Below, one piece after another: positions 1 to 64,000 of a stretch of 64,000 nucleotides of DNA. The notes under the pieces are model-generated. The model saw only the letters and a list, made by a program, of their open reading frames with translations. It was not told where the DNA came from and did no database searches. Position 1 is the first letter of the stretch. Every line of letters begins with the position of its first letter. Source of the DNA: Roseomonas mucosa (lineage in GTDB: Bacteria > Pseudomonadota > Alphaproteobacteria > Acetobacterales > Acetobacteraceae); NCBI GenBank assembly GCA_945878375.1, contig CAMDWG010000016.1:1-64000 (forward strand). The letters are read 5' to 3'. A program made the position numbers and the translations under genes.

Positions 1-141
1 CGCCGCCAGCATCGCGCCGAAGCCGATGCCGAACCGCGCTAGCCCGGCTGCGCCCAGCATCGCCACATGCGTCGCCGCCCGCAGCAGCACGAAGCCGGCA
101 TCGAGGGCTGAGGGATCGGGCTGGAGATATTCGAGGATCAT
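1..141 (-). CDS. CopD-like copper resistance membrane protein, N-terminal fragment (cut by window edge)
   Basis: Reverse strand from 141 reads MILEYLQPDPSALDAGFVLLRAATHVAMLGAAGLARFGIGFGAMLAA; start overlaps the copC stop (ATGA); CopC-CopD order is typical. Confidence 0.55.
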   Translation of the reverse strand, partial: MILEYLQPDPSALDAGFVLLRAATHVAMLGAAGLARFGIGFGAMLAA

Positions 142-506
142 CGCGGGGGCTCCAGGCGGAAGCGCAGCGTGCCGCCGATCTCGTGGCCATCGGCGGAAAT
201 GGCGCGCCACACCACGCGCCAGGGGCCGGGCGTCAGCGCACGTCCCAGTCCGGCGCCGTGCTCGGCGCTGGGCGCCATGTCCCGCGGGCGCTGCAGCGGC
301 CATTCCGCCCCATCCGCCGCGAACAGGCGGATGGCGGTCAGGCGCACCGGTTCATTGAAGCGCAGCGTGATGGCGGCGGGCGGGGCCGGCAGCGCCGCGC
401 CCTCGGCCGGGTCGCTGCCGAGCAGCAGGGAATGGGCCGCGGCCCCGCGCGGGCCGGCTATCGCCAGCGCCAGCAGCAGGGCGGCGCCTCGTCTCGTCCG
501 GATCAT
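138..506 (-). CDS. CopC-domain copper resistance protein (periplasmic)
   Basis: Signal peptide MIRTRRGAALLLALAIAGPRGAAAHSLLLGSDPAEGAALPAPPAAITLRFNEPV, typical CopC motif with His after the cleavage site; internal ATG chosen within ORF 138..662. Confidence 0.8.
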   Translation of the reverse strand: MIRTRRGAALLLALAIAGPRGAAAHSLLLGSDPAEGAALPAPPAAITLRFNEPVRLTAIRLFAADGAEWPLQRPRDMAPSAEHGAGLGRALTPGPWRVVWRAISADGHEIGGTLRFRLEPPR

Positions 507-648
507 GCGGCTCTCCCCATGGGAGTGGGGGCATGGGGCTTTCCCCTGTGGGAAGGTCAAGCCCGGCCGGTGCGCCGGCTTTGCAGCGCCGGTCGCCCGC
601 GGCACTCTCGCCGCGCCGGATCTGGCGCGGCAGGGCAGGGGGTGGGCG

Positions 649-1032
649 GTGGAACTCGACAACCAGGATGTTCTCGCGGAGGTGCGCGCCGTCTTCGACC
701 GCTACGAGGCGGCGCTGATGGCGAATGAGACGGCGGTGCTCGATGAGATCTTCTGGGCCGATCCGCGCACCGTGCGGTTCGGCGTCACCGAGATCCTGTA
801 CGGCCATGACGCGATCCGCGCCTTCCGCGCTTCCGTGAAGGGCTATGTGCAGCGCGTCCAGAAGAAGGTGCATATCGTCGCCTTCGGGCGCGACTTCGCC
901 GCGACACATCTGGAATTCCAGCGTGTCGGTCACGCGCCGATCGGGCGGGAGACCAAGATCATGGCCCGCCTGCCGGAAGGCTGGCGCATCGTCTCGGCGC
1001 ATGTCTCGCTGTTGGCCGAGCCGGCGCGGTGA
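649..1032 (+). CDS. AtzH-like / HpxZ (DUF3225, NTF2-like fold) protein
   Basis: C-terminal part of ORF 169..1032 (DVLAEVRAVFDRYEAALMANETAVLDEIFW...RFGVTEILYGHDAIRAFR) resembles the AtzH/HpxZ family; GTG start. Confidence 0.7.
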   Translation: MELDNQDVLAEVRAVFDRYEAALMANETAVLDEIFWADPRTVRFGVTEILYGHDAIRAFRASVKGYVQRVQKKVHIVAFGRDFAATHLEFQRVGHAPIGRETKIMARLPEGWRIVSAHVSLLAEPAR

Positions 1033-2291
1033 GCCACCACCTCGTCATCATCGGCGCCGGCATCGTCGGCGCGGCGACGGCGCTGGAGGCGATCTCGGCC
1101 GGCCTCCGCGTGACCATCCTCGACCCCGGCCCGCCGGGGGGCGAGCAGGCGGCGTCCTATGGCAATGGCTGCTGGCTCAGCCCGATGTCGGTGATCCCGC
1201 CCTCCACGCCCGGGCTGTGGAAGAAGATCCCGAAATTCCTGATGGACCCGCTGGGGCCGCTGGCGATCCGCTGGTCCTACCTGCCGCGCGTGGCGCCCTG
1301 GCTGGTGAAGTATCTGCGCGCCGGCTGGACGGAAGCGAAGGTGGAGGCCACCGCCCGCGCCATCCGCCCGCTGCTGGACGGCTCCCCCGCGCTCCACCGG
1401 ACGCTGGCCGAGCGCGCGGGGGTCGAGCGGCTGATCGAGCGGCGCGGGCTGATGTATGTGTATGAGACCCGCGCGCAGTTCGAGGCCGAGGCGATGGCCT
1501 GGCGCATCCGGCGCAAGGTGGGGATCGACTGGCTCGAACTCGACGCCGATGAGATGCGGCAGCGGGAGCCGGAGCTGGACCGGCGCTACGGCTTCGGCGT
1601 TCTGGTGGAGGAAGGCGGGCATTGCCGCGACCCCGGCGCCTATGTGGCGGCGCTGGTGGCCCAGGCCCAGGCCGAAGGCGCGGTGCTGCTGCAGGCCCGC
1701 GCGACCGGCTTCCGGATCGAGGGCGGGCGGCTCCGGGCCGTGCTGACCGAGCAGGGGGAGGTCGCGGCGGATCGCGCGGTGATCGCGGCGGGCGCCCATT
1801 CCCGGGCGCTGGCCGCCGCCGCCGGGTCCGCCGTGCCGCTCGAGACGGAGCGCGGCTACCACGCCATGATCCTCGGCGCGGAGATCGGGCCGCGCACGCC
1901 GCTGATGCCGGTGGATGGCAAGATGTCCGTGACGCTGACCGACCGCGGCCTGCGCTGCGCCGGGCAGGTGGAGATCGCGGGGCTGGCGGCGGCGCCGAAC
2001 TGGAAGCGGGCGGAGATCCTGCGGGACCACCTGCTCCGCAGCTTCCCCAACCTGCCGCGCGACCTGCCGGCGGATCGCGTGAAGGTCTGGATGGGGCATC
2101 GGCCGTCCATGCCGGATGGGCTGCCCTGCATCGGGCCGGCGGGGGGCAGCGCGGATGTGCTCTGTGCCTTCGGGCATGGCCATGTCGGCATGGTCGCGGC
2201 GCCGCGGACGGCGCGGGCGGTGGCGGCACTGCTGGCCGGCACCCCGCCGGGGGTGCCACTGGAGCCGTTCCGGCCATCACGATTCGCTTGA
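1029..2291 (+). CDS. FAD-dependent oxidoreductase, D-amino-acid dehydrogenase (DadA) type
   Basis: N-terminal GxGxxG (VIIGAGIVGAATALEAISAG), C-terminal CxGFGHGHVGM-like DAO ending; overlaps upstream gene. Confidence 0.88.
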   Translation: MSHHLVIIGAGIVGAATALEAISAGLRVTILDPGPPGGEQAASYGNGCWLSPMSVIPPSTPGLWKKIPKFLMDPLGPLAIRWSYLPRVAPWLVKYLRAGWTEAKVEATARAIRPLLDGSPALHRTLAERAGVERLIERRGLMYVYETRAQFEAEAMAWRIRRKVGIDWLELDADEMRQREPELDRRYGFGVLVEEGGHCRDPGAYVAALVAQAQAEGAVLLQARATGFRIEGGRLRAVLTEQGEVAADRAVIAAGAHSRALAAAAGSAVPLETERGYHAMILGAEIGPRTPLMPVDGKMSVTLTDRGLRCAGQVEIAGLAAAPNWKRAEILRDHLLRSFPNLPRDLPADRVKVWMGHRPSMPDGLPCIGPAGGSADVLCAFGHGHVGMVAAPRTARAVAALLAGTPPGVPLEPFRPSRFA

Positions 2292-2394
2292 CTTCGTTTT
2301 CCGCTGGTATTCGGCCCTATCCGGTGTCATGCTCAGCAATGGCGACCCTGCATCGTGTCGGGTCGTGTCCTTCTATAGTGGATAGATACCGATC

Positions 2395-3153
2395 GTGTTT
2401 CCCGACAGCGAACAGGGTGGCGAAGGCCCGCTTGAGGCCGAGGTCAAGTGGTACAACGCCCGCAAGGGGTTCGGCTTCGTCCTCGGGCCGGATGGCCAGG
2501 ACGTCTTCTTCCACGCTTCCGCGCTGACGGAAGCGGGCGTCGAGCCGCCGGATACCGGCGACAAGTTCATGTGCGAGATCGGGACCGACCGCCAGGGGCG
2601 GCGTCTGGTGACGCGCATCCACAGCATGACCAAGGGCCCCGGCGGCGGCGATCGTCCGCGTCCGGCCTGCGGCGACCGCCCCCCGCGTCGTGACTTCGGC
2701 GGCGGTGGCTTCGGCGACCGTCCCCCGCGCCGTGATTTCGGCGGTGGCGGCGGTGGCTTCGGCGACCGTCCCCCGCGCCGTGACTTCGGTGGCGGTGGCG
2801 GTGGCTTCGGCGGCGGCGGCTTCGGTGATCGTCCCCCGCGTCGTGACTTCGGCGCACCGGGCGGCGGCGGCGGCTTCGGTGCCCCCCGCGGCGGCTTCGG
2901 CGACCGTCCGCCCCCGCGCCGCGACTTCGGCCGCGACGAGGGTGGGCCGACCTACGCCGTCAATGGCACGGTCAAGTGGTTCGACCAGGTGCGCGGCTTC
3001 GGCTTCGTGACGCCGGATGATGGTGGCCAGGACGTGTTCCTGCACTCCTCCGTCCTGCAGCGCGCGGGCAAGCAGGATGTGCAGCAGGGCGAGAAGGTCG
3101 CGCTCGACGTCAAGGACGGTCAGCGCGGGCGCCAGGCCGTCACGCTCAAGTAA
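2395..3153 (+). CDS. Cold-shock protein with two cold-shock domains joined by a Gly/Arg/Phe-rich linker
   Basis: Two CSDs: VKWYNARKGFGFVLGPDGQDVFFHAS and VKWFDQVRGFGFVTPDDGGQDVFLHSS (RNP1/RNP2 motifs); GTG start. Confidence 0.93.
   Translation: MFPDSEQGGEGPLEAEVKWYNARKGFGFVLGPDGQDVFFHASALTEAGVEPPDTGDKFMCEIGTDRQGRRLVTRIHSMTKGPGGGDRPRPACGDRPPRRDFGGGGFGDRPPRRDFGGGGGGFGDRPPRRDFGGGGGGFGGGGFGDRPPRRDFGAPGGGGGFGAPRGGFGDRPPPRRDFGRDEGGPTYAVNGTVKWFDQVRGFGFVTPDDGGQDVFLHSSVLQRAGKQDVQQGEKVALDVKDGQRGRQAVTLK
2671..2928 (+). repeat. In-frame degenerate repeats encoding five copies of GDRPP(P)RRDFG
   Basis: GDRPPRRDF at residues about 93, 107, 123, 144 and GDRPPPRRDF at about 169 of the cold-shock protein. 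Confidence 0.85.
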
Positions 3154-3180
3154 TCCACGCCCCTCCGGCGAGGATGACAG

Positions 3181-3211
3181 ACCCCGGTCGCTTCGGCGGC
3201 CGGGGTTTTTT
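3181..3211 (+). terminator. Rho-independent terminator after the cold-shock gene
   Basis: ACCCCGG..CGC-TTCG-GCG..CCGGGGT followed by a T tract; UUCG tetraloop. Confidence 0.85.
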
Positions 3212-3375
3212 GCGGCGAAGGAGTGGTATGCGCTGCGGTATGGTGATCGGAACGTGGGAACAAGATCACGTTATCGTGAACTGACAGGTCGATTTATTAA
3301 TTTATTGTTAACTGTTGCCGTGTCTCACTGCCGGGGCGCGATGATCGCGCTATCGACGGTAAGAGACCGAAGCCG

Positions 3376-3657
3376 ATGCCCAACCGAGAGACGAGGCGCC
3401 TCACCAGCGCCTGGCCCTACTTTGCCGATGCGAATGTCGAAGTCCTGTCCATGGCAGGGCAGCAACCGGCTTTGGCCGATGCGGTCGCCTCCATCGTCGG
3501 CATCGCGGCGCAGCGCGCGCGCTCGAACGGCACCTTCGACACGCTGCGTGAGGCGGTGGAAGCCGCGCTGCAGGGGGTCCCCCAACCGGTCGACAGGACC
3601 TCGCGGCCCTGCACCATTGGCCGGAGCGGCGGACAAGCGCCCGCCCGGCGCGGCTGA
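3376..3657 (+). CDS. Small hypothetical protein (93 aa)
   Basis: ORF preceded by an AT-rich intergenic stretch; no recognisable family. Confidence 0.4.
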   Translation: MPNRETRRLTSAWPYFADANVEVLSMAGQQPALADAVASIVGIAAQRARSNGTFDTLREAVEAALQGVPQPVDRTSRPCTIGRSGGQAPARRG

Positions 3658-3731
3658 CATCCGACCGGCGGGGCAGGGGCTTGCGTGACGCCCCTTGCGC
3701 CGTCAACTCTCCGCAGCCTGACCGGAGAGAG

Positions 3732-4730
3732 ATGATGACGCTGACCCGCCGCCTGCTGGCCTTCGCTTTGCCTGCCTTGCTCGCCGCCGCCCCGGCCGCC
3801 GCGCAGCAGGCACCCGCCTGGCCCAGCCGCCCGATCGAGATGGTGCTCGGCTTCCCCAATAGTTCCGGCGTGGGCATCTATGCGCGGCGCATCGCCGACC
3901 CGCTGTCGCGAATCCTGGGCCAGCCGGTGGTGGTCAACCCCCGCACCGGCGCGGGCGGCAATGTCGCCTCAGACTTCGTCGCCAAGGCGCGGCCGGACGG
4001 GCATGTGATCCTGTTCGGCACGGCCGGCACCCATGCCATCAACCAGACGCTCTACCGCCGCCTCAATTTCGATGTGCTGCGGGACTTCACGCCCATCGCG
4101 CATCTCGGCGACGTGCCGAATGTGCTGACCACCAGCATCGAGCGGCGCGACCAGTACCGGACCTGCCAGGACGTGATCCGCGACGCCCGCGCGCGGCCCG
4201 GCGCGCTGAACTACGGCAGCACGGGCAATGGCGCCTCCACCCATCTGGCGGGTGCGCGCTTCGCCACCGCGGCGCGGCTCGATGTCGTCCATGTGCCCTT
4301 CGTCGGCCAGGGGAATGTGGTGGCAGCGCTGCTCGGCGGGCAGATCGACTTCTTCTTCAACCAGAGCGGCCCGGCCATCCCGATGATCAAGCAGGGGCAG
4401 GTCCGCGGCCTCGCGGTCACCACCCGCGCCCGCATCCCCGCCTTGCCGGACGTGCCGACGGTCGCCGAGGCCTGCGGCCTGCCCGATTTCGAGAGCACGA
4501 CCTGGTACGGCATCTTCGGCCCCGCCGGCCTGCCGGCCGAGATCACGCGGAAGCTGAACGAGGAGATCGTGAAGATCATCTCGGAGCCCGCCTTCCGCAC
4601 CTGGCTGATCCAGGACCAGGGCATCGACCCGCCGACCGTCACCACGCCGGCCGAGTTCCGCGCGGTGCAGGAGCGTGACGTGGCGCGCTGGGCGCAGGTG
4701 GTGCGCGAAGCCGGCGCCACGGTGGACTGA
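3732..4730 (+). CDS. Bug/TctC-family tripartite tricarboxylate transporter substrate-binding protein
   Basis: Signal peptide MMTLTRRLLAFALPALLAAAPAAAQQ, WPSRPIEMVLGFPNSSGVGIYARRIADPLS, GAGGNVASDFVAKARPDGH. Confidence 0.9.
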   Translation: MMTLTRRLLAFALPALLAAAPAAAQQAPAWPSRPIEMVLGFPNSSGVGIYARRIADPLSRILGQPVVVNPRTGAGGNVASDFVAKARPDGHVILFGTAGTHAINQTLYRRLNFDVLRDFTPIAHLGDVPNVLTTSIERRDQYRTCQDVIRDARARPGALNYGSTGNGASTHLAGARFATAARLDVVHVPFVGQGNVVAALLGGQIDFFFNQSGPAIPMIKQGQVRGLAVTTRARIPALPDVPTVAEACGLPDFESTTWYGIFGPAGLPAEITRKLNEEIVKIISEPAFRTWLIQDQGIDPPTVTTPAEFRAVQERDVARWAQVVREAGATVD

Positions 4731-4750
4731 AGCACGGCCGCGCGGCTGGG

Positions 4751-4801
4751 AGACCTAGACTGTTTTCACCGCGCTCAGCGCGGCGAAGACAGTCTAGGTC
4801 T
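4751..4801 (+). terminator. Long intergenic hairpin, possible terminator of the TctC gene
   Basis: AGACCTAGACTGTTTTC / GAAGACAGTCTAGGTCT inverted repeat (13 perfect bp plus G-U extension) followed by TTTGTC. Confidence 0.55.
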
Positions 4802-4811
4802 TTGTCTGGTC

Positions 4812-4855
4812 GCATTTTCCGAGTCGCCAAGCGTGTCCGCTTGGCTTGAAAATGC
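4812..4855. repeat. Nested palindromic element
   Basis: Outer GCATTTTC/GAAAATGC, inner GCCAAGCG-TGTC-CGCTTGGC. Confidence 0.65.
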
Positions 4856-4856
4856 T

Positions 4857-5438
4857 CTATTCCCCCAGCCGCGCGATGAGCGTGTCGATGTTGCGTCGCG
4901 CGCGGCGTTCCTGCGCCAGGTAGTGGCGGTCGGTGTGGTAGATGCGGTCCCGCCACGCCAGCATCCGCAATTCCGCCGCGCGGCCGGCGGCATAGGCATC
5001 GTCCTTCAGATGCGGATATTCGGCACGGTGCGCGGCCTCATGCGCGTCGAAGGCGGCGGGGTCCGCGCCCAGCTTCGCGCGGTCCATGTCCAGCAGCAGC
5101 GCGGCATCGCCGCGCAGCGAGACATCGGGCGTCTTCGGCACCTCCTGCTTCGCGATCGCCATCACCAGCGCCTCGGCCCGCAACAGGCGCGTGGGCGGGG
5201 TGGCACGGCCGGCCAGGTCGCGCATCAGCGCCACGCTGCGCGGGCCTGAATCGGGCAGGCGGCGGTCGAAGACGGCGCGGTGGAACAGCACGGCCAGGAT
5301 GAAGGCCGGGCGGTCGGCGATGGCGGCCGCGATCTCCTCGGCCTGCGCCAGCAGCCCGGCGACATGCGACCACACATGCAGGTGCCGGTGCGGCTCCGCA
5401 TAGCGCCGGCGCAATTCGTCCAGGATGGCGGCGTCCAC
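4857..5438 (-). CDS. HD-superfamily metal-dependent phosphohydrolase-like protein
   Basis: YAEPHRHLHVWSHVAGLL...AVLFHRAVFDRRLPDSGPRSVALMRDL resembles predicted metal-dependent HD hydrolases; GTG start. Confidence 0.7.
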   Translation of the reverse strand: MDAAILDELRRRYAEPHRHLHVWSHVAGLLAQAEEIAAAIADRPAFILAVLFHRAVFDRRLPDSGPRSVALMRDLAGRATPPTRLLRAEALVMAIAKQEVPKTPDVSLRGDAALLLDMDRAKLGADPAAFDAHEAAHRAEYPHLKDDAYAAGRAAELRMLAWRDRIYHTDRHYLAQERRARRNIDTLIARLGE

Positions 5439-5524
5439 GCAGGCTCCTCGTCGCCCCTCGCCGCGATGCCTGGGCCATCCGCCGGCCCGGCGCAAGCGCG
5501 GCGGCGATGCGGCGACGCGGCGGG

Positions 5525-7018
5525 CTACTCCGCGCGCAGCAGGCGCTTCGACCGGGTCCAGCCCTTGGCGAGGCCCCGGCAATGGCAGGCGATATGCGGC
5601 GCGACCTCGTGGCACCAAGCCCTGACATCGGCATTGACCGAACGCAGCCGGTCCGCCGCCGCCTGGGCGTCGCGGGACAGCTTCGCCTCGTCCACGCCGA
5701 GCACCTGGCGGTCGCGCAGCTTCCAGGCGCCGGCGACCATCACATCGACCACCGCGCTGCCATCCTCGGTCCAGACCAGCTGGTTCGCCGCGTCGTTCAG
5801 CGGCGACCAGTTCACATGCCCGAGGTCGAGCAGCACGAGATCCGCGGCGCGCCCGGCCTCGATCGTGCCGCCCTGCTCATGCCCGAGAAGGCGAGAGGAA
5901 CCCACCGTCGCAAGCCGCACCGTCTCCGCCGTGCCGAGCCAGTCGGCATCTTCCGCATCCTCCCACAGGCGGGAGGCGAAGGCGGCCAGCCGCATCGCCT
6001 CGAACATGTTCTGGTTGTCGGAGGAAGATGAGCCATCGGTGCCGAGCCCGACCGTCACGCCTGCGCGGATCGCGGCCCGCACCGGGGCGAGGCCGGAGGC
6101 GAGGCGCATATTGGCGCCCGGATTGTGCGACAGCCCCGCCCCCCGCTTCGCCAGCAATTCAAGATCGGAGCCTGTCAGCCACACCCCATGCGCCACGCTG
6201 AACCAGCGCCCGACGAGGCCGAGGCGGTCCATGTGGTCCAGCAGCGTGGCGCCGCCATAGCGGATCTCTCCGCCCGCGGCCTGATAGCGCGCTTCCGCCA
6301 CATGGGTCTGCATCGGCAGCCCGTATTCGGCCGAGAGCACGCGGCAGCCCCGCAGGAATTCGTCCGTGCCGTGCAGCGGAATGGTGGGCGCGCAGCCGAG
6401 CCGGATGTCATGGCGCGCATGCGACCAGGATTGCGCGGCGGTGCCGATCGCGGCGAGCGTCTCCGCCGCGCTCGCCATCCGCATGCCGGCGGCCCGCGCC
6501 CGATGCGGCTCCGGCAGCGCATCCAGCAGGCCGGGGGTTGCCTGGAAGAAGGTGAGGTCGGCGACCATCGGCGCGAGCACGGCGCGCAGCCCGACGGCGG
6601 CATAGGCCTCCGCCATCGCGTCCAGCCCTTCGAGTGTCGGGCCGGGGAATTCGGCGGGCATGTCGAAGGCCGCGGTGCAGCCCTTCTTCAGCATCTCGAC
6701 CGCGGTCAGCGTGGTCGAAAGCCGCTTATCCTCCAGGCTCCGCCCACCGCCGACCCAGGGCGCGTGGGCGAGCAGCAAGGCGAGGTCCCATTTGTCGCCC
6801 GCGCCCTTCGCCAGGCCGCCATGCCCATGGGTGTGGCCGTTGACCAGGCCGGGGATGACGAGGCGACCGGAGGCGTCGTGCCGCGCCGCATCTTCCACCA
6901 CCGTGCCCGGCGGCAGGATGGCAGCGATGCGCCCGCCTTCGATCAGCAGGTCGGCGAAGGGGGCGGAGAGGGCATCGGGGGCGAGGACCCGCGCACCGGT
7001 CAGGAGCAGCTTCGACAT
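5525..7018 (-). CDS. Amidohydrolase-family deaminase (cytosine/guanine/SAH deaminase-like)
   Basis: VIPGLVNGHTHGHGG, LPMQTHVAEARYQ, VGLGTDGSSSSDNQNMFEAMRLA. Confidence 0.88.
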   Translation of the reverse strand: MSKLLLTGARVLAPDALSAPFADLLIEGGRIAAILPPGTVVEDAARHDASGRLVIPGLVNGHTHGHGGLAKGAGDKWDLALLLAHAPWVGGGRSLEDKRLSTTLTAVEMLKKGCTAAFDMPAEFPGPTLEGLDAMAEAYAAVGLRAVLAPMVADLTFFQATPGLLDALPEPHRARAAGMRMASAAETLAAIGTAAQSWSHARHDIRLGCAPTIPLHGTDEFLRGCRVLSAEYGLPMQTHVAEARYQAAGGEIRYGGATLLDHMDRLGLVGRWFSVAHGVWLTGSDLELLAKRGAGLSHNPGANMRLASGLAPVRAAIRAGVTVGLGTDGSSSSDNQNMFEAMRLAAFASRLWEDAEDADWLGTAETVRLATVGSSRLLGHEQGGTIEAGRAADLVLLDLGHVNWSPLNDAANQLVWTEDGSAVVDVMVAGAWKLRDRQVLGVDEAKLSRDAQAAADRLRSVNADVRAWCHEVAPHIACHCRGLAKGWTRSKRLLRAE

Positions 7019-7091
7019 GGCCCATCGGTCCTTGCATCGGGACCCGGCGGGGGGCGCCGGTCCGCGGTCACGGGGCGGCGGCCCAGGATGC

Positions 7092-7232
7092 CCTGTCGCG
7101 GCCTCGCCACGACAGGATCAGCCCGGTGTCGGGAAAGGGGAACCCCTCCGGGGCTCCCCATCGCCTTTCAGACTTGGAGCGCCTTGCGAAACCGGTATCG
7201 AGCCCCGGGCGGCGCCGCGGCTTTGCCGCGGC
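7092..7232. repeat. Cluster of short hairpins in intergenic region
   Basis: CCTGTCG/CGACAGG (7092-7116), near-palindrome GGGGAACCCCTCCGGGGCTCCCC (7137-7159), GCCGCGG-CTTTG-CCGCGGC (7214-7232). Confidence 0.6.
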
Positions 7233-7273
7233 AACGCAGCGCGGCCTTGCAGGATCAGCACCAAAGCCGGGGC

Positions 7274-7320
7274 CCCCGCAAAGACGCGTCGTGCCGAAGG
7301 CGCGACGCGGCTTTGCGGGG
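7274..7320 (-). terminator. Strong nested hairpin downstream of the ABC receptor gene (no clear U tract)
   Basis: CCCCGCAAAG...CTTTGCGGGG with inner CGCGTCG...CGACGCG. Confidence 0.4.
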
Positions 7321-7325
7321 AGTTC

Positions 7326-8348
7326 TCAGATCATCCGCTCGCTGCGCGGCGGCAGGAAGCGGTCGGTGAACATGGTCTCCGCCGCCGGCGGGTTGGCAAC
7401 GCCGAGCGCTTCGGCATTCACCGCCACCAGCTGCCGCGCGCGCGCCATGTCGAGATGGCCGAGGCCGTTGGCGCGGCTGTTCGGCGTCAGCATGGACCGG
7501 TCGCGCGTCATGGCGAAGCGGCGGGATTCCAGCGCTTCGTCGAACAGCGGCTCGCGGCGCTTCAGCGCGGCCATGCCGCCGGGGACGTCGTTCAGCAGCA
7601 GCTTCAGCCCCTCGATCGAGGATTTCACGAAGCGCGCCGCCGTTTCCTGATTCCGCTCGATCCATTCGGCGCGGGCGAAGATGCCGGAGCCGTAGAGGTC
7701 GAGGCCGTTCTCGGCATAGGGCCAGCTCAGGATCTGGTCCTCAGGGATGCCGAGGCCGACGAGGTTGAAGTGGACGGTGAACAGGAAGCCCGTCACCGCA
7801 TCCACCTGGCCCGTCCGCAGCATGGTGTCGCGGAGATTCGCCGCCATCGAGGTCCAGCGGACGGAGGCAGGATTGATGCCCGCGACGCGCGCGAAGGCCG
7901 GGAACAGCAGGCGCGAGCCTTCGCCTTCCGGCGCGCCGAGGTTGCGGCCGGCGACATCCTGCGGGCGGTTGATGTTGCGCCCGCGCAGCGTGACGATGGC
8001 GGCCGCCGTGCGGTCGAAGACCGGGTAGAGCATCACCAGCCGGTTCTGCGGGTTCTCCGCGTTGAACTTCACCGCGCCGGAGAAATCCGCGAAGCCGATG
8101 TCGTAGGCGCCGGAGCCGACCTTCACCAGCGCATCGCCGGATCCGAAGCCGCGATCCATCCGCACCGCAAGCTGCTGCTGGCGGTAGATGCCGCGATCCT
8201 CGGCCAGCGCCCACATGGCGTGGTTGCCCTGCAGCGCCCAGTCCAGCGAGAATCGCAGCGCGGTCTGGGCGCGGGCGGTGCGGATGGCGGGCAGCGCGAG
8301 CGCGGCCCCCCCGGTTGCGGCCAGCAGGTGGCGGCGGCTGATGGTCAT
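7326..8348 (-). CDS. ABC transporter substrate-binding protein, NMT1/THI5/SsuA-like
   Basis: Tat-like signal MTISRRHLLAATGGAALALPAIRTARAQ, then TALRFSLDWALQGNHAMWALAEDRGIYRQQQL. Confidence 0.85.
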   Translation of the reverse strand: MTISRRHLLAATGGAALALPAIRTARAQTALRFSLDWALQGNHAMWALAEDRGIYRQQQLAVRMDRGFGSGDALVKVGSGAYDIGFADFSGAVKFNAENPQNRLVMLYPVFDRTAAAIVTLRGRNINRPQDVAGRNLGAPEGEGSRLLFPAFARVAGINPASVRWTSMAANLRDTMLRTGQVDAVTGFLFTVHFNLVGLGIPEDQILSWPYAENGLDLYGSGIFARAEWIERNQETAARFVKSSIEGLKLLLNDVPGGMAALKRREPLFDEALESRRFAMTRDRSMLTPNSRANGLGHLDMARARQLVAVNAEALGVANPPAAETMFTDRFLPPRSERMI

Positions 8349-8518
8349 GTGGTGCTCCTTCATTCGGTGTCGGCCATTTCGTGTCGACGGGTGTGGCGCA
8401 GGCTTGCGGGGGGGGCCAGGCTGACAGTGGCAGAGCTCCATCCCGAAATGGCAAGGAAGGGGCATCACCCGGCGTCGTGGGCGACATGTTCGTTCGTGAC
8501 GGGCCGCCACCTAGCAAA

Positions 8519-8539
8519 CAGCAGCCAGCAGCCAGCAGC
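8519..8539. repeat. Three tandem CAGCAGC heptamers flanked by direct repeats AGCAAACAGCA (8513-8523, 8548-8558)
   Basis: Direct reading of the sequence. Confidence 0.7.
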
Positions 8540-8756
8540 CCGCAGTAAGCAAACAGCATACCGCAGAACGGCCCTCTGTCACGGCCGCGTCATTGCCGGT
8601 GATCCGGGCATGCTGTGCCGCTTCGGTGTGCAAGCGCTGCCCCATCCCCTGCGGCGGCGTCACGTGCCGCGGTGCGGTGGGTTGGGCGGCGACCAGGATC
8701 GCGCATACCCTACTCCCACCCGGCCAGATCCGAGCCGGGGCCGGGAGAATCAAGAC

Positions 8757-9740
8757 ATGAACAAGCCACCCCTTCTGACCCGCCGCGTCCTTGGCGGCGT
8801 TGCACTGGCCGCCGCCGCTTTGCCCGCGCGCGCCCAGGGCGCCTGGCCCGAGCGGCCGGTGCGCTGGATCGTGCCCTTCCCGCCGGCGGGGACCGCCGAC
8901 ATCCTCTCGCGCCTGCTGGCCGAGCGGCTCGCGCCGCGGATCGGCCAGCCCATCGTGGTGGAGAACCGCGCCGGCGCGGGCGGCATGCTGGCAGGCGACC
9001 TGGTGGCGAAGGCGCGCGGCGATTCGCACATGGTCATGATGTCGAACTTCGCCCCGCATGGGACGACGCCCACGCTGTTCCCGAACGTCCCCTATGATCC
9101 GGTGGCGGATTTCACCCATCTCGGCCTGTTCGGCGCGCTGCCGATGGTGATCGCGGTCAGCGCCTCCCACCCCGCCCGCACGCTGGAGGAATTCCTCGCG
9201 CCCGCTCGTGCCCGCCCCGGCACGGTGGGCATGGCCTATGGCGGCAATGGCACGGCGTCGCACCTGATCGGCGTGCAGTTCCAGAAGGTGGCGGGCGTCG
9301 AATTCACCTTCGTGCCCTACCGCGGCGCCGGCCCCGCGCTGGTCGACGTGCTGGGGGGCGTGCTGCCGTCCATCATCGAGACGCTGCCGGCGGCGATCGG
9401 CCATATCCGCGCCGGGCGGCTTCGCCCGCTGGCGGTCAGCGCCCCGGCGCGGTCGCCCACGCTGCCCGACGTGCCGCATTTCGGCGAGGTGGGCCTGGCG
9501 GCCGCGCAGGGCGTGAACTGGTTCGGCTTCGCGACGCCCGCCGGCCTTTCCGCGCCGGTCGGCGCGCGCTGGGTGACGGAGATCAAGGCCGTGCTCGAGA
9601 CCGCCGAGATGCGCGAGCGCCTGGCCCAGATGGGCTTCGAGGGCACGAACATGGATGCGGCCTTCATGACCGGCTTCGTCGGTCGTGAGGTCGCGCGCTG
9701 GCGCACGGTCATCCGCGAGAACGGGATCAGCGCCAACTGA
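8757..9740 (+). CDS. Bug/TctC-family substrate-binding protein
   Basis: MNKPPLLTRRVLGGVALAAAALPARAQGAWPERPVRWIVPFPPAGTADILSRLLAERL...GAGGMLAGDLVAKA. Confidence 0.9.
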   Translation: MNKPPLLTRRVLGGVALAAAALPARAQGAWPERPVRWIVPFPPAGTADILSRLLAERLAPRIGQPIVVENRAGAGGMLAGDLVAKARGDSHMVMMSNFAPHGTTPTLFPNVPYDPVADFTHLGLFGALPMVIAVSASHPARTLEEFLAPARARPGTVGMAYGGNGTASHLIGVQFQKVAGVEFTFVPYRGAGPALVDVLGGVLPSIIETLPAAIGHIRAGRLRPLAVSAPARSPTLPDVPHFGEVGLAAAQGVNWFGFATPAGLSAPVGARWVTEIKAVLETAEMRERLAQMGFEGTNMDAAFMTGFVGREVARWRTVIRENGISAN

Positions 9741-9746
9741 CGCGAG

Positions 9747-9780
9747 CCCGGCGCGGCGCCCGCCTGGGCGCCGCGCCGGG
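9747..9780. terminator. Bidirectional hairpin between convergent genes
   Basis: Perfect 15-bp stem CCCGGCGCGGCGCCC-GCCT-GGGCGCCGCGCCGGG. Confidence 0.65.
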
Positions 9781-9797
9781 ACGCGGTGGGGTTTCGT

Positions 9798-10682
9798 TCA
9801 GCGTCCGGCGCTGCGCGCGAGATACAGCGTCGCCCCCACCATGATGAGCGTGCCCCACAGCAGCATCCAGCCGGGCTGTTCCGCGAAGAACAGCATGCCC
9901 AGCACGGCGGAAGCCGGGATCTGCGCGTATTCCACCGGCGCCAGCAGCCCGACCTGCGCCCGCCGCGCGGCCCAGGACGCGCAGAAATCGCCAAGGATCG
10001 CCAGCACCGACCCCAGGGCCAGCAGCGCGATGGCCGTCCAGGACGGCGTCACCCAGACCATCGCGCTGATCGGCCCGTAGACCACAACCGTCGCCAGCGC
10101 ATAGAGCGCGACGACGCGCGCGGGCGGCTCCGTCGTGGACAGCATCTTGATGGAGATCAGCACCACCGCGCCGGTGATGGCCCCGCCGATCGCCGCCAGC
10201 GTGCCGGCGGAAAGCTCCCCCTGGGGCCCCGCGATCAGCAGCACGCCGGAAAAGCCGATGGCGGCGGCGATGGCGCGATCCCAGCCGATCCGCTCGCCCA
10301 GGATCAGGAAGGCCAGCGGCAGCGCCCAGAGCGGCCGCGCATGCATGATCGCCACCGCATCCGCCAGCGGCAGCCACAGGATCGCCAGCATGTGCAGGAA
10401 GAAGGCGACCAGCCCGGCGCAGATCCGCAGCGCATGGGCGCCGGGGCGGCGGGTGCGGAGGGCGCCGCCGCCATGGCGCAGCATCCAGGGCAGCATGATG
10501 AGAACCGTCAGCACGCCGCGCGCGAAGGGCATCAGCGCCACCGGCAGGCCTTCGAGCATCGCGGCCCGGAAGCAGGCGCCCATGCCCGCGAAGAACAGGC
10601 AGCAGAGCAACATCAGCCCCATCCCCGCCAGCGCGCCCGATGGGTCGCGGGGCTGCGTCGGGGCGGGGGGGATGGTCATCAC
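9798..10682 (-). CDS. DMT/EamA-family transporter
   Basis: Ten-TM pattern, MGLMLLCCLFFAGMGACFRAAMLEGLP..., WLPLADAVAIMHARPLWALPLAFLILGERI. Confidence 0.88.
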   Translation of the reverse strand: MMTIPPAPTQPRDPSGALAGMGLMLLCCLFFAGMGACFRAAMLEGLPVALMPFARGVLTVLIMLPWMLRHGGGALRTRRPGAHALRICAGLVAFFLHMLAILWLPLADAVAIMHARPLWALPLAFLILGERIGWDRAIAAAIGFSGVLLIAGPQGELSAGTLAAIGGAITGAVVLISIKMLSTTEPPARVVALYALATVVVYGPISAMVWVTPSWTAIALLALGSVLAILGDFCASWAARRAQVGLLAPVEYAQIPASAVLGMLFFAEQPGWMLLWGTLIMVGATLYLARSAGR

Positions 10683-10738
10683 GGGGCAGTGTGGCGCGGT
10701 TTCGCGCCTACCCCAACCCCGTCAGCCCAACCCCGCCG

Positions 10739-11020
10739 TCAACGACGGGGCGGCAGCTCGCGGCGGCGCGGGTTGTCGCCGCGCGGGCCCTCGGCGCGCT
10801 GGCCCTCACCGCGCGGGGCGGCGCTGCGCGGCGGCGGCTCGGCGGCGATCTCCGCCTCGATCTCCTTGATCCGGGCGACGATGGTGCTGCGCAGGGATGG
10901 CGCGGCTTGCGGCTTCAGATTCGCCAGCGTTTCCTTCAGCTCCGCCAGCAGCCGCTTCTTCTCCTGCGCCGAACGGCGGATCGGACGGTTGTCTGAGAAC
11001 TGTCCGTCGAACGCGCGCAT
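10739..11020 (-). CDS. Small hypothetical charged/coiled-coil protein
   Basis: MRAFDGQFSDNRPIRRSAQEKKRLLAELKETLANLKPQAAPSLRSTIVARIKEIEAEIAAEPP. Confidence 0.5.
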   Translation of the reverse strand: MRAFDGQFSDNRPIRRSAQEKKRLLAELKETLANLKPQAAPSLRSTIVARIKEIEAEIAAEPPPRSAAPRGEGQRAEGPRGDNPRRRELPPRR

Positions 11021-11177
11021 GAGCCTGTGCCCTCCCCGTTGGTGACGCTGCGGGGCCGGGTTAGGGGGGCGGGGGCGCCGCGTCAACGCGGGGGCGCGCC
11101 CGCCTTGTCCCGATCCCCCCCGGCGGGTCGCGCGACCGGGCCGGCGGGCCTGCCCGCGCGGATTGGGCAGCCGCACT

Positions 11178-11205
11178 CGTCCGGACAATATCTTGCCTCC
11201 GGACG
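11178..11205. promoter_or_regulatory. Inverted repeat upstream of the Liv receptor gene
   Basis: CGTCCGGA-N12-TCCGGACG perfect 8-bp arms around the AT-rich CAATATCTTGCC. Confidence 0.35.
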
Positions 11206-11266
11206 CAGGTCGGCGCAGATAGCGATCAATGCGGGGTTGCGCCCGCGAACAGGGAGAAGCCGAAGG

Positions 11267-12481
11267 ATGTCGACCGTCGTGACCCCCACCCGCCGGGTGC
11301 TTTTGCTCGGCGCCGCCGGCGTGCTTGCCGCGCCGCGGATCGCCGGCGCCCAGCCGGCGCCGATCCGGCTCGGCATCCTCCAGCCCGTCACCGGCGCGCT
11401 GGCGCAGGATGGCGAATATGGCCGCCTCGGCGCCGAGGCCGCGATCAATGAGATCAACGCCACGGGCGGCATCCGGTCCATGGGCGGCGCCCGGATCCAG
11501 ATGGTGTTCGGCGATGCGCGCTCGAACCCCGAAGGCGGCACCGCCGAGGTGGAGCGCATGCATGGCGAAGGCGTGGTCGCGGTGGTCGGCGGCTTCGCCA
11601 GCCCGATCTGCCTCGCGGCGTCCCAGGCGGCGTCCCGCTACGACCTGCCCTATATCGTCGATGTCGGCGTGGCGGACACGATCGTGACGCGCGGGCTCCG
11701 GAACACCTTCCGCTTCGGGCCGGGCTTCGGGAAAGTGACCGCCGGTGCGCTCGACAACCTCGCGGCGCTCAACAACGCGGCCGGCCGTCCGGCGCGCACC
11801 GTGGTGGTGGTGCATGAGGACGGGCTGTTCGGCAGCGGCATGGCGCGGCTGATGCAGAACGAGTTGCCGAAGCGCGGCTTCGAGGTGCTGGAGACCATCA
11901 GCCACCCGACACCGGCGCGCGACATGTCCAACATCGCGCTGCGTATCCGCGCGCTGAACCCGGACCTGATCATCCCGTCCAGCTACTACGCCGAATTCGT
12001 GCTGCTGTCGCAGACCCTGCAGCAGCGCCGCATCCGCCCGAAGGGCATCTACTGCGTGCTGAACGGCGCCGCGTCCAACTTCCGCTTCGTGCGCGAATTC
12101 CCCCAGGCCGCGAACCTGGTGATGGATGTCAACCACTGGGCCGATCCGCGCAAGCCGAAGACGGCCGAGCTGCGCCGCGCCGTGGAAGCGCAGAACCGCT
12201 TCTGGCTGTACAACACGCCGCTGAACTATTCGGCCGTGATGCTGGTGGCGGACGCGCTGGAGCGCGCCGGCCGCGCCGACCGCGTGGCGGTGATCGAGGC
12301 GCTGGCCGCGACCGGGCCGGGCTTCACCCGCCACATCATGCCCTATGGCCCGACGAATTTCGTCAACGGCCAGAACCAGGCCGGGCAGGCGGTGAACACC
12401 CAGGTGATCGACAACGACATCAAGGTGATCTTTCCGACCGACTTCGCCGACGCGCGCCCCGTCTTCCCCTGGCCGGCGTGA
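11267..12481 (+). CDS. Branched-chain amino acid-type ABC transporter substrate-binding protein (LivK-like)
   Basis: Signal peptide, IRLGILQPVTGALAQDGEYGRLGAEAAINEINATGG (Peripla_BP_6). Confidence 0.9.
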   Translation: MSTVVTPTRRVLLLGAAGVLAAPRIAGAQPAPIRLGILQPVTGALAQDGEYGRLGAEAAINEINATGGIRSMGGARIQMVFGDARSNPEGGTAEVERMHGEGVVAVVGGFASPICLAASQAASRYDLPYIVDVGVADTIVTRGLRNTFRFGPGFGKVTAGALDNLAALNNAAGRPARTVVVVHEDGLFGSGMARLMQNELPKRGFEVLETISHPTPARDMSNIALRIRALNPDLIIPSSYYAEFVLLSQTLQQRRIRPKGIYCVLNGAASNFRFVREFPQAANLVMDVNHWADPRKPKTAELRRAVEAQNRFWLYNTPLNYSAVMLVADALERAGRADRVAVIEALAATGPGFTRHIMPYGPTNFVNGQNQAGQAVNTQVIDNDIKVIFPTDFADARPVFPWPA

Positions 12482-12509
12482 GCCTGGGCCGCCGGAGGCA
12501 GCTGGCCGC

Positions 12510-13388
12510 GTGAGAAGCTATCCGATCGAGATCGTGGGGGAGGCCGTGCTGAACGGCCTCCTCACCGGGTCCATCTATGGGCTGGTGGCGCTGGGGCTGA
12601 CGCTGGTCTACGGCGTGCTCCACATCATCAACTTCGCCCATGGCGCGCTGCTGACGCTGGCGATGTATGCGGCCTTCGTGGCGTGGAAGGTCTTCGGCCT
12701 CGATCCCTATGTCGCGATCCTGCCGCTGGTGCCGATGTTCTTCCTGCTCGGCTACGGCGTGCAGCGCTTCGTCATCGGGCCGGCCAGCCGGGGCGAGGAT
12801 TCCAACATCCTGCTGGTCACGCTCGGCCTGTCCATCGTCATCGAGAACATGATGCTGGCCATCTTCCGGTCCGACACGCTGACGGTGCAGGTGCCTTACG
12901 CGATGGAGGTGGTGGAACTCGGCCCGATGCTGCTGAGCTTCCCGCGCGTCGCGGGCTTTGGCGTCGCCTTCGTGGTGGCAGCCGTGCTGTTCGTGGTGCT
13001 GACCATGACCGATACCGGGCGCGCGATCCGCGCGGTGGCGAAGGAACGCACCGGCGCGGCGCTGGTCGGCATCAACGTCAATCACGTCTATGCCGTGACC
13101 TTCGGCATCGGCGCCGCCTGCCTGGCCGTCGCGGCCTGCCTGCTGCTGCCCTTCTTCTATGTCACGCCGCGGGTCGGCAACGCCTTCGTGCTGGTGGCCT
13201 TCACCATCGTCGTGCTAGGTGGCATGGGCAGCGTGGTTGGCGCCCTGTTGGGCGGGCTGTTCATCGGCGTGGTGGAAAGTCTGTCGGGACTCTATTTCGG
13301 CGATAGCCTCGGCCAGATCGGCATCTTCCTGATCTTCATCCTGGTGCTGCTGTTCCGCCCGACCGGCCTGTTCGGAGCCAAGGCGTGA
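12510..13388 (+). CDS. Branched-chain amino acid ABC transporter permease (LivH-like)
   Basis: NGLLTGSIYGLVALGLTLVYGVLHIINFAHG. Confidence 0.93.
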   Translation: MRSYPIEIVGEAVLNGLLTGSIYGLVALGLTLVYGVLHIINFAHGALLTLAMYAAFVAWKVFGLDPYVAILPLVPMFFLLGYGVQRFVIGPASRGEDSNILLVTLGLSIVIENMMLAIFRSDTLTVQVPYAMEVVELGPMLLSFPRVAGFGVAFVVAAVLFVVLTMTDTGRAIRAVAKERTGAALVGINVNHVYAVTFGIGAACLAVAACLLLPFFYVTPRVGNAFVLVAFTIVVLGGMGSVVGALLGGLFIGVVESLSGLYFGDSLGQIGIFLIFILVLLFRPTGLFGAKA

Positions 13389-14335
13389 CCGCGAAGGACC
13401 TTCTGCCCATCGCGATCTTCGGCCTGGTCGCGGCGCTGCTGCCCTTCTTCGTCACGGCCGGCACCTGGCTGAACTTCGCGGTCTTCACGCTGATCATCTG
13501 CCTGGCGGCGCAGGGGTGGAACATCCTGGGCGGCTATGGCGGGCAGTACAGCTTCGGCCATGCGGCCTTCTTCGGCACGGCCGCCTATGCGACCGCGATC
13601 CTGCAGGTGCGCTACGGCGTCGATCCCTATCTCGGCTTCGCGGTGGGTATCGCGGCGGCGGGCGCGGTGGGCTGGGTGATCGGCGCGCTATCCTTCCGTT
13701 CCGGCCTGCGCGGCAGCTATTTCGCGCTGGTGACGCTGGCATTTGCCGAGGTGTTCCGCGTGCTCGCCAACGCGTCCGAATGGACGGGCGGCGCGGCGGG
13801 CGTTCTCATCAAGCTCGATGTGCGGGCCTCCAACTTCCAGTTCGCCGACCGCGCGACCTTCTACTGGGTCGCGCTGGCGCTGGTGCTGGTCGCGCTGGTG
13901 ATCACCCGCGCGCTGGAACGCTCCCGCCTCGGCGCGCAGCTGGTCGCGGTGCGGGAGAACGAGAGCGCGGCGCGCGCCCTCGGCGTGGATGCGTTTGGGG
14001 TGAAGCTCGCGGCGATCGCGCTGTCGGCCGCGATCACCGGCGCGGCGGGCGCGTTGTATGCGCAGTATTTCCTCTATCTCGACGCCAACATCGCCTATGG
14101 CACCTGGATCAGCGTGGAAGCACTGCTGGCGCCGATCATCGGCGGGGCGGGCACGGTCTTCGGGCCGGTTCTCGGCGGCATCATCCTCCATTCGCTGAGC
14201 GAGTTTACCAAGTCGCTGGTGGGCCGCATTCCGGGCGTGGACCTGGTGATCTTCGGCGTGCTGCTGATCCTGGTCGTGCGTTTCCCGCCGCGGGAAATCC
14301 CGGGGCTGATCCGCGGCTGGAGGAAGGCGCGGTGA
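13385..14335 (+). CDS. Branched-chain amino acid ABC transporter permease (LivM-like)
   Basis: GWNILGGYGGQYSFGHAAFFGTAAYATAILQ; overlaps livH. Confidence 0.93.
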   Translation: MTAKDLLPIAIFGLVAALLPFFVTAGTWLNFAVFTLIICLAAQGWNILGGYGGQYSFGHAAFFGTAAYATAILQVRYGVDPYLGFAVGIAAAGAVGWVIGALSFRSGLRGSYFALVTLAFAEVFRVLANASEWTGGAAGVLIKLDVRASNFQFADRATFYWVALALVLVALVITRALERSRLGAQLVAVRENESAARALGVDAFGVKLAAIALSAAITGAAGALYAQYFLYLDANIAYGTWISVEALLAPIIGGAGTVFGPVLGGIILHSLSEFTKSLVGRIPGVDLVIFGVLLILVVRFPPREIPGLIRGWRKAR

Positions 14336-15090
14336 ACCCCGATCCCGCTTTCCTGTCCGTCCATTCCGTCTCGAAGCGCTTCGGTGGGCTGCTGGCGGTC
14401 TCGGACGCCAGCTTCACCGCCGCCGAGGGCAGCATCACCGGCCTCATCGGGCCGAATGGCGCTGGCAAGACCACGCTGTTCGCCATCGTCTCCGGCTTCG
14501 AGAAGCCGACCAGCGGCCGCGTGCTGTGGCGGGGTGAGGAGATCACCGGCCGCCTGCCGCATCTTCTGGCCCGCGACGGCATCGCCCGCACCTTCCAGAT
14601 CGTGCAGCCCTTCGCCGGGCTGAGCGTGCGGGAGAACATCGCGGTTGGCGCCTTCCTCCGCCACCACCGCCGCGCGGAGGCCATCGCGGTGGCCGAAGAA
14701 GTGGCGGCCCGGGTCGGGCTGTCCGCCGAACTCGACAAGCCGGCCGCCGCGCTGACCGTCGCGGGGCGCAAGCGCGTCGAACTGGCCAAGGCGTTGGCGA
14801 CGCAGCCGAAGCTGCTGCTGCTGGATGAGGTGCTGGCCGGCCTCAACCCGTCCGAGGTCCGCGACATCGTCCCCGTCGTGCGCGCGATCCGCGACAGCGG
14901 CGTCACCGTGCTGATGATCGAGCATGTGATGCAGGCGGTGATGAACCTGTGCGACGTGGTGCATGTGCTGGCGCAGGGCCGCATCATTGCGGGCGGCACG
15001 CCGGCCGAGGTCGTCAGCAACCCCGCGGTGATCGAGGCCTATCTGGGCCACGGCGCCGCGACCAGGCTGGCGGGCGGTTCCCATGCTTGA
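14332..15090 (+). CDS. ABC transporter ATP-binding protein (LivG-like)
   Basis: GPNGAGKTTLFAIVSG Walker A, LLLLDEVLAGL Walker B; GTG start overlapping livM. Confidence 0.93.
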   Translation: MNPDPAFLSVHSVSKRFGGLLAVSDASFTAAEGSITGLIGPNGAGKTTLFAIVSGFEKPTSGRVLWRGEEITGRLPHLLARDGIARTFQIVQPFAGLSVRENIAVGAFLRHHRRAEAIAVAEEVAARVGLSAELDKPAAALTVAGRKRVELAKALATQPKLLLLDEVLAGLNPSEVRDIVPVVRAIRDSGVTVLMIEHVMQAVMNLCDVVHVLAQGRIIAGGTPAEVVSNPAVIEAYLGHGAATRLAGGSHA

Positions 15091-15784
15091 GGTCCGGGAT
15101 CTCCACGCGGGCTATGGCCTGACCCGCGTGCTGGAAGGCGTATCCCTGCATGTGAATGCGGGTGAGATCGTCGCCGTGCTCGGTTCGAACGGCGCGGGCA
15201 AGACGACGCTCAACATGGCGATCAGCGGGCTGGTGAAGCCGCGCGCCGGCAGCGTGACCTTCGAAGGGCGTGACATCACCGGTCGTCCGCCGGCCGAGAT
15301 CATGGGTGCGGGGCTGATCCAGGTGCCGGAAGGGCGCAAGATCTTCCCGAACCTCAGCGTGCGGGAGAATCTGGAACTCGGGTCCTACCGCCGCGCCAAG
15401 GCGGGTCGCGCGCAGAACCTGGATCGCGTCTTCCAGACCTTCCCGCGCCTGAAGGAACGCACTGTACAGGCCGCCGGGACGCTGTCGGGCGGGGAACAGC
15501 AGATGCTCGCCATCGGCCGCGGCATGATGGCGGAACCGCGCCTGCTGATCCTGGACGAACCCTCGCTCGGCCTGTCGCCGCTGCTGGTGGAGGAGATGTT
15601 CGCCCTGATCCGCCGCCTGCACGGGCAGGGCCTTGCCATCATGCTGGTCGAGCAGAATGTGGCGCAGTCGCTGGATGTCGCGGACCGCGCCTATGTGCTG
15701 GAGAATGGCCGCTTCGCCATTTCCGGCGCGGCCGCCAGCGTGCGCGAGGACCCGGAACTCAAGCGGGCCTATCTGGGACTCTAG
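15083..15784 (+). CDS. ABC transporter ATP-binding protein (LivF-like)
   Basis: GSNGAGKTTLNMAISG, LSGGEQQMLAIGRGMMAEPRLLILDEPSLGLSP. Confidence 0.94.
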   Translation: MLEVRDLHAGYGLTRVLEGVSLHVNAGEIVAVLGSNGAGKTTLNMAISGLVKPRAGSVTFEGRDITGRPPAEIMGAGLIQVPEGRKIFPNLSVRENLELGSYRRAKAGRAQNLDRVFQTFPRLKERTVQAAGTLSGGEQQMLAIGRGMMAEPRLLILDEPSLGLSPLLVEEMFALIRRLHGQGLAIMLVEQNVAQSLDVADRAYVLENGRFAISGAAASVREDPELKRAYLGL

Positions 15785-15831
15785 AGCAGATCGCGGAAGG
15801 GCGTGACCGCCCGGACGCGTGAATCTGCTCT
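15783..15831. repeat. Nested palindromic element
   Basis: AGAGCAGAT/ATCTGCTCT outer arms, inner GGGCG-TGAC-CGCCC. Confidence 0.65.
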
Positions 15832-15843
15832 GTCAACAACAGG

Positions 15844-15885
15844 CTGGAGCGCTTTGCGTTCAGGCGTGGACGCAAACCGCTCCAG
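15844..15885. repeat. Second nested palindromic element
   Basis: CTGGAGCG/CGCTCCAG outer arms, inner TTTGCGT/ACGCAAA. Confidence 0.65.
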
Positions 15886-15900
15886 GGAAGGAGATCGCGG

Positions 15901-17292
15901 ATGGCGATCGTGACCAAGGGCGTCGAGCCTGCCTCCGTGCTGATGGCGGCCGCACCGCCGGCCTGGCTCGACGAATGGTGCCGCTTTGCCGCGCAGGCGC
16001 GCTTCGCATCCCTGCCACCAGCGGTCGCGCAACGCGCGCGCCTTGCCCTGCTGGACTGCATCGGCGCCATCGCGGCCGGCGCCCAGGAAGCGGAGGTGCA
16101 GGCGCTGGCCGCGCGGATGCTGGCGCGGGAAGGCACGGGCGACGCGCCGGTCATCGGCCTGCCGCTGGCCGCCCGGCCCGGCACGGCGGCGTTCCTGAAC
16201 GGCACATCGGGCACGATGCTGGAGCTTGATGAGGGGAACCAGTATGCGCGCGGCCATCCCGCGATCCATGTCGTCCCCGCGCTGCTCGCAGCACCCCGCG
16301 GCGATGGCGCGGCGCTGCTGACGGCGCTCGCCATCGGCTATGAATTCGGCAGCCGCGTGGGCATCGCGAGCAAGCTGAATGTCGCGATGCATCCGCACGG
16401 CACCTGGGGCACTTTGGGTGCGGCGATGGGCATCGCGAAGCTGCATGGCGCGACGGCCGAGGAGTTCCGCGGCACCATCAATATGGCGGCCTCGCTCGGC
16501 CTCGCGACGTCGCGCAAGACGATGCTGGAAGGCGGCACGGTGCGGAACACCTATGCCGGCGTGTCGAACATGCTCGGGCTCACGGTATGGGACCTGGTCC
16601 GCGCCGGCTTCGAGGGCGAGCGCGACGGCGTCGGCACCGTCTTCGGGAGCGTGGCAGCGAACGACTTCCGCCCGGCGGAGATGGTGGCGGATCTCGGCAC
16701 GCGCTGGGAGATCGCTCGCAACTACTTCAAGCGTCATGCCGCGTGCCGCTACACGCATGGCGCGCTGGATGCGCTGCAGATGATCCTGGCGAAGACCGGC
16801 CCCTTGCAGCCCGACCAGGTGCGCGCGATTGAGGTCGAGACCTATGTCTGGGCCGCGCAGCTTGATAGTCCGCTGGCGCCCAACATGCTGGCGGCGAAGT
16901 TCAGCATTCCCTTCGCGCTCGCCACCACCATCGCCCATGGCGCTGCGACCGTGCCCGCCTTCCGCGCCCCGGCGCGGGAGAATGCGGCGGTGCAGGCGCT
17001 GGCGCAGCGTGTGACGGTGAATGAGGATCCGGCGCTGACGGCGCAGCTCCCCGGGCTTCGCCCCGCGCGGCTTCGCCTGACGCTGGCCGATGGCTCGGTG
17101 CACAGCGCGGAGGTCACGACCAATCGCGGCGACACCGAGGATCCCTACACCGAGGCCGAGGTGCGGGCGAAGTTCCGCGAACTGACCGACCCCGTCTATG
17201 GCCCCGCGCGCGCCCAGGCGATTGAGGATGCGGTGCTGGCCTTCGGCCCGCATCAGGAAGCATCGGCGCTGACGGAGCTGCTCTCACGATGA
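15901..17292 (+). CDS. MmgE/PrpD-family protein
   Basis: ALLDCIGAIAAGAQEAEVQALAARML, NGTSGTMLELDEGNQYARGHPAIHVVPALLA, KRHAACRYTHGALDAL. Confidence 0.9.
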   Translation: MAIVTKGVEPASVLMAAAPPAWLDEWCRFAAQARFASLPPAVAQRARLALLDCIGAIAAGAQEAEVQALAARMLAREGTGDAPVIGLPLAARPGTAAFLNGTSGTMLELDEGNQYARGHPAIHVVPALLAAPRGDGAALLTALAIGYEFGSRVGIASKLNVAMHPHGTWGTLGAAMGIAKLHGATAEEFRGTINMAASLGLATSRKTMLEGGTVRNTYAGVSNMLGLTVWDLVRAGFEGERDGVGTVFGSVAANDFRPAEMVADLGTRWEIARNYFKRHAACRYTHGALDALQMILAKTGPLQPDQVRAIEVETYVWAAQLDSPLAPNMLAAKFSIPFALATTIAHGAATVPAFRAPARENAAVQALAQRVTVNEDPALTAQLPGLRPARLRLTLADGSVHSAEVTTNRGDTEDPYTEAEVRAKFRELTDPVYGPARAQAIEDAVLAFGPHQEASALTELLSR

Positions 17293-18968
17293 CCGGCCTC
17301 GACCCGGTGACCCTCGCCGTCCTGAAGGGCCGGCTGGAGCAGATCGCGGATGAGATGGACGCGACGCTGTATCGCAGCGCGTTCAACCCCATCATCGCGG
17401 AAGCGCGCGACGCCTGCCACGGCCTCTATCACGCCGAGACGGGTGCCACGCTGGTCCAGGGCACGAAGGGCCTGCCGATCTTCGTCGGCGCCATGTCCTT
17501 CGCCGTGCAGGCGGTGATCCGCCGCGTCGCGAATGGCGCGGGGCTGGAGCCGGGCGACACCTTCCTGTTCAACGACCCCTATGAGGGCGGCACGCATCTG
17601 AACGATTTCCGCCTGGTCCGGCCGGTGTTCCGCCAGGGGAAGCTGTTCTGCTGGCTGGCGAGCGTGGGGCATTGGCTCGATATCGGTGGCAATGTGCCGG
17701 GCAACTACAATCCGCGCGCGACGGAAAGCCATCAGGAAGGCGTCCGCATCCCACCGGTGAAGCTGATCCGCGCCGGCGTTATGCAGCAGGATATCCTCGA
17801 CATCCTCGCCGCCAATTCGCGCGTGCCGCAATCCAACTGGGGCGACCTGAACGGGCAGCTCAACGCGCTCGACCTCGGGGAACGCCGCCTGGGCCAGCTG
17901 CTGGACGAGCATGGGGAAGCGAAGCTGGACGCGGCCTTCGGCGCGCTCGCGGATCGCGCCGCCGCGCTGATGGAGGCCGAGATCCGTGGCCTGCCGGAAG
18001 GCCGCATCGTCTTCGAGGATTATCTCGACAATGACGGCGTTACCGACGAACGCCTGACCATCGCGCTGGATATGGAAATCCGCGACGGGCGGATGCTGCT
18101 GGATTTCTCGCGCAGCTCGCCGGCCTGCCTCGGGCCGATCAACATCAGCTACGCCACGACGGTTGCGGCCTGTTATGTCGCGCTGAAGCACGCCTTCCCG
18201 GATGTGCCGGCCAATGCCGGCGTGCTGCGGCCGATCGAATTCGTGATCCCCGACATCTCGCTGCTCGGCGTCGGGCCGCCGCGGCCGGTGGCGGGCTATA
18301 CCGAGACGATCCTGCGGCTGATCGGCGTCGTCTTCGGCGCGCTGGGCAAGGTGGTGCCGGACCGCGCGACGGCCGCGCCCTTTGGCACGATCAACGCGCT
18401 GTCGCTCAGCGGCCAGCGCAAGAACGGCACGCGCTGGGTGATGTTCTCCTTCTTCGGCGGCGGGCTGGGCGGCAATCCGGAAAGCGACGGGCTGCACCAC
18501 GCGAACAACCCGATCTCCACCGCCACCATCCCGCCGGCCGAAATTCTGGAAGCGGCCTATCCGGTGATGTTCACGCAATGGGCGCTGCGGCCTGATTCGG
18601 GCGGCGCGGGCCTGCATCGCGGCGGCGTCGGCGCGGTCTATGAGATCGAGGCGCTGTCCCCCGGCGTCACGGAAGTCGCGCTGTTGGGCGAACGTGGTCG
18701 CTACGCGCCCTTCGGTGTCTCCGGCGGGCATGAAGGCGCGCTGAACCGCTTCGCCTGGCAGACGAAGGATGGGTGGGCAAGCCCGCCGATGGCGAGCAAG
18801 GTGGTCGGCGTGAAGATCGTAGCCGGCCAGCGCCTGCGGCTTGAATCGCCGGGTGGCGGCGGCTGGGGCGACCCGATGCAGCGGCCGCGCGACGCGGTGG
18901 CGCGCGACATCCGCCTCGGCTTCGTGAGCGCCGAGGGCGCGGCGCGCGACTACGGATACAAGGCATGA
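17289..18968 (+). CDS. Hydantoinase B/oxoprolinase-family protein (HyuB-like)
   Basis: DPVTLAVLKGRLEQIADEMDATLYRSAFNPIIAEARDACHGLY; GDTFLFNDPYEGGTHLNDF. Confidence 0.93.
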   Translation: MTGLDPVTLAVLKGRLEQIADEMDATLYRSAFNPIIAEARDACHGLYHAETGATLVQGTKGLPIFVGAMSFAVQAVIRRVANGAGLEPGDTFLFNDPYEGGTHLNDFRLVRPVFRQGKLFCWLASVGHWLDIGGNVPGNYNPRATESHQEGVRIPPVKLIRAGVMQQDILDILAANSRVPQSNWGDLNGQLNALDLGERRLGQLLDEHGEAKLDAAFGALADRAAALMEAEIRGLPEGRIVFEDYLDNDGVTDERLTIALDMEIRDGRMLLDFSRSSPACLGPINISYATTVAACYVALKHAFPDVPANAGVLRPIEFVIPDISLLGVGPPRPVAGYTETILRLIGVVFGALGKVVPDRATAAPFGTINALSLSGQRKNGTRWVMFSFFGGGLGGNPESDGLHHANNPISTATIPPAEILEAAYPVMFTQWALRPDSGGAGLHRGGVGAVYEIEALSPGVTEVALLGERGRYAPFGVSGGHEGALNRFAWQTKDGWASPPMASKVVGVKIVAGQRLRLESPGGGGWGDPMQRPRDAVARDIRLGFVSAEGAARDYGYKA

Positions 18969-21031
18969 CCAGCAAGCCACCCATGGGACAGATCGTCGGC
19001 GTCGATGTCGGCGGCACCTTCACCGATCTGTTCCTGTTCGACCCGGCGCAGGCCACGTTCCGCACCGCGAAGGTCCCCTCCAACCGGGGTGACGAGGCGG
19101 TGGGGTTCATGGCGGGGCTCCGCGCGCTTGGCGGCCCGGCTGGGTTCGAGGCCATCGTGCATGGCACGACCGTCGGCACCAATGCGCTGCTGGAACGCAA
19201 GGGCGCGAAGCTCGGCGTGATCACCACCCAGGGTTTCCGGGACGTGCTGGAGATGCGCCGGCGCGACCGGCGCAACACCTGGGGCCTCTGGGGCGAATTC
19301 CTGCCGATCGCGGAACGTGACATGCGCGCAGAGGTGCCGGAACGCACCCTGGCGAACGGCACCATCCACGCGCCGATCGATGTGGCGGCGGTCGAGGCCG
19401 CGGCGCGTGACCTGCTGGCGCGCGGTGCGGAAGCTTGCGCCATCGTCTTCATCAACGCCTATGCCAACCCGGCCAATGAACGCGCGGCGGCGGCGGCGGT
19501 GCGCGCGATCTGGCCGAATGCGCATGTCAGCGTCTCGTCCGAGATCTTGCCGGAAATCCGAGAATTCGAACGCGCCTCGACCACCGCGCTCAACGCCTAT
19601 CTCCAGCCGGGGGTGGCGAACTACCTGGGCAAGCTGGAAGGCGCGCTGGGGGAAGCGGGCTTCGGCGGGCGCTTCCACATCGTGCAGTCGAATGGCGGCA
19701 TCATGTCCACCGCCACCGCGCGCGCCATCCCCGTTCGCACGGCGCTGTCGGGCCCGGCGGCGGGCGTGATCGCGGCGGCGGCCATCGCGCGCGCGGCGGG
19801 GTTCGAGAATGCGATCACCTGCGACCTCGGCGGCACCAGCTTCGATGTCTCGCTGGTCACCGATGGGCGGATGGCGCTGGCGGCGCAGGCGACGATCGAT
19901 TTCGGCGTCGTCATCCGGTCCCCGATGATCGAGATCACGACCATCGGCGCCGGCGGCGGGTCCATCGCGCATGTGGATCGCGGCGGGCTGCTGCAGGTGG
20001 GCCCGGAAAGCGCGGGCAGCCGGCCGGGGCCGGTCTGCTACGGGCAGGGCAATACGCGCCCGACGCTGACGGATGCGAATGTCGTGCTTGGCCGCATCAA
20101 TGCCGAACGCCCCATCGGCGGCGCGCTGTCGCGGCTGGATGTGGATGGCGCGAAGGCGGCCATCGCGGCCCATGTCGGCGACCCGCTCGGCCTCGGCGCG
20201 ATGGAGGCGGCGGAAGCCATCGTGCGCGTCGCCAATGCGAAGATGGCCGGCGCGATCCGGCTTGTGTCCATCGAGCGCGGGCATGATCCGCAGAAATTCG
20301 TGGCCCTTCCCTTCGGCGGCGGCGGCGCGCTGCATGTCGGCGCGCTGATCAAGGATGTGGGGCTGAAGGCTGCGCTGGTGCCGCGCTTCCCCGGTGTCAC
20401 CAGCGCCATCGGCTGCGTGATCGCCGATGTGCGGCACGATCAGGTCCGCACGCTGAACCTCTCGCTCGACGGCATCGACGCCGCCGCGCTGGATGCGCGG
20501 ATGGTGGAGGAAGCCACCGCCGCGCGCGGGGTGGTGGAGGCCGCGGGCCTTCCCGTCTCCCGCATCGAGATCCGCTTCGAGCTGGACATGCATTACGCCG
20601 GCCAGACGCACACCGTCGGCGTGCCGCTGCCGCTGCATGTGATCGGCGGCACGACCGGCGTTTCGGAGGCGATCATCCGCAGCGCCTTCGAGGGCGCCTA
20701 CCAGCAGGCCTTCTCTCGCCTTCTGCCAGGCCTGCCGATCCGCATCGTCACGCTGCGGACCGCCGCCATCGGCGTGCGGCCCGATTTCGACCTGGCGGCG
20801 CTCGCGCCGCCCAAGGACGCGACGCTGGAAGGCGCTGCGCGCGGTGCGCGGCAGGTCTGGTTCGACGGCGCCTGGCACGCGGCCACGATCTGGTCGCGGC
20901 TTGATTTGCCGGAAGGCGCCATCGTCCACGGGCCCGCGATCCTGGAACAGCCGGATGCGACGGTGGTGGTGGACCCGGACCTGACGGCGCGCGTCGACCG
21001 CTTCGGCAATTTGATCATCGAGCGCGAGTGA
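18965..21031 (+). CDS. Hydantoinase/oxoprolinase-family protein, A subunit (HyuA-like)
   Basis: VGVDVGGTFTDLFLFD, HGTTVGTNALLERKGAKLGVITTQGFRDVLEMRRRDR. Confidence 0.94.
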   Translation: MTSKPPMGQIVGVDVGGTFTDLFLFDPAQATFRTAKVPSNRGDEAVGFMAGLRALGGPAGFEAIVHGTTVGTNALLERKGAKLGVITTQGFRDVLEMRRRDRRNTWGLWGEFLPIAERDMRAEVPERTLANGTIHAPIDVAAVEAAARDLLARGAEACAIVFINAYANPANERAAAAAVRAIWPNAHVSVSSEILPEIREFERASTTALNAYLQPGVANYLGKLEGALGEAGFGGRFHIVQSNGGIMSTATARAIPVRTALSGPAAGVIAAAAIARAAGFENAITCDLGGTSFDVSLVTDGRMALAAQATIDFGVVIRSPMIEITTIGAGGGSIAHVDRGGLLQVGPESAGSRPGPVCYGQGNTRPTLTDANVVLGRINAERPIGGALSRLDVDGAKAAIAAHVGDPLGLGAMEAAEAIVRVANAKMAGAIRLVSIERGHDPQKFVALPFGGGGALHVGALIKDVGLKAALVPRFPGVTSAIGCVIADVRHDQVRTLNLSLDGIDAAALDARMVEEATAARGVVEAAGLPVSRIEIRFELDMHYAGQTHTVGVPLPLHVIGGTTGVSEAIIRSAFEGAYQQAFSRLLPGLPIRIVTLRTAAIGVRPDFDLAALAPPKDATLEGAARGARQVWFDGAWHAATIWSRLDLPEGAIVHGPAILEQPDATVVVDPDLTARVDRFGNLIIERE

Positions 21032-21036
21032 CGCCC

Positions 21037-21645
21037 ATGTCCGCCGACGCCATCCCGATCCAGCAGACCGCGCTGCTGCTGTGTGACCTGCAGAATGACT
21101 TCATCCATCCTGATGGGGCCTATGGGAAGGCGGGGCAGGGGGCGCCTGCCATCGCGGCCATCCCCGCGCGCGTCGCGCCGCTGGCGCAGGCGATCCGCGC
21201 CAAGGGCGGTTGGATCGCCTCCACCCATTTCACGCTGTTCACGGGCCGGAATGGCGAGCCCTTCATCGACCCGCATCTGAAGACAATGCGCCCCTTCCTG
21301 AAGAAGGGCGACTTCGTGATGGGCAGCTGGGGCCACCAGGTCGTCGATGAACTCGCGCCGTCCGACCTGCCGGTGGAGAAGGTGGGGTATGACGCCTTCT
21401 ACGCCACGCGGCTGGAATGGATCCTGCGGAAGGTCGGCATCCGCCGGCTGATCGTCAGCGGCATCGTCACGAATGGGGGCGTGTCCTCCACCGTTCGCGG
21501 CGCGCATGTGCGGGAATTCCAGGTGACGGTGCTGGAGGATGGCTGCGCCGCCTTCACGCAGGAATTGCACGACACCGCCATCGCCGCGCTGCGCCCGGTG
21601 GCGGAGATCAGCACCGTCGCGAAGGAATTGGCGAAGCTCGCATGA
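21037..21645 (+). CDS. Isochorismatase-family cysteine hydrolase
   Basis: ALLLCDLQNDFIHPDGAYGKAG; IVSGIVTNGGVSSTVRGAHVREFQVTVLEDGCAA. Confidence 0.88.
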   Translation: MSADAIPIQQTALLLCDLQNDFIHPDGAYGKAGQGAPAIAAIPARVAPLAQAIRAKGGWIASTHFTLFTGRNGEPFIDPHLKTMRPFLKKGDFVMGSWGHQVVDELAPSDLPVEKVGYDAFYATRLEWILRKVGIRRLIVSGIVTNGGVSSTVRGAHVREFQVTVLEDGCAAFTQELHDTAIAALRPVAEISTVAKELAKLA

Positions 21646-23054
21646 CCGCGCGCATCATCACCGAGGCCGATCCCACCTTCGAGACGGAGCTTCCCGTCGC
21701 GATCATCGGCGCCGGCGCGGCGGGGCTGGTGGCCGCGCTGGCCTGCCACGCCGCGGGGGTGGAGCCGCTGGTGATCGAACGCGATCCGGTGCCGCGCGGC
21801 TCCACCAGCCTCTCGGCCGGGCTGATCCCGGCCGCGGGCACGCGCTTCCAGCGCGAACGCGACATCCTGGACGATGCGGAGACCTTCGCCGCCGACATCC
21901 AGAAGAAGGCGCATGGGCAGGCCGACCCCGCGCTGGTCGCCCTGGTCGCGCGGGCCGCCGCGCCGACCATCGACTGGCTGGCGGAGGCGCATGGCCTCGA
22001 CTTCAGCGTGGTGCATGATTTCGACTATCCCGGCCACAGCAACCGCCGCATGCACGGCCTGCCGAGCCGGAGCGGGGCGGAACTGGTGGACCGGCTGCGC
22101 GACGCCGCCGAACGGGCCGGCATCCCGCTGCTGACGGAGGCGCGCGTGACGACGCTGATCCGCGACACGCAGGGGCGCTTAAGCGGGCTGGTCGCGGAAC
22201 GCCCCGATGGCAGCGCGGAGCGCATCGGCGCGCGCGCCATCGTGCTGGCTTGCAGCGGCTATGCCGGCAACAAGGCGCTGGTGCGGAAATACATCCCCGA
22301 GCTCGCGGATGCGCTCTATTTCGGCCATCCGGGCAATGAGGGTGAGGCGGTGCTCTGGGCCGAGCAACTCGGCGCGGCGCTGCGGGACATGACAGGCCAT
22401 CAGGGCCACGGATCGGTGGCGCATCCGCAGGGCATCCTCGTGTCCTGGGCGGTGATCATGGAAGGCGGCTTCCAGGTGAACCGCGATGGCGCGCGGTTCT
22501 GGAACGAGAGCAGCGGCTATTCCGAAGCCGGCGTCGCCGTGCTGTCGCAGCCGGATGGCGTGGCGTGGGACATCTTCGACGCCCGCATCGCCGGCATCGC
22601 CCGCCAGTTCGAGGATTTCCGCCAGGCCGAGGCGCAGGGCGCCGTTCTGCGCGCGGACACGATCGAGGAACTGGCCGCGAAGGCGAAGCTGCCGCCGGCG
22701 CAACTCGCCGCGAGCTTCGCCGCCGTCGAGGCCGAAAAGGGCAAGGGCGCGACGGATGCCTTCGGACGCGACTGGTCGCGCGGCGCCCCGCTGGCGGCGC
22801 CCTTCTGCGCCGTGCGGGTCACGGGCGCGCTGTTTCATAGCCAGGGCGGGTTGGCGGTGGATGACGCCGCGCGGGTCAGGCTTGCGGATGGCGGGATCGT
22901 GCCGAACCTGTTCGCGGCAGGCGGCGCGGCTTGCGGCGTCAGCGGGCCGGAGGCATCCGGTTATCTGTCGGGCAATGGGTTGCTGAGCGCGGTGGCGCTG
23001 GGACGTATCGCTGGAATCGGCGCGGCGCGTATCGCGCAAGGGGAGCAGGTCTGA
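21642..23054 (+). CDS. FAD-binding flavoprotein (fumarate reductase/succinate dehydrogenase flavoprotein-like)
   Basis: VAIIGAGAAGLVAALACHAAGVEPLVIER; LFAAGGAACGVSGPEASGYLSGNGLLSAVALGRIAG. Confidence 0.88.
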   Translation: MTARIITEADPTFETELPVAIIGAGAAGLVAALACHAAGVEPLVIERDPVPRGSTSLSAGLIPAAGTRFQRERDILDDAETFAADIQKKAHGQADPALVALVARAAAPTIDWLAEAHGLDFSVVHDFDYPGHSNRRMHGLPSRSGAELVDRLRDAAERAGIPLLTEARVTTLIRDTQGRLSGLVAERPDGSAERIGARAIVLACSGYAGNKALVRKYIPELADALYFGHPGNEGEAVLWAEQLGAALRDMTGHQGHGSVAHPQGILVSWAVIMEGGFQVNRDGARFWNESSGYSEAGVAVLSQPDGVAWDIFDARIAGIARQFEDFRQAEAQGAVLRADTIEELAAKAKLPPAQLAASFAAVEAEKGKGATDAFGRDWSRGAPLAAPFCAVRVTGALFHSQGGLAVDDAARVRLADGGIVPNLFAAGGAACGVSGPEASGYLSGNGLLSAVALGRIAGIGAARIAQGEQV

Positions 23055-25381
23055 TGGGTCACGTGGCGGAGCAGTTTGGCATCGGCCAACCCGTGCGGCG
23101 GAAGGAAGACGTGCGCTTCCTGACCGGGCACGGCCACTACACGGATGATGTGAACCTGGCCGGCCAGGCGCATATGGCGATCCTGCGGTCTCCGCACGCC
23201 AATGCGCGGATCGTGTCGATGGATCTCACCGCCGCGCGCGCCGCGCCCGGCGTGCTGCTGGTGCTGACCGGCGCGGATGCGGAAGCCGATGGGCTCGGCC
23301 ATTGCCCGCTGATGGCGGAAATCCCGCCCCTGGCAGGCACGCCCCCGGTCTTCTGCCCGCCGAAGCCGATCCTGGCGGTGGGCGCCGTGCGCTTCGTGGG
23401 CGATGCCGTCGTCGCGATCGTCGCCGAGACCCGCGCCCAGGCGCAGGACGCGGCGGAACTGGTCGAGATCGACTACGACATGCTGCCCGCCATCACCGAC
23501 ACGGCCCGCGCGCTGGACGCCGATGCGCCGGTGATCTGGGAGGAGCGCGGATCGAACCTCTGCGTCCATTGGTCGAATGGCCGCAAGGCCGAGGCGGATG
23601 CGGCCTTCGCGGCGGCGGCGCACACCGTCTCCATCGAACTGGTGCAGAACCGCGTGGTCGGCAACCCGATGGAGCCGCGGGTTGCCATCGGCGCCTGGAA
23701 CGCGGAACGCGACCGGTATGAGCTGACCAGCCCGACCCAGGGCGCGGTGCGCGTGCGCGACGGGCTGGCGCAATTCGTCTTCAAGGTGCCGAAGGAACAG
23801 CTGCGCGTGCATTCGCCCGATGTCGGCGGCGGCTTCGGCTTGCGCGGCAAGATCTTTCCTGAATCCGCGATGGTGTTGTGGGCCGCGAAGAAGCTCGGCC
23901 GGCCGGTGAAGTGGCGTGCGGATCGCAGCGAGACCTTCGTCTCCGACCCCCATGGCCGCGACCATGTCACGACGGCGGAGATGGCCTTCGACGCGCAAGG
24001 CAAGGCGCTCGGCCTGCGGGTGCGGACCATCGCCTCCGTCGGCGCCTATCTGATGGATTTCGGCCCGCGCATCCCGACCGTGGCCGGCGCGCGCATCGCC
24101 GGCACGGTCTATGACCTGCAGGCGGTGAACATGGAGGTGCGCTGCGCCTTTACCAACACCGTGCCCACCGACGCCTATCGCGGCGCCGGGCGGCCCGAGA
24201 TCGCCTACACCATCGAACGTCTGCTCGACCTCGGCGCGGCGAAGCTCGGTCTGGCGAAGGACGAGATCCGGCGGCGCAACTACATCCGACCCGACCAGAT
24301 CCCCTACACCAACTGCGTCGGCAATGTGCTCGACAGCGGCGATTTCGCGGGCACGCAGGCGATGGCGCTGAAGCTGGCGGATTGGGAAGGCTTCCCCGCC
24401 CGCCGGGCGGAAGCGAAGGCGCGCGGCAAGCTGCGCGGCATCGGCATCGGCTATTTCATCGAGGCCTCGGGCGGCCAGCCGCAGGAATGGGCGCGCGTCA
24501 CCATCACGCCGGAAGGCAAGGCGCGCCTTGTCGTCGGCACCTTCAGCCACGGCCAGGGGCATGAGACCGCCTTCGCGCAGATCATCCATGCCCGGCTCGG
24601 CATTCCCTTCGACGATGTGGAACTGATCCAGGGCGACACCGATGTGGTGGAGCAGGGCTTCGGCACCGGCGGGTCGCGGTCGTCGCAGATGGGTGGCGTC
24701 GCGACGTCTCGTGCCTCGGATGCCGTGCTGGTCAAGGCGAAGCGCATCGCGGCGCATCTGCTGGAAGCGGCAGAGGCGGATATCGAGCGTGACGGTACCC
24801 GCTTCCGCGTGGCGGGCACCGATCTCGGCATCGGCTGGGCCGAGGTCGCCGCCGCAGCCAACGATCCGGCACGCCTGCCTGCGGGCGAGGCGCCCGGCCT
24901 CGACGAACGCGTGCTCTACAAGCGCGAGTCCGAATGCAACTTCCCGAATGGCTGCCACGTGGCGGAGGTCGAGATCGACCCCGATACCGGCCTGCTGCAG
25001 GTGGTGAACTATGCCTGCGTCGATGATGTCGGCAACGTGATCAATCCGATGCTCGTGCACGGCCAGTCGCATGGCGGCATCGCGCAGGGGCTGGGGCAGG
25101 CGGTGCTGGAAGCCGTGCGCTATGACGACGACAGCGGCCAGTTCCTGACCGCGACCTTCATGGATTACGCGATGCCGCGCGCCGCCGACCTGCCGCCGAT
25201 GGAGGTCGATTTCAACATCGTGCCGACGCCGGTGAACGAGCTGGGCGTCAAGGGCGCGGGTGAGGGTGGGGCCTGCGGCGCGCCGCCGGCCATCGTGAGT
25301 GCGGCCTGCGATGCGCTCGGTGTGGCGCATATCGATATGCCGCTGACGCCGGAACGCGTCTGGCGCGCCCTGGCGCGCTGA
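23054..25381 (+). CDS. Xanthine dehydrogenase/CO dehydrogenase-family molybdopterin-binding subunit (CoxL-like)
   Basis: GQPVRRKEDVRFLTGHGHYTDDVN, VGGGFGLRGKIFPES, AYRGAGRPEIAYTIERL, GVKGAGEGGACGAPPAI. Confidence 0.93.
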   Translation: MGHVAEQFGIGQPVRRKEDVRFLTGHGHYTDDVNLAGQAHMAILRSPHANARIVSMDLTAARAAPGVLLVLTGADAEADGLGHCPLMAEIPPLAGTPPVFCPPKPILAVGAVRFVGDAVVAIVAETRAQAQDAAELVEIDYDMLPAITDTARALDADAPVIWEERGSNLCVHWSNGRKAEADAAFAAAAHTVSIELVQNRVVGNPMEPRVAIGAWNAERDRYELTSPTQGAVRVRDGLAQFVFKVPKEQLRVHSPDVGGGFGLRGKIFPESAMVLWAAKKLGRPVKWRADRSETFVSDPHGRDHVTTAEMAFDAQGKALGLRVRTIASVGAYLMDFGPRIPTVAGARIAGTVYDLQAVNMEVRCAFTNTVPTDAYRGAGRPEIAYTIERLLDLGAAKLGLAKDEIRRRNYIRPDQIPYTNCVGNVLDSGDFAGTQAMALKLADWEGFPARRAEAKARGKLRGIGIGYFIEASGGQPQEWARVTITPEGKARLVVGTFSHGQGHETAFAQIIHARLGIPFDDVELIQGDTDVVEQGFGTGGSRSSQMGGVATSRASDAVLVKAKRIAAHLLEAAEADIERDGTRFRVAGTDLGIGWAEVAAAANDPARLPAGEAPGLDERVLYKRESECNFPNGCHVAEVEIDPDTGLLQVVNYACVDDVGNVINPMLVHGQSHGGIAQGLGQAVLEAVRYDDDSGQFLTATFMDYAMPRAADLPPMEVDFNIVPTPVNELGVKGAGEGGACGAPPAIVSAACDALGVAHIDMPLTPERVWRALAR

Positions 25382-25391
25382 AGCTGATGGG

Positions 25392-25414
25392 CCGGGGGGG
25401 CGAGCGCCCCCCGG
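25392..25414 (+). terminator. GC-rich hairpin at convergent gene junction
   Basis: CCGGGGGGGCG-AG-CGCCCCCCGG followed by TTCTT. Confidence 0.5.
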
Positions 25415-25427
25415 TTCTTGCCGTCCC

Positions 25428-26009
25428 TCAGATCGCCGGCAGGATCGGCGAGGAGGTGACGTGGAACACGCCATCGCTGCCCAGCACATCGCCGCGCGTG
25501 ATGGCGATGACGGGGCGGCCCGGCTGCGGCGGGACGCCGGCGCGGACGATGGTCGCGGTGCGCGGGCCGGTCTGCGTCACCTGCAGCCGCGCGCGGTCCC
25601 AGGTCTGCACGCGGCCATGGCGCGGCTGGATGTCGGCGAGCCGCAGCAGCCCGAAGGCGGCGTTGGCGTTCACCAGCGTCGCCGCGCGCTGGCGCTGTTC
25701 CGGCGTCGGGTTGGACGGCGCATTGTCCAGCAGGGCCAGCATGTCGGCCGGCAGGGAATTCAGCGCCTCATTGGTCGGCACGAACAGCGTCACAGCGCCG
25801 TTCTGCGCGCCGATCCGCCCGGCCTGGCCGCTGAGCAGGATGGCGCTCAGGAAGCGGCGATGCTCCGGCTTGTCACGGAGCATGGTGAGCAGATCGAAGG
25901 TGCCGTCCTCGGCGATCACGCGCGGGCGCGGCCCCTCGCAGGCGGCGAGAAGCCCCAGGCCGGCAGCGCCCAGGACAAGACGGCGCGAAAGCGGGCGGAG
26001 AAGGGTCAC
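25428..26009 (-). CDS. Fasciclin (FAS1)-domain lipoprotein
   Basis: LGAAGLGLLAACEG lipobox; VTLFVPTNEALNSLPADMLALLDN; ITRGDVLGSDGVFHVTSSPILP. Confidence 0.82.
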   Translation of the reverse strand: MTLLRPLSRRLVLGAAGLGLLAACEGPRPRVIAEDGTFDLLTMLRDKPEHRRFLSAILLSGQAGRIGAQNGAVTLFVPTNEALNSLPADMLALLDNAPSNPTPEQRQRAATLVNANAAFGLLRLADIQPRHGRVQTWDRARLQVTQTGPRTATIVRAGVPPQPGRPVIAITRGDVLGSDGVFHVTSSPILPAI

Positions 26010-26179
26010 GTGCAGGTCCTTCCGGTGATGCACCCAGGCCGGGACGAGTCGGCCCGCCCGGCAATCGGGGCTGGGTGGTAGCCGCACCGGGGGGCCTCGT
26101 CCAGCACGGCGTGCGGGATTTGACGCTGGCCCGCGTGGGGGTGATGCTCCGGCGCCCTCCAAGGAAGAGACAGCGTCGC

Positions 26180-26887
26180 ATGGCCGAGCATCCGTTCACC
26201 CTCGACGACCTCGAGGCGCTTCGGCAGTGGGACACGCCGACCATCTGCAACGCGCTCGAGGTGGTGGTCCCCCAGCGGCGGGGGCATGGCTTCACGGTGC
26301 GGCCGCTGGTCGCGGCCGATCCCAAGCTGCCGCCGATCTGCGGCCTGGCGCGCACCGGAACGATCCGCGCCGGCACCCCCGCCGCGCGCACGGCCGATGC
26401 CTCCCGCGCCATGCGAATCGCCTGGTACGAATATGTCGCGAAGGCGACCCTGCCCACCATCGTGGTCATCCAGGACCTGGACGACACCCCGGGGCTTGGC
26501 GCCTTCTGGGGCGAGGTGCAGTCGAATGTCCACAAGGCGCTGGGCTGCCAGGGCGGCGTGACCAATGGCTCGATCCGCGACATCGACATGCTGGCGAGCG
26601 GCTTCCAGCTTCTCGCCGGCGCGATCAACCCGAGCCACGCCTATGTCCACACCGTTGCCTTCGGGCAGGAGGTCACGGTGCATGGGATGCATGTGGCGCA
26701 TGAGGATGTGGTGCATGCCGACCGCCACGGCGCGGTGGTGATCCCGCATGATGCCGTGCGGAAGATCCCCGCCGCGATCGACCTTCTGGTGCGGAAGGAA
26801 AAGGTGATCCTGGATATGTGCCGCGCGCCCGATTTCACCGTGGCGAAGCTGCGCGAGGCGCTGCAGAAGGCGGACGAGATCCACTGA
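26180..26887 (+). CDS. RraA-family protein (4-hydroxy-4-methyl-2-oxoglutarate aldolase-like)
   Basis: LRQWDTPTICNALEVV, FWGEVQSNVHKALGCQGGVTNGSIRDIDML. Confidence 0.88.
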   Translation: MAEHPFTLDDLEALRQWDTPTICNALEVVVPQRRGHGFTVRPLVAADPKLPPICGLARTGTIRAGTPAARTADASRAMRIAWYEYVAKATLPTIVVIQDLDDTPGLGAFWGEVQSNVHKALGCQGGVTNGSIRDIDMLASGFQLLAGAINPSHAYVHTVAFGQEVTVHGMHVAHEDVVHADRHGAVVIPHDAVRKIPAAIDLLVRKEKVILDMCRAPDFTVAKLREALQKADEIH

Positions 26888-26978
26888 AGATGTTCGCCTA
26901 CGGCGAGACGCATCGCCGCACTGGCGGCGGCGGCCATCCGGCCGCTCGCCCGCCTGCGGCGAGCGCAGGGGTTTCGCC

Positions 26979-27440
26979 ATGACCGGGCAGCGCACTCCGC
27001 TCTGTCATGTGAAGCCGGAGTGGGTGGACCACTACGGCCACATGAACCTCGCCTACTATCTGGTCGCCTTCGACATGGCGACAGATGCGCTGTGGCCCGG
27101 GCTGAATCTCGGCGAGGGGTTCCGGGCGCGGGGCCTCGGCACCTTCGCGGTCGAATCCTGGCAGGGCTATGTCCGGGAAGTGCTGCTGGATGCGCCGCTG
27201 GCGGCCGAGAGCGCGGTGCTGGCCTTCGACGCCAAGCGCCTGCTGGTCGGCCACCGGCTGTACCATGCCGCCGAAGGCTGGCTTTCGGCGGAGAATGAGG
27301 TGCTGTTCCTCTGCGTCGATCTCGTGACGCGCCGCGTCGCGGCGTGGCCTGGGGATGTGCTGGCGCAATTCGCCGCCGCGCAATCCCATGATGCGCCGAA
27401 GCGCCTCGCGCTGAAGCGGGCGCCGTCCGGCGTTCCCTGA
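26979..27440 (+). CDS. Hot-dog fold thioesterase
   Basis: VKPEWVDHYGHMNLAYYLVAFDMATDALW typical 4HBT-like motif. Confidence 0.82.
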   Translation: MTGQRTPLCHVKPEWVDHYGHMNLAYYLVAFDMATDALWPGLNLGEGFRARGLGTFAVESWQGYVREVLLDAPLAAESAVLAFDAKRLLVGHRLYHAAEGWLSAENEVLFLCVDLVTRRVAAWPGDVLAQFAAAQSHDAPKRLALKRAPSGVP

Positions 27441-27462
27441 CCGACGGCGGCGTATCGGCCGT

Positions 27463-28338
27463 TCAGGCGCGGTTCACCACCCAGATGCCCGCGCCGATCA
27501 AGGCGAGGGAGCTGAGCAGCGGCCAGGTGATCGCCTCCCCCAGCACCAGCGCGCCCGCGATTGCGGCGAAGACCGGCGTGAGGAACAGGAAGGGCGCGAA
27601 GGCCGAGGCCTTGTGATGCGCGACCAGCCAGAACCACGCGACGTAGGAGATGAAGGCGACGCCCACGGCCTGGAACAGCAGCGCGCCCCAGACCTGCGGG
27701 GTGGACGCGAAGATGCCGGGTTCCCCGATCGCGTAGCCGATCGGCAGCAGCAGGGCCGCCGCCCCGATTTGGTACAGCAGCGTGCGTTCCGCCGCGATCC
27801 GCGTCAGCCGCGTCGCCTTGATGACGATGATCGTCGCGCCCCACAGCATGCCCGCGAGCAATGCCAGGATGTCGCCATGGAAGCCGGCATCCAGCGGCGC
27901 GCCCAGCCGATCCGCGAAGCCGATGACGAGGCCCGCGAAGGCCAGCAGCAGCCCGGCCAGCTTGCGCCGGTCCAGCCGGTCTCCCTGCACCAGCCAATGC
28001 GCGCCAAGCACCGCCCAGAAGGGCGCGGTGTAGAGCAGCACCGTGCTGCGCGCCGCCGTGGTCAGCGCCAGCGCCTGGTACAGCGCCCAGAACTCGGCGG
28101 CGAAGAACGTGCCTGCCAGCAGGCCGGGCCAGAGGCTGCCATCGCGCACCCACACCGCGACGCCGCGCCACCAGCACCAGGCCAGCAGCAGCGGCACCGC
28201 GATGACGGACCGTAGCCCCGCCTGCACCAGCGGCGAGATCCCCTCGAGCCCAAGCTTCACCGCGATCTGCGCGATGCCCCAGCTGGCGCAAAGCAGGATG
28301 AGCAGCGCGGCGGCGGAGGCCGGCAGCGCGCCGTTCAC
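27463..28338 (-). CDS. DMT/EamA-family transporter
   Basis: LLILLCASWGIAQIAVKLGLEGISPLVQAGLRSVIAVPLLL; GTG start. Confidence 0.87.
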   Translation of the reverse strand: MNGALPASAAALLILLCASWGIAQIAVKLGLEGISPLVQAGLRSVIAVPLLLAWCWWRGVAVWVRDGSLWPGLLAGTFFAAEFWALYQALALTTAARSTVLLYTAPFWAVLGAHWLVQGDRLDRRKLAGLLLAFAGLVIGFADRLGAPLDAGFHGDILALLAGMLWGATIIVIKATRLTRIAAERTLLYQIGAAALLLPIGYAIGEPGIFASTPQVWGALLFQAVGVAFISYVAWFWLVAHHKASAFAPFLFLTPVFAAIAGALVLGEAITWPLLSSLALIGAGIWVVNRA

Positions 28339-28351
28339 GCGCCTTGCGCCG

Positions 28352-29674
28352 TCATGCCGCCATCCGGTCCAGCCGGTCGCGCAGCTTGTAGTAGGTGCCG
28401 ACCACCGGCAGGAACCACGGGGTGCCGGTATAGGTCGGGCGCGTGGGGAAGGGCAGGCCGTCCAGCGCGAAGCGCTCATTCGCCGCGCCGGCGATCTTCA
28501 GCGCCGCGTTGTGGCCCAGCCAGGTCGCCATCGCGACCCCGCTGCCCTGGCAGCCGGCGGCGTAATGCACCCCGTCCTGCACGCCGATATGCGGCAGCCC
28601 GTCGAAGGTGAAGGCGACCATGCCGGTCCAGGCATGGGTCAGCTTCACGTCGCGCAAATCGGGCAGGGTCTCGATCATCGCCTCGCGCAAGCTCGGCGCG
28701 GATTGGTCGGGCGTGGCCGCGCGGAAGCTGGCGCGGCCGCCCCACAGCACCCGCTTGCCGTCCGGCGAGGGGCGGAAATAGTTCAGCACGCGCTTGCTGT
28801 CGCTGATCATGCGCCGGCCTGGGAACAGGCGGTCGATCAGCGCCTCGGGCAGCTCTTCCGTCGCGATGATGTAGGAATTCAGCGGCACCAGCCGCCGCGC
28901 GAGCCAGGGGCTCGCCGTGCCGCGCGGATCGAGCGAATAGCCATTGGTCGCGACCAGCACGGCATCCGCCGCCATCTGCCCCTTGTCGGTGGTGATGCGG
29001 AAGCCGCTGCCCTCGCGCGCGATGCCCTGCACGCGCACGCCATCCACCAGGATCGCGCCCGCGCGTTCCGCCGCCGCCGCCAGGCCGCGCGCGTATTTCG
29101 CCGGATGCAGGCTGCCGGTCGCGGCGGCGGCCATGCCGCCATGGTAGTGATCGCTGCCGAGGACATCGCGCTGGCGGCTTTTCGGCACCATCTCGGTCGG
29201 AAGGCCCGTGACCTCCGCGATCCAGTCGGCACGGCGGGCCATCGAATCATAATGCTTCGGCGTCCAGGCGCCGACGAAGCGCCCGCAGCGGAGGTAGTCG
29301 CACTCGATCCCCTCCCGCGCGATCGTCTCCTCGATGAAAGGAAAGCTCGCGGCGCAGGCGAGCGCGATGCGCCGCGCCTCATCCGGCCCGTAGCGGTTCA
29401 GCAGGTCGCCCTTCGCGACCTTCAGCCCGCCCGAGACCATCCCGCCGCTGCGCGACGACGCGCCCCAGCCGATCCTCTCCGCATCCAGCACCACCGCCTG
29501 GTGGCCGAGCCGCCGCAGCGTCAGCGCCGCCGAAAGCCCCGCATAGCCACCGCCCACGATCGCGACCTGCGCGCGGTCGGGCAGTTGGGTGTCGCGATCC
29601 GGCGGCTCGGCGGCTTCCCACCACCAGGGCTTCACCTGGAAGCCCGGTGCGAAGGTCGGATGGGATTGGGTCAT
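28352..29674 (-). CDS. FAD-dependent oxidoreductase (DAO family, gamma-glutamylputrescine oxidoreductase-like)
   Basis: PWWWEAAEPPDRDTQLPDRAQVAIVGGGYAGLSAALTLRRLG; GCQGSGVAMATWLG. Confidence 0.85.
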   Translation of the reverse strand: MTQSHPTFAPGFQVKPWWWEAAEPPDRDTQLPDRAQVAIVGGGYAGLSAALTLRRLGHQAVVLDAERIGWGASSRSGGMVSGGLKVAKGDLLNRYGPDEARRIALACAASFPFIEETIAREGIECDYLRCGRFVGAWTPKHYDSMARRADWIAEVTGLPTEMVPKSRQRDVLGSDHYHGGMAAAATGSLHPAKYARGLAAAAERAGAILVDGVRVQGIAREGSGFRITTDKGQMAADAVLVATNGYSLDPRGTASPWLARRLVPLNSYIIATEELPEALIDRLFPGRRMISDSKRVLNYFRPSPDGKRVLWGGRASFRAATPDQSAPSLREAMIETLPDLRDVKLTHAWTGMVAFTFDGLPHIGVQDGVHYAAGCQGSGVAMATWLGHNAALKIAGAANERFALDGLPFPTRPTYTGTPWFLPVVGTYYKLRDRLDRMAA

Positions 29675-29815
29675 GGCCGGCGCATCGGGTCCAGGGTTCG
29701 GGCTTGCCGGCCAGCGTCATGCCGGCGGCGCCGGGGATCAAGGGGGGCGCGCGTATCGACAGGCGGCCAGCCCGGCGGCACAAAGCGCGGCGGGAACAGA
29801 AAGGCCGGCGAAGTC

Positions 29816-30763
29816 GTGTCGAAGCCCATCCTGTTGGTGAAGTCCGGTGGCGAGGCCGCGATGCCGGAATGGCGGCGCCACTTCGCCGACCTCGCGCCTG
29901 GCCTGGATGTGCGCTGGTGGGACGACGCGACCGTCGATCCGGCCGCGGTGCGCTATGCGCTGGTCTGGGACCCGGAGCCGAGGCGGCTCGCTTCCTATCC
30001 GAACCTCGCGGCGATCTTCGGCAGCGGGGCGGGGGTGGATTTCATCGCCGCCGACCCTGACCTGCCGCGCCATGTGCCGCTGGTGCGGATGGCGACGCCT
30101 GGCGCCGCGCAGCGCATGGGGGAATTCGTCGCCTGGGCAGTGCTGTCCCTGCTGAAGGAGGCGCGACGAATCGGCCTCGCCCAGGCCGAGTGCCGCTGGG
30201 AGGTGTTCGAGCCGGAGCGCACCGCGCCCACCACCACGGTGGGCATCATGGGGCTCGGCCATATGGGCGCCGCGGCGGCGCGCATGCTGCAGCCGATGGG
30301 GTTTCCGGTCATCGGCTGGTCCCGCACCCGCAAGAGCCTTCCCGGTGTGGAGAGCTTCGTGGGCGAAGGGGAATTCGAGACCTTCCTGCGGCGGAGCGAT
30401 ATCCTCGTCTGCCTGCTGCCGACAACGCCGGAAACCCAGGGCATCCTCGCCCGGTCGCTCTTCGACCGCCTGCGCGACGGCACGGGCCTCGTGAATGTCG
30501 GCCGCGGCAGCCAGCAGAAGATCGAGGACATCCTGGCCGCGCTGGATCGCGGCAGGCTTTCGGGCGCCGTGATCGACGTGTTCGAACAGGAACCGCTGCC
30601 CCCCGATCATCCGGCCTGGACGCAATCCAAGCTGCTCGTCACGCCCCATGTCGCGAGCCTTCCGCCGCGCCGCGAACGCGTGGACCATGTCGCCCGCCTG
30701 ATCGCCGCGCTGGAACGCGGCGAGGCGCTGCCCAACACCTATGATCACGATCGGGGCTATTGA
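29816..30763 (+). CDS. D-2-hydroxyacid dehydrogenase (glyoxylate/hydroxypyruvate reductase A-like)
   Basis: TVGIMGLGHMGAAAARMLQPMGFPVIGWSRTRK; LVNVGRGSQQKIEDILAALDRGRLSGAVIDVFEQEPLP. Confidence 0.9.
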   Translation: MSKPILLVKSGGEAAMPEWRRHFADLAPGLDVRWWDDATVDPAAVRYALVWDPEPRRLASYPNLAAIFGSGAGVDFIAADPDLPRHVPLVRMATPGAAQRMGEFVAWAVLSLLKEARRIGLAQAECRWEVFEPERTAPTTTVGIMGLGHMGAAAARMLQPMGFPVIGWSRTRKSLPGVESFVGEGEFETFLRRSDILVCLLPTTPETQGILARSLFDRLRDGTGLVNVGRGSQQKIEDILAALDRGRLSGAVIDVFEQEPLPPDHPAWTQSKLLVTPHVASLPPRRERVDHVARLIAALERGEALPNTYDHDRGY

Positions 30764-31532
30764 TGCCGCTTCCCCCGCCGCCCATCCGCCCCGACCCCAC
30801 CCATGTGCCGACGGAGCGCGAGCTGCGTGAGGATCTGGCCGCGGCGTATCGGCTGATCGCGCATTTCGGCATGACGGATCTGGTCTTCACCCATCTTTCG
30901 GCGCGCCTGCCCGGTGAAGGCCACCGCTTCCTGGTGAACCCCTATGGCATGCTGTTCGAGGAGATCACCGCGAGCAGCCTTGTGGTTGTGGATGCCGAAG
31001 GCGCGCCGAGGCAGGAGACGGCCTGGCCGGTGAACCCCGCGGGCTTCGTCATCCATTCCGCCGTCCACATGGGCCGCGCGGATGCCCATTGCGTGATGCA
31101 CACGCACACCCTTGCCGGCATGGCGGTGGCGGCGCAGGACGGTCTGCTTCTGCCGCTGAACCAGATGATGATGGAATTCGAAGGCCGCGTGGCGCTGCAT
31201 GACTATGAAGGCGTCGCGGCGGACGACAACCTGTCCGAACGCGACAGGCTGGTGCTGGACCTGGGCGACCGGCCCTGCATGATCCTGCGCCACCACGGGC
31301 TGCTGACCGTCGGCGCCTCGGTCGCGGAGGCCTTCTACTGGATGTACTATCTGGAACAGGCCTGCCGCATCCAACTGGCCGCGCAAGCCTCCGGCGCCAG
31401 GCTCGCGATCCCCTCGCATGAGGTGGTGCTGCGGACGCGCGCGCAATTCTCGACCGGGCCGACCAAGGGCTGGCTGCCCTGGCAGGCGCTGCGACGAAAA
31501 CTCGACCGCGAACAGCCGGATTATCGCGACTG

Positions 31533-31533
<1 letters not shown>
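30763..31533 (+). CDS. Class II aldolase/adducin-family protein
   Basis: DLAAAYRLIAHFGMTDLVFTHLSARLPGEGHRFLVNPYGMLFEEITAS; HTHTLAGMAV. Confidence 0.92.
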
Positions 31534-32630
<1,097 letters not shown>

Positions 32631-32706
32631 CCGTGCGCGCCGCCAGACTGGAACGGTCGCGCCTGGCGGGTTGACGGCGCCGGCAGCGGTTGTGACAGTC
32701 CCGAGT

Positions 32707-34347
32707 ATGCGGGGGCGGGACATGCAGCAGGACCTGATCTTCGTCGGTGGTCGTATCTTCCGCGGCCTCGCTGGCGGCTTCGCCGAGGCGATGGCGGTGC
32801 GGGACGGCAAGGTCCTGGCCGTCGGCACCCGCGCGGAGGTCGAGGCGCTGGTCCCGGATGCCCGGCGCGTCGCGCTGGATGGCCGCGTGGCGATCCCGGC
32901 CTTCAACGAAGCGCATATGCATCTGCTGCCCTATGGCCTCGCGCTCGCGCAGGTGAATCTGCGCGCGGAGGAGGTTCGCAGCCTGGATGAGGTGCTGCGC
33001 CGCATCCGCGATGCCGCGAGGGCCGCGCCGAAGGGCGCCTGGGTGCTCGGGCGCGGCTATGACCATGCCGAGCTGGATATCGGCCGCCACCCGACGGCGG
33101 CGGAGCTGGATGCGGCGTCCCCAGACAATCCGGTCTTTATCGTCCGCACCTGCGGGCATATGGGCGTCGCGAACAGCGCGGCCATGCGGCTGGCCGGCGT
33201 CGGCCACAACACGCCCGACCCCGAAGGCGGCGTGATCGAACGCAAGGGCGGCGCGCTGACCGGCCTGTTCCAGGAACGCGCGATGCGCCTGGTGCGGGAT
33301 GTGGTGCCGGAACCCTCGGTGGCCGCCATGGTCGATGCGATCGATCGCGCCTGCAATCACCTGGCCAGCTTCGGCTTCGCCAGCGCGACCGACATGAATG
33401 TCGGCATGACCGCCGGCATGGCAGAGATCGAGGCCTACCGGGAAGCCTATCGCAGCGGCCGCATGGCGCTGCGGATGTGGCAGGTGCTGGCCGGCAATCC
33501 GGAAGGCATCGCGCAACAGGCCTGGGAGGCCGGGCTTCGCCCGAATGAGGGCGATGACATGCTGCGCTGGGGCGCGGTGAAGGTCTTCGCCGATGGCTCG
33601 GCCGGCGGCCTGACGGCGGCCTTCTTCGAACCCTATTTGGCCAGCGCGGGCGGCGGCACCGGCGTCTTCACCTTCCCCGACGACAAGATCCACGCGCTGC
33701 TGAAGCACTATCACGAACAGGGCTGGCAGCTGGACATCCACGCCATCGGCGATGCGGCGATCGAACAGGTCCTGTCCGGCATGGAAGCCGCCGACAGCGC
33801 CACCCATCCCTTCACGGGCCGCCGCCACCGGATCGAGCATTGCGGCTTCGTCACGCGCGACCAGCGGCGGCGGATGCTGGCGCGCGGCATCCTGCCCGTG
33901 CCGCAGCCGGTCTTCATGTATGAATTCGGCGATCTCTACATTCGCAACCTGGGCCGCGCGCGGTCCGACGACGCCTATCCGATGCGGACCTGGCTGGAGG
34001 AAGGGCATCATCCGTCGGCGAGTTCGGATTGCCCGGTCTCGACCGTCGATCCCTTCGTCAACCTGTTCACCATGCTGACCCGCAAGACCAACCGCGGCAC
34101 GGTGATGGGGCCAGAGGAAGCACTGACCGCCGAACAGGCGGTCCATTGCCAGACATGGTGCGGCGCCTACACCCAATTCGCCGAGGATCGGCGCGGCACA
34201 CTGGAGCCCGGCCTGCTAGCCGATATCGCCGTGCTGTCGCGCGACATTTTCGCGGCGACGCCCGAGGACATCCTGCGCGCCACGCGCTGCGACCTCACGC
34301 TGCGCGGGGGGGCGCCGATCTTCGACCGCCACGGGGAGCTCGGCTGA
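32707..34347 (+). CDS. Amidohydrolase, YtcJ-like (alternative start 32722)
   Basis: DGRVAIPAFNEAHMHLLPYGLALAQVNLR; HAIGDAAIEQVLSGME; SSDCPVSTVDPFVNLFTMLTRK. Confidence 0.9.
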   Translation: MRGRDMQQDLIFVGGRIFRGLAGGFAEAMAVRDGKVLAVGTRAEVEALVPDARRVALDGRVAIPAFNEAHMHLLPYGLALAQVNLRAEEVRSLDEVLRRIRDAARAAPKGAWVLGRGYDHAELDIGRHPTAAELDAASPDNPVFIVRTCGHMGVANSAAMRLAGVGHNTPDPEGGVIERKGGALTGLFQERAMRLVRDVVPEPSVAAMVDAIDRACNHLASFGFASATDMNVGMTAGMAEIEAYREAYRSGRMALRMWQVLAGNPEGIAQQAWEAGLRPNEGDDMLRWGAVKVFADGSAGGLTAAFFEPYLASAGGGTGVFTFPDDKIHALLKHYHEQGWQLDIHAIGDAAIEQVLSGMEAADSATHPFTGRRHRIEHCGFVTRDQRRRMLARGILPVPQPVFMYEFGDLYIRNLGRARSDDAYPMRTWLEEGHHPSASSDCPVSTVDPFVNLFTMLTRKTNRGTVMGPEEALTAEQAVHCQTWCGAYTQFAEDRRGTLEPGLLADIAVLSRDIFAATPEDILRATRCDLTLRGGAPIFDRHGELG

Positions 34348-34348
34348 G

Positions 34349-35290
34349 ATGCTGCGCCACGCCATCCAGCGCCTGGCGATGGCGGTGCCGGTGATGTTCG
34401 GCGTGCTGCTGGTCGGCTTCCTGCTCATGCAGGTGGTGCCGACCGACCCCGCCATCGTCCGCGCCGGCCCCACCGCGACGCAGGACGTGATCGAGGCGAT
34501 CCGCCGCGACCTCGGGCTCGACCAGCCGCTCTGGGTGCAGTTCGGGCTCTATCTGTGGCGGCTGGCGCAGGGGGATCTCGGCGTTTCCATCATCAACAAC
34601 GTCCCCGTCACGCAGGAACTGGCCGCGACCATCGGCCCGACGCTGGAACTGATGGCGGCGAGCCTGTTCTGGTCCATCCCGCTCGGCATCTTCATGGGGA
34701 CCATCGCGGCCTATTGGCGTGGGTCGCTGCTGGACCGCGTGGTGATGGCGATCAGCGTCGCCGGCGTCTCGGTGCCGGTCTTCTTCCTCGGGCTGGTGCT
34801 GATCTGGCTGGTCGGATTCCAATGGCAGTTGCTGCCCTTCACCGGCCGCGGCGGTCCGCTCTGGACCATCGAGGGGCTGAGGGCCATCGCGCTGCCCGCC
34901 ATCACCCTGGGCGGCGTCTTCGTCGGCCCCGTCGCGCGGATGACGCGCACGGCGGTGCTGGACGTGCTCGGCGCGGAGCATGTCCGCACCGCGCGCGCGA
35001 AGGGGCTGCCGGAACGGCTTGTGGTCCTGCACCACGCGCTTCGCAACGCCTTGATCCCGGTGGTCACGCTGATCGGGCTGCAGATCGGCTTCCTGCTGGG
35101 CGGGGCGGTGGTGACGGAGACGGTCTTCTCCTGGCCCGGCGTCGGGCGGCTGGCGGTGGGCGCGATCACCTCGAGTGACCTGCCGATGGCGCAGGGGACC
35201 ATCATCGTCCTCTCGCTTGGCTTCATCCTGGTGAACCTGACGGTCGATCTGCTCTACGGCGTGCTCGATCCGCGGGTCCGCGCATCATGA
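34349..35290 (+). CDS. Dipeptide/oligopeptide-type ABC transporter permease (DppB-like)
   Basis: MLRHAIQRLAMAVPVMFGVLLVGFLLMQVVPTDPA...TVFSWPGVGRLAVGAI. Confidence 0.93.
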   Translation: MLRHAIQRLAMAVPVMFGVLLVGFLLMQVVPTDPAIVRAGPTATQDVIEAIRRDLGLDQPLWVQFGLYLWRLAQGDLGVSIINNVPVTQELAATIGPTLELMAASLFWSIPLGIFMGTIAAYWRGSLLDRVVMAISVAGVSVPVFFLGLVLIWLVGFQWQLLPFTGRGGPLWTIEGLRAIALPAITLGGVFVGPVARMTRTAVLDVLGAEHVRTARAKGLPERLVVLHHALRNALIPVVTLIGLQIGFLLGGAVVTETVFSWPGVGRLAVGAITSSDLPMAQGTIIVLSLGFILVNLTVDLLYGVLDPRVRAS

Positions 35291-36153
35291 GCGCGACCGC
35301 CGCCGAGATCCTGGCGCCACGCCGCCCTTCCGCGCTGCGCCTGCTGCTGCGGGAACCGGCGGCGGCGATCTCCCTCGTGCTGGTGGTGTTGGTGACGCTG
35401 GCGGGGCTGCTGGCGCCGGTGCTCGCGCCGCATGATCCGTTCGAGACCAACCTGATGGCGATCATGCAGCCGCCGGGCGGGGAGGGGCATCTGCTCGGCA
35501 CGGACGGGCAGGGGCGGGACATGCTGTCCCGCATCCTGTTCGGGCTGCGCGTGACGCTCGGCATGGGCGCCTTGTCGCTGATCTTCGGCACCGTGGTGGG
35601 CGTCGCGGTCGGGTTCGCCGCGGCCTATTACCGCCGGATCGACGGGCTGCTGATGCGGCTGATGGACATCCTGCTGTCCTTCCCCGCCATCCTGTTTGGC
35701 CTCGCGATCGCCGCGATCGTCGGGCCCGGCCTCGCTTCCGTCGTTATCGCGTTGTCGGTCGCAACCGTGCCGCTGATGGCGCGCATCGCGCGGTCTTCCG
35801 CGCTGGTGGTGCTCGGCCTCGATTACATCGAGGCCGCGCGGGCGCAGGGGATGGGCGATGCGCGGCTGATCTGGAAGCACCTGGCGCCGAACTGCCTGTC
35901 GCCGATCCTGGTCTTCGCGACGCTGCGCTTCGGGCAGGTGATCCTGCTGGGCTCGGCGCTGTCTTTCCTGGGCCTCGGGGCGCAGCCGCCGGTGGCGGAA
36001 CTGGGCGCGATGGCGTCCCAGGGGCGCACCTTCCTGTTCTTTGCGCCGCATATCTCGGTGCTGCCGTGCCTCGTGATCTTTGTCGTCGTGCTGGCCTTCA
36101 ACGTGCTGGGGGATGCGCTGCGCGACGCGCTCGACCCCCGTCTGCGTGTGTGA
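35287..36153 (+). CDS. Dipeptide/oligopeptide-type ABC transporter permease (DppC-like)
   Basis: LLGTDGQGRDMLSRILFGLRVTLGMG; EAARAQGMGDARLIWKHLAPN. Confidence 0.93.
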   Translation: MSATAAEILAPRRPSALRLLLREPAAAISLVLVVLVTLAGLLAPVLAPHDPFETNLMAIMQPPGGEGHLLGTDGQGRDMLSRILFGLRVTLGMGALSLIFGTVVGVAVGFAAAYYRRIDGLLMRLMDILLSFPAILFGLAIAAIVGPGLASVVIALSVATVPLMARIARSSALVVLGLDYIEAARAQGMGDARLIWKHLAPNCLSPILVFATLRFGQVILLGSALSFLGLGAQPPVAELGAMASQGRTFLFFAPHISVLPCLVIFVVVLAFNVLGDALRDALDPRLRV

Positions 36154-36170
36154 ACAAGAAGGGAGAGGAC

Positions 36171-37778
36171 ATGATGGGCTGGAACATCCTGAAGCGCGGT
36201 CTGCTGGGGGCGGTGGCCCTGGCCGGCGCGGCATCCCTGCTGCCGGCGGAGGCGCAGACGCCGCGCAACACCGCCACCTTCCTGCGGGAGATCGACGCGG
36301 ATCGCTACGACCTGCACCGTTCCACCGCGCGCGCGGCGGGTGAGATCGTGACGATGCTGACCGACACGCTGGTCAGCATGGATTGGGATGGCCGCACCAT
36401 CCGCCCGGGCCTCGCGGAACGGTGGGAGGTCTCGTCGGATGGCAAGACCTACACCTTCCATCTGCGCCGCGACGTGACCTTCTGCGACGGCAAGCCGATG
36501 ACGGCCGCCGATGTCGTCTATTCCCTGAACCGCTGGCGCGATCCCGCCACGCGCAGCCCCGTGGCGTGGCGCGCCGGGCCAGTGAAGGAAATCCGCGCCC
36601 GCGATCAATTCACCGTCGAATACGAGCTGAACACGCCCTTTTCCGAATTGCTGTCGCAGCTGACGCTGTTCTTCGCCGGCATCATCGACCGCGCGACGGT
36701 GGAACGGCTCGGCGACAATTTCGGCAGCCAGGGCTTCAACGGCACCGGCCCCTATTGCTGGGTCAGCTGGACGCCGCGGAACGAGCTGGTGTTGCAGCGC
36801 CACCCCAATTACCGCTGGGGCCCGCCCATCTTCCAGAATCGCGGCCCGGCGCAGGTGGAGCGCGTGGTCTGGCGCGTGATCCCGGAACCCACCGCGCGCC
36901 TTGCCGCGATGCAGACCGGGCAGGGCGACGTGACGCAGTACATCCCGCCCGTGGCGATGGAGAGCCTGCGCCGCGTGCCCAGCATCACCCTGCACACCCA
37001 GCCCAACTACTTCTGGGACTTCTTCATGGGCTTCAAGGTGAACAAGCCCGTCGTCAGCGACCGCGCCGTGCGCCGCGCCGTGCACATGGCGGTGGACCGC
37101 ACCGCGCTGACGCGCGCGGTCTGGTTCGGCTCCGCCGTCCCGGCGCGCAACATCGTCAACCCGAACACGCTGGACTACGATGCGGAAAGCGAGCGCCTGG
37201 TGCCGGATTTCGACCCGGCGGCTGCCGCGCGCACGCTGGATGAGGCCGGCTGGCGCGTCGGGCCGGATGGCATCCGGGTGAAGGACGGCCAGCGCGCCAC
37301 CTTCCTGACCTATGGCATCGCGACCCTCGAAGGCCAGCGCCAGGGCGAGATCATCCAGCAGGCGCTGCGCCGCGTCGGGATCGAGATGCGGATCCAGCTG
37401 TTCGACGCGACGGTGGCCTGGGGCCGCCTCGCGACGCAGGAATTCGACGCCTTCTTCCTGAGCTATCCGTACTTCTCGGCGGGCGATGCGCTGAACCTCT
37501 ACTGGCAGTCCCGCGCGCGGCCGACGCCGAACCGGATGAACTGGAACAACCCGCAGACCGATGCGTGGCTTGAGGAAGCGCGCAGCGCCACCGATCCGGC
37601 GGTGCGCGCGCGGGCGCTGGCGAATGTGCAGCGCCAACTGGCCGAGGAATCGCCCTGGCTGACCATCGCGCGCGAACAGCTTTTCGTCGCGACGTCGAAC
37701 CGCGTGCAGGGCGTGCGCGCCCACGGGCTCTACGGCATCGGGGTCTATAAGGGCCTCGACATGCGTATCGTGCGCTGA
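36171..37778 (+). CDS. Dipeptide/oligopeptide-type ABC transporter substrate-binding protein (SBP_bac_5)
   Basis: LAERWEVSSDGKTYTFHLRRDVTFCDGKPMTAADVVYSLNRW. Confidence 0.93.
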   Translation: MMGWNILKRGLLGAVALAGAASLLPAEAQTPRNTATFLREIDADRYDLHRSTARAAGEIVTMLTDTLVSMDWDGRTIRPGLAERWEVSSDGKTYTFHLRRDVTFCDGKPMTAADVVYSLNRWRDPATRSPVAWRAGPVKEIRARDQFTVEYELNTPFSELLSQLTLFFAGIIDRATVERLGDNFGSQGFNGTGPYCWVSWTPRNELVLQRHPNYRWGPPIFQNRGPAQVERVVWRVIPEPTARLAAMQTGQGDVTQYIPPVAMESLRRVPSITLHTQPNYFWDFFMGFKVNKPVVSDRAVRRAVHMAVDRTALTRAVWFGSAVPARNIVNPNTLDYDAESERLVPDFDPAAAARTLDEAGWRVGPDGIRVKDGQRATFLTYGIATLEGQRQGEIIQQALRRVGIEMRIQLFDATVAWGRLATQEFDAFFLSYPYFSAGDALNLYWQSRARPTPNRMNWNNPQTDAWLEEARSATDPAVRARALANVQRQLAEESPWLTIAREQLFVATSNRVQGVRAHGLYGIGVYKGLDMRIVR

Positions 37779-37796
37779 ACCGAAGGGGACACGGGC

Positions 37797-39227
37797 ATGA
37801 CCACCGTCATCCGCAACGCCGATCTCGTCGTCGCCTGGGATCCGGGCGCCCAACAGCATGTCTATCTTCCGGACGCCGATGTGGCGTTCGAGGGCGGCGC
37901 GCTGACCTTCGTCGGCCGGGGCTACACCGGCACGGCGGAGGAGGAGATCGACGGGCGGGGGCTGATGGTCATGCCCGGCCTCGTCAACATCCACTCCCAC
38001 CCATCGAGTGAGCCGCTGAACAAGGGGCTGATCGACGAGATCGGCAGCCCCGGCCTCTACAACTCCTCGCTCTATGAATTCATGCCGATTTTTCGGGCCG
38101 ATGCGGAAGCGGTGCCGCATTGCGTGCGCGTGGCGCTATCGGAACTGCTGCTGTCGGGCGTCACGACGGTCGCCGATCTGTCCATGGCGCATCCTGGCTG
38201 GCTCGACCTGCTGGCGGAAAGCGGCATGCGCGTCTGCATCGCGCCGATGTTCAAATCGGCGAAGTGGTCCACGAAGAACGGCCATGTCGTGCAATATGAA
38301 TGGGACGAAGCCGCCGGCGAGAAGGCGATGGCGGAGGCGCTGTCGCTGATCGAGCGCGCCGAGCAGCATGAAAGCGGGCGGCTGTTCGGCATGGTCGTGC
38401 CGGCGCAGATCGACACCTGCACCGATGCGCTGCTGAAGGAAAGCTTCGAGGAAGCCGGCAAGCGCGGCCTGTCCTGGCAGATCCACGCCGCGCAATCCGT
38501 GGTGGAGTTCCACGAGATCACGCGCCGCCACGGCCTGACGCCGATCGGCTGGCTCGACAGCATGGGGCTGCTGTCGGACCGTTCGATCATCGGGCATGGC
38601 ATCTTCCTGGACGACCATCCCTCCACGAAATGGTGGACCGAGACCGACCTGAAGCGGCTGGCGGAAACCGGCACGACCGTCGCTCATTGCCCGACCGTCT
38701 TCGCCCGGCGCGGCATCACCATGAAGCATTTCGGCCGCTACAAGCGCAGCGGCGTGAATATGGGCCTCGGCACCGACACCTATCCGCACAACATGCTCGA
38801 TGAGATCCGCCTCGCCGCCTATCTCGCGCGCACCCAGGCCAATGATCCGCGCAGCCTGACGACGACGGAGCTGTTCGATGCCGCCACCATCGGCGGCGCG
38901 ACCGCGCTGGGGCGGCAGGATATCGGGCGGCTCGCGGCCGGTTGCCGCGCGGATTTCGTGCTGGTGGATGTGACGCATCCGATGATGCGCCCGGCGCGCG
39001 ACCCCGTCCGCAGCCTGGTCTATGCCGCCGGCGACCGCGCGGTGAAGGATGTCTTCGTCGATGGCCGCAAGGTGGTCGCGGATGGGGAGGTGGTGACGAT
39101 GGACTACCGCCAGGCCGCCGCCCATCTGCATGAGGCGCAGAAGCGCGTGATCCACAACGCCCCCGCGCAGGATTGGGCGCATCGGCCGGTCGAGGTCTCC
39201 TCGCCCCCGACGTTCCGGTGGTCGTGA
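37797..39227 (+). CDS. Amidohydrolase-family deaminase/chlorohydrolase-like
   Basis: [69 protein letters not shown]. Confidence 0.9.
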
Positions 39228-39287
39228 CCCATCCGATGACCGCAGGGCGCAGGCGCAGCCGAGCACCGGAGGTCTGAATCGGATGGG
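39228..39287 (+). promoter_or_regulatory. Inverted repeat covering the dppD-like start codon
   Basis: CCCATCCGAT(39228-39237) and ATCGGATGGG(39278-39287), 10 perfect bp; ATG at 39283 lies in the right arm; GACC/GGTC extends the stem. Confidence 0.55.
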
Positions 39288-40281
39288 CGAACAACCTCTC
39301 CTCCGCATCGAGGGGCTGCGGACCGTCTTCCGCAGCTCCATGGGCGACATCGCCGCGGTGGATGGCGTCGATCTGGATGTGCCGCGCGGCCGCACGCTCG
39401 GCATCGTGGGCGAGAGCGGCTGCGGCAAATCCATGCTCAGCCTGTCCGTCATGCGCCTCGTCCCCCCGCCCGGGCGGATCGCCGCGGGCCGGGTGATGCT
39501 GGAGGGGCGCAACCTGCTCGATCTCTCCGCGGCCGAGATGCGTGACGTGCGCGGTAGTCGCGTCGCGATGATCTTCCAGGAACCGATGACCAGCCTGAAC
39601 CCGGTGCACAGCATCGGTTGGCAGATCACGGAAGCGATGCGCGCGCATGACAAGCAGGCATCGGCCCGCGAGTTGCGCGACCGCGCCATCGCGGCGCTGC
39701 AGCGCGTCCGCATCCCATCCCCCGAACGCCGATTCGATGATTATCCGCACCAGCTCTCGGGCGGCATGCGCCAGCGGGTGATGATCGCCATGGCGCTGGC
39801 CTGCAAGCCGTCTCTGCTGATCGCGGATGAGCCGACGACGGCGCTCGATGTCACGGTGCAGGCGCAGATCCTGGACCTGCTGCGCGAATTGCAGGCGGAG
39901 ACGGGGATGGCGATCATCCTCATCACCCATGACCTTGGCGTGGTCGCGGAGATGGCCGATGAGGTCGCGGTGATGTATGCCGGCCGCGTCGCGGAACGTG
40001 CCTCGGCCGCCGAGATCTTCGCTGATCCCCAGCACCCCTACACGCTCGGCCTGCTCGGCTCGATCCCGCGCCTGGATGAGGATCGCGCGAGGCTGCTGGC
40101 GATCGAGGGCGCGGTGCCGCCGCCCTTCGCCCTGCCGAAGGGCTGCCGCTTCCACCCGCGCTGCCCCTTTGCGGTCGAAGCCTGCACGCAAGCGCAGCCA
40201 GACCTCGCGCGCTTCGCGCCCGGCCATCTCGCGGCCTGCCTCCGCGCGCCGGTCGAACAAATCGCGGAGCTGGCCGTATGA
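39283..40281 (+). CDS. Dipeptide ABC transporter ATP-binding protein (DppD-like)
   Basis: [58 protein letters not shown]-terminal oligo_HPY-like [15 protein letters not shown]. Confidence 0.95.
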
Positions 40282-41369
40282 CCACGCTGCTGGAGGTCGA
40301 GGGGCTCGCGAAACACTACCCGGTCCAGCGCGGCCTTCTGGGCCGCGCGCAGGGGCTGGTGCGCGCGGTGGATGGTGTCTCCTTCGCCATCGCGCGCGGG
40401 GAGACGCTGGCGCTGGTCGGTGAATCGGGCTGCGGGAAATCCACCACTGCGCGGCTCGTCCTGCGGCTGATCGAGCCGACGGCGGGCACCATCCGCTTCG
40501 ACGGCACCGAGGTTTCGGGCGCGGCCGAATTGCGGGCGCTGCGGCGCCGCGTGCAGGTGGTGTTCCAGGATCCCTACGCCTCCCTCAACCCGCGCCTTCG
40601 CGTCGGCCAGGCGATCGCGGAGCCGATGGAGGTGCATGGCATCGGCGATGCCGCGTTGCGCACGGCGCGGGTGAAGGAATTGCTGGGCCTGGTCGGCCTC
40701 GCGCCCTTCCACGCGGATCGCTACCCGCATGAATTCAGCGGCGGCCAGCGCCAGCGCATCGGCATCGCGCGCGCGCTGGCGGTGCAGCCGGAGCTTGTGG
40801 TCTGCGACGAACCCGTCAGCGCGCTCGATGTCTCGATCCAGGCGCAGGTGGTGAACCTGCTGAAGGATCTGCAGGCGCGCTTCGGCCTGTCCTACCTGTT
40901 CATCGCGCATGACCTGGCGGTGGTGCGCCACATGGCCGATCGCGTGGCGGTGATGTATCTCGGCCAGATCGTGGAGACGGCGCCGAAGGCGGCGCTGTTC
41001 GCCAATCCGCGCCATCCCTATTCGCGCGCGCTGCTCTCCGCGATCCCGCATCCCGACCCGCGGCTGCGGGGCCGCGTCACGCCGCTGGGCGGCGATGTGC
41101 CGAGCCCAATGAACCCGCCGGCCGGCTGCCGCTTCCACACCCGCTGCCCGCACGCGCAGTCTATCTGCCGCGAACAGGCGCCCGCCCTGGTGGAGGTCGC
41201 ACCGGGCCATGCCAGCGCCTGCCACTTCGCCGCCGACCTACCCCCCTTCGACGCGGCGGCGGGGGAGGGGCTGCAGCCCGTGGCGGCGCGGCGCCTGGCG
41301 CTCTACGCCGCCGCGAAGGCGCGCCGCGCCGCTGGCGTGGCCGGTGACGCTACGGCTCTTCGCGGGTGA
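40278..41369 (+). CDS. Dipeptide ABC transporter ATP-binding protein (DppF-like)
   Basis: [62 protein letters not shown]. Confidence 0.95.
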
Positions 41370-41928
41370 AGCCGAGCTCCACCTCCGGGAGGATGGCGAC
41401 CAGAGCAAGGACGACCTCCGAGAGGCGGAAGCCAGCCGGGCGGACGGACTCGACCCGTTCGTCGATGTCGAGCAGCGCCAGGATCACGTACCGTTCGATC
41501 GCGCCGCCGACGCCGGTGAGCTGTGCCAACTCGGCACGGAGCGCCGCCTCCTCCGCGGGGGCGATCTCCCCCGCCGGTTCCAGCGTCAACTCGATCTTCG
41601 GGATCAGGTCGGGCGATACGCTCACCGCCGTGATGCGGAACCCCGCGCGGCCGACCAGCGACTCGAACCGGGCGAAGTCGTCGCGCAGCGTGCCGGTGAA
41701 GGCCGTGGCATGCTGAGCGAAGCTGTGCTCGGCGCCGAGGATCCGCGCCGTTGTGGCGGTCCAGGCCGCGCGCAGCGGCCGTACGACCGTCTCGACAACA
41801 TCGCTGCCCGCCTGGAGCGTCGCGGCCCAAAGGCGCGAAGGTTCTGCCTGCGCCGGCGCGGCGGCGGCCAGGGTGAGCGACAGGACGGCGACGGCGGCAA
41901 TTCTCACGTTTGGAATCCTTATCCACAT
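41350..41928 (-). CDS. Hypothetical secreted protein
   Basis: Signal peptide [31 protein letters not shown]; 3' end overlaps dppF by 20 bp. Confidence 0.65.
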
Positions 41929-41956
41929 TGGTCGACAAAACACCCATTGGTCGACA
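41926..41956. promoter_or_regulatory. Direct repeats CATTGGTCGACA, 19 bp apart, in divergent promoter region
   Basis: CATTGGTCGACA at 41926-41937 and 41945-41956. Confidence 0.45.
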
Positions 41957-42100
41957 CAGCCTCGACATTGATACACCATTTGGGGGCGGTGCGGTGCAAT
42001 CTCCGTTCGATGACAAAGATGGCCGCTGCGATGGCTGCGCCCCTTGACGTCCTGGCGCAGGCGTGGCGATGCCGTGCTACCAAGAAGGGAGGTTCCGCCC

Positions 42101-43270
42101 ATGCCCGTGTCCCTCGTCGCGCCGCGCCTGCTGCTGATGGGCGGCGGCGCAGTCCGGAATCTGGGCGAGGTGCTCGGCCAGTTCGGCCTGTCGCGCCCGC
42201 TGGTCGTCACCGATCCCTTCATGGTCTCCTCCGGCCTGGTCGAGCATGCGCTGGCGCCGCTCCGTGCGGCGGGCATGAGCCCGGCAGTCTTCTCCGACAC
42301 GGTGCCCGACCCGACCGACACGGTGATCGAGGCCGGCGTCGCCGCGATGCGGGCGGGCAGCTATGACTGCTTGGTCGGCTTCGGCGGCGGCAGCCCGATG
42401 GACACGGCCAAGGCCATGGCGATCTTGGCCGCCGCACCGCCGGGCACGCATATCCGCGCATTCAAGGTGCCGGCCGCCGCCAATGCCGGCGCGCTGCCCA
42501 TCATCTGCGTGCCCACCACCGCCGGCACGGGCAGCGAGGCGACGCGCTTCACCGTCATCACCGACACCGCCCGCGACGAGAAGATGCTGATCGCGGGCTT
42601 GGGCGCGCTGCCGCTGGCGGCCGTGGTGGATCACGAACTGACCTTCGGCCTGCCGAAGCGGATCACCGCCGATACCGGCATCGACAGCCTGACCCATGCG
42701 CTGGAAGCCTTCGTCAGCAAGCGCGCCAACCCTGTCGCCGATGACTACGCCCGCAGCGCGATGCGGCTGATCGCGCCCAATCTGCGCCGCGTCTGGGCCG
42801 ACCCGCAGGATGCGGCGGCGCGGGAAGCGATGATGCGCGGCGCGACGCTGGCGGGGCTCGCCTTCTCCAACGCCTCCGTCGCGCTGGTGCATGGCATGAG
42901 CCGGCCGGTCGGCGCGCATTTCCATGTGCCGCACGGCATGTCCAACGCGATGCTGCTGCCCGCCGTCACCGCCTTCGGCCTGGAAGCCGGCCGCGCGCGC
43001 TATGCCGAAGCCGCCCGCGTGATGGGAATCGCGACGGACCAGGAAGGCGACCAATCCGCCTGCGCCAAGCTGGTCGAGGAATTGCGCGCGCTGAACCGCG
43101 ATCTCGCCGTGCCGACGCCGGCGGCCTATGGCATCGCGCGTACCGCCTGGGATTCGGTGCTGCCGACCATGGCCGCGCAGGCGCTCGCTTCCGGCAGCCC
43201 TGGCAACAATCCCCGCGTGCCCGATGCCGATGAGATCGTGGCGCTCTATCGCGAAACCTACGGCGCCTGA
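42101..43270 (+). CDS. Iron-containing alcohol dehydrogenase
   Basis: DCLVGFGGGSPMDTAKAMAIL; IICVPTTAGTGSEATRFTVI; HGMSRPVGAHFHVPHGMSNAMLLPAV. Confidence 0.93.
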   Translation: MPVSLVAPRLLLMGGGAVRNLGEVLGQFGLSRPLVVTDPFMVSSGLVEHALAPLRAAGMSPAVFSDTVPDPTDTVIEAGVAAMRAGSYDCLVGFGGGSPMDTAKAMAILAAAPPGTHIRAFKVPAAANAGALPIICVPTTAGTGSEATRFTVITDTARDEKMLIAGLGALPLAAVVDHELTFGLPKRITADTGIDSLTHALEAFVSKRANPVADDYARSAMRLIAPNLRRVWADPQDAAAREAMMRGATLAGLAFSNASVALVHGMSRPVGAHFHVPHGMSNAMLLPAVTAFGLEAGRARYAEAARVMGIATDQEGDQSACAKLVEELRALNRDLAVPTPAAYGIARTAWDSVLPTMAAQALASGSPGNNPRVPDADEIVALYRETYGA

Positions 43271-43281
43271 GGACCGAAGAC

Positions 43282-44376
43282 ATGACCACCGCGCCCGCCG
43301 ACGGCTTCCTGACGCTGCATGAATTCGTGAAGGAGGCGAAGGCGCGCCTCAGCCCGGGCAACTGGGACTACCTGGTCGGCGCGACCGAGACCGAGACGAC
43401 CATGATGCGGAACCGCATGGCGCTCGACAGCATCGCCTTCCGCCCGCGCGTGCTGCGCGACGTCTCCTCCATCGACCTGTCGGGCCGCTTCCTTGGCCGC
43501 CCGATCGCGCTGCCGGTGATGCTCGCGCCCGTGGGTGGGCTCGAGAATTTCCACCCCGAGGGCGGCGCGCCGGCGGCGCGGGCCTGCGGCGCGGCGGGCG
43601 TGCCGATCATGGTCTCCTCCGTCTCGCTGCCGGGGCTGGAGGGGATGGCGGCGGCGACCCAGGGGCCGAAAGTGTTCCAGCTCTATGTCCGCGGCGACCG
43701 CGCTTGGGTGGATGAGATCGCGCGCAGCGCCATCGACCACGGCTATGACGCCTTCTGCCTGACGGTGGACACCGCGATCTACAGCCGGCGCGAACGCGAC
43801 ATCGCCAAGCGCTTCGTGAAGCCCTGGCGCGAACGCGCGATGGGCCAGCAGTTCCAGGCCGCGCTCAACTGGGACGATGTGAAGGCCTTCAAGGACAAGC
43901 ACGCGATCCCCCTCGCGCTCAAGGGCATCGCCACCGCCGAGGACGCGGCGATGGCGGTCGAGCATGGGGTGGAGGTGGTCTATGTCTCGAACCATGGCGG
44001 GCGGCAGCTCGACCACGGGCGCGGCGCGCTGGATGTGCTGCCGGAAGTCGTGAAGGCCGTGGATGGCAAGGCAAAGGTCTGGATCGATGGCGGCTTCTCG
44101 CGCGGTTCCGACATCGTGAAGGCGGTGGCGATGGGGGCGGAGCTGGTCGGGCTCGGCCGGCTCTATTGCTACGCGCTCGCCTCCGCCGGGGAGGAAGGCG
44201 TCGCCCGGATGCTGGAGATCCTGAAGACCGAGTTGCATCAGGTGCTGGGCCTGCTCGGCGTCACGGCCTTCGGGCAGCTCGATGGCAGCTATCTGCACCA
44301 GGCGCAGCCGGTGGTGGCGCCGCATGTGCACAGCGCCTTCCCGCTGACCAACCTGACGGACCCCGGCTACCGGTAG
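43282..44376 (+). CDS. FMN-dependent alpha-hydroxy-acid oxidizing protein (LldD-like)
   Basis: YLVGATETETTMMRNRMALDSIAFRPRVLRDVSSIDLS; VSNHGGRQLDHGRGALDVLPE. Confidence 0.93.
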   Translation: MTTAPADGFLTLHEFVKEAKARLSPGNWDYLVGATETETTMMRNRMALDSIAFRPRVLRDVSSIDLSGRFLGRPIALPVMLAPVGGLENFHPEGGAPAARACGAAGVPIMVSSVSLPGLEGMAAATQGPKVFQLYVRGDRAWVDEIARSAIDHGYDAFCLTVDTAIYSRRERDIAKRFVKPWRERAMGQQFQAALNWDDVKAFKDKHAIPLALKGIATAEDAAMAVEHGVEVVYVSNHGGRQLDHGRGALDVLPEVVKAVDGKAKVWIDGGFSRGSDIVKAVAMGAELVGLGRLYCYALASAGEEGVARMLEILKTELHQVLGLLGVTAFGQLDGSYLHQAQPVVAPHVHSAFPLTNLTDPGYR

Positions 44377-44390
44377 GTCGCGCTGCGGGC

Positions 44391-44417
44391 GCCGCGCCGG
44401 ATCACGCCCGGCGCGGC
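44391..44417. terminator. Hairpin at convergent gene junction
   Basis: GCCGCGCCGG-ATCACGC-CCGGCGCGGC, 10 perfect bp; no U tract. Confidence 0.4.
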
Positions 44418-45343
44418 AGCCAGGGATCCTCGCGCCAGCGGCGCCGCAATTCCTCATCCTGCCGCGCCAGCAGCGCGCCCCAGGCCCCATGGCCCAGGAA
44501 GCGCGGCACCCGGCCATTCTCCGCGCAATGGGTGGCGAGGTCGGGGTCATTCGCGAGCGTCCCCAGCCCCGCCAGCAGCAGGCTGCGCCATTCGGCCGGC
44601 GCGTCCGGCGACAGGGCGAAGCCGCGCCGCGTCGCGCCTAGCGCCTCCAGCCCCGCCTCCCGCAGCGTGGGCAGGTCCGGCAGCAGCGCGATGCGGCGGG
44701 AGGAAGCGACGCCGAGCGCGACAAGCCGCTCGTCCCGCAGATAGCCGATGGCGTCCGGCAGCGTCAGCACGGAAGCCGCCACATGCCCCGCCGAGGCGGC
44801 CTGCCGCGCCGCGGCGGCGGTGGGGAAGACCAGCAGCGGCAGTCCCGCGCTATCCGCCAGCCGCAGCCCGGTCAGGTGCGACCCCGTGCCGGCCGGCGGC
44901 GTGCCGATGGCCACCCCCGGCGCCGCGTTGCGCAGCGCCTCGGCACTCGTCGCCCCGCCGGGCGCGGCGACGAGGATCACCGGTTCCTCGACCAGCGCCG
45001 CAAGCGGCGAGATGCGGCTGAGGGGAGAGGCCTCCGCCGTTTCCACTGCGCGGGCCAGGATCAGCGGCGTCGTCAGCACGCCCACCACCTTGCGCCGCCC
45101 CGCCTGGCCGAGTTCGGCCAGCGCGTCGAGCCCGTGGCGGCCCGGCTGGTTCCGCACGATCACCGGCTGGCGCGGCCAGGCGCGTTCCAGGAAGGGCGCC
45201 ATGCCGCGCGCCCAGCGATCCGGCGCCGAGCCGGGGGCGGCGGGCACCAGCATCTCCACCGGCTCGCGCCGCCCCGCCAGCGCGATGCCGGGCAGGGCGA
45301 GGCCTGCCAGCATCGCCAGCGCGGTGCGGCGCGGGGTGGTCAT
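44402..45343 (-). CDS. Divergent Bug/TctC-family substrate-binding protein
   Basis: VEMLVPAAPGSAPDRWARGMAPFLER...VIVRNQPGRHGLDALAEL; LLPDLPTLREAGLEAL. Confidence 0.82.
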   Translation of the reverse strand: MTTPRRTALAMLAGLALPGIALAGRREPVEMLVPAAPGSAPDRWARGMAPFLERAWPRQPVIVRNQPGRHGLDALAELGQAGRRKVVGVLTTPLILARAVETAEASPLSRISPLAALVEEPVILVAAPGGATSAEALRNAAPGVAIGTPPAGTGSHLTGLRLADSAGLPLLVFPTAAAARQAASAGHVAASVLTLPDAIGYLRDERLVALGVASSRRIALLPDLPTLREAGLEALGATRRGFALSPDAPAEWRSLLLAGLGTLANDPDLATHCAENGRVPRFLGHGAWGALLARQDEELRRRWREDPWLPRRA

Positions 45344-47904
45344 CGCGCGGGCTCGGCCACCGGCGCGGTCTCAGCCTTGCGGAGCGACTTTGCGCCGGTG
45401 AACAGCACGATGGGCGCGGCGATGAAGGTGGAGGACGCCGTGCCGATGACGATGCCCGCGACCATCAGCCAGGCGAAGCCCGACAGCGCATCGCCGCCGA
45501 ACAGCGCCAGCGGCAGCGCCGAGAGCAGCAGCGTCATCGAGGTGCCGATGCTACGGTTCAGCGTCTCGTTGATCGAGAGGTCCACCAGGTCGCGGAGCGG
45601 CATCTGCTTGTACTTCCGCAGATTCTCCCGCATGCGGTCGAAGACCACGACCTTGTCATTGGCGTTGAAGCCGATGATGGTCAGGATCGCGGCGACGGTG
45701 GTCAGGTTGAACTCGATCCCCGTCACCACCATCAGGCCGACGACCTTGGTGGTGTCCAGCAGCAGCGTGGCGATGCCCGCGACCGCGAATTGCCATTCGA
45801 AGCGCAGCCAGATGTAGAGCAGCATCGCCAGGAAGCTGATGCCGAGCGCGATCATCCCGCCCTGGAACAGCTCCGCCGAGATGCGGTTGCCGACCGCCTC
45901 CACCCGCAGCACGCGCAGCCCCGGCGCGCCCTGTTCCAGCGCGGCGCGCACGCCCGCCACCGCGCGCTGGGTGCCGGCCTCATCGGCCTGCACGGGAAGG
46001 CGGACCAGCACGCTGTCCGGCGCGCCGAATTCCTGCAGCCCCACATCGCCGAAGCCGAGCCCGCCGACGGAGGCGCGCAGCTGCGCGAGGTTGGCGGGTC
46101 CCGGCGTGCGGACCTCCATCACGATGCCGCCGCGGAAATCGATGCCCTTCTCGAGCCCCGGATAGACCGCAAGCCCGACCGAGGCGGTGGAGATCAGCGC
46201 CGAGAACAGCAGGCCCAGCTTGGCGCCGCGCATGAAGGGGATCTTGGTGTCGTCCGGCACCAGGCGGAACAGCGGACGGGCGAGGCGCTGGACCAGCGAC
46301 AGCCCGGGCTTCTCCAGCACCGGCAATTCCTTCGGCCGGCGCGCGCGGTACCAAATGGAGATAATGAGTCGCGTGACGACGGTCGCGGTCCACATCTGCA
46401 CGATGGTGCCGACGGCGACCGTGACCGCGAAGCCGCGCACCGGCCCGCTGCCGAAGCCATAGAGGCAGGCCATGGCGATCAGGTTGGTCAGGTTGCTGTC
46501 CAGGATCGTGCCGGAGGCCTTGGTGTAGCCCGCTTCCAGCGCGTTGATCGGACTTCGGCCGTTCTTGATCTCCTCCCGGATCCGTTCGTTGATCAGGATG
46601 TTGGCATCCAGCGCGGTGCCGAGCGTCAGCAGGATGCCCGCGATGCCGGGCAGGGTCAGCGTCGCGCCCATCACGCTCAGCACGCCGACCATGATGACGA
46701 TGTTGGCCACCAGCGCGATATTCGCGATCCAGCCGAAGAAGCCGTAGGCTAGGCCCATATAGAGGAAGACGAAGGCCGTCCCGACGGCGAGCGAGATGAG
46801 GCCCGCGCGGATCGCATCGGCGCCGAGTTCCGGCCCGACGGTCCGTTCTTCCACCACCGTCAGCGGCGCCGGCAGCGCGCCGGCGCGCAGCAGGACCGCG
46901 AGGTCGTTGGCGCTCTGCACGGTGAAGCTGCCGCTGATCTGGCCGCGGCCGCCGGTGATCGGTTCCCGGATGACAGGCGCGGTGATCACCTTGTCATCCA
47001 GCACGATGGCAAAGGGGCGGCTGACATTGTTGCGCGTCGTCTCGGCGAAGCGGCGCGTGCCGACGGAATCGAAGGTGAAGTTCACCACCCATTCGCCGGT
47101 CCGCGAGTCCTGGCCCGCGCGCGCATCCGTCAGGTTCGCGCCGTCCACCGCGATGCTCCGCCGCACAGCATAGCGGTCCTGGCCGCGTTCGCCGGCGAGG
47201 ATCATGGTGCCGCTGGGTGGCGGCGTGGTGGCGCGGGGGTCGACCGATTCATCGACCAGGTGGAAGGTCATCCGCGCGGTGCGGCCCAGCAGGTCCTTGA
47301 TCCGCGCCGGGTCGTCGACGCCCGGCAGCTGCACCAGGATGCGGTTCTGGCCCTGGCGGGCGATCAGCGCTTCCACCAGGCCGCTTTCGTCGATGCGGCG
47401 GCGGACGATTTCCAGCGATTGCTCGACCGCGCTGCTCGCCTTGTTCCGCAGCGCCACTTCCGTCAGCGTCGCGGTGACGGTGCCGTCGGGGCTGGTCGTG
47501 ACCTCGATATCCGGCTGCTGCGCGCCGGCGCCGGGGTTCACCTGGATCGCGGCGTCCCGCAGGATCCGCGCGACATCATTGGCGCGGGCGGGGTCGGACA
47601 CGCGCAAGGACACGCGCCGCTCCGCCTGGTTCGCGGACAGCCCCGTATAGAGGATGCGCGGCGTGGCCTGCGCGGTGCCGCGGCGCGTGGTGTCCACCAG
47701 CGCCTCCAGCCTCTCGCGCACGATGGCGGAGGTGTCCACTTCCAGCAGCAGATACGATCCGCCGCGCAGGTCGAGGCCGAGGCTGATCTGCCGCGCCCAG
47801 CCCGGCAGGCTTTCGCGCGGCAGGAGGTTCGGCACCGAGATCAGGACGCCGAGGAGGCAGACGCCGAAGATGGCGAGTGCCTTCCAGCGGGCGAAGTACA
47901 TCAT
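45340..47904 (-). CDS. secDF: Fused protein translocase subunit SecDF
   Basis: SecD part (GLDLRGGSYLLLEVDTSAIVRERLE, GTALDANILINERIREE) followed in frame by SecF part (KGIDFRGGIVMEVRT, GFNANDKVVVFDRMRENLR, SINETLNRSIGTSMT). Confidence 0.96.
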   Translation of the reverse strand: MMYFARWKALAIFGVCLLGVLISVPNLLPRESLPGWARQISLGLDLRGGSYLLLEVDTSAIVRERLEALVDTTRRGTAQATPRILYTGLSANQAERRVSLRVSDPARANDVARILRDAAIQVNPGAGAQQPDIEVTTSPDGTVTATLTEVALRNKASSAVEQSLEIVRRRIDESGLVEALIARQGQNRILVQLPGVDDPARIKDLLGRTARMTFHLVDESVDPRATTPPPSGTMILAGERGQDRYAVRRSIAVDGANLTDARAGQDSRTGEWVVNFTFDSVGTRRFAETTRNNVSRPFAIVLDDKVITAPVIREPITGGRGQISGSFTVQSANDLAVLLRAGALPAPLTVVEERTVGPELGADAIRAGLISLAVGTAFVFLYMGLAYGFFGWIANIALVANIVIMVGVLSVMGATLTLPGIAGILLTLGTALDANILINERIREEIKNGRSPINALEAGYTKASGTILDSNLTNLIAMACLYGFGSGPVRGFAVTVAVGTIVQMWTATVVTRLIISIWYRARRPKELPVLEKPGLSLVQRLARPLFRLVPDDTKIPFMRGAKLGLLFSALISTASVGLAVYPGLEKGIDFRGGIVMEVRTPGPANLAQLRASVGGLGFGDVGLQEFGAPDSVLVRLPVQADEAGTQRAVAGVRAALEQGAPGLRVLRVEAVGNRISAELFQGGMIALGISFLAMLLYIWLRFEWQFAVAGIATLLLDTTKVVGLMVVTGIEFNLTTVAAILTIIGFNANDKVVVFDRMRENLRKYKQMPLRDLVDLSINETLNRSIGTSMTLLLSALPLALFGGDALSGFAWLMVAGIVIGTASSTFIAAPIVLFTGAKSLRKAETAPVAEPAR

Positions 47905-47988
47905 GCGGTCGGCTCAGCCTGCATCCCTGGGTGGAGGCCGCTGTCCGGCCCTGGCGCGGCCCTGGCTGGGGCCCTGCCTGGGCGGCGC

Positions 47989-48051
47989 GGCCCTTGAGGG
48001 CCGGAAGATGCGCGGGGGTGCCCCCCGATGCAAGCCCGGCCCTCAAGGGCC
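47989..48051. repeat. Long inverted repeat with inner hairpin between divergent genes
   Basis: GGCCCTTGAGGGCCGG (47989-48004) / CCGGCCCTCAAGGGCC (48036-48051), 16 perfect bp; inner CGGGGG-TG-CCCCCCG. Confidence 0.75.
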
Positions 48052-48137
48052 TTTGGGTTGGTCCGTTGCGGCAGGTCATTTCCGTCCCGGCCTTCCAAGG
48101 CTATGGCTTGCGGCCTTCGGGCGGGAGTTGCCGGGTC

Positions 48138-49070
48138 ATGACGCTGCGGGTCGCGGTGCTGGGTGCGGGGCATTTCGGGCGCTTCCATGCGCTGAAGGCG
48201 GCGAAGGGCGCGCGCACCAGGCTGGTCGCGGTCCATGACGCGGATGCGGCCCGCGCCGCCGCCGTGGCGGCGGAAGCCGGCGCACCGGCGCTCGGACTGG
48301 CCGAGGCGATCGCCGCCGCCGACGCCGTGATCGTCGCAGCACCCACGCGCTTCCATTTCGCGCTGGGGTCGGCGGTGCTGGAGGCGGGGCGCCATCTATT
48401 CATGGAAAAGCCGATCGCCGCGACGCTGGCGGAGGCCGATGCGCTGGCGGCGCTCGCCACATCGCGCGGCCTTGTGCTGCAAGTCGGCCATATCGAGCGC
48501 TTCTCGGCGGCCTTCCGCGCGGTGGTGGAGGCCCCCGGCCGCGACCAGGCCCTGTCCTGGGAGGCCGCGCGCGTCGCGCCCTTCCGGCCGCGGAGCCTCG
48601 ATGTCTCGGTGGTGCTGGACCTGATGATCCATGACATCGACCTGGTGCTGACCCTGGCGGGGGAGGAACCGTCCGCGGTGGAGGCGGTGGGGGCGCGGGT
48701 GATGTCCGACCATGCCGATTTCGCGGTCGCGCGCTTCCGCTTCCCGTCGGGCCGGGCGGCGGTGATCACGGCATCAAGGGTGTCGCTGGCGATGGAGCGC
48801 CGCCTGCGGGTGCTGGGGCGGGAAGGGGAGATGGCGGTGGATTTCCTCGGCCGCAGCCTTGGCGTGCTGCGGCGCGGGGGGGCGGAGCCGGTCGCGACCA
48901 TGCCGGGCTTCGGCGTGGATCGTACCAGCTGGACCGATCATGACAGCCTGGAAGCCGAACAGGCCGGCTTCGCCGCCGCCTGCCTGGATGGCCTGCCCCC
49001 GGTGGTGGATGCCGCCGCCGGAAGGCGGGCTTTGGCGGCGGCGCTGGCGGTGGAAGCCGCGATCGGCTGA
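48138..49070 (+). CDS. Gfo/Idh/MocA-family oxidoreductase
   Basis: MTLRVAVLGAGHFGRFHALKAAK; HLFMEKPIAATLAEADALAALA. Confidence 0.92.
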   Translation: MTLRVAVLGAGHFGRFHALKAAKGARTRLVAVHDADAARAAAVAAEAGAPALGLAEAIAAADAVIVAAPTRFHFALGSAVLEAGRHLFMEKPIAATLAEADALAALATSRGLVLQVGHIERFSAAFRAVVEAPGRDQALSWEAARVAPFRPRSLDVSVVLDLMIHDIDLVLTLAGEEPSAVEAVGARVMSDHADFAVARFRFPSGRAAVITASRVSLAMERRLRVLGREGEMAVDFLGRSLGVLRRGGAEPVATMPGFGVDRTSWTDHDSLEAEQAGFAAACLDGLPPVVDAAAGRRALAAALAVEAAIG

Positions 49071-49085
49071 AAAGCGCGCGGCCAA

Positions 49086-49134
49086 TGTCGGATTCGGACA
49101 CATGGTCCGGCCGGGCGCGTGTCGGATTCGGACA
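49086..49134. promoter_or_regulatory. Two copies of TGTCGGATTCGGACA (imperfect palindrome), 34 bp apart
   Basis: Exact 15-mer at 49086-49100 and 49120-49134. Confidence 0.6.
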
Positions 49135-49406
49135 AATCGCAGCCCCGACCCTTGGGGGGATGATGGGGCGGATGCACGGGTTCAAAGAGCGACGCGCCCA
49201 TTGAGGGCTGGCAATAATTCCTATATCGGACAGTTCCCGCCCGTCCAGGGAAAACGTCTCTCCGAAAGGCGGGCACGCGCTGGTCGTCGGCCACCGCCCC
49301 GCTGTCCAGGCGGGGATCGGAGGCATGGGTGCCCACGGCGCCTTCCAAGGGGCCGAAGGCCACTCGATATAGCGGTGACCTTCAATCATGCCCGAGTGCC
49401 GCACGC

Positions 49407-50393
49407 ATGAAACGACGCGCCATTCTGCTTGCCGCCCCGGCCCTGCTGGGGGCCTGCGCTGCGCCCGAGCCGCTCCCGCCAGGAGAGGCCCCGCCGCCTG
49501 CGCCCGCCCCCCTGACGGTGACGACACCGGGCGGGCTGCGCCTTCACGCCTTCCAGACCGGCTGGGTGCGGGTGAAGTCCAGCCACCGCACCCTGTCGGG
49601 CCCATCGGCGCTGCGCTTGCCGGGGATCATCCTGGACACGGCCTGGACATCCTGGCTGCCGATCCTCTGCTACGCCATCGAACACCCGGACGGCGTGATC
49701 CTGGTCGATACCGGCGAGACATCCCGGACCATCGACCCCGACTACTTCGCCTGTTCCCGCGGCGATGCCTTCTTCTACACCCGCAACCTGCGCTTCGCCG
49801 TCCGCGCCGAGGACGAGATCGGGGCGCAGCTGCGCCGGGTCGGGATCGACCCGCATGAGGTGCGCTGGGTGGCGATGACCCATCTCCATTCCGACCATAC
49901 CGGCGGCATGCCGAGCCTGGCGCGCAGCCGGTTCCTGCTGAGCCAGGGCGACGCGCAGGGGCATCTCGGCACCCTGTCCTGCCGCATTCCCGATGGGTTG
50001 GTGCGAGAGGCCGTGAGCCATGATGGCCCGCCGGTCGGGGCCTTTGCCGGCAGCCATGCCGTCACGCGCGATGGCGCTGTCCTGCTGGTCCCGACGCCCG
50101 GGCATTCGCCGGCGCACCAATCCGTGCTGCTGCGCGACGGCGACCATCAATGGCTGTTCGCCGGGGATGCCGTCTTCGATCTCGGCCAGGCGGAACGAGG
50201 GGAGGTGGCGGGGATCGTCGCGGATGTCCCGGCCGCCCGCGACACGGTGGCACGGCTCCGCCGCCAATTGGCCCTGTCGCCGACCCTGTTGCTGGCCGCC
50301 CATGACCCGGCTGCGCGGGAGAGGCTGCGCCTCGGTCCCGGGGGGATGGGCAGCGGGCCTGCGCAGGGCGGCAATCCGCTTGGGCGGAGCTGA
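49407..50393 (+). CDS. Metallo-beta-lactamase-fold hydrolase, lipoprotein (AHL lactonase-like)
   Basis: Lipobox LLGAC; HLHSDHTGG zinc motif; ILVDTGET; LLVPTPGHSPAHQSVLL; LFAGDAVFD. Confidence 0.88.
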   Translation: MKRRAILLAAPALLGACAAPEPLPPGEAPPPAPAPLTVTTPGGLRLHAFQTGWVRVKSSHRTLSGPSALRLPGIILDTAWTSWLPILCYAIEHPDGVILVDTGETSRTIDPDYFACSRGDAFFYTRNLRFAVRAEDEIGAQLRRVGIDPHEVRWVAMTHLHSDHTGGMPSLARSRFLLSQGDAQGHLGTLSCRIPDGLVREAVSHDGPPVGAFAGSHAVTRDGAVLLVPTPGHSPAHQSVLLRDGDHQWLFAGDAVFDLGQAERGEVAGIVADVPAARDTVARLRRQLALSPTLLLAAHDPAARERLRLGPGGMGSGPAQGGNPLGRS

Positions 50394-50481
50394 TTGCGCT
50401 ACGGCAGCGCCCGATCGGCCGCGTGACTCACGCAACCGCACACACGGCCCGGAACAAGGCCGGCGCTGCGATGGGTGCCCA

Positions 50482-53400
50482 TCATGGTCTGGCGGGCGGC
50501 GGATCTGGCGGCGGCTGGCCGATGTTGAACAGGCCGCGCAGGAAGCCGGGTGTCAGCGCCGCCAGCGGGTTCACGCTGACCTGCGGATCATCCAGCGGCC
50601 CTTGCAGCCTCCAGGTGACGGCGAACAGGCCGCCGCTCGTCTCCGGCGAGAACAGCCTCCCGATGACGGGCAGGTTCCCGAGCACGGTGTTGATCAGATA
50701 GGCCGGCACGATCGTGCCTTCCATCCGCAACTGCTGCCGGCGGCGGTCGATGCTGCCCTTCGCCGTCAGGCCGAGCGAGGCCGAGAAGGCCCGCGCTTCG
50801 TCCAGCACCAGCGTGTCCTCGGTCAGCGTGAAGGGCGCGACCAGCCGCGCGAAGCCGACATCGGGCCCCGAGAAGGCATCGAGCAGCCCATAGAGCGTCA
50901 TTGCCTGCAGCAGCTTCGCGAAGCTCGGCGCGTCCCGCACCGCGAAATCGTCGATCTCCGCCTGGCCCGTCAGCGGTGCGCCCCGCCCGTCATGGGGGTA
51001 GGCGGCGGTGACGCGCAGCCGCCCGCCCTGGACGCTGCGGAGGATCCCGAAGGCGCGCAGCAGGGCGCCGGCATCCTCCGCCGTCACGTTCAGCGCCCGG
51101 CCCCGTTCCTGCGGCGTGACGGTCACCGCGAAGGGCGCCTGCGGGCCGGTGCGGCCCTGGATCCGCCCTTCCCGCAGCACGCCGCGCCCATCCAGCAGCA
51201 CCCGTGCCTGCAGCCCCGCCAAATCGCGCCCCGTCGCCAGCAGCACCCGTTCGAAGCGGCCATCGATGGAGACCGCCGGGCCCGGCGCATCCGCCGATGG
51301 GGCGCCGGAGGGCGACTGGTCCGCCATGATCCGGCGCAGATCGAGCACCTGGCCGCGCAGCATCATGATCCAGGGCCCGCCGGGGCGCGCGGGCGGGCGC
51401 GCCTCCGCGCCGAAGCGGCTATCCTCGATCCGGCCCTCATTCACCGTGACGCGTTCCAGCCGCATGCCGCGGCCGAAGCCGGCATTGCCGCGCAGCAGCA
51501 GGGAAGGCGCTTCCACGCGGAAGCTCTCCACGGCTTCCAGCGTCTCGCCATTCAGGCGCAGCACGGCCTCGGCGCCGGCGTTCTGGGCGGCGGGCTTGCT
51601 CCAGGCCAGCGGTTCCAGCGCCAGCTCCGCCTCGCGCAGATCGGCGCGCAGCGTGACGCGGCCCTGGCCGTTGCGCCGTCTTTCGTGGCGGACATCGAAG
51701 GCCACGGGGCCGCGCAGCACCTCCTCGCTCCCCAGGCCGAGCGCGGCGAGCTGGCGGCCATTGGCGCGCCCGGTCACCCTTTCCCGCGACATCACCTGGC
51801 CGGGCGGGCCGGCGCGGAAATCCGCCTCCACCGCGATGCGGGCCTGGATCTCCGCCAGCCGCGCCGTCCCCGTGGCGCGCAGCCCGTTATTGTCGATCTG
51901 GAGGTCGAAGGCCCCGCGTTCGATCCCCTGGCCGAGCACCACCTCCGCCAGCCGAAGCTGGCGCAGCTGCGCGCGGGCGCCGATCCGCATCTGTTCGACG
52001 GTCAGCTCATTCAACAGCGGGAAGCCCAGCGTCACGCGGCCTTCCAGCGTGCCCTGCGGCCCGCGCAGCGGCATCGGCCGGGTCTCGAACAGCCGCAGCC
52101 GCGGGTTCTGGAGCACGCCGAGCACCTCCGGCACCGAGCCGCCGACGTCGACCTCGATCTCGGCGCTCGGGTCGTCGGCGAAGGGATCGATGAAGCGCGC
52201 CGTCCCGTCGCCAAGCTGGATCCGCGTGCCCGCGACGCGCGCCGCCTTGAGCTGGACCAGGATCTCATCGAGGCCGAAGCGCACCACGCCCTCCGCGCCG
52301 TCCAGCTGCGGCGCGGGGCGCAGCCAATGGACGGTGGCGTCGGCGACATCGAGCGTGCCGGCCAGCGCGGTCAGCCGCAGCTGGGCGGGCCATGATACGT
52401 CTGGCGCCGCATCCTCCGCCTCCGCCGCGATCCGCCACTGGCCGTTGCGGGCGACCCCGGCGGTGAGGTTCTCAAGGATCCAGGCGCGGGCCCCGCCGCC
52501 GATCCCCTCCGGCCACCAGCGCGGCAGTTCGGCGATGGGCAGGGCATCGAGCGCGAGCGCCGCCTCCGCCCTCCACACCCCGTCCGCGCGCGTCGCCGCC
52601 CCCGTCGCCGTCAGCAGCGGCGTGCCCGGCCCGTCGAGCCGCAGCGCCGCGCGCGTGACGCGAAGCGCGTCCGGCCGCCATTCCGCCGCCGCCTCCGCCC
52701 CCGCCAGCTGCACGCGCCGCCCCGCGCCGAGGTCGAGCGCGCCCGGCCCGGCCCTCAGCGTTGCCGCCGCCTGGTGCAGCACCCCATTCGCGCCGAACCC
52801 GGCCGACAGATCGAGCCGCAGCGGCGCCTCCAGCATCCCGAGCATGGGCGCATGCGGCGCGAGCGATGCGGGGTGCAGTTCCGGCAGGGACAGGCGGAGC
52901 GCCAGCGCGGCCGGCGTGCCCTGCGCCTCCCCCGACCCCGCGATCGGGATCCGCGCCTCCCCCAGGCGGAGCACGGCGGTGAAGCGGGCCGTGACGCCGC
53001 CGGCCGGCAGCCGCCGCAGCTCGATATCCGCCTGGTCCAGCGACCAGGAGGCGCCGGGCTCCGCATCCTCCACCGTCAGATGCGCCCCGCTGATGGCGAG
53101 CAGCGTGAGCGCGCCGAGCGGCGTGTCCTCGCTGGGCGGACGCATAATCTCGGCCAGCACATCCTCGAGCCGGGCGATCCCCGGCTTGCCATCAGTGGGC
53201 GCGCCGCCGACGCCAAGCTCGACCGAGATGTCGCCGGCCGGGTCGCGCCGCAGGCGCAGCTCCGGCGCGTCCAGTTCCAGCCGGCTCGGGGCCAACTCGC
53301 CGCGCAGCAGCCAGGGCAGGGAGAGGCTGACGGCGGCTTCCGGCAGCACAGCGCGCGGCGCCCCATCCGCATCGAGCAGCCGCAGGCCCGACAGGCGCAG

Positions 53401-53655
53401 CTGCAAGGGCGTAAGGCCGGCGCTGCGAAAGCCGTCCCAGGCGATGCTCGCCCGCCCCACTTCGAGCCGATGCCCCCCGCCATGGGCGGCCGCCTCGGCC
53501 TCGATGGCGCGGGCAAGGATGGGGATCTCGATCGGCCCTTGCGACAGCCGCCAGCCAAGGGTGGCCAGCAGCAGCAGCATGGCCAGCGGCAGGCCGACCA
53601 GCACCCGCGCCGCCAGATGCGCCTGGCGGGCCACTTGACCCGCTGCCTGCCTCAC
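50482..53655 (-). CDS. Large AsmA/DUF3971-like protein with N-terminal TM anchor
   Basis: LVGLPLAMLLLLATLGWRLSQGPIEIPILARAIEAEA; C-terminal LTAKGSIDRRRQQLRMEGTIVPAYLINTVLGNLPVIGRLFS-like AsmA-C signature. Confidence 0.88.
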   Translation of the reverse strand: MRQAAGQVARQAHLAARVLVGLPLAMLLLLATLGWRLSQGPIEIPILARAIEAEAAAHGGGHRLEVGRASIAWDGFRSAGLTPLQLRLSGLRLLDADGAPRAVLPEAAVSLSLPWLLRGELAPSRLELDAPELRLRRDPAGDISVELGVGGAPTDGKPGIARLEDVLAEIMRPPSEDTPLGALTLLAISGAHLTVEDAEPGASWSLDQADIELRRLPAGGVTARFTAVLRLGEARIPIAGSGEAQGTPAALALRLSLPELHPASLAPHAPMLGMLEAPLRLDLSAGFGANGVLHQAAATLRAGPGALDLGAGRRVQLAGAEAAAEWRPDALRVTRAALRLDGPGTPLLTATGAATRADGVWRAEAALALDALPIAELPRWWPEGIGGGARAWILENLTAGVARNGQWRIAAEAEDAAPDVSWPAQLRLTALAGTLDVADATVHWLRPAPQLDGAEGVVRFGLDEILVQLKAARVAGTRIQLGDGTARFIDPFADDPSAEIEVDVGGSVPEVLGVLQNPRLRLFETRPMPLRGPQGTLEGRVTLGFPLLNELTVEQMRIGARAQLRQLRLAEVVLGQGIERGAFDLQIDNNGLRATGTARLAEIQARIAVEADFRAGPPGQVMSRERVTGRANGRQLAALGLGSEEVLRGPVAFDVRHERRRNGQGRVTLRADLREAELALEPLAWSKPAAQNAGAEAVLRLNGETLEAVESFRVEAPSLLLRGNAGFGRGMRLERVTVNEGRIEDSRFGAEARPPARPGGPWIMMLRGQVLDLRRIMADQSPSGAPSADAPGPAVSIDGRFERVLLATGRDLAGLQARVLLDGRGVLREGRIQGRTGPQAPFAVTVTPQERGRALNVTAEDAGALLRAFGILRSVQGGRLRVTAAYPHDGRGAPLTGQAEIDDFAVRDAPSFAKLLQAMTLYGLLDAFSGPDVGFARLVAPFTLTEDTLVLDEARAFSASLGLTAKGSIDRRRQQLRMEGTIVPAYLINTVLGNLPVIGRLFSPETSGGLFAVTWRLQGPLDDPQVSVNPLAALTPGFLRGLFNIGQPPPDPPPARP

Positions 53656-53672
53656 CGCAAGCCTCCGGGACG

Positions 53673-56669
53673 ATGCCGAAGACCAGGGACACCGCCCCGC
53701 CCGCCGGCCTCGCCGCCGGCCCATTCCCCGCCGCGCGCCTGCCGCGCCCCTTCGAAGCGGAGGAGGCCGCGCGCCTTGCCGAACGCTTCGCCGAGCGCGG
53801 CGCGGCCGAACGCGCCTTCGCCGCGACGGGTGAGGGCGCCGCGCTGCTCGCGGCGCTGGGCGGGCATTCGGGCTACCTGGCCGACCTCGCGGTGCGCGAA
53901 TCCGCCACCCTGCTGCGCCTGGTCGAGCGCGGGGCGGATGCGACGATGGCGCTCGCGCTCGACCCGCTGGGCCGCGCCGATCCGGCGGCCACACGGCCGC
54001 AGGTCGCGGCGCTGCTGCGCCAGGCCAAGCGGCAGGCGGCGCTGATCGCGGCGGTCGCGGACCTCGCGGGGATATGGCCTCTCGACCGCGTCACCGGGGC
54101 GCTGTCGGACCTTGCGGATGCCTGCACCGACTATGCCTGCGCGCATCTGCTGCGAGACGCGCAGGCGCGGGGCGATCTGAAGCTGTCCAACGCGCAGAAG
54201 CACGACCCGCGCGCGACGGGGCGCGGATCCGGCCTGGTCGTGCTGGGCATGGGCAAGCTCGGCGGGCGGGAGTTGAACTACTCCTCGGATATCGACCTCA
54301 TGGTGCTCTACGATCCGATGGCCGCAGCCTACGACGCGGATCGGGCGGGCGCCATCTATGTTCGCCTCGCGCGCGAAATGGTCAGGCTGCTGGAGGACCG
54401 CACGGAGGATGGTTATGTCTTCCGCACTGACCTCCGGTTGCGTCCCGACCCGGCGGCGACGCCGCTCGCCGTCTCGTTGCCCGCGGCCATCTCCTACTAC
54501 GAAAGCATGGGGCAGAACTGGGAACGCGCGGCGATGATCAAGGCGCGGCCCGTCGCCGGGGACCGCGCGCTGGGCGAGCATTTCCTGCGCGAGATCCGGC
54601 CCTTCGTCTGGCGCCGCCACCTGGATTTCGCGGCCGTCACCGACATCCATTCGATCAAGCGCCAGATCCACGCCCATAAGGGCGCGCGCGGGGCCCATGC
54701 CGATGTGCAGGTGGCGGGCCATGACGTGAAGCTCGGCCGGGGCGGGATCCGGGAGATCGAGTTCTCCACCCAGGTGCTGCAGCTGATCTGGGGCGGGCGC
54801 GACCCCGCGCTGCGCGACCCGACCACGCTCGGCGCCTTGGTGGCGCTGGCCGCCGCCGGGCGGATCGAGCGGCGCGCGGCGGCGGAACTCGCCGATGCCT
54901 ATGTCTTCCTGCGGAATGTCGAGCACCGCCTGCAGATGGTCGCCGACCGCCAGACCCACCGGCTGCCGGAAGATGAGAAGGGGCTGGCGCGCATCGCGTC
55001 TTTCATGGGGTTCGATGGGGTCGAGGCCTTCCGCGCCGCGCTGGTCGGCCACCTGACCCGCGTCGAGCGCTGCTATGCGGGGCTGTTCGAATCCGCGCCC
55101 GATCTTGGCGCGGCGGCGGATGGCGTGCAGGGCAGCCTGGTCTTCACGGGGGTGGAGGACGACCCCGCGACGATCGCGACGCTGCGCGGGCTCGGCTTCC
55201 AGAACCCGCAGGCCATCGCGGGGATCGTGCGCGGCTGGCATCACGGCCGCACGCGCGCGACGCGCAGCGAAAGGGCGCGGGAATTGCTGACCGCGCTGAT
55301 GCCCGCGCTGCTCGCGGCCTTCGGGCGCCAGCAGCAGCCGGACCAGGCGCTGATGCGGCTGGATGCCGCCTTCGCGCGGATGCAGGCGGGGGTGCAGGCG
55401 CTGTCGCTGCTGCATCGGAACCTGGCGCTGCTGGACCGGCTGGCCTTCCTGCTGGGCGCCGCGCCGGCGCTGGCGGACCATGTGGCGCGCAGCCCCGCGG
55501 CGCTGGATGCGCTGCTGTCGGGCACGCTGTCGGCCAGCGATCCCGCCGCCGCGCTGCCCGCGCTGGTGAAGGATTCCCGCTATCTGGAAGAAGCGCTGGA
55601 TGCCACGCGCCGCGTGGTGACCGAACGCCGCTTCGAGATCGACGCCGCCGCGCTGGAAGGGCGGATGGAAGCCGATGCGGCGGGGACGGCGCGCAGCGAC
55701 CTGGCGGATGCCGCCATCGCCGCGCTGCTGCCGCGCGTCGCGGCCGATTTCGCGGAACGCCACGGCAAGGTGACGGGCGGGGCGATGGGGGTGGTGGCGC
55801 TGGGCAAGCTCGGCGGGCGGGACATGCTGCCGGCCTCCGACCTCGATTTGATCCTGGTCTATGACCATCCGCCGGATGCGCCCGAAAGCAAGGGCGGCCC
55901 GAGGCCCCTGCCGCCGTCGCAGTATTTCGGGCGGCTGGCCAACCAGCTGGTGGCGGCGCTGACCTCCCCAGGGCCGGAGGGCAAGCTGTTCGAGGTGGAT
56001 ATGCGGCTGCGCCCCTCCGGCTCGAAGGGGCCGGTCGCGGTCTCGCTCGCGGGTTTCGCGCGCTATCACGCCGAAAGTGCCTGGACCTGGGAGAGGATGG
56101 CGCTGACGCGGGCCCGCTTCGTCGCCGGCCCGCCGGGGTTGAAGCGCAAGGTGGAGGCCGCGCTGCGCGCCGCGCAGACCCGCGCGGCGGACCCTGCCCA
56201 GGTGCTGGCCGATGCGGCGGCGATGCGCGCGCGGATGCTGCGCGACCTGGCCGCCGAGGGGCCGTGGGATGTGAAGCTGATGCCGGGCGGGCTGGTGGAG
56301 GTGGAGTTCATCGCCCAGGCGCTACAGGTGGCGCATGCGCATCGCGTGCCGGCGTTGCTCTCCCCCACCACGCGGGTTGCGCTGGCGGGGCTGGCCAAGG
56401 CCGGGCTGCTTGAGGCGGAGGAGGCCGCTTCGCTGGTGGCGGCGGAGCGGCTTTGGCGCGCGGTGGTCGCGCATCTGCGCCTGACCGTCGGCCGCTGGAA
56501 CGAGGAAGTGCTTCCGGAGCCCGTGGCCGCCGCGCTGCTCGGCGCCGTCGGCCCGCTGCTGCCGCATCCGCCGGTTGACCAGCCGGGGCTGCGCGCACAG
56601 ATGCGCGAGGCTGCGGAGGTGGTGCGGGCGGTCTTCCTGCGCCGCATCGGCGGGCTGGATATCGGATAG
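53673..56669 (+). CDS. glnE: Bifunctional glutamine synthetase adenylyltransferase/deadenylylase
   Basis: Two NTase motifs: GMGKLGGRELNYSSDIDLMVLYD and ALGKLGGRDMLPASDLDLILVYD; 998 aa. Confidence 0.96.
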   Translation: MPKTRDTAPPAGLAAGPFPAARLPRPFEAEEAARLAERFAERGAAERAFAATGEGAALLAALGGHSGYLADLAVRESATLLRLVERGADATMALALDPLGRADPAATRPQVAALLRQAKRQAALIAAVADLAGIWPLDRVTGALSDLADACTDYACAHLLRDAQARGDLKLSNAQKHDPRATGRGSGLVVLGMGKLGGRELNYSSDIDLMVLYDPMAAAYDADRAGAIYVRLAREMVRLLEDRTEDGYVFRTDLRLRPDPAATPLAVSLPAAISYYESMGQNWERAAMIKARPVAGDRALGEHFLREIRPFVWRRHLDFAAVTDIHSIKRQIHAHKGARGAHADVQVAGHDVKLGRGGIREIEFSTQVLQLIWGGRDPALRDPTTLGALVALAAAGRIERRAAAELADAYVFLRNVEHRLQMVADRQTHRLPEDEKGLARIASFMGFDGVEAFRAALVGHLTRVERCYAGLFESAPDLGAAADGVQGSLVFTGVEDDPATIATLRGLGFQNPQAIAGIVRGWHHGRTRATRSERARELLTALMPALLAAFGRQQQPDQALMRLDAAFARMQAGVQALSLLHRNLALLDRLAFLLGAAPALADHVARSPAALDALLSGTLSASDPAAALPALVKDSRYLEEALDATRRVVTERRFEIDAAALEGRMEADAAGTARSDLADAAIAALLPRVAADFAERHGKVTGGAMGVVALGKLGGRDMLPASDLDLILVYDHPPDAPESKGGPRPLPPSQYFGRLANQLVAALTSPGPEGKLFEVDMRLRPSGSKGPVAVSLAGFARYHAESAWTWERMALTRARFVAGPPGLKRKVEAALRAAQTRAADPAQVLADAAAMRARMLRDLAAEGPWDVKLMPGGLVEVEFIAQALQVAHAHRVPALLSPTTRVALAGLAKAGLLEAEEAASLVAAERLWRAVVAHLRLTVGRWNEEVLPEPVAAALLGAVGPLLPHPPVDQPGLRAQMREAAEVVRAVFLRRIGGLDIG

Positions 56670-56680
56670 AGGAGTTCGGG

Positions 56681-57184
56681 ATGGCTGCGACGAAGACGCC
56701 CACGGCGAAGGCTGTGGCGGGACCGGCGGAAGGCGCGATGGCGCCCGCGTTTTCCATGCCCGCATCGGGCGGCCGCACGGTCAGCAGCGCGGCGCTGAAG
56801 GGCAAGCCCTACCTGCTCTATTTCTACCCGAAGGCCGACACGCCCGGCTGCACCAAGCAGGCCTGCGGCGTGCAGGAAGCGCTGCCCGCGCTGGGCAAGC
56901 TGGGGCTTGAGGTCATCGGCGTCTCCCCCGACCCGATGCCGCCCATCGAGAAATTCGCCGCCAAATACAAGCTGACCTTCCCGCTGGCCTCCGACGCCGA
57001 CCAGACGGTGGCTGCGGCCTATGGCACCTGGGTCGAGAAGAGCATGTACGGCAAGACCTATATGGGCATGGAACGGTCGAGCTTCCTGGTGGATGGCTCG
57101 GGCAAGGTCGTGAAGGTCTGGCGCAAGGTGAAGCCGGAAGCGCATGCGGCTGAGGTGATGGAGGCGGCGAAGGGGTTGGGTTAA
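56681..57184 (+). CDS. bcp: Thioredoxin-dependent peroxiredoxin (BCP/PrxQ type)
   Basis: YLLYFYPKADTPGCTKQACGVQEALPAL; GVSPDPMPPIEKFAAKYKLTFPLASD. Confidence 0.93.
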   Translation: MAATKTPTAKAVAGPAEGAMAPAFSMPASGGRTVSSAALKGKPYLLYFYPKADTPGCTKQACGVQEALPALGKLGLEVIGVSPDPMPPIEKFAAKYKLTFPLASDADQTVAAAYGTWVEKSMYGKTYMGMERSSFLVDGSGKVVKVWRKVKPEAHAAEVMEAAKGLG

Positions 57185-57267
57185 GCTTGGCCCCCCACGT
57201 CGCAGGAACCTGTTTCGGGCGGTGACCTCCCTGCCGAATGATGGCACAAGGCATTGAGGGAGATGAT

Positions 57268-58005
57268 ATGATCATGGTCGCCTTGCAGGCCCCTATCCAA
57301 CTGCCGCCGCTCAGCCTGCCCCATTTCCCTGGCACGCTGATGGGTGGTGGGACCTCCGCCGAGGCACAAGCCTTGCTCGGAGAAGTTGAATCGCTTTGCG
57401 CGACGCTCGTCCGGCGCCGCGCATCCTTGAGTTGCTCTGCCCGGAAGGCGATCGAGGATGCGCGGTCGCTTAAGAAGCTGGGCGTAAGCGCGGAACTGGG
57501 CCAGCCGATCGAGGAATTGTCAGCAGCATTGCCCGACGTTGCGGCAGCAATGGCGGCCTCGGCGCGGGCCGTCGCCGGCTTCCGTGCGGCGGCCCGCCAA
57601 CGGCCAGGAAACCAGACTGAGGCTACGCTCGAGACGGTGCTGCTGGTCGATGCCGAGCTTCGTGCTCTGCATGACGAGGCACGCGCAGTCCTGCGTGCCT
57701 TGGAGACGGAACAGGCGGTGGCGCCGCCGCCCGCCGAAGCCGCCCCGCTTAGCCAAGCCTTCGACGCCTACGTGCCGGCGCTGAAGGCAGCTTTCCCGGA
57801 AGGCACCATCGAGGCCTTCACGCCCGGGATCAGCCAGTTGGCAGGCGAACTCATCCCGATTCTGACGGTCCGCCTCCGCGAGCAATTACTTACCGATCGG
57901 TTGGTCGCACTGGAACAGGACGCGCATGCGCGAGTCGCGGCCGAGGATCCAAGTCTCGTCGGGCTTTTCGCGATCGACTATGTTCCGCCCGCAAGCGCGC
58001 CTTGA
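57268..58005 (+). CDS. Uncharacterised, predicted helix-rich protein, upstream partner of the HEPN gene
   Basis: In-frame ORF (57238..58005) with GAGGGA before ATG 57268; no known motif recognised; overlaps the next gene. Confidence 0.65.
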   Translation: MIMVALQAPIQLPPLSLPHFPGTLMGGGTSAEAQALLGEVESLCATLVRRRASLSCSARKAIEDARSLKKLGVSAELGQPIEELSAALPDVAAAMAASARAVAGFRAAARQRPGNQTEATLETVLLVDAELRALHDEARAVLRALETEQAVAPPPAEAAPLSQAFDAYVPALKAAFPEGTIEAFTPGISQLAGELIPILTVRLREQLLTDRLVALEQDAHARVAAEDPSLVGLFAIDYVPPASAP

Positions 58006-58321
58006 ACTGGCCCGCCGTCTTGCGGCCGACCGGGACGAGGCGGCCCATCGGGCGGCCGTCCACCAAGCCTACTACGCCGCGTATCACTGCTGCGCTGCTT
58101 GGCTCGGCCGGAACCCGTCGAACCGCGACGAGGCGGGCCACGGAAGACTTCGCGACGACCTCCTGAGTCACGCTGGCCGAGATCCTTGGCTTATCGCCGC
58201 GAAAGGCAATCTCGGCCGATTGCTCTATCTCCGGGCCTGGGCGGATTACGACGACGGGCGGCCCATGACAGCCGCGCACGCTCAGGAGGCGGTGCAGCGG
58301 GCAAGCCTGATCGTCGGATAA
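57980..58321 (+). CDS. HEPN-domain protein, UPF0332-like
   Basis: AAVHQAYYAAYHCCAAWLGR...GHGRLRDDLL...LLYLRAWADYDDGRPMTAAHAQEAVQRASLIV matches the YYA-[YF]H / LxxxRxxADY layout of UPF0332/HEPN proteins. Confidence 0.7.
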   Translation: MFRPQARLELARRLAADRDEAAHRAAVHQAYYAAYHCCAAWLGRNPSNRDEAGHGRLRDDLLSHAGRDPWLIAAKGNLGRLLYLRAWADYDDGRPMTAAHAQEAVQRASLIVG

Positions 58322-58327
58322 TCGACC

Positions 58328-58822
58328 TCACTCGCGCAGGACCGCATCCCCGACCCGCGCAATCGCGCCCTCCACCACCCGCGCGGTGATCCCGCCATGG
58401 CCCCGGACGGCGTTGTAGCCGCCGGGGCCGAATTCTTCCTCCATCCGCGAACAGGGGTGGCATTCGCCGCTGTAGTCCAGCAGCGTGCCGCCGATGCGGA
58501 AGCGGGCGCCCTTCAGCGCCAGCAGGTTCACGCCATCCACAACCAGGTTGCGCCGGAGGCGCGCCGGCGCCACCGCATCAAGGCCGAGGAAACCCGCGAT
58601 GGCGCGGAGATGCTCGGCGCTGACCAGCGTCACCTGCCGCGCGCCGGTCGCGGCGCCGCGCCAGCGGTCGCCGGCCAGGCCCCGGCCGGGTTCCAGCAGC
58701 GCCTGTTCCACCTCGACCACCGGCGCGCTACGTTCCGGGCGCAGGCCGATCCAGACCAGCCGGCCGGGGCGCATCGGCGCGTCCAGCAGACGCGCCATCA
58801 GCGACCCCGCGGGCGGCTTCAC
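58328..58822 (-). CDS. MOSC-domain protein
   Basis: [62 protein letters not shown]. Confidence 0.9.
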
Positions 58823-60048
58823 GCGGGGCGCACCAGCAGGTGCTTCTTCTTGCCGAGCGAGAGCTTCGCCGCGCCGTCGCGCAGATCGGCGTCCGTCACC
58901 TGCGCCGCCACATCGGCGACCGGCGCGTCGTTCAGCCGCACGCCGTTCTGCTGGATCAGCCGCCGCGCCTCGCCCTTGCTGGCGACCAGCTTCGCTTCCG
59001 CCAGCACATCCACGACGCCCGCGGGCAGCGCCGCGACATGCGTCGGCAGCGTCGCCGCCGTCACCCCTTCCTCGAAGGTGCGGCGTGCGGTCTCGGCGGC
59101 GGCCTCCGCCGCGTCGCGGCCATGCAGCAGCGCGCAGGCCTCGGTTGCGAGGATCTTCTTGGCGTCGTTGATCTCGGCGCCTTGCAGCGCCGCCAGCCGC
59201 GCGACCTCCTCCATCGGCAGGTCGGTGAACAGGCCGAGGAAGCGCGCGACATCCGCATCTTCCGTGTTCCGCCAGAACTGCCAGTAGTCATACGGGCTGA
59301 CCTTCGCGGCATCGAGCCACACGGCGCCCTGCGCCGTCTTGCCCATCTTGGCGCCGGACGCGGTGGTGATCAGCGGCGTCGTCAGGCCGAAGGCGTCCTT
59401 GCCATCGACGCGGCGGATCAGATCCGCCCCCATGATGATGTTGCCCCACTGGTCGCGCCCGCCCATCTGCAGGCAGATGCCGTGGCGCCGGTTCAACTCG
59501 AGAAAATCGTAGGCCTGCAGCAGCATGTAGTTGAATTCGAGGAAGCTGAGATTCTGCTCCCGATCGAGGCGCAGCTTCACGCTGTCCATGGTCAGCATGC
59601 GGTTGACGCTGAAATGCCGCCCCATGTCGCGCAGGAAGGGGATGTAGAGCAGCCGGTCGAGCCATTCGGCATTGTCCAGCATCACGGCATCGGTGGGGCC
59701 TGCGCCGAAGGCCAGGAAGGGCTCGAACACGCGGCGGATGCCGGCCTTGTTCGCCTCGATCCGCGCATCGTCCAGCAGCTGCCGCGCCTCGTCCTTGCCG
59801 GACGGATCGCCGATCTTCGTCGTGCCGCCGCCCATCAGCACCACCGGTTTGTTGCCGGTCTTCTGCATCAGCCGCAGCAGCATGATCTGCACCAGGCTGC
59901 CGACATGCAGGCTGTCCGCCGTCGCGTCGAAGCCGATATAGCCCGCGACCGGCCCCTGCTTCAGCCGCGCGGCGAAAGCGGGTTCCTCGGTGACCTGGTG
60001 GATGAAGCCGCGGGCGCGGGCTTCTTGCAGGAAGTCGGTCTGGCTCAT
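58819..60048 (-). CDS. tyrS: Tyrosyl-tRNA synthetase
   Basis: [41 protein letters not shown]-terminal S4-like [13 protein letters not shown]. Confidence 0.96.
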
Positions 60049-60111
60049 TTGGGCTCCGGGCGGGGCACGCGGGGTCTTCCGGAAGTGCGCGCGGCGTAGC
60101 ACGCTGGGCGG

Positions 60112-60135
60112 ATGCTGCGAACCATCGGGCCCTGA
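60112..60135 (+). other. Mini-ORF MLRTIGP* directly upstream of and in frame with anmK
   Basis: ATGCTGCGAACCATCGGGCCCTGA; near-duplicate of the anmK start GTGCTGAGAACGATCGGGTTG 27 nt downstream. Confidence 0.55.
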
Positions 60136-60138
60136 CCC

Positions 60139-61260
60139 GTGCTGAGAACGATCGGGTTGATGAGCGGCACCTCGCTCGACGGGGTGGACGCCGCCTGGGT
60201 GGAGACCGATGGCGAGACCATCGGCCGGCTCGGCCCTGCCATCACGCTGCCCTATGACCCCGCCTTGCGGCGCGATCTGCGCGCGCTGCTGGACATCGCC
60301 GCCCACGCCTCGGGGCGCGAGGCGCCGGAGATCGCCCCTGGCGATCCCTTCCTGGCCGATTGCGTCGCGCGCCTGACCGCGCGGCATATCGAGGCGGTGC
60401 GCGCCGTGGGCTGGCAGGCCGATTTGGTCGGTTTCCACGGCCAGACCATCCTGCACCGCCCCTGGCGCGCGGGCTCCAACCACGCGCCCTTCACGCTGCA
60501 GGTGGGCGATGCCGCGCGGCTGGCGCGGGAGACGGGGCTGACCGTGGCCCATGATTTCCGCTCGGCCGATGTCGCCGCCGGCGGGCAGGGGGCGCCGCTG
60601 GTACCGGTGGTCCATGCCGCCCTCGCCCAAGGCCTGCCGAAGCCGCTGGCGGTGCTGAACCTCGGCGGGGTCGGCAACGTCACCTGGATCGGCGCGGATG
60701 GGGAGCTGATCGCCTTCGACACCGGGCCGGCCAATGGGCCGCTGGATGACTGGGCGCGCCGCGCGACCGGGGAGGCCTATGACCGCGATGGCAGGCTGGC
60801 GCTCAGCGGCCAGCCGGATGGGGGCGTGCTGGCGCGGCTGATCGCGCATCCCTATCTGGCGGCGCCGCCGCCGAAATCGCTCGACCGGCTGGATTTCGAC
60901 CGCGCGCTGAAGGAGGCCGGGGCGGCCGCGCTGTCCCCGGCGGATGGCGCGGCGACGCTGGTGGCCTTCTGCGCCGTCTGCGTCGCGGCGGCGGCGCGGC
61001 ATTTCCCGGCGCCCCCCGTGCAATGGCTGGTCTGCGGCGGCGGCCGGCGGAACCCGGCGGTGATGCGGGCGCTCGCCTCCGCGCTGACGGAGCCGGTGCG
61101 GCCGGTGGAGGTGGCGGGCTGGAATGGCGATGCGCTGGAAGCGCAGGCCTTCGGCGTGCTCGCGGCCCGGGTGTGGCACGGGCTGCCGTTGACCTTCCCG
61201 GGTACAACCGGCGCGCCGGGACCGCTGCGCGGCGGGCGGCTGGTGGGGCCGCTGCTGTAG
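60139..61260 (+). CDS. anmK: Anhydro-N-acetylmuramic acid kinase
   Basis: [51 protein letters not shown]. Confidence 0.95.
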
Positions 61261-61288
61261 GGGCGGCGCCGTTCGCAAGTTCACCAGC

Positions 61289-61400
61289 CTCCTCTCCCTC
61301 CCCCGCAAGCGGAAGAGGGATGATGCGCGCTCTCCCTCCCCCGCGTGCGGGGGGCAGCGGCACTGCCGCTGCGCCGAAGGCTGGGTGGGGAGGGGGCGCG
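61289..61400. repeat. CCCTCCCCCGC-type palindromic low-complexity region
   Basis: Two copies of TCCCTCCCCCGC, each followed by a complementary G-rich arm (GCGGAAGAGGGA; GCGGGGGG...GGGGAGGG). Confidence 0.45.
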
Positions 61401-61448
61401 ACCACCCCTCGGGCTGGATGCGCCCCTCGCCCCCGCAGCCCCCAAAAC

Positions 61449-61483
61449 GCGAAACGGCGCGACCCAGGGGCCGCGCCGTTCGC
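61449..61483 (-). terminator. Terminator of the alpha/beta hydrolase gene
   Basis: Reverse strand GCGAACGGCGCGG...CGCGCCGTTTCGC followed by GTTTTGGGG. Confidence 0.6.
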
Positions 61484-61505
61484 ATACCAGCGATCCGTCA
61501 GCCCA

Positions 61506-62174
61506 TCAGTCGGCGGCGAGTGCCATGCGGGTGCGGTTCAGCACCGTGTTCACATGGTCTTCCGCCGCGTCGGCCACCTGTTCGGCCTGCGGCGGGGTGA
61601 AGATGTGGCCGGCCGACGGCATCACGCGGTAGTCGATCTTGATGCCCTTCTGGGTGTTCAGCTTCTCGACCAGCTTCCGCACGCTGCTTTCCGGGACAAG
61701 TTCGTCATCGGCGCCGTGCAGCATCAGCCCGTTGCAGGGGCAGGGGGCGAGGAAGCCGAAATCATAATGGCTGGCGGGCGGGCTGATGGAGATGAAGCCG
61801 CTCATCTCCGGCCGGCGCATCAGCAGCTGCATCCCGACATAGGACCCGAAGGAATAGCCCGCGACCCAGAGCGAGGACGCATTCGGGTTCACCGCCTGGA
61901 GGAAGTCGAGCGCCGCCGCGGCGTCCGAGATCTCCCCGATGCCGCCATCGTAGCGGCCCTGGCTGCGGCCCACGCCACGGAAGTTGAACCGCAGGGTGGA
62001 AAAGCCCATCGCCTGGAAGCGGGTGTAGAGCACATGGGCGATGCGGTTGTTCATCGTCCCGCCATGCAGCGGATGCGGATGCAGCACGAGCGCCACCGGG
62101 GCGTTGGCCTGCTTCGCGTGGTGATAGCGGCCTTCGAGCCGACCATCGGGGCCGGCGAACATCACTTCGGGCAT
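61506..62174 (-). CDS. Alpha/beta hydrolase
   Basis: LVLHPHPLHGGTMNNRIAHVL; LRFNFRGVGRSQGRYDGGIGE; VAGYSFGSYVG; commonly seen next to iscR/iscS genes in alphaproteobacteria. Confidence 0.9.
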   Translation of the reverse strand: MPEVMFAGPDGRLEGRYHHAKQANAPVALVLHPHPLHGGTMNNRIAHVLYTRFQAMGFSTLRFNFRGVGRSQGRYDGGIGEISDAAAALDFLQAVNPNASSLWVAGYSFGSYVGMQLLMRRPEMSGFISISPPASHYDFGFLAPCPCNGLMLHGADDELVPESSVRKLVEKLNTQKGIKIDYRVMPSAGHIFTPPQAEQVADAAEDHVNTVLNRTRMALAAD

Positions 62175-62464
62175 CGCGCGTCAGGTCCAGTCTCGGTTCT
62201 GGCCAACGGCGCAAGGGGCGGGATAGCCCGCTTCGCGCCGCCAGCAATTTGGGAAGCCGCACGCGCCACCCCGGGGCATGACCCGGACCGCCGCGCCAAT
62301 TCTCGCGGGTCCACCCGCCCGAAGCTGCCGCCTGCCAAATCCCGCGCCCCTTCGTTGACGGGGGCGGTCGGGAACAATAGCCTCGGCCCGCCGACACGCT
62401 GCCGCATGTCTCCAGGCTTCGGTCTGTGGCACTGGCGGAAGCGAGGTGGTCCACGCCCCTGAAC

Positions 62465-62496
62465 GACCGCAGGGCGGGCTCCCGTGCCCTGCGGTC
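62465..62496. repeat. Intergenic hairpin upstream of iscR
   Basis: GACCGCAGGGC-GGGCTCCCGT-GCCCTGCGGTC, 11 perfect bp. Confidence 0.6.
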
Positions 62497-62646
62497 TGCG
62501 CAATATAGGGATAGGAGGTCCGGTTTCATATCGGATTCATGGCATGGACCCTATGTTCCTGAGTCTGGACAGCCCGGTGCTGCGCACGATCCGGTCAGGG
62601 CCGGCGGCGCGGTCATGACCCACTGCATCCTGGGCGATAGCGCCCC

Positions 62647-63150
62647 ATGAGGCTTTCCACCCGCGGTCGCTATGCGGTCATGGCCATGGTCGAGCTGGCA
62701 GCCCGCGAGCAGCCGGGCGAGCCGGACGCCACCTGCCCCACCCGCAGCCAGGTGAGCCTGGCCGAGATCGCCCAGGCCCAGCACCTCTCCCTGGCTTATC
62801 TCGAACAGCTCTTCGGCCCCTTGCGCCGGGCCGGGCTGGTCGCGTCCGCCCGCGGCCCCGGCGGCGGCTATCGGCTGGCCCGCGCGCCCGCCCGCATCAC
62901 CATCTCCGAGATCGTGCTGGCGGTGGATGAGCCGATCCAGGCCACACGCTGCGAGGAAGGCGGGCCCGGCTGCCTCGCCGGGCATCGCTGCCTGACGCAT
63001 GACCTCTGGGCCGAGCTGGGCAGCCAGATCCGGCTGTTCCTCGAAGGCCTGACCCTGGCCGATGTGATTGGCGGCCATGTGGCCGGCCGCGCCGCCGGCC
63101 CCCACAGCCCCGAGGACGCCGCGGCCAGCCAAGCGCGCGCGGCCCAGTAG
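62647..63150 (+). CDS. iscR: Rrf2-family Fe-S regulator (IscR-like)
   Basis: MRLSTRGRYAVMAMVELA; LAYLEQLFGPLRRAGLVASARGPGGGYRLAR; Cys triad RCEEGGPGCLAGHRC. Confidence 0.92.
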   Translation: MRLSTRGRYAVMAMVELAAREQPGEPDATCPTRSQVSLAEIAQAQHLSLAYLEQLFGPLRRAGLVASARGPGGGYRLARAPARITISEIVLAVDEPIQATRCEEGGPGCLAGHRCLTHDLWAELGSQIRLFLEGLTLADVIGGHVAGRAAGPHSPEDAAASQARAAQ

Positions 63151-63183
63151 CGCGCAGCCCCCATCGCGCCCCATATCGGTGCC

Positions 63184-64000
63184 ATGGACCTCTACCTCGA
63201 CGCCAATGCGACAGAGCCGCTGCGCCCCGCCGCCCGTGCGGCGACGCTGGCGGCGCTCGACCTTGCCGGGAACCCGTCATCGGTCCACGCCACGGGCCGC
63301 GCCGCGCGGCGGGTGCTGGAAGCGGCGCGGGAGAGCCTCGGCGCCCGCTTCGGCGCGGCGCCCGCCGATATCGTGCTGACCTCGGGCGGGACAGAGGCCA
63401 ATGCGTTGGCCCTGCGGGGGCTGGCCGAAGGCCGCCGCATCCTGATCGGCGCGACCGAGCATCCCGCCATCCTCGCCGCCGCGCCGGGCGCCGCGATGCT
63501 GCCGGTGCTGGCCGATGGGACGCTCGACCTCGATGCGCTGGAGGCTGCGCTGCACGCCAGTGCCCCGGCGCTGGTCTGCCTGATGGCCGCCAACAACGAG
63601 ACCGGCGTGCTCCACCCGCTGGAGGCCGCCGCGGCGCTCTGCCGCGCCCATGGCGCCTGGCTGCATGTGGATGCGGTGCAGGCGGCGGGCCGGATGCCGG
63701 TCTCGCTGGCGGCGCTGGGGGCCGACTCACTCGCCATCTCCGGCCACAAGCTGGGCGGGCCGAAGGGCGCGGGCGCGCTGCTGCTGCGGCCGGGGCTGGC
63801 GCCGGCCGCGCTGATCGCCGGCGGCGGGCAGGAGAAGGGCCGTCGCGGCGGAACCGAACCGCTGCCCGCCATCGCCGGCATGGCCGCCGCCGCCGAGGCC
63901 GCGCACCCGGAGGACGCCGCCCGCCTCGCCCCGCTGCGCGACGCGATCGAGGCCGCCTGCCTCGCGCTCGGCGCGGAAGTGGCGGGGGCGGGGGCGCCGC
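63184..64000 (+). CDS. Cysteine desulfurase (NifS/IscS-like), truncated by window end
   Basis: YLDANATEPLRPAARAA, GNPSSVHATGRAARR, LTSGGTEANALALRG, ANNETGVLHPLE, HVDAVQAAGR, SGHKLGGPKGAGALL. Confidence 0.93.
   Translation, partial: MDLYLDANATEPLRPAARAATLAALDLAGNPSSVHATGRAARRVLEAARESLGARFGAAPADIVLTSGGTEANALALRGLAEGRRILIGATEHPAILAAAPGAAMLPVLADGTLDLDALEAALHASAPALVCLMAANNETGVLHPLEAAAALCRAHGAWLHVDAVQAAGRMPVSLAALGADSLAISGHKLGGPKGAGALLLRPGLAPAALIAGGGQEKGRRGGTEPLPAIAGMAAAAEAAHPEDAARLAPLRDAIEAACLALGAEVAGAGAP

Follow-up and report, generated by a model that had tools for sequence, protein, structure and literature searches.

Two overlapping genes in the 64,000-nucleotide stretch of Roseomonas mucosa DNA analysed here (contig CAMDWG010000016.1, positions 1 to 64,000; the window) encode a HEPN-T-type protein, B, and a larger partner, A, that lacks the motif of the MNT nucleotidyltransferases with which small HEPN proteins are commonly encoded. 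By its sequence, the pair is one small clade of a broad HEPN-T branch whose partners are not MNT proteins and whose unannotated members are found in phages, plasmids, and chromosomes; this range makes it probable that the pair serves as a toxin or in phage defence and belongs to a type of module that is still undescribed. We read A and B as a mobile HEPN effector with its regulatory partner, that is, as a conflict module, and place the probability of this overall reading at roughly 0.55.

A two-gene cassette at a variable site

The features to which the text refers are as follows.

57268..58005, + strand: gene A, 245 aa partner protein (P0001); another ATG lies upstream at 57238
57980..58321, + strand: gene B, 113 aa HEPN-T-type protein (P0002)
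57980..58005, + strand: A/B overlap, 26 bp
57256..57262, + strand: GAGGGAG, likely ribosome-binding site of A to judge from the sequence, 5 nt ahead of the ATG at 57268
57355..57714, + strand: N-terminal helical part of A, residues 30-149 (single-sequence AlphaFold2, pLDDT ~75-85)
57745..57984, + strand: C-terminal domain of A, residues ~160-239, the conserved part, ending DPSLVGLFAIDYV
58049..58051, + strand: R24 codon of B, in helix 2; present in all non-MNT HEPN-T proteins examined and not in MNT-paired ones
58139..58141, + strand: H54 codon of B; conserved His of the helix 2-3 insert, putative alternative active-site His
58232..58249, + strand: R85-A-W-A-D89-Y90 of B, at the position of the canonical Rx4-6H

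Both open reading frames, with their coordinates and the 26 bp overlap, read from the sequence just as an earlier note on this DNA had them, and the overlap suggests translational coupling. An upstream ATG at 57926 is unlikely to be the start of B, as its nearest homologues do without the extra residues that it would add. Neither A nor B has a match at E<=1 in Pfam, PADLOC, or NCBIfam, no PADLOC model of a known anti-phage system matched, and no enzymatic motif or family match is recognisable in A. Direct inspection of P0001 bears out the earlier claim that A lacks the MNT motif (GS-x10-DxD), in line with its lack of a Pfam match. The description of A as all-helical, in contrast, holds for residues 30-149 (single-sequence AlphaFold2, pLDDT ~80) but is uncertain for the C-terminal 85 residues (pLDDT ~55-65), where the low-confidence model has helices while the sequence pattern, by eye, is alpha-beta-beta-alpha-beta. 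Overall, the single-sequence models of A and B were poor, and Foldseek searches of the PDB with them gave nothing; the model of B is helical (pLDDT 60) and has no fold match.

As had been noted, the pair is flanked by glnE-bcp and MOSC-tyrS; these flanks are syntenic in same-genus genomes. In one such genome (G005, locus L028) no more than about 20 bp separates the end of bcp from that of MOSC, and in a second (G010) the gap is short; two more (G009 and G011) have other sequences in the interval, with a BLUF-like ORF read from the sequence of G011. The site comparison draws on these four genomes, MOSC lying outside the fetched flank in the remaining same-genus genomes. The bcp-MOSC interval (window 57185-58327; L027, L028, L030, L033) is a variable site in the genus. 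GC3 is 0.72 in A and 0.75 in B versus 0.875-0.906 in the neighbour genes. With a variable site and foreign GC3, the cassette looks acquired, and the nearly empty site in G005 agrees with the earlier suggestion of an inserted accessory cassette. The ORFs adjoining the window pair include no evident integrase or phage gene.

A and B are kept together

Among 59 relatives, same-genus genomes included, we found no convincing A or B homologue outside the genome of the window itself; B is thus not a conserved stand-alone gene of this lineage, the other same-genus genomes searched having yielded no convincing copy of it. A search of 398 genomes of the same family with B as query returned four relatives. 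Two of them (L007 and L008) have a gene for ~250 aa directly upstream of the B homologue, and the upstream gene of L008 is homologous to A over the C-terminal 80 residues (E=3.6e-10, two-sequence BLAST); the other two (L009 and L010) are ordinary MNT-HEPN pairs. A profile built from the C-terminus of A alone led to L018, where the next gene is a B homologue, so that the pair is recovered from both sides. The A homologues are P0006 in L007, P0004 in L008, and P0008 in L018; their N-terminal sequence is poorly conserved, and the C-terminal domain is the conserved part. Altogether the pair occurs in 4 of the 398 family genomes, the window's own counted, and was recovered in three further genera. 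A is kept upstream of B in all four cases, and since their relatives were recovered as pairs, the pairing is more than chance. The layout is that of a toxin-antitoxin system, with two small coupled genes, conserved pairing, and sporadic distribution.

A further 385 genomes drawn from the class yielded no other convincing pair and one borderline match (E 0.009), and A or B as single-sequence queries returned nothing from plasmids, phages, viral contigs, or genome contigs. We set aside a match in G014 (L006; E 0.003, 31%), whose locus has no matching gene pair and which disappeared at a stricter threshold, as well as weak matches of A at L003-L005 (E ~1e-3), L019-L022, and L025, none of them a convincing homologue.

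A putative alternative active site in B

The assignment of window B to HEPN-T is transitive: P0002 itself has no match to PF05168 at E<=1, whereas its relatives do match (P0005 at 24.4 bits, with a cut-off of 22, and P0007 at 18 bits), three of the four B members reaching E<=0.1. All four B proteins match phrog_5176, a phage family of unknown function that carries no partner annotation (window B at 1.3e-8), and a weak match links the B profile to a HEPN protein of solved structure (PDB 9xbd, E=0.0049).

The layout AYYAAYH / GHGRL / LRAWADYDDG, on which B had been recognised as a HEPN protein, is present, and so are two R-x4-H strings that were likened to the HEPN RNase signature, RDEAAH at residues 18-23 and RDEAGH at residues 49-54. 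As a signature, however, the strings fail: R18, H23, and R49 vary among the four closest homologues, and only H54 is kept. We therefore reject them as the catalytic motif. The real HEPN motif position is the end of helix 3, where B has R85-x3-D89-Y90, without a His. In HEPN-T proteins the motif H is often replaced by D, and a different conserved H, in the insert between helices 2 and 3, could form an active site with the basic residue of the motif (PMC3710099). The four B proteins display this arrangement, with a basic residue and D for H at the end of helix 3 (R85, D89, Y90) and a conserved His elsewhere (H54); H54 together with R85-x3-D89-Y90 thus fits the alternative site described for AF0298-like HEPN-T proteins. 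Residues invariant in the four B proteins include R24, H28, Y31, Y32, H36, H54, R85, A88, D89, and Y90. The retention of H54, R85, D89, and Y90 across the B, T, and M groups also fits a conserved alternative active site.

A broad HEPN-T branch with other partners

A profile of the four B proteins found many other HEPN-T proteins, whose 5' neighbours fall into three additional classes: MNT (6 cases used), a protein of ~90-110 aa without the MNT motif (S type; 19 used in the tree), and a protein of ~225-270 aa, up to ~280, with a TPR-like N-terminal part (T type; 13 genomic cases and 12 from phages or plasmids). These counts come from sampled genomes and mechanical ORF calls and give proportions only roughly. 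One of the four T partners scanned matches TPR_2 (4e-10). S-type loci are L048, L052, L054, L056-L059, L061-L073, L079, and L083, where the HEPN-T protein has ~150-185 aa; among the members scanned, the small partner has no name from Pfam (above cut-off), NCBIfam, PADLOC, or PHROG. T-type loci are L074-L078, L080-L082, L085-L089, and L090-L104, from Proteobacteria and IMG/VR viral contigs, with the TPR-like gene followed by the HEPN-T gene.

In a tree of 42 HEPN proteins, the MNT-paired (92/94), S-type (100/100), and window-type B (89/86) proteins each form one clade, and the T-type proteins are scattered on the non-MNT side. R24 follows the same division, being present in all 36 non-MNT proteins of the tree set and in none of the 6 MNT-paired ones; all 12 additional copies from phages and plasmids have it as well, which brings the non-MNT count to 48/48. 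His at the H28 position (codon 58061-58063) is found in the four window-type HEPN proteins and in three MNT-paired ones, with Ser or Asn in the S and T types. The position of the insert His in the S type depends on the alignment: it does not line up in the 42-sequence alignment but is present in 16 of 17 S proteins in a 26-sequence alignment.

The partners may share a C-terminal domain. We compared profiles with hhalign, using 100 column shuffles as the control. S against T scored 22.4 with the larger T set (maximum shuffle 12.1) and 19.8 in another run (12.8). The C-terminus of A scored 20.2 against S and T together (maximum shuffle 15.3) and 16.1 against S (13.9 and 15.3 in two control runs). 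Against T, it fell below the shuffle maximum when T was cut at 105 aa (14.0 versus 14.8), exceeded it with an 88 aa cut (18.9 versus 17.2), and barely exceeded it with the larger T set (15.3 versus 14.3). By eye, the C-terminal end reads as alpha-beta-beta-alpha-beta in A, S, and T alike. The shuffle controls thus lend support to a C-terminal domain common to the S and T partners and are suggestive of homology between this domain and that of A.

A non-MNT HEPN-T pair of this kind was not found in the literature searched, most subscription papers being outside its reach. Our broadest proposal, which we hold tentatively and at somewhat less than even odds, is that HEPN-T contains a major undescribed non-MNT branch with modular partners, in which a C-terminal docking domain would be combined with an N-terminal sensor that varies or is absent (none, helical bundle, or TPR-like).

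Relatives on phages and plasmids

Several related pairs lie in mobile surroundings. The pair in G392 adjoins a tyrosine integrase on a phage-like contig, that in G144 is near phage tail-fibre and other phage genes, and that in G162 has genes for a phage-type helicase and primase a few kb away. IMG/VR viral contigs gave 15 HEPN matches, 10 of which were parsed with a T-type partner. A T-type pair is carried by a conjugative Photobacterium damselae plasmid beside a resolvase gene (L106:4237-5348), and another by the P2-like Vibrio phage 10N.286.54.E4_PE001 between portal/ogr-like genes and replication gene A:

L105:5208-6402 (PQ189350.1 23691-24885): Vibrio phage T-type pair in the gpA-gpQ cargo locus, both genes annotated hypothetical

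The gpA-gpQ interval of P2-like phages has been described as a hotspot for anti-phage systems, old and tin among them (PMC9122126). The presence of relatives at phage and plasmid cargo positions makes a toxin-antitoxin or defence function more likely, and the window pair may have such a role.

A model for the pair and its alternatives

We posit that A, made first and translationally coupled to B, is the cognate regulator of B, which is predicted to be a HEPN-T effector and most likely an endoribonuclease, with a putative active site formed by H54 and R85 together with D89, Y90, and perhaps R24. The conserved C-terminal domain of A (alpha-beta-beta-alpha-beta) would dock onto B and keep it inactive, and the variable helical N-terminal part would sense or transmit a trigger. 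Once released, B would cleave RNA and growth would stop, an arrest that could serve phage exclusion or abortive infection or could stabilise the carrying element. The gene order, with the partner first, is that of MNT-HEPN pairs, whose first product has been argued to be the antitoxin (PMC3710099). Since A lacks the nucleotidyltransferase residues, AMPylation of B is unlikely as the means of inhibition, and we infer direct binding by the C-terminal domain instead.

The best-surviving alternative, although an unlikely one, is a pure addiction module with no part in defence, in which A would be a simple antitoxin and B, as an RNase toxin, would penalise loss of the carrying element. Two small coupled genes with the 5' partner first, a sporadic mobile distribution, and a sister pair beside a resolvase on a conjugative plasmid are what such a module would show, but A, with 245 aa and a variable N-terminal part, goes beyond the needs of a minimal antitoxin, and a sister pair sits in the P2 defence hotspot. 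We give lower odds to the idea that B binds RNA as a HEPN protein without catalytic activity and forms, with A, a mobile translational or post-transcriptional regulator. The canonical Rx4-6H His is indeed absent from B, and non-catalytic toxic or regulatory HEPN proteins have been allowed for (PMC3710099); the putative alternative site, however, is retained in groups B, T, and M. A reversal of roles, with A active or toxic and B its regulator or substrate-binding subunit, has a precedent in HEPN domains that are substrate-binding subunits of some nucleotidyltransferases (PMC3710099) but is improbable for a protein with no recognisable enzymatic motif or family match, whose N-terminal sequence is poorly conserved whereas B retains its polar residues. 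That the pair is a decaying, functionless remnant is the least credible reading: it was not found in the other same-genus genomes searched, and B is divergent, on a long branch, yet both frames are intact and overlapping and the motif residues are retained.

Several systems stand close to the pair. Like HEPN-T proteins (PF05168; AF0298-like, UPF0332), B has R-x3-D-Y at the end of helix 3, a His in the helix 2-3 insert, a similar size, and an AYYAxYH helix 2; it differs by the added conserved R24 and H28, by a partner that is not MNT, and by a sequence (P0002) below Pfam detection. MntA-HepT (HEPN-MNT, a type VII toxin-antitoxin system) is likewise mobile and made of two genes, partner first and HEPN second. 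In A, however, GS-x10-DxD is missing, B has R85-AWA-D89-Y90 instead of RX4HXY, and MNT-paired HEPN-T proteins form a separate clade; as neither partner nor motif is that of HEPN-MNT, we do not file the pair there. AbiV is described as sharing with HEPN-T the location of the alternative His (PMC3710099), whereas A/B has two genes and no PADLOC match. The S and T pairs share with A/B the non-MNT side of the HEPN-T tree, R24, a 5' partner immediately upstream, and the proposed common C-terminal domain, but the S partner (~100 aa) lacks the N-terminal part, in the T partner (~250 aa) this part is TPR-like, and H28 is Ser or Asn in these pairs.

Outlook

Small HEPN genes are usually read as HEPN-MNT, which has been described as the predicted most abundant prokaryotic toxin-antitoxin system (PMC7641770). 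Most of the HEPN-T relatives sampled in Proteobacteria have another kind of partner that bears no family name, are often borne by phages or plasmids, and in one case lie at a defence hotspot. If the partner restrains an RNase without nucleotidylation, this would be a new way of controlling a HEPN toxin, testable with short cassettes. Should our broader proposal hold, the non-MNT HEPN-T branch would constitute a new class of sensor-effector systems, borne by phages and plasmids, that act in defence or as toxin-antitoxin modules.
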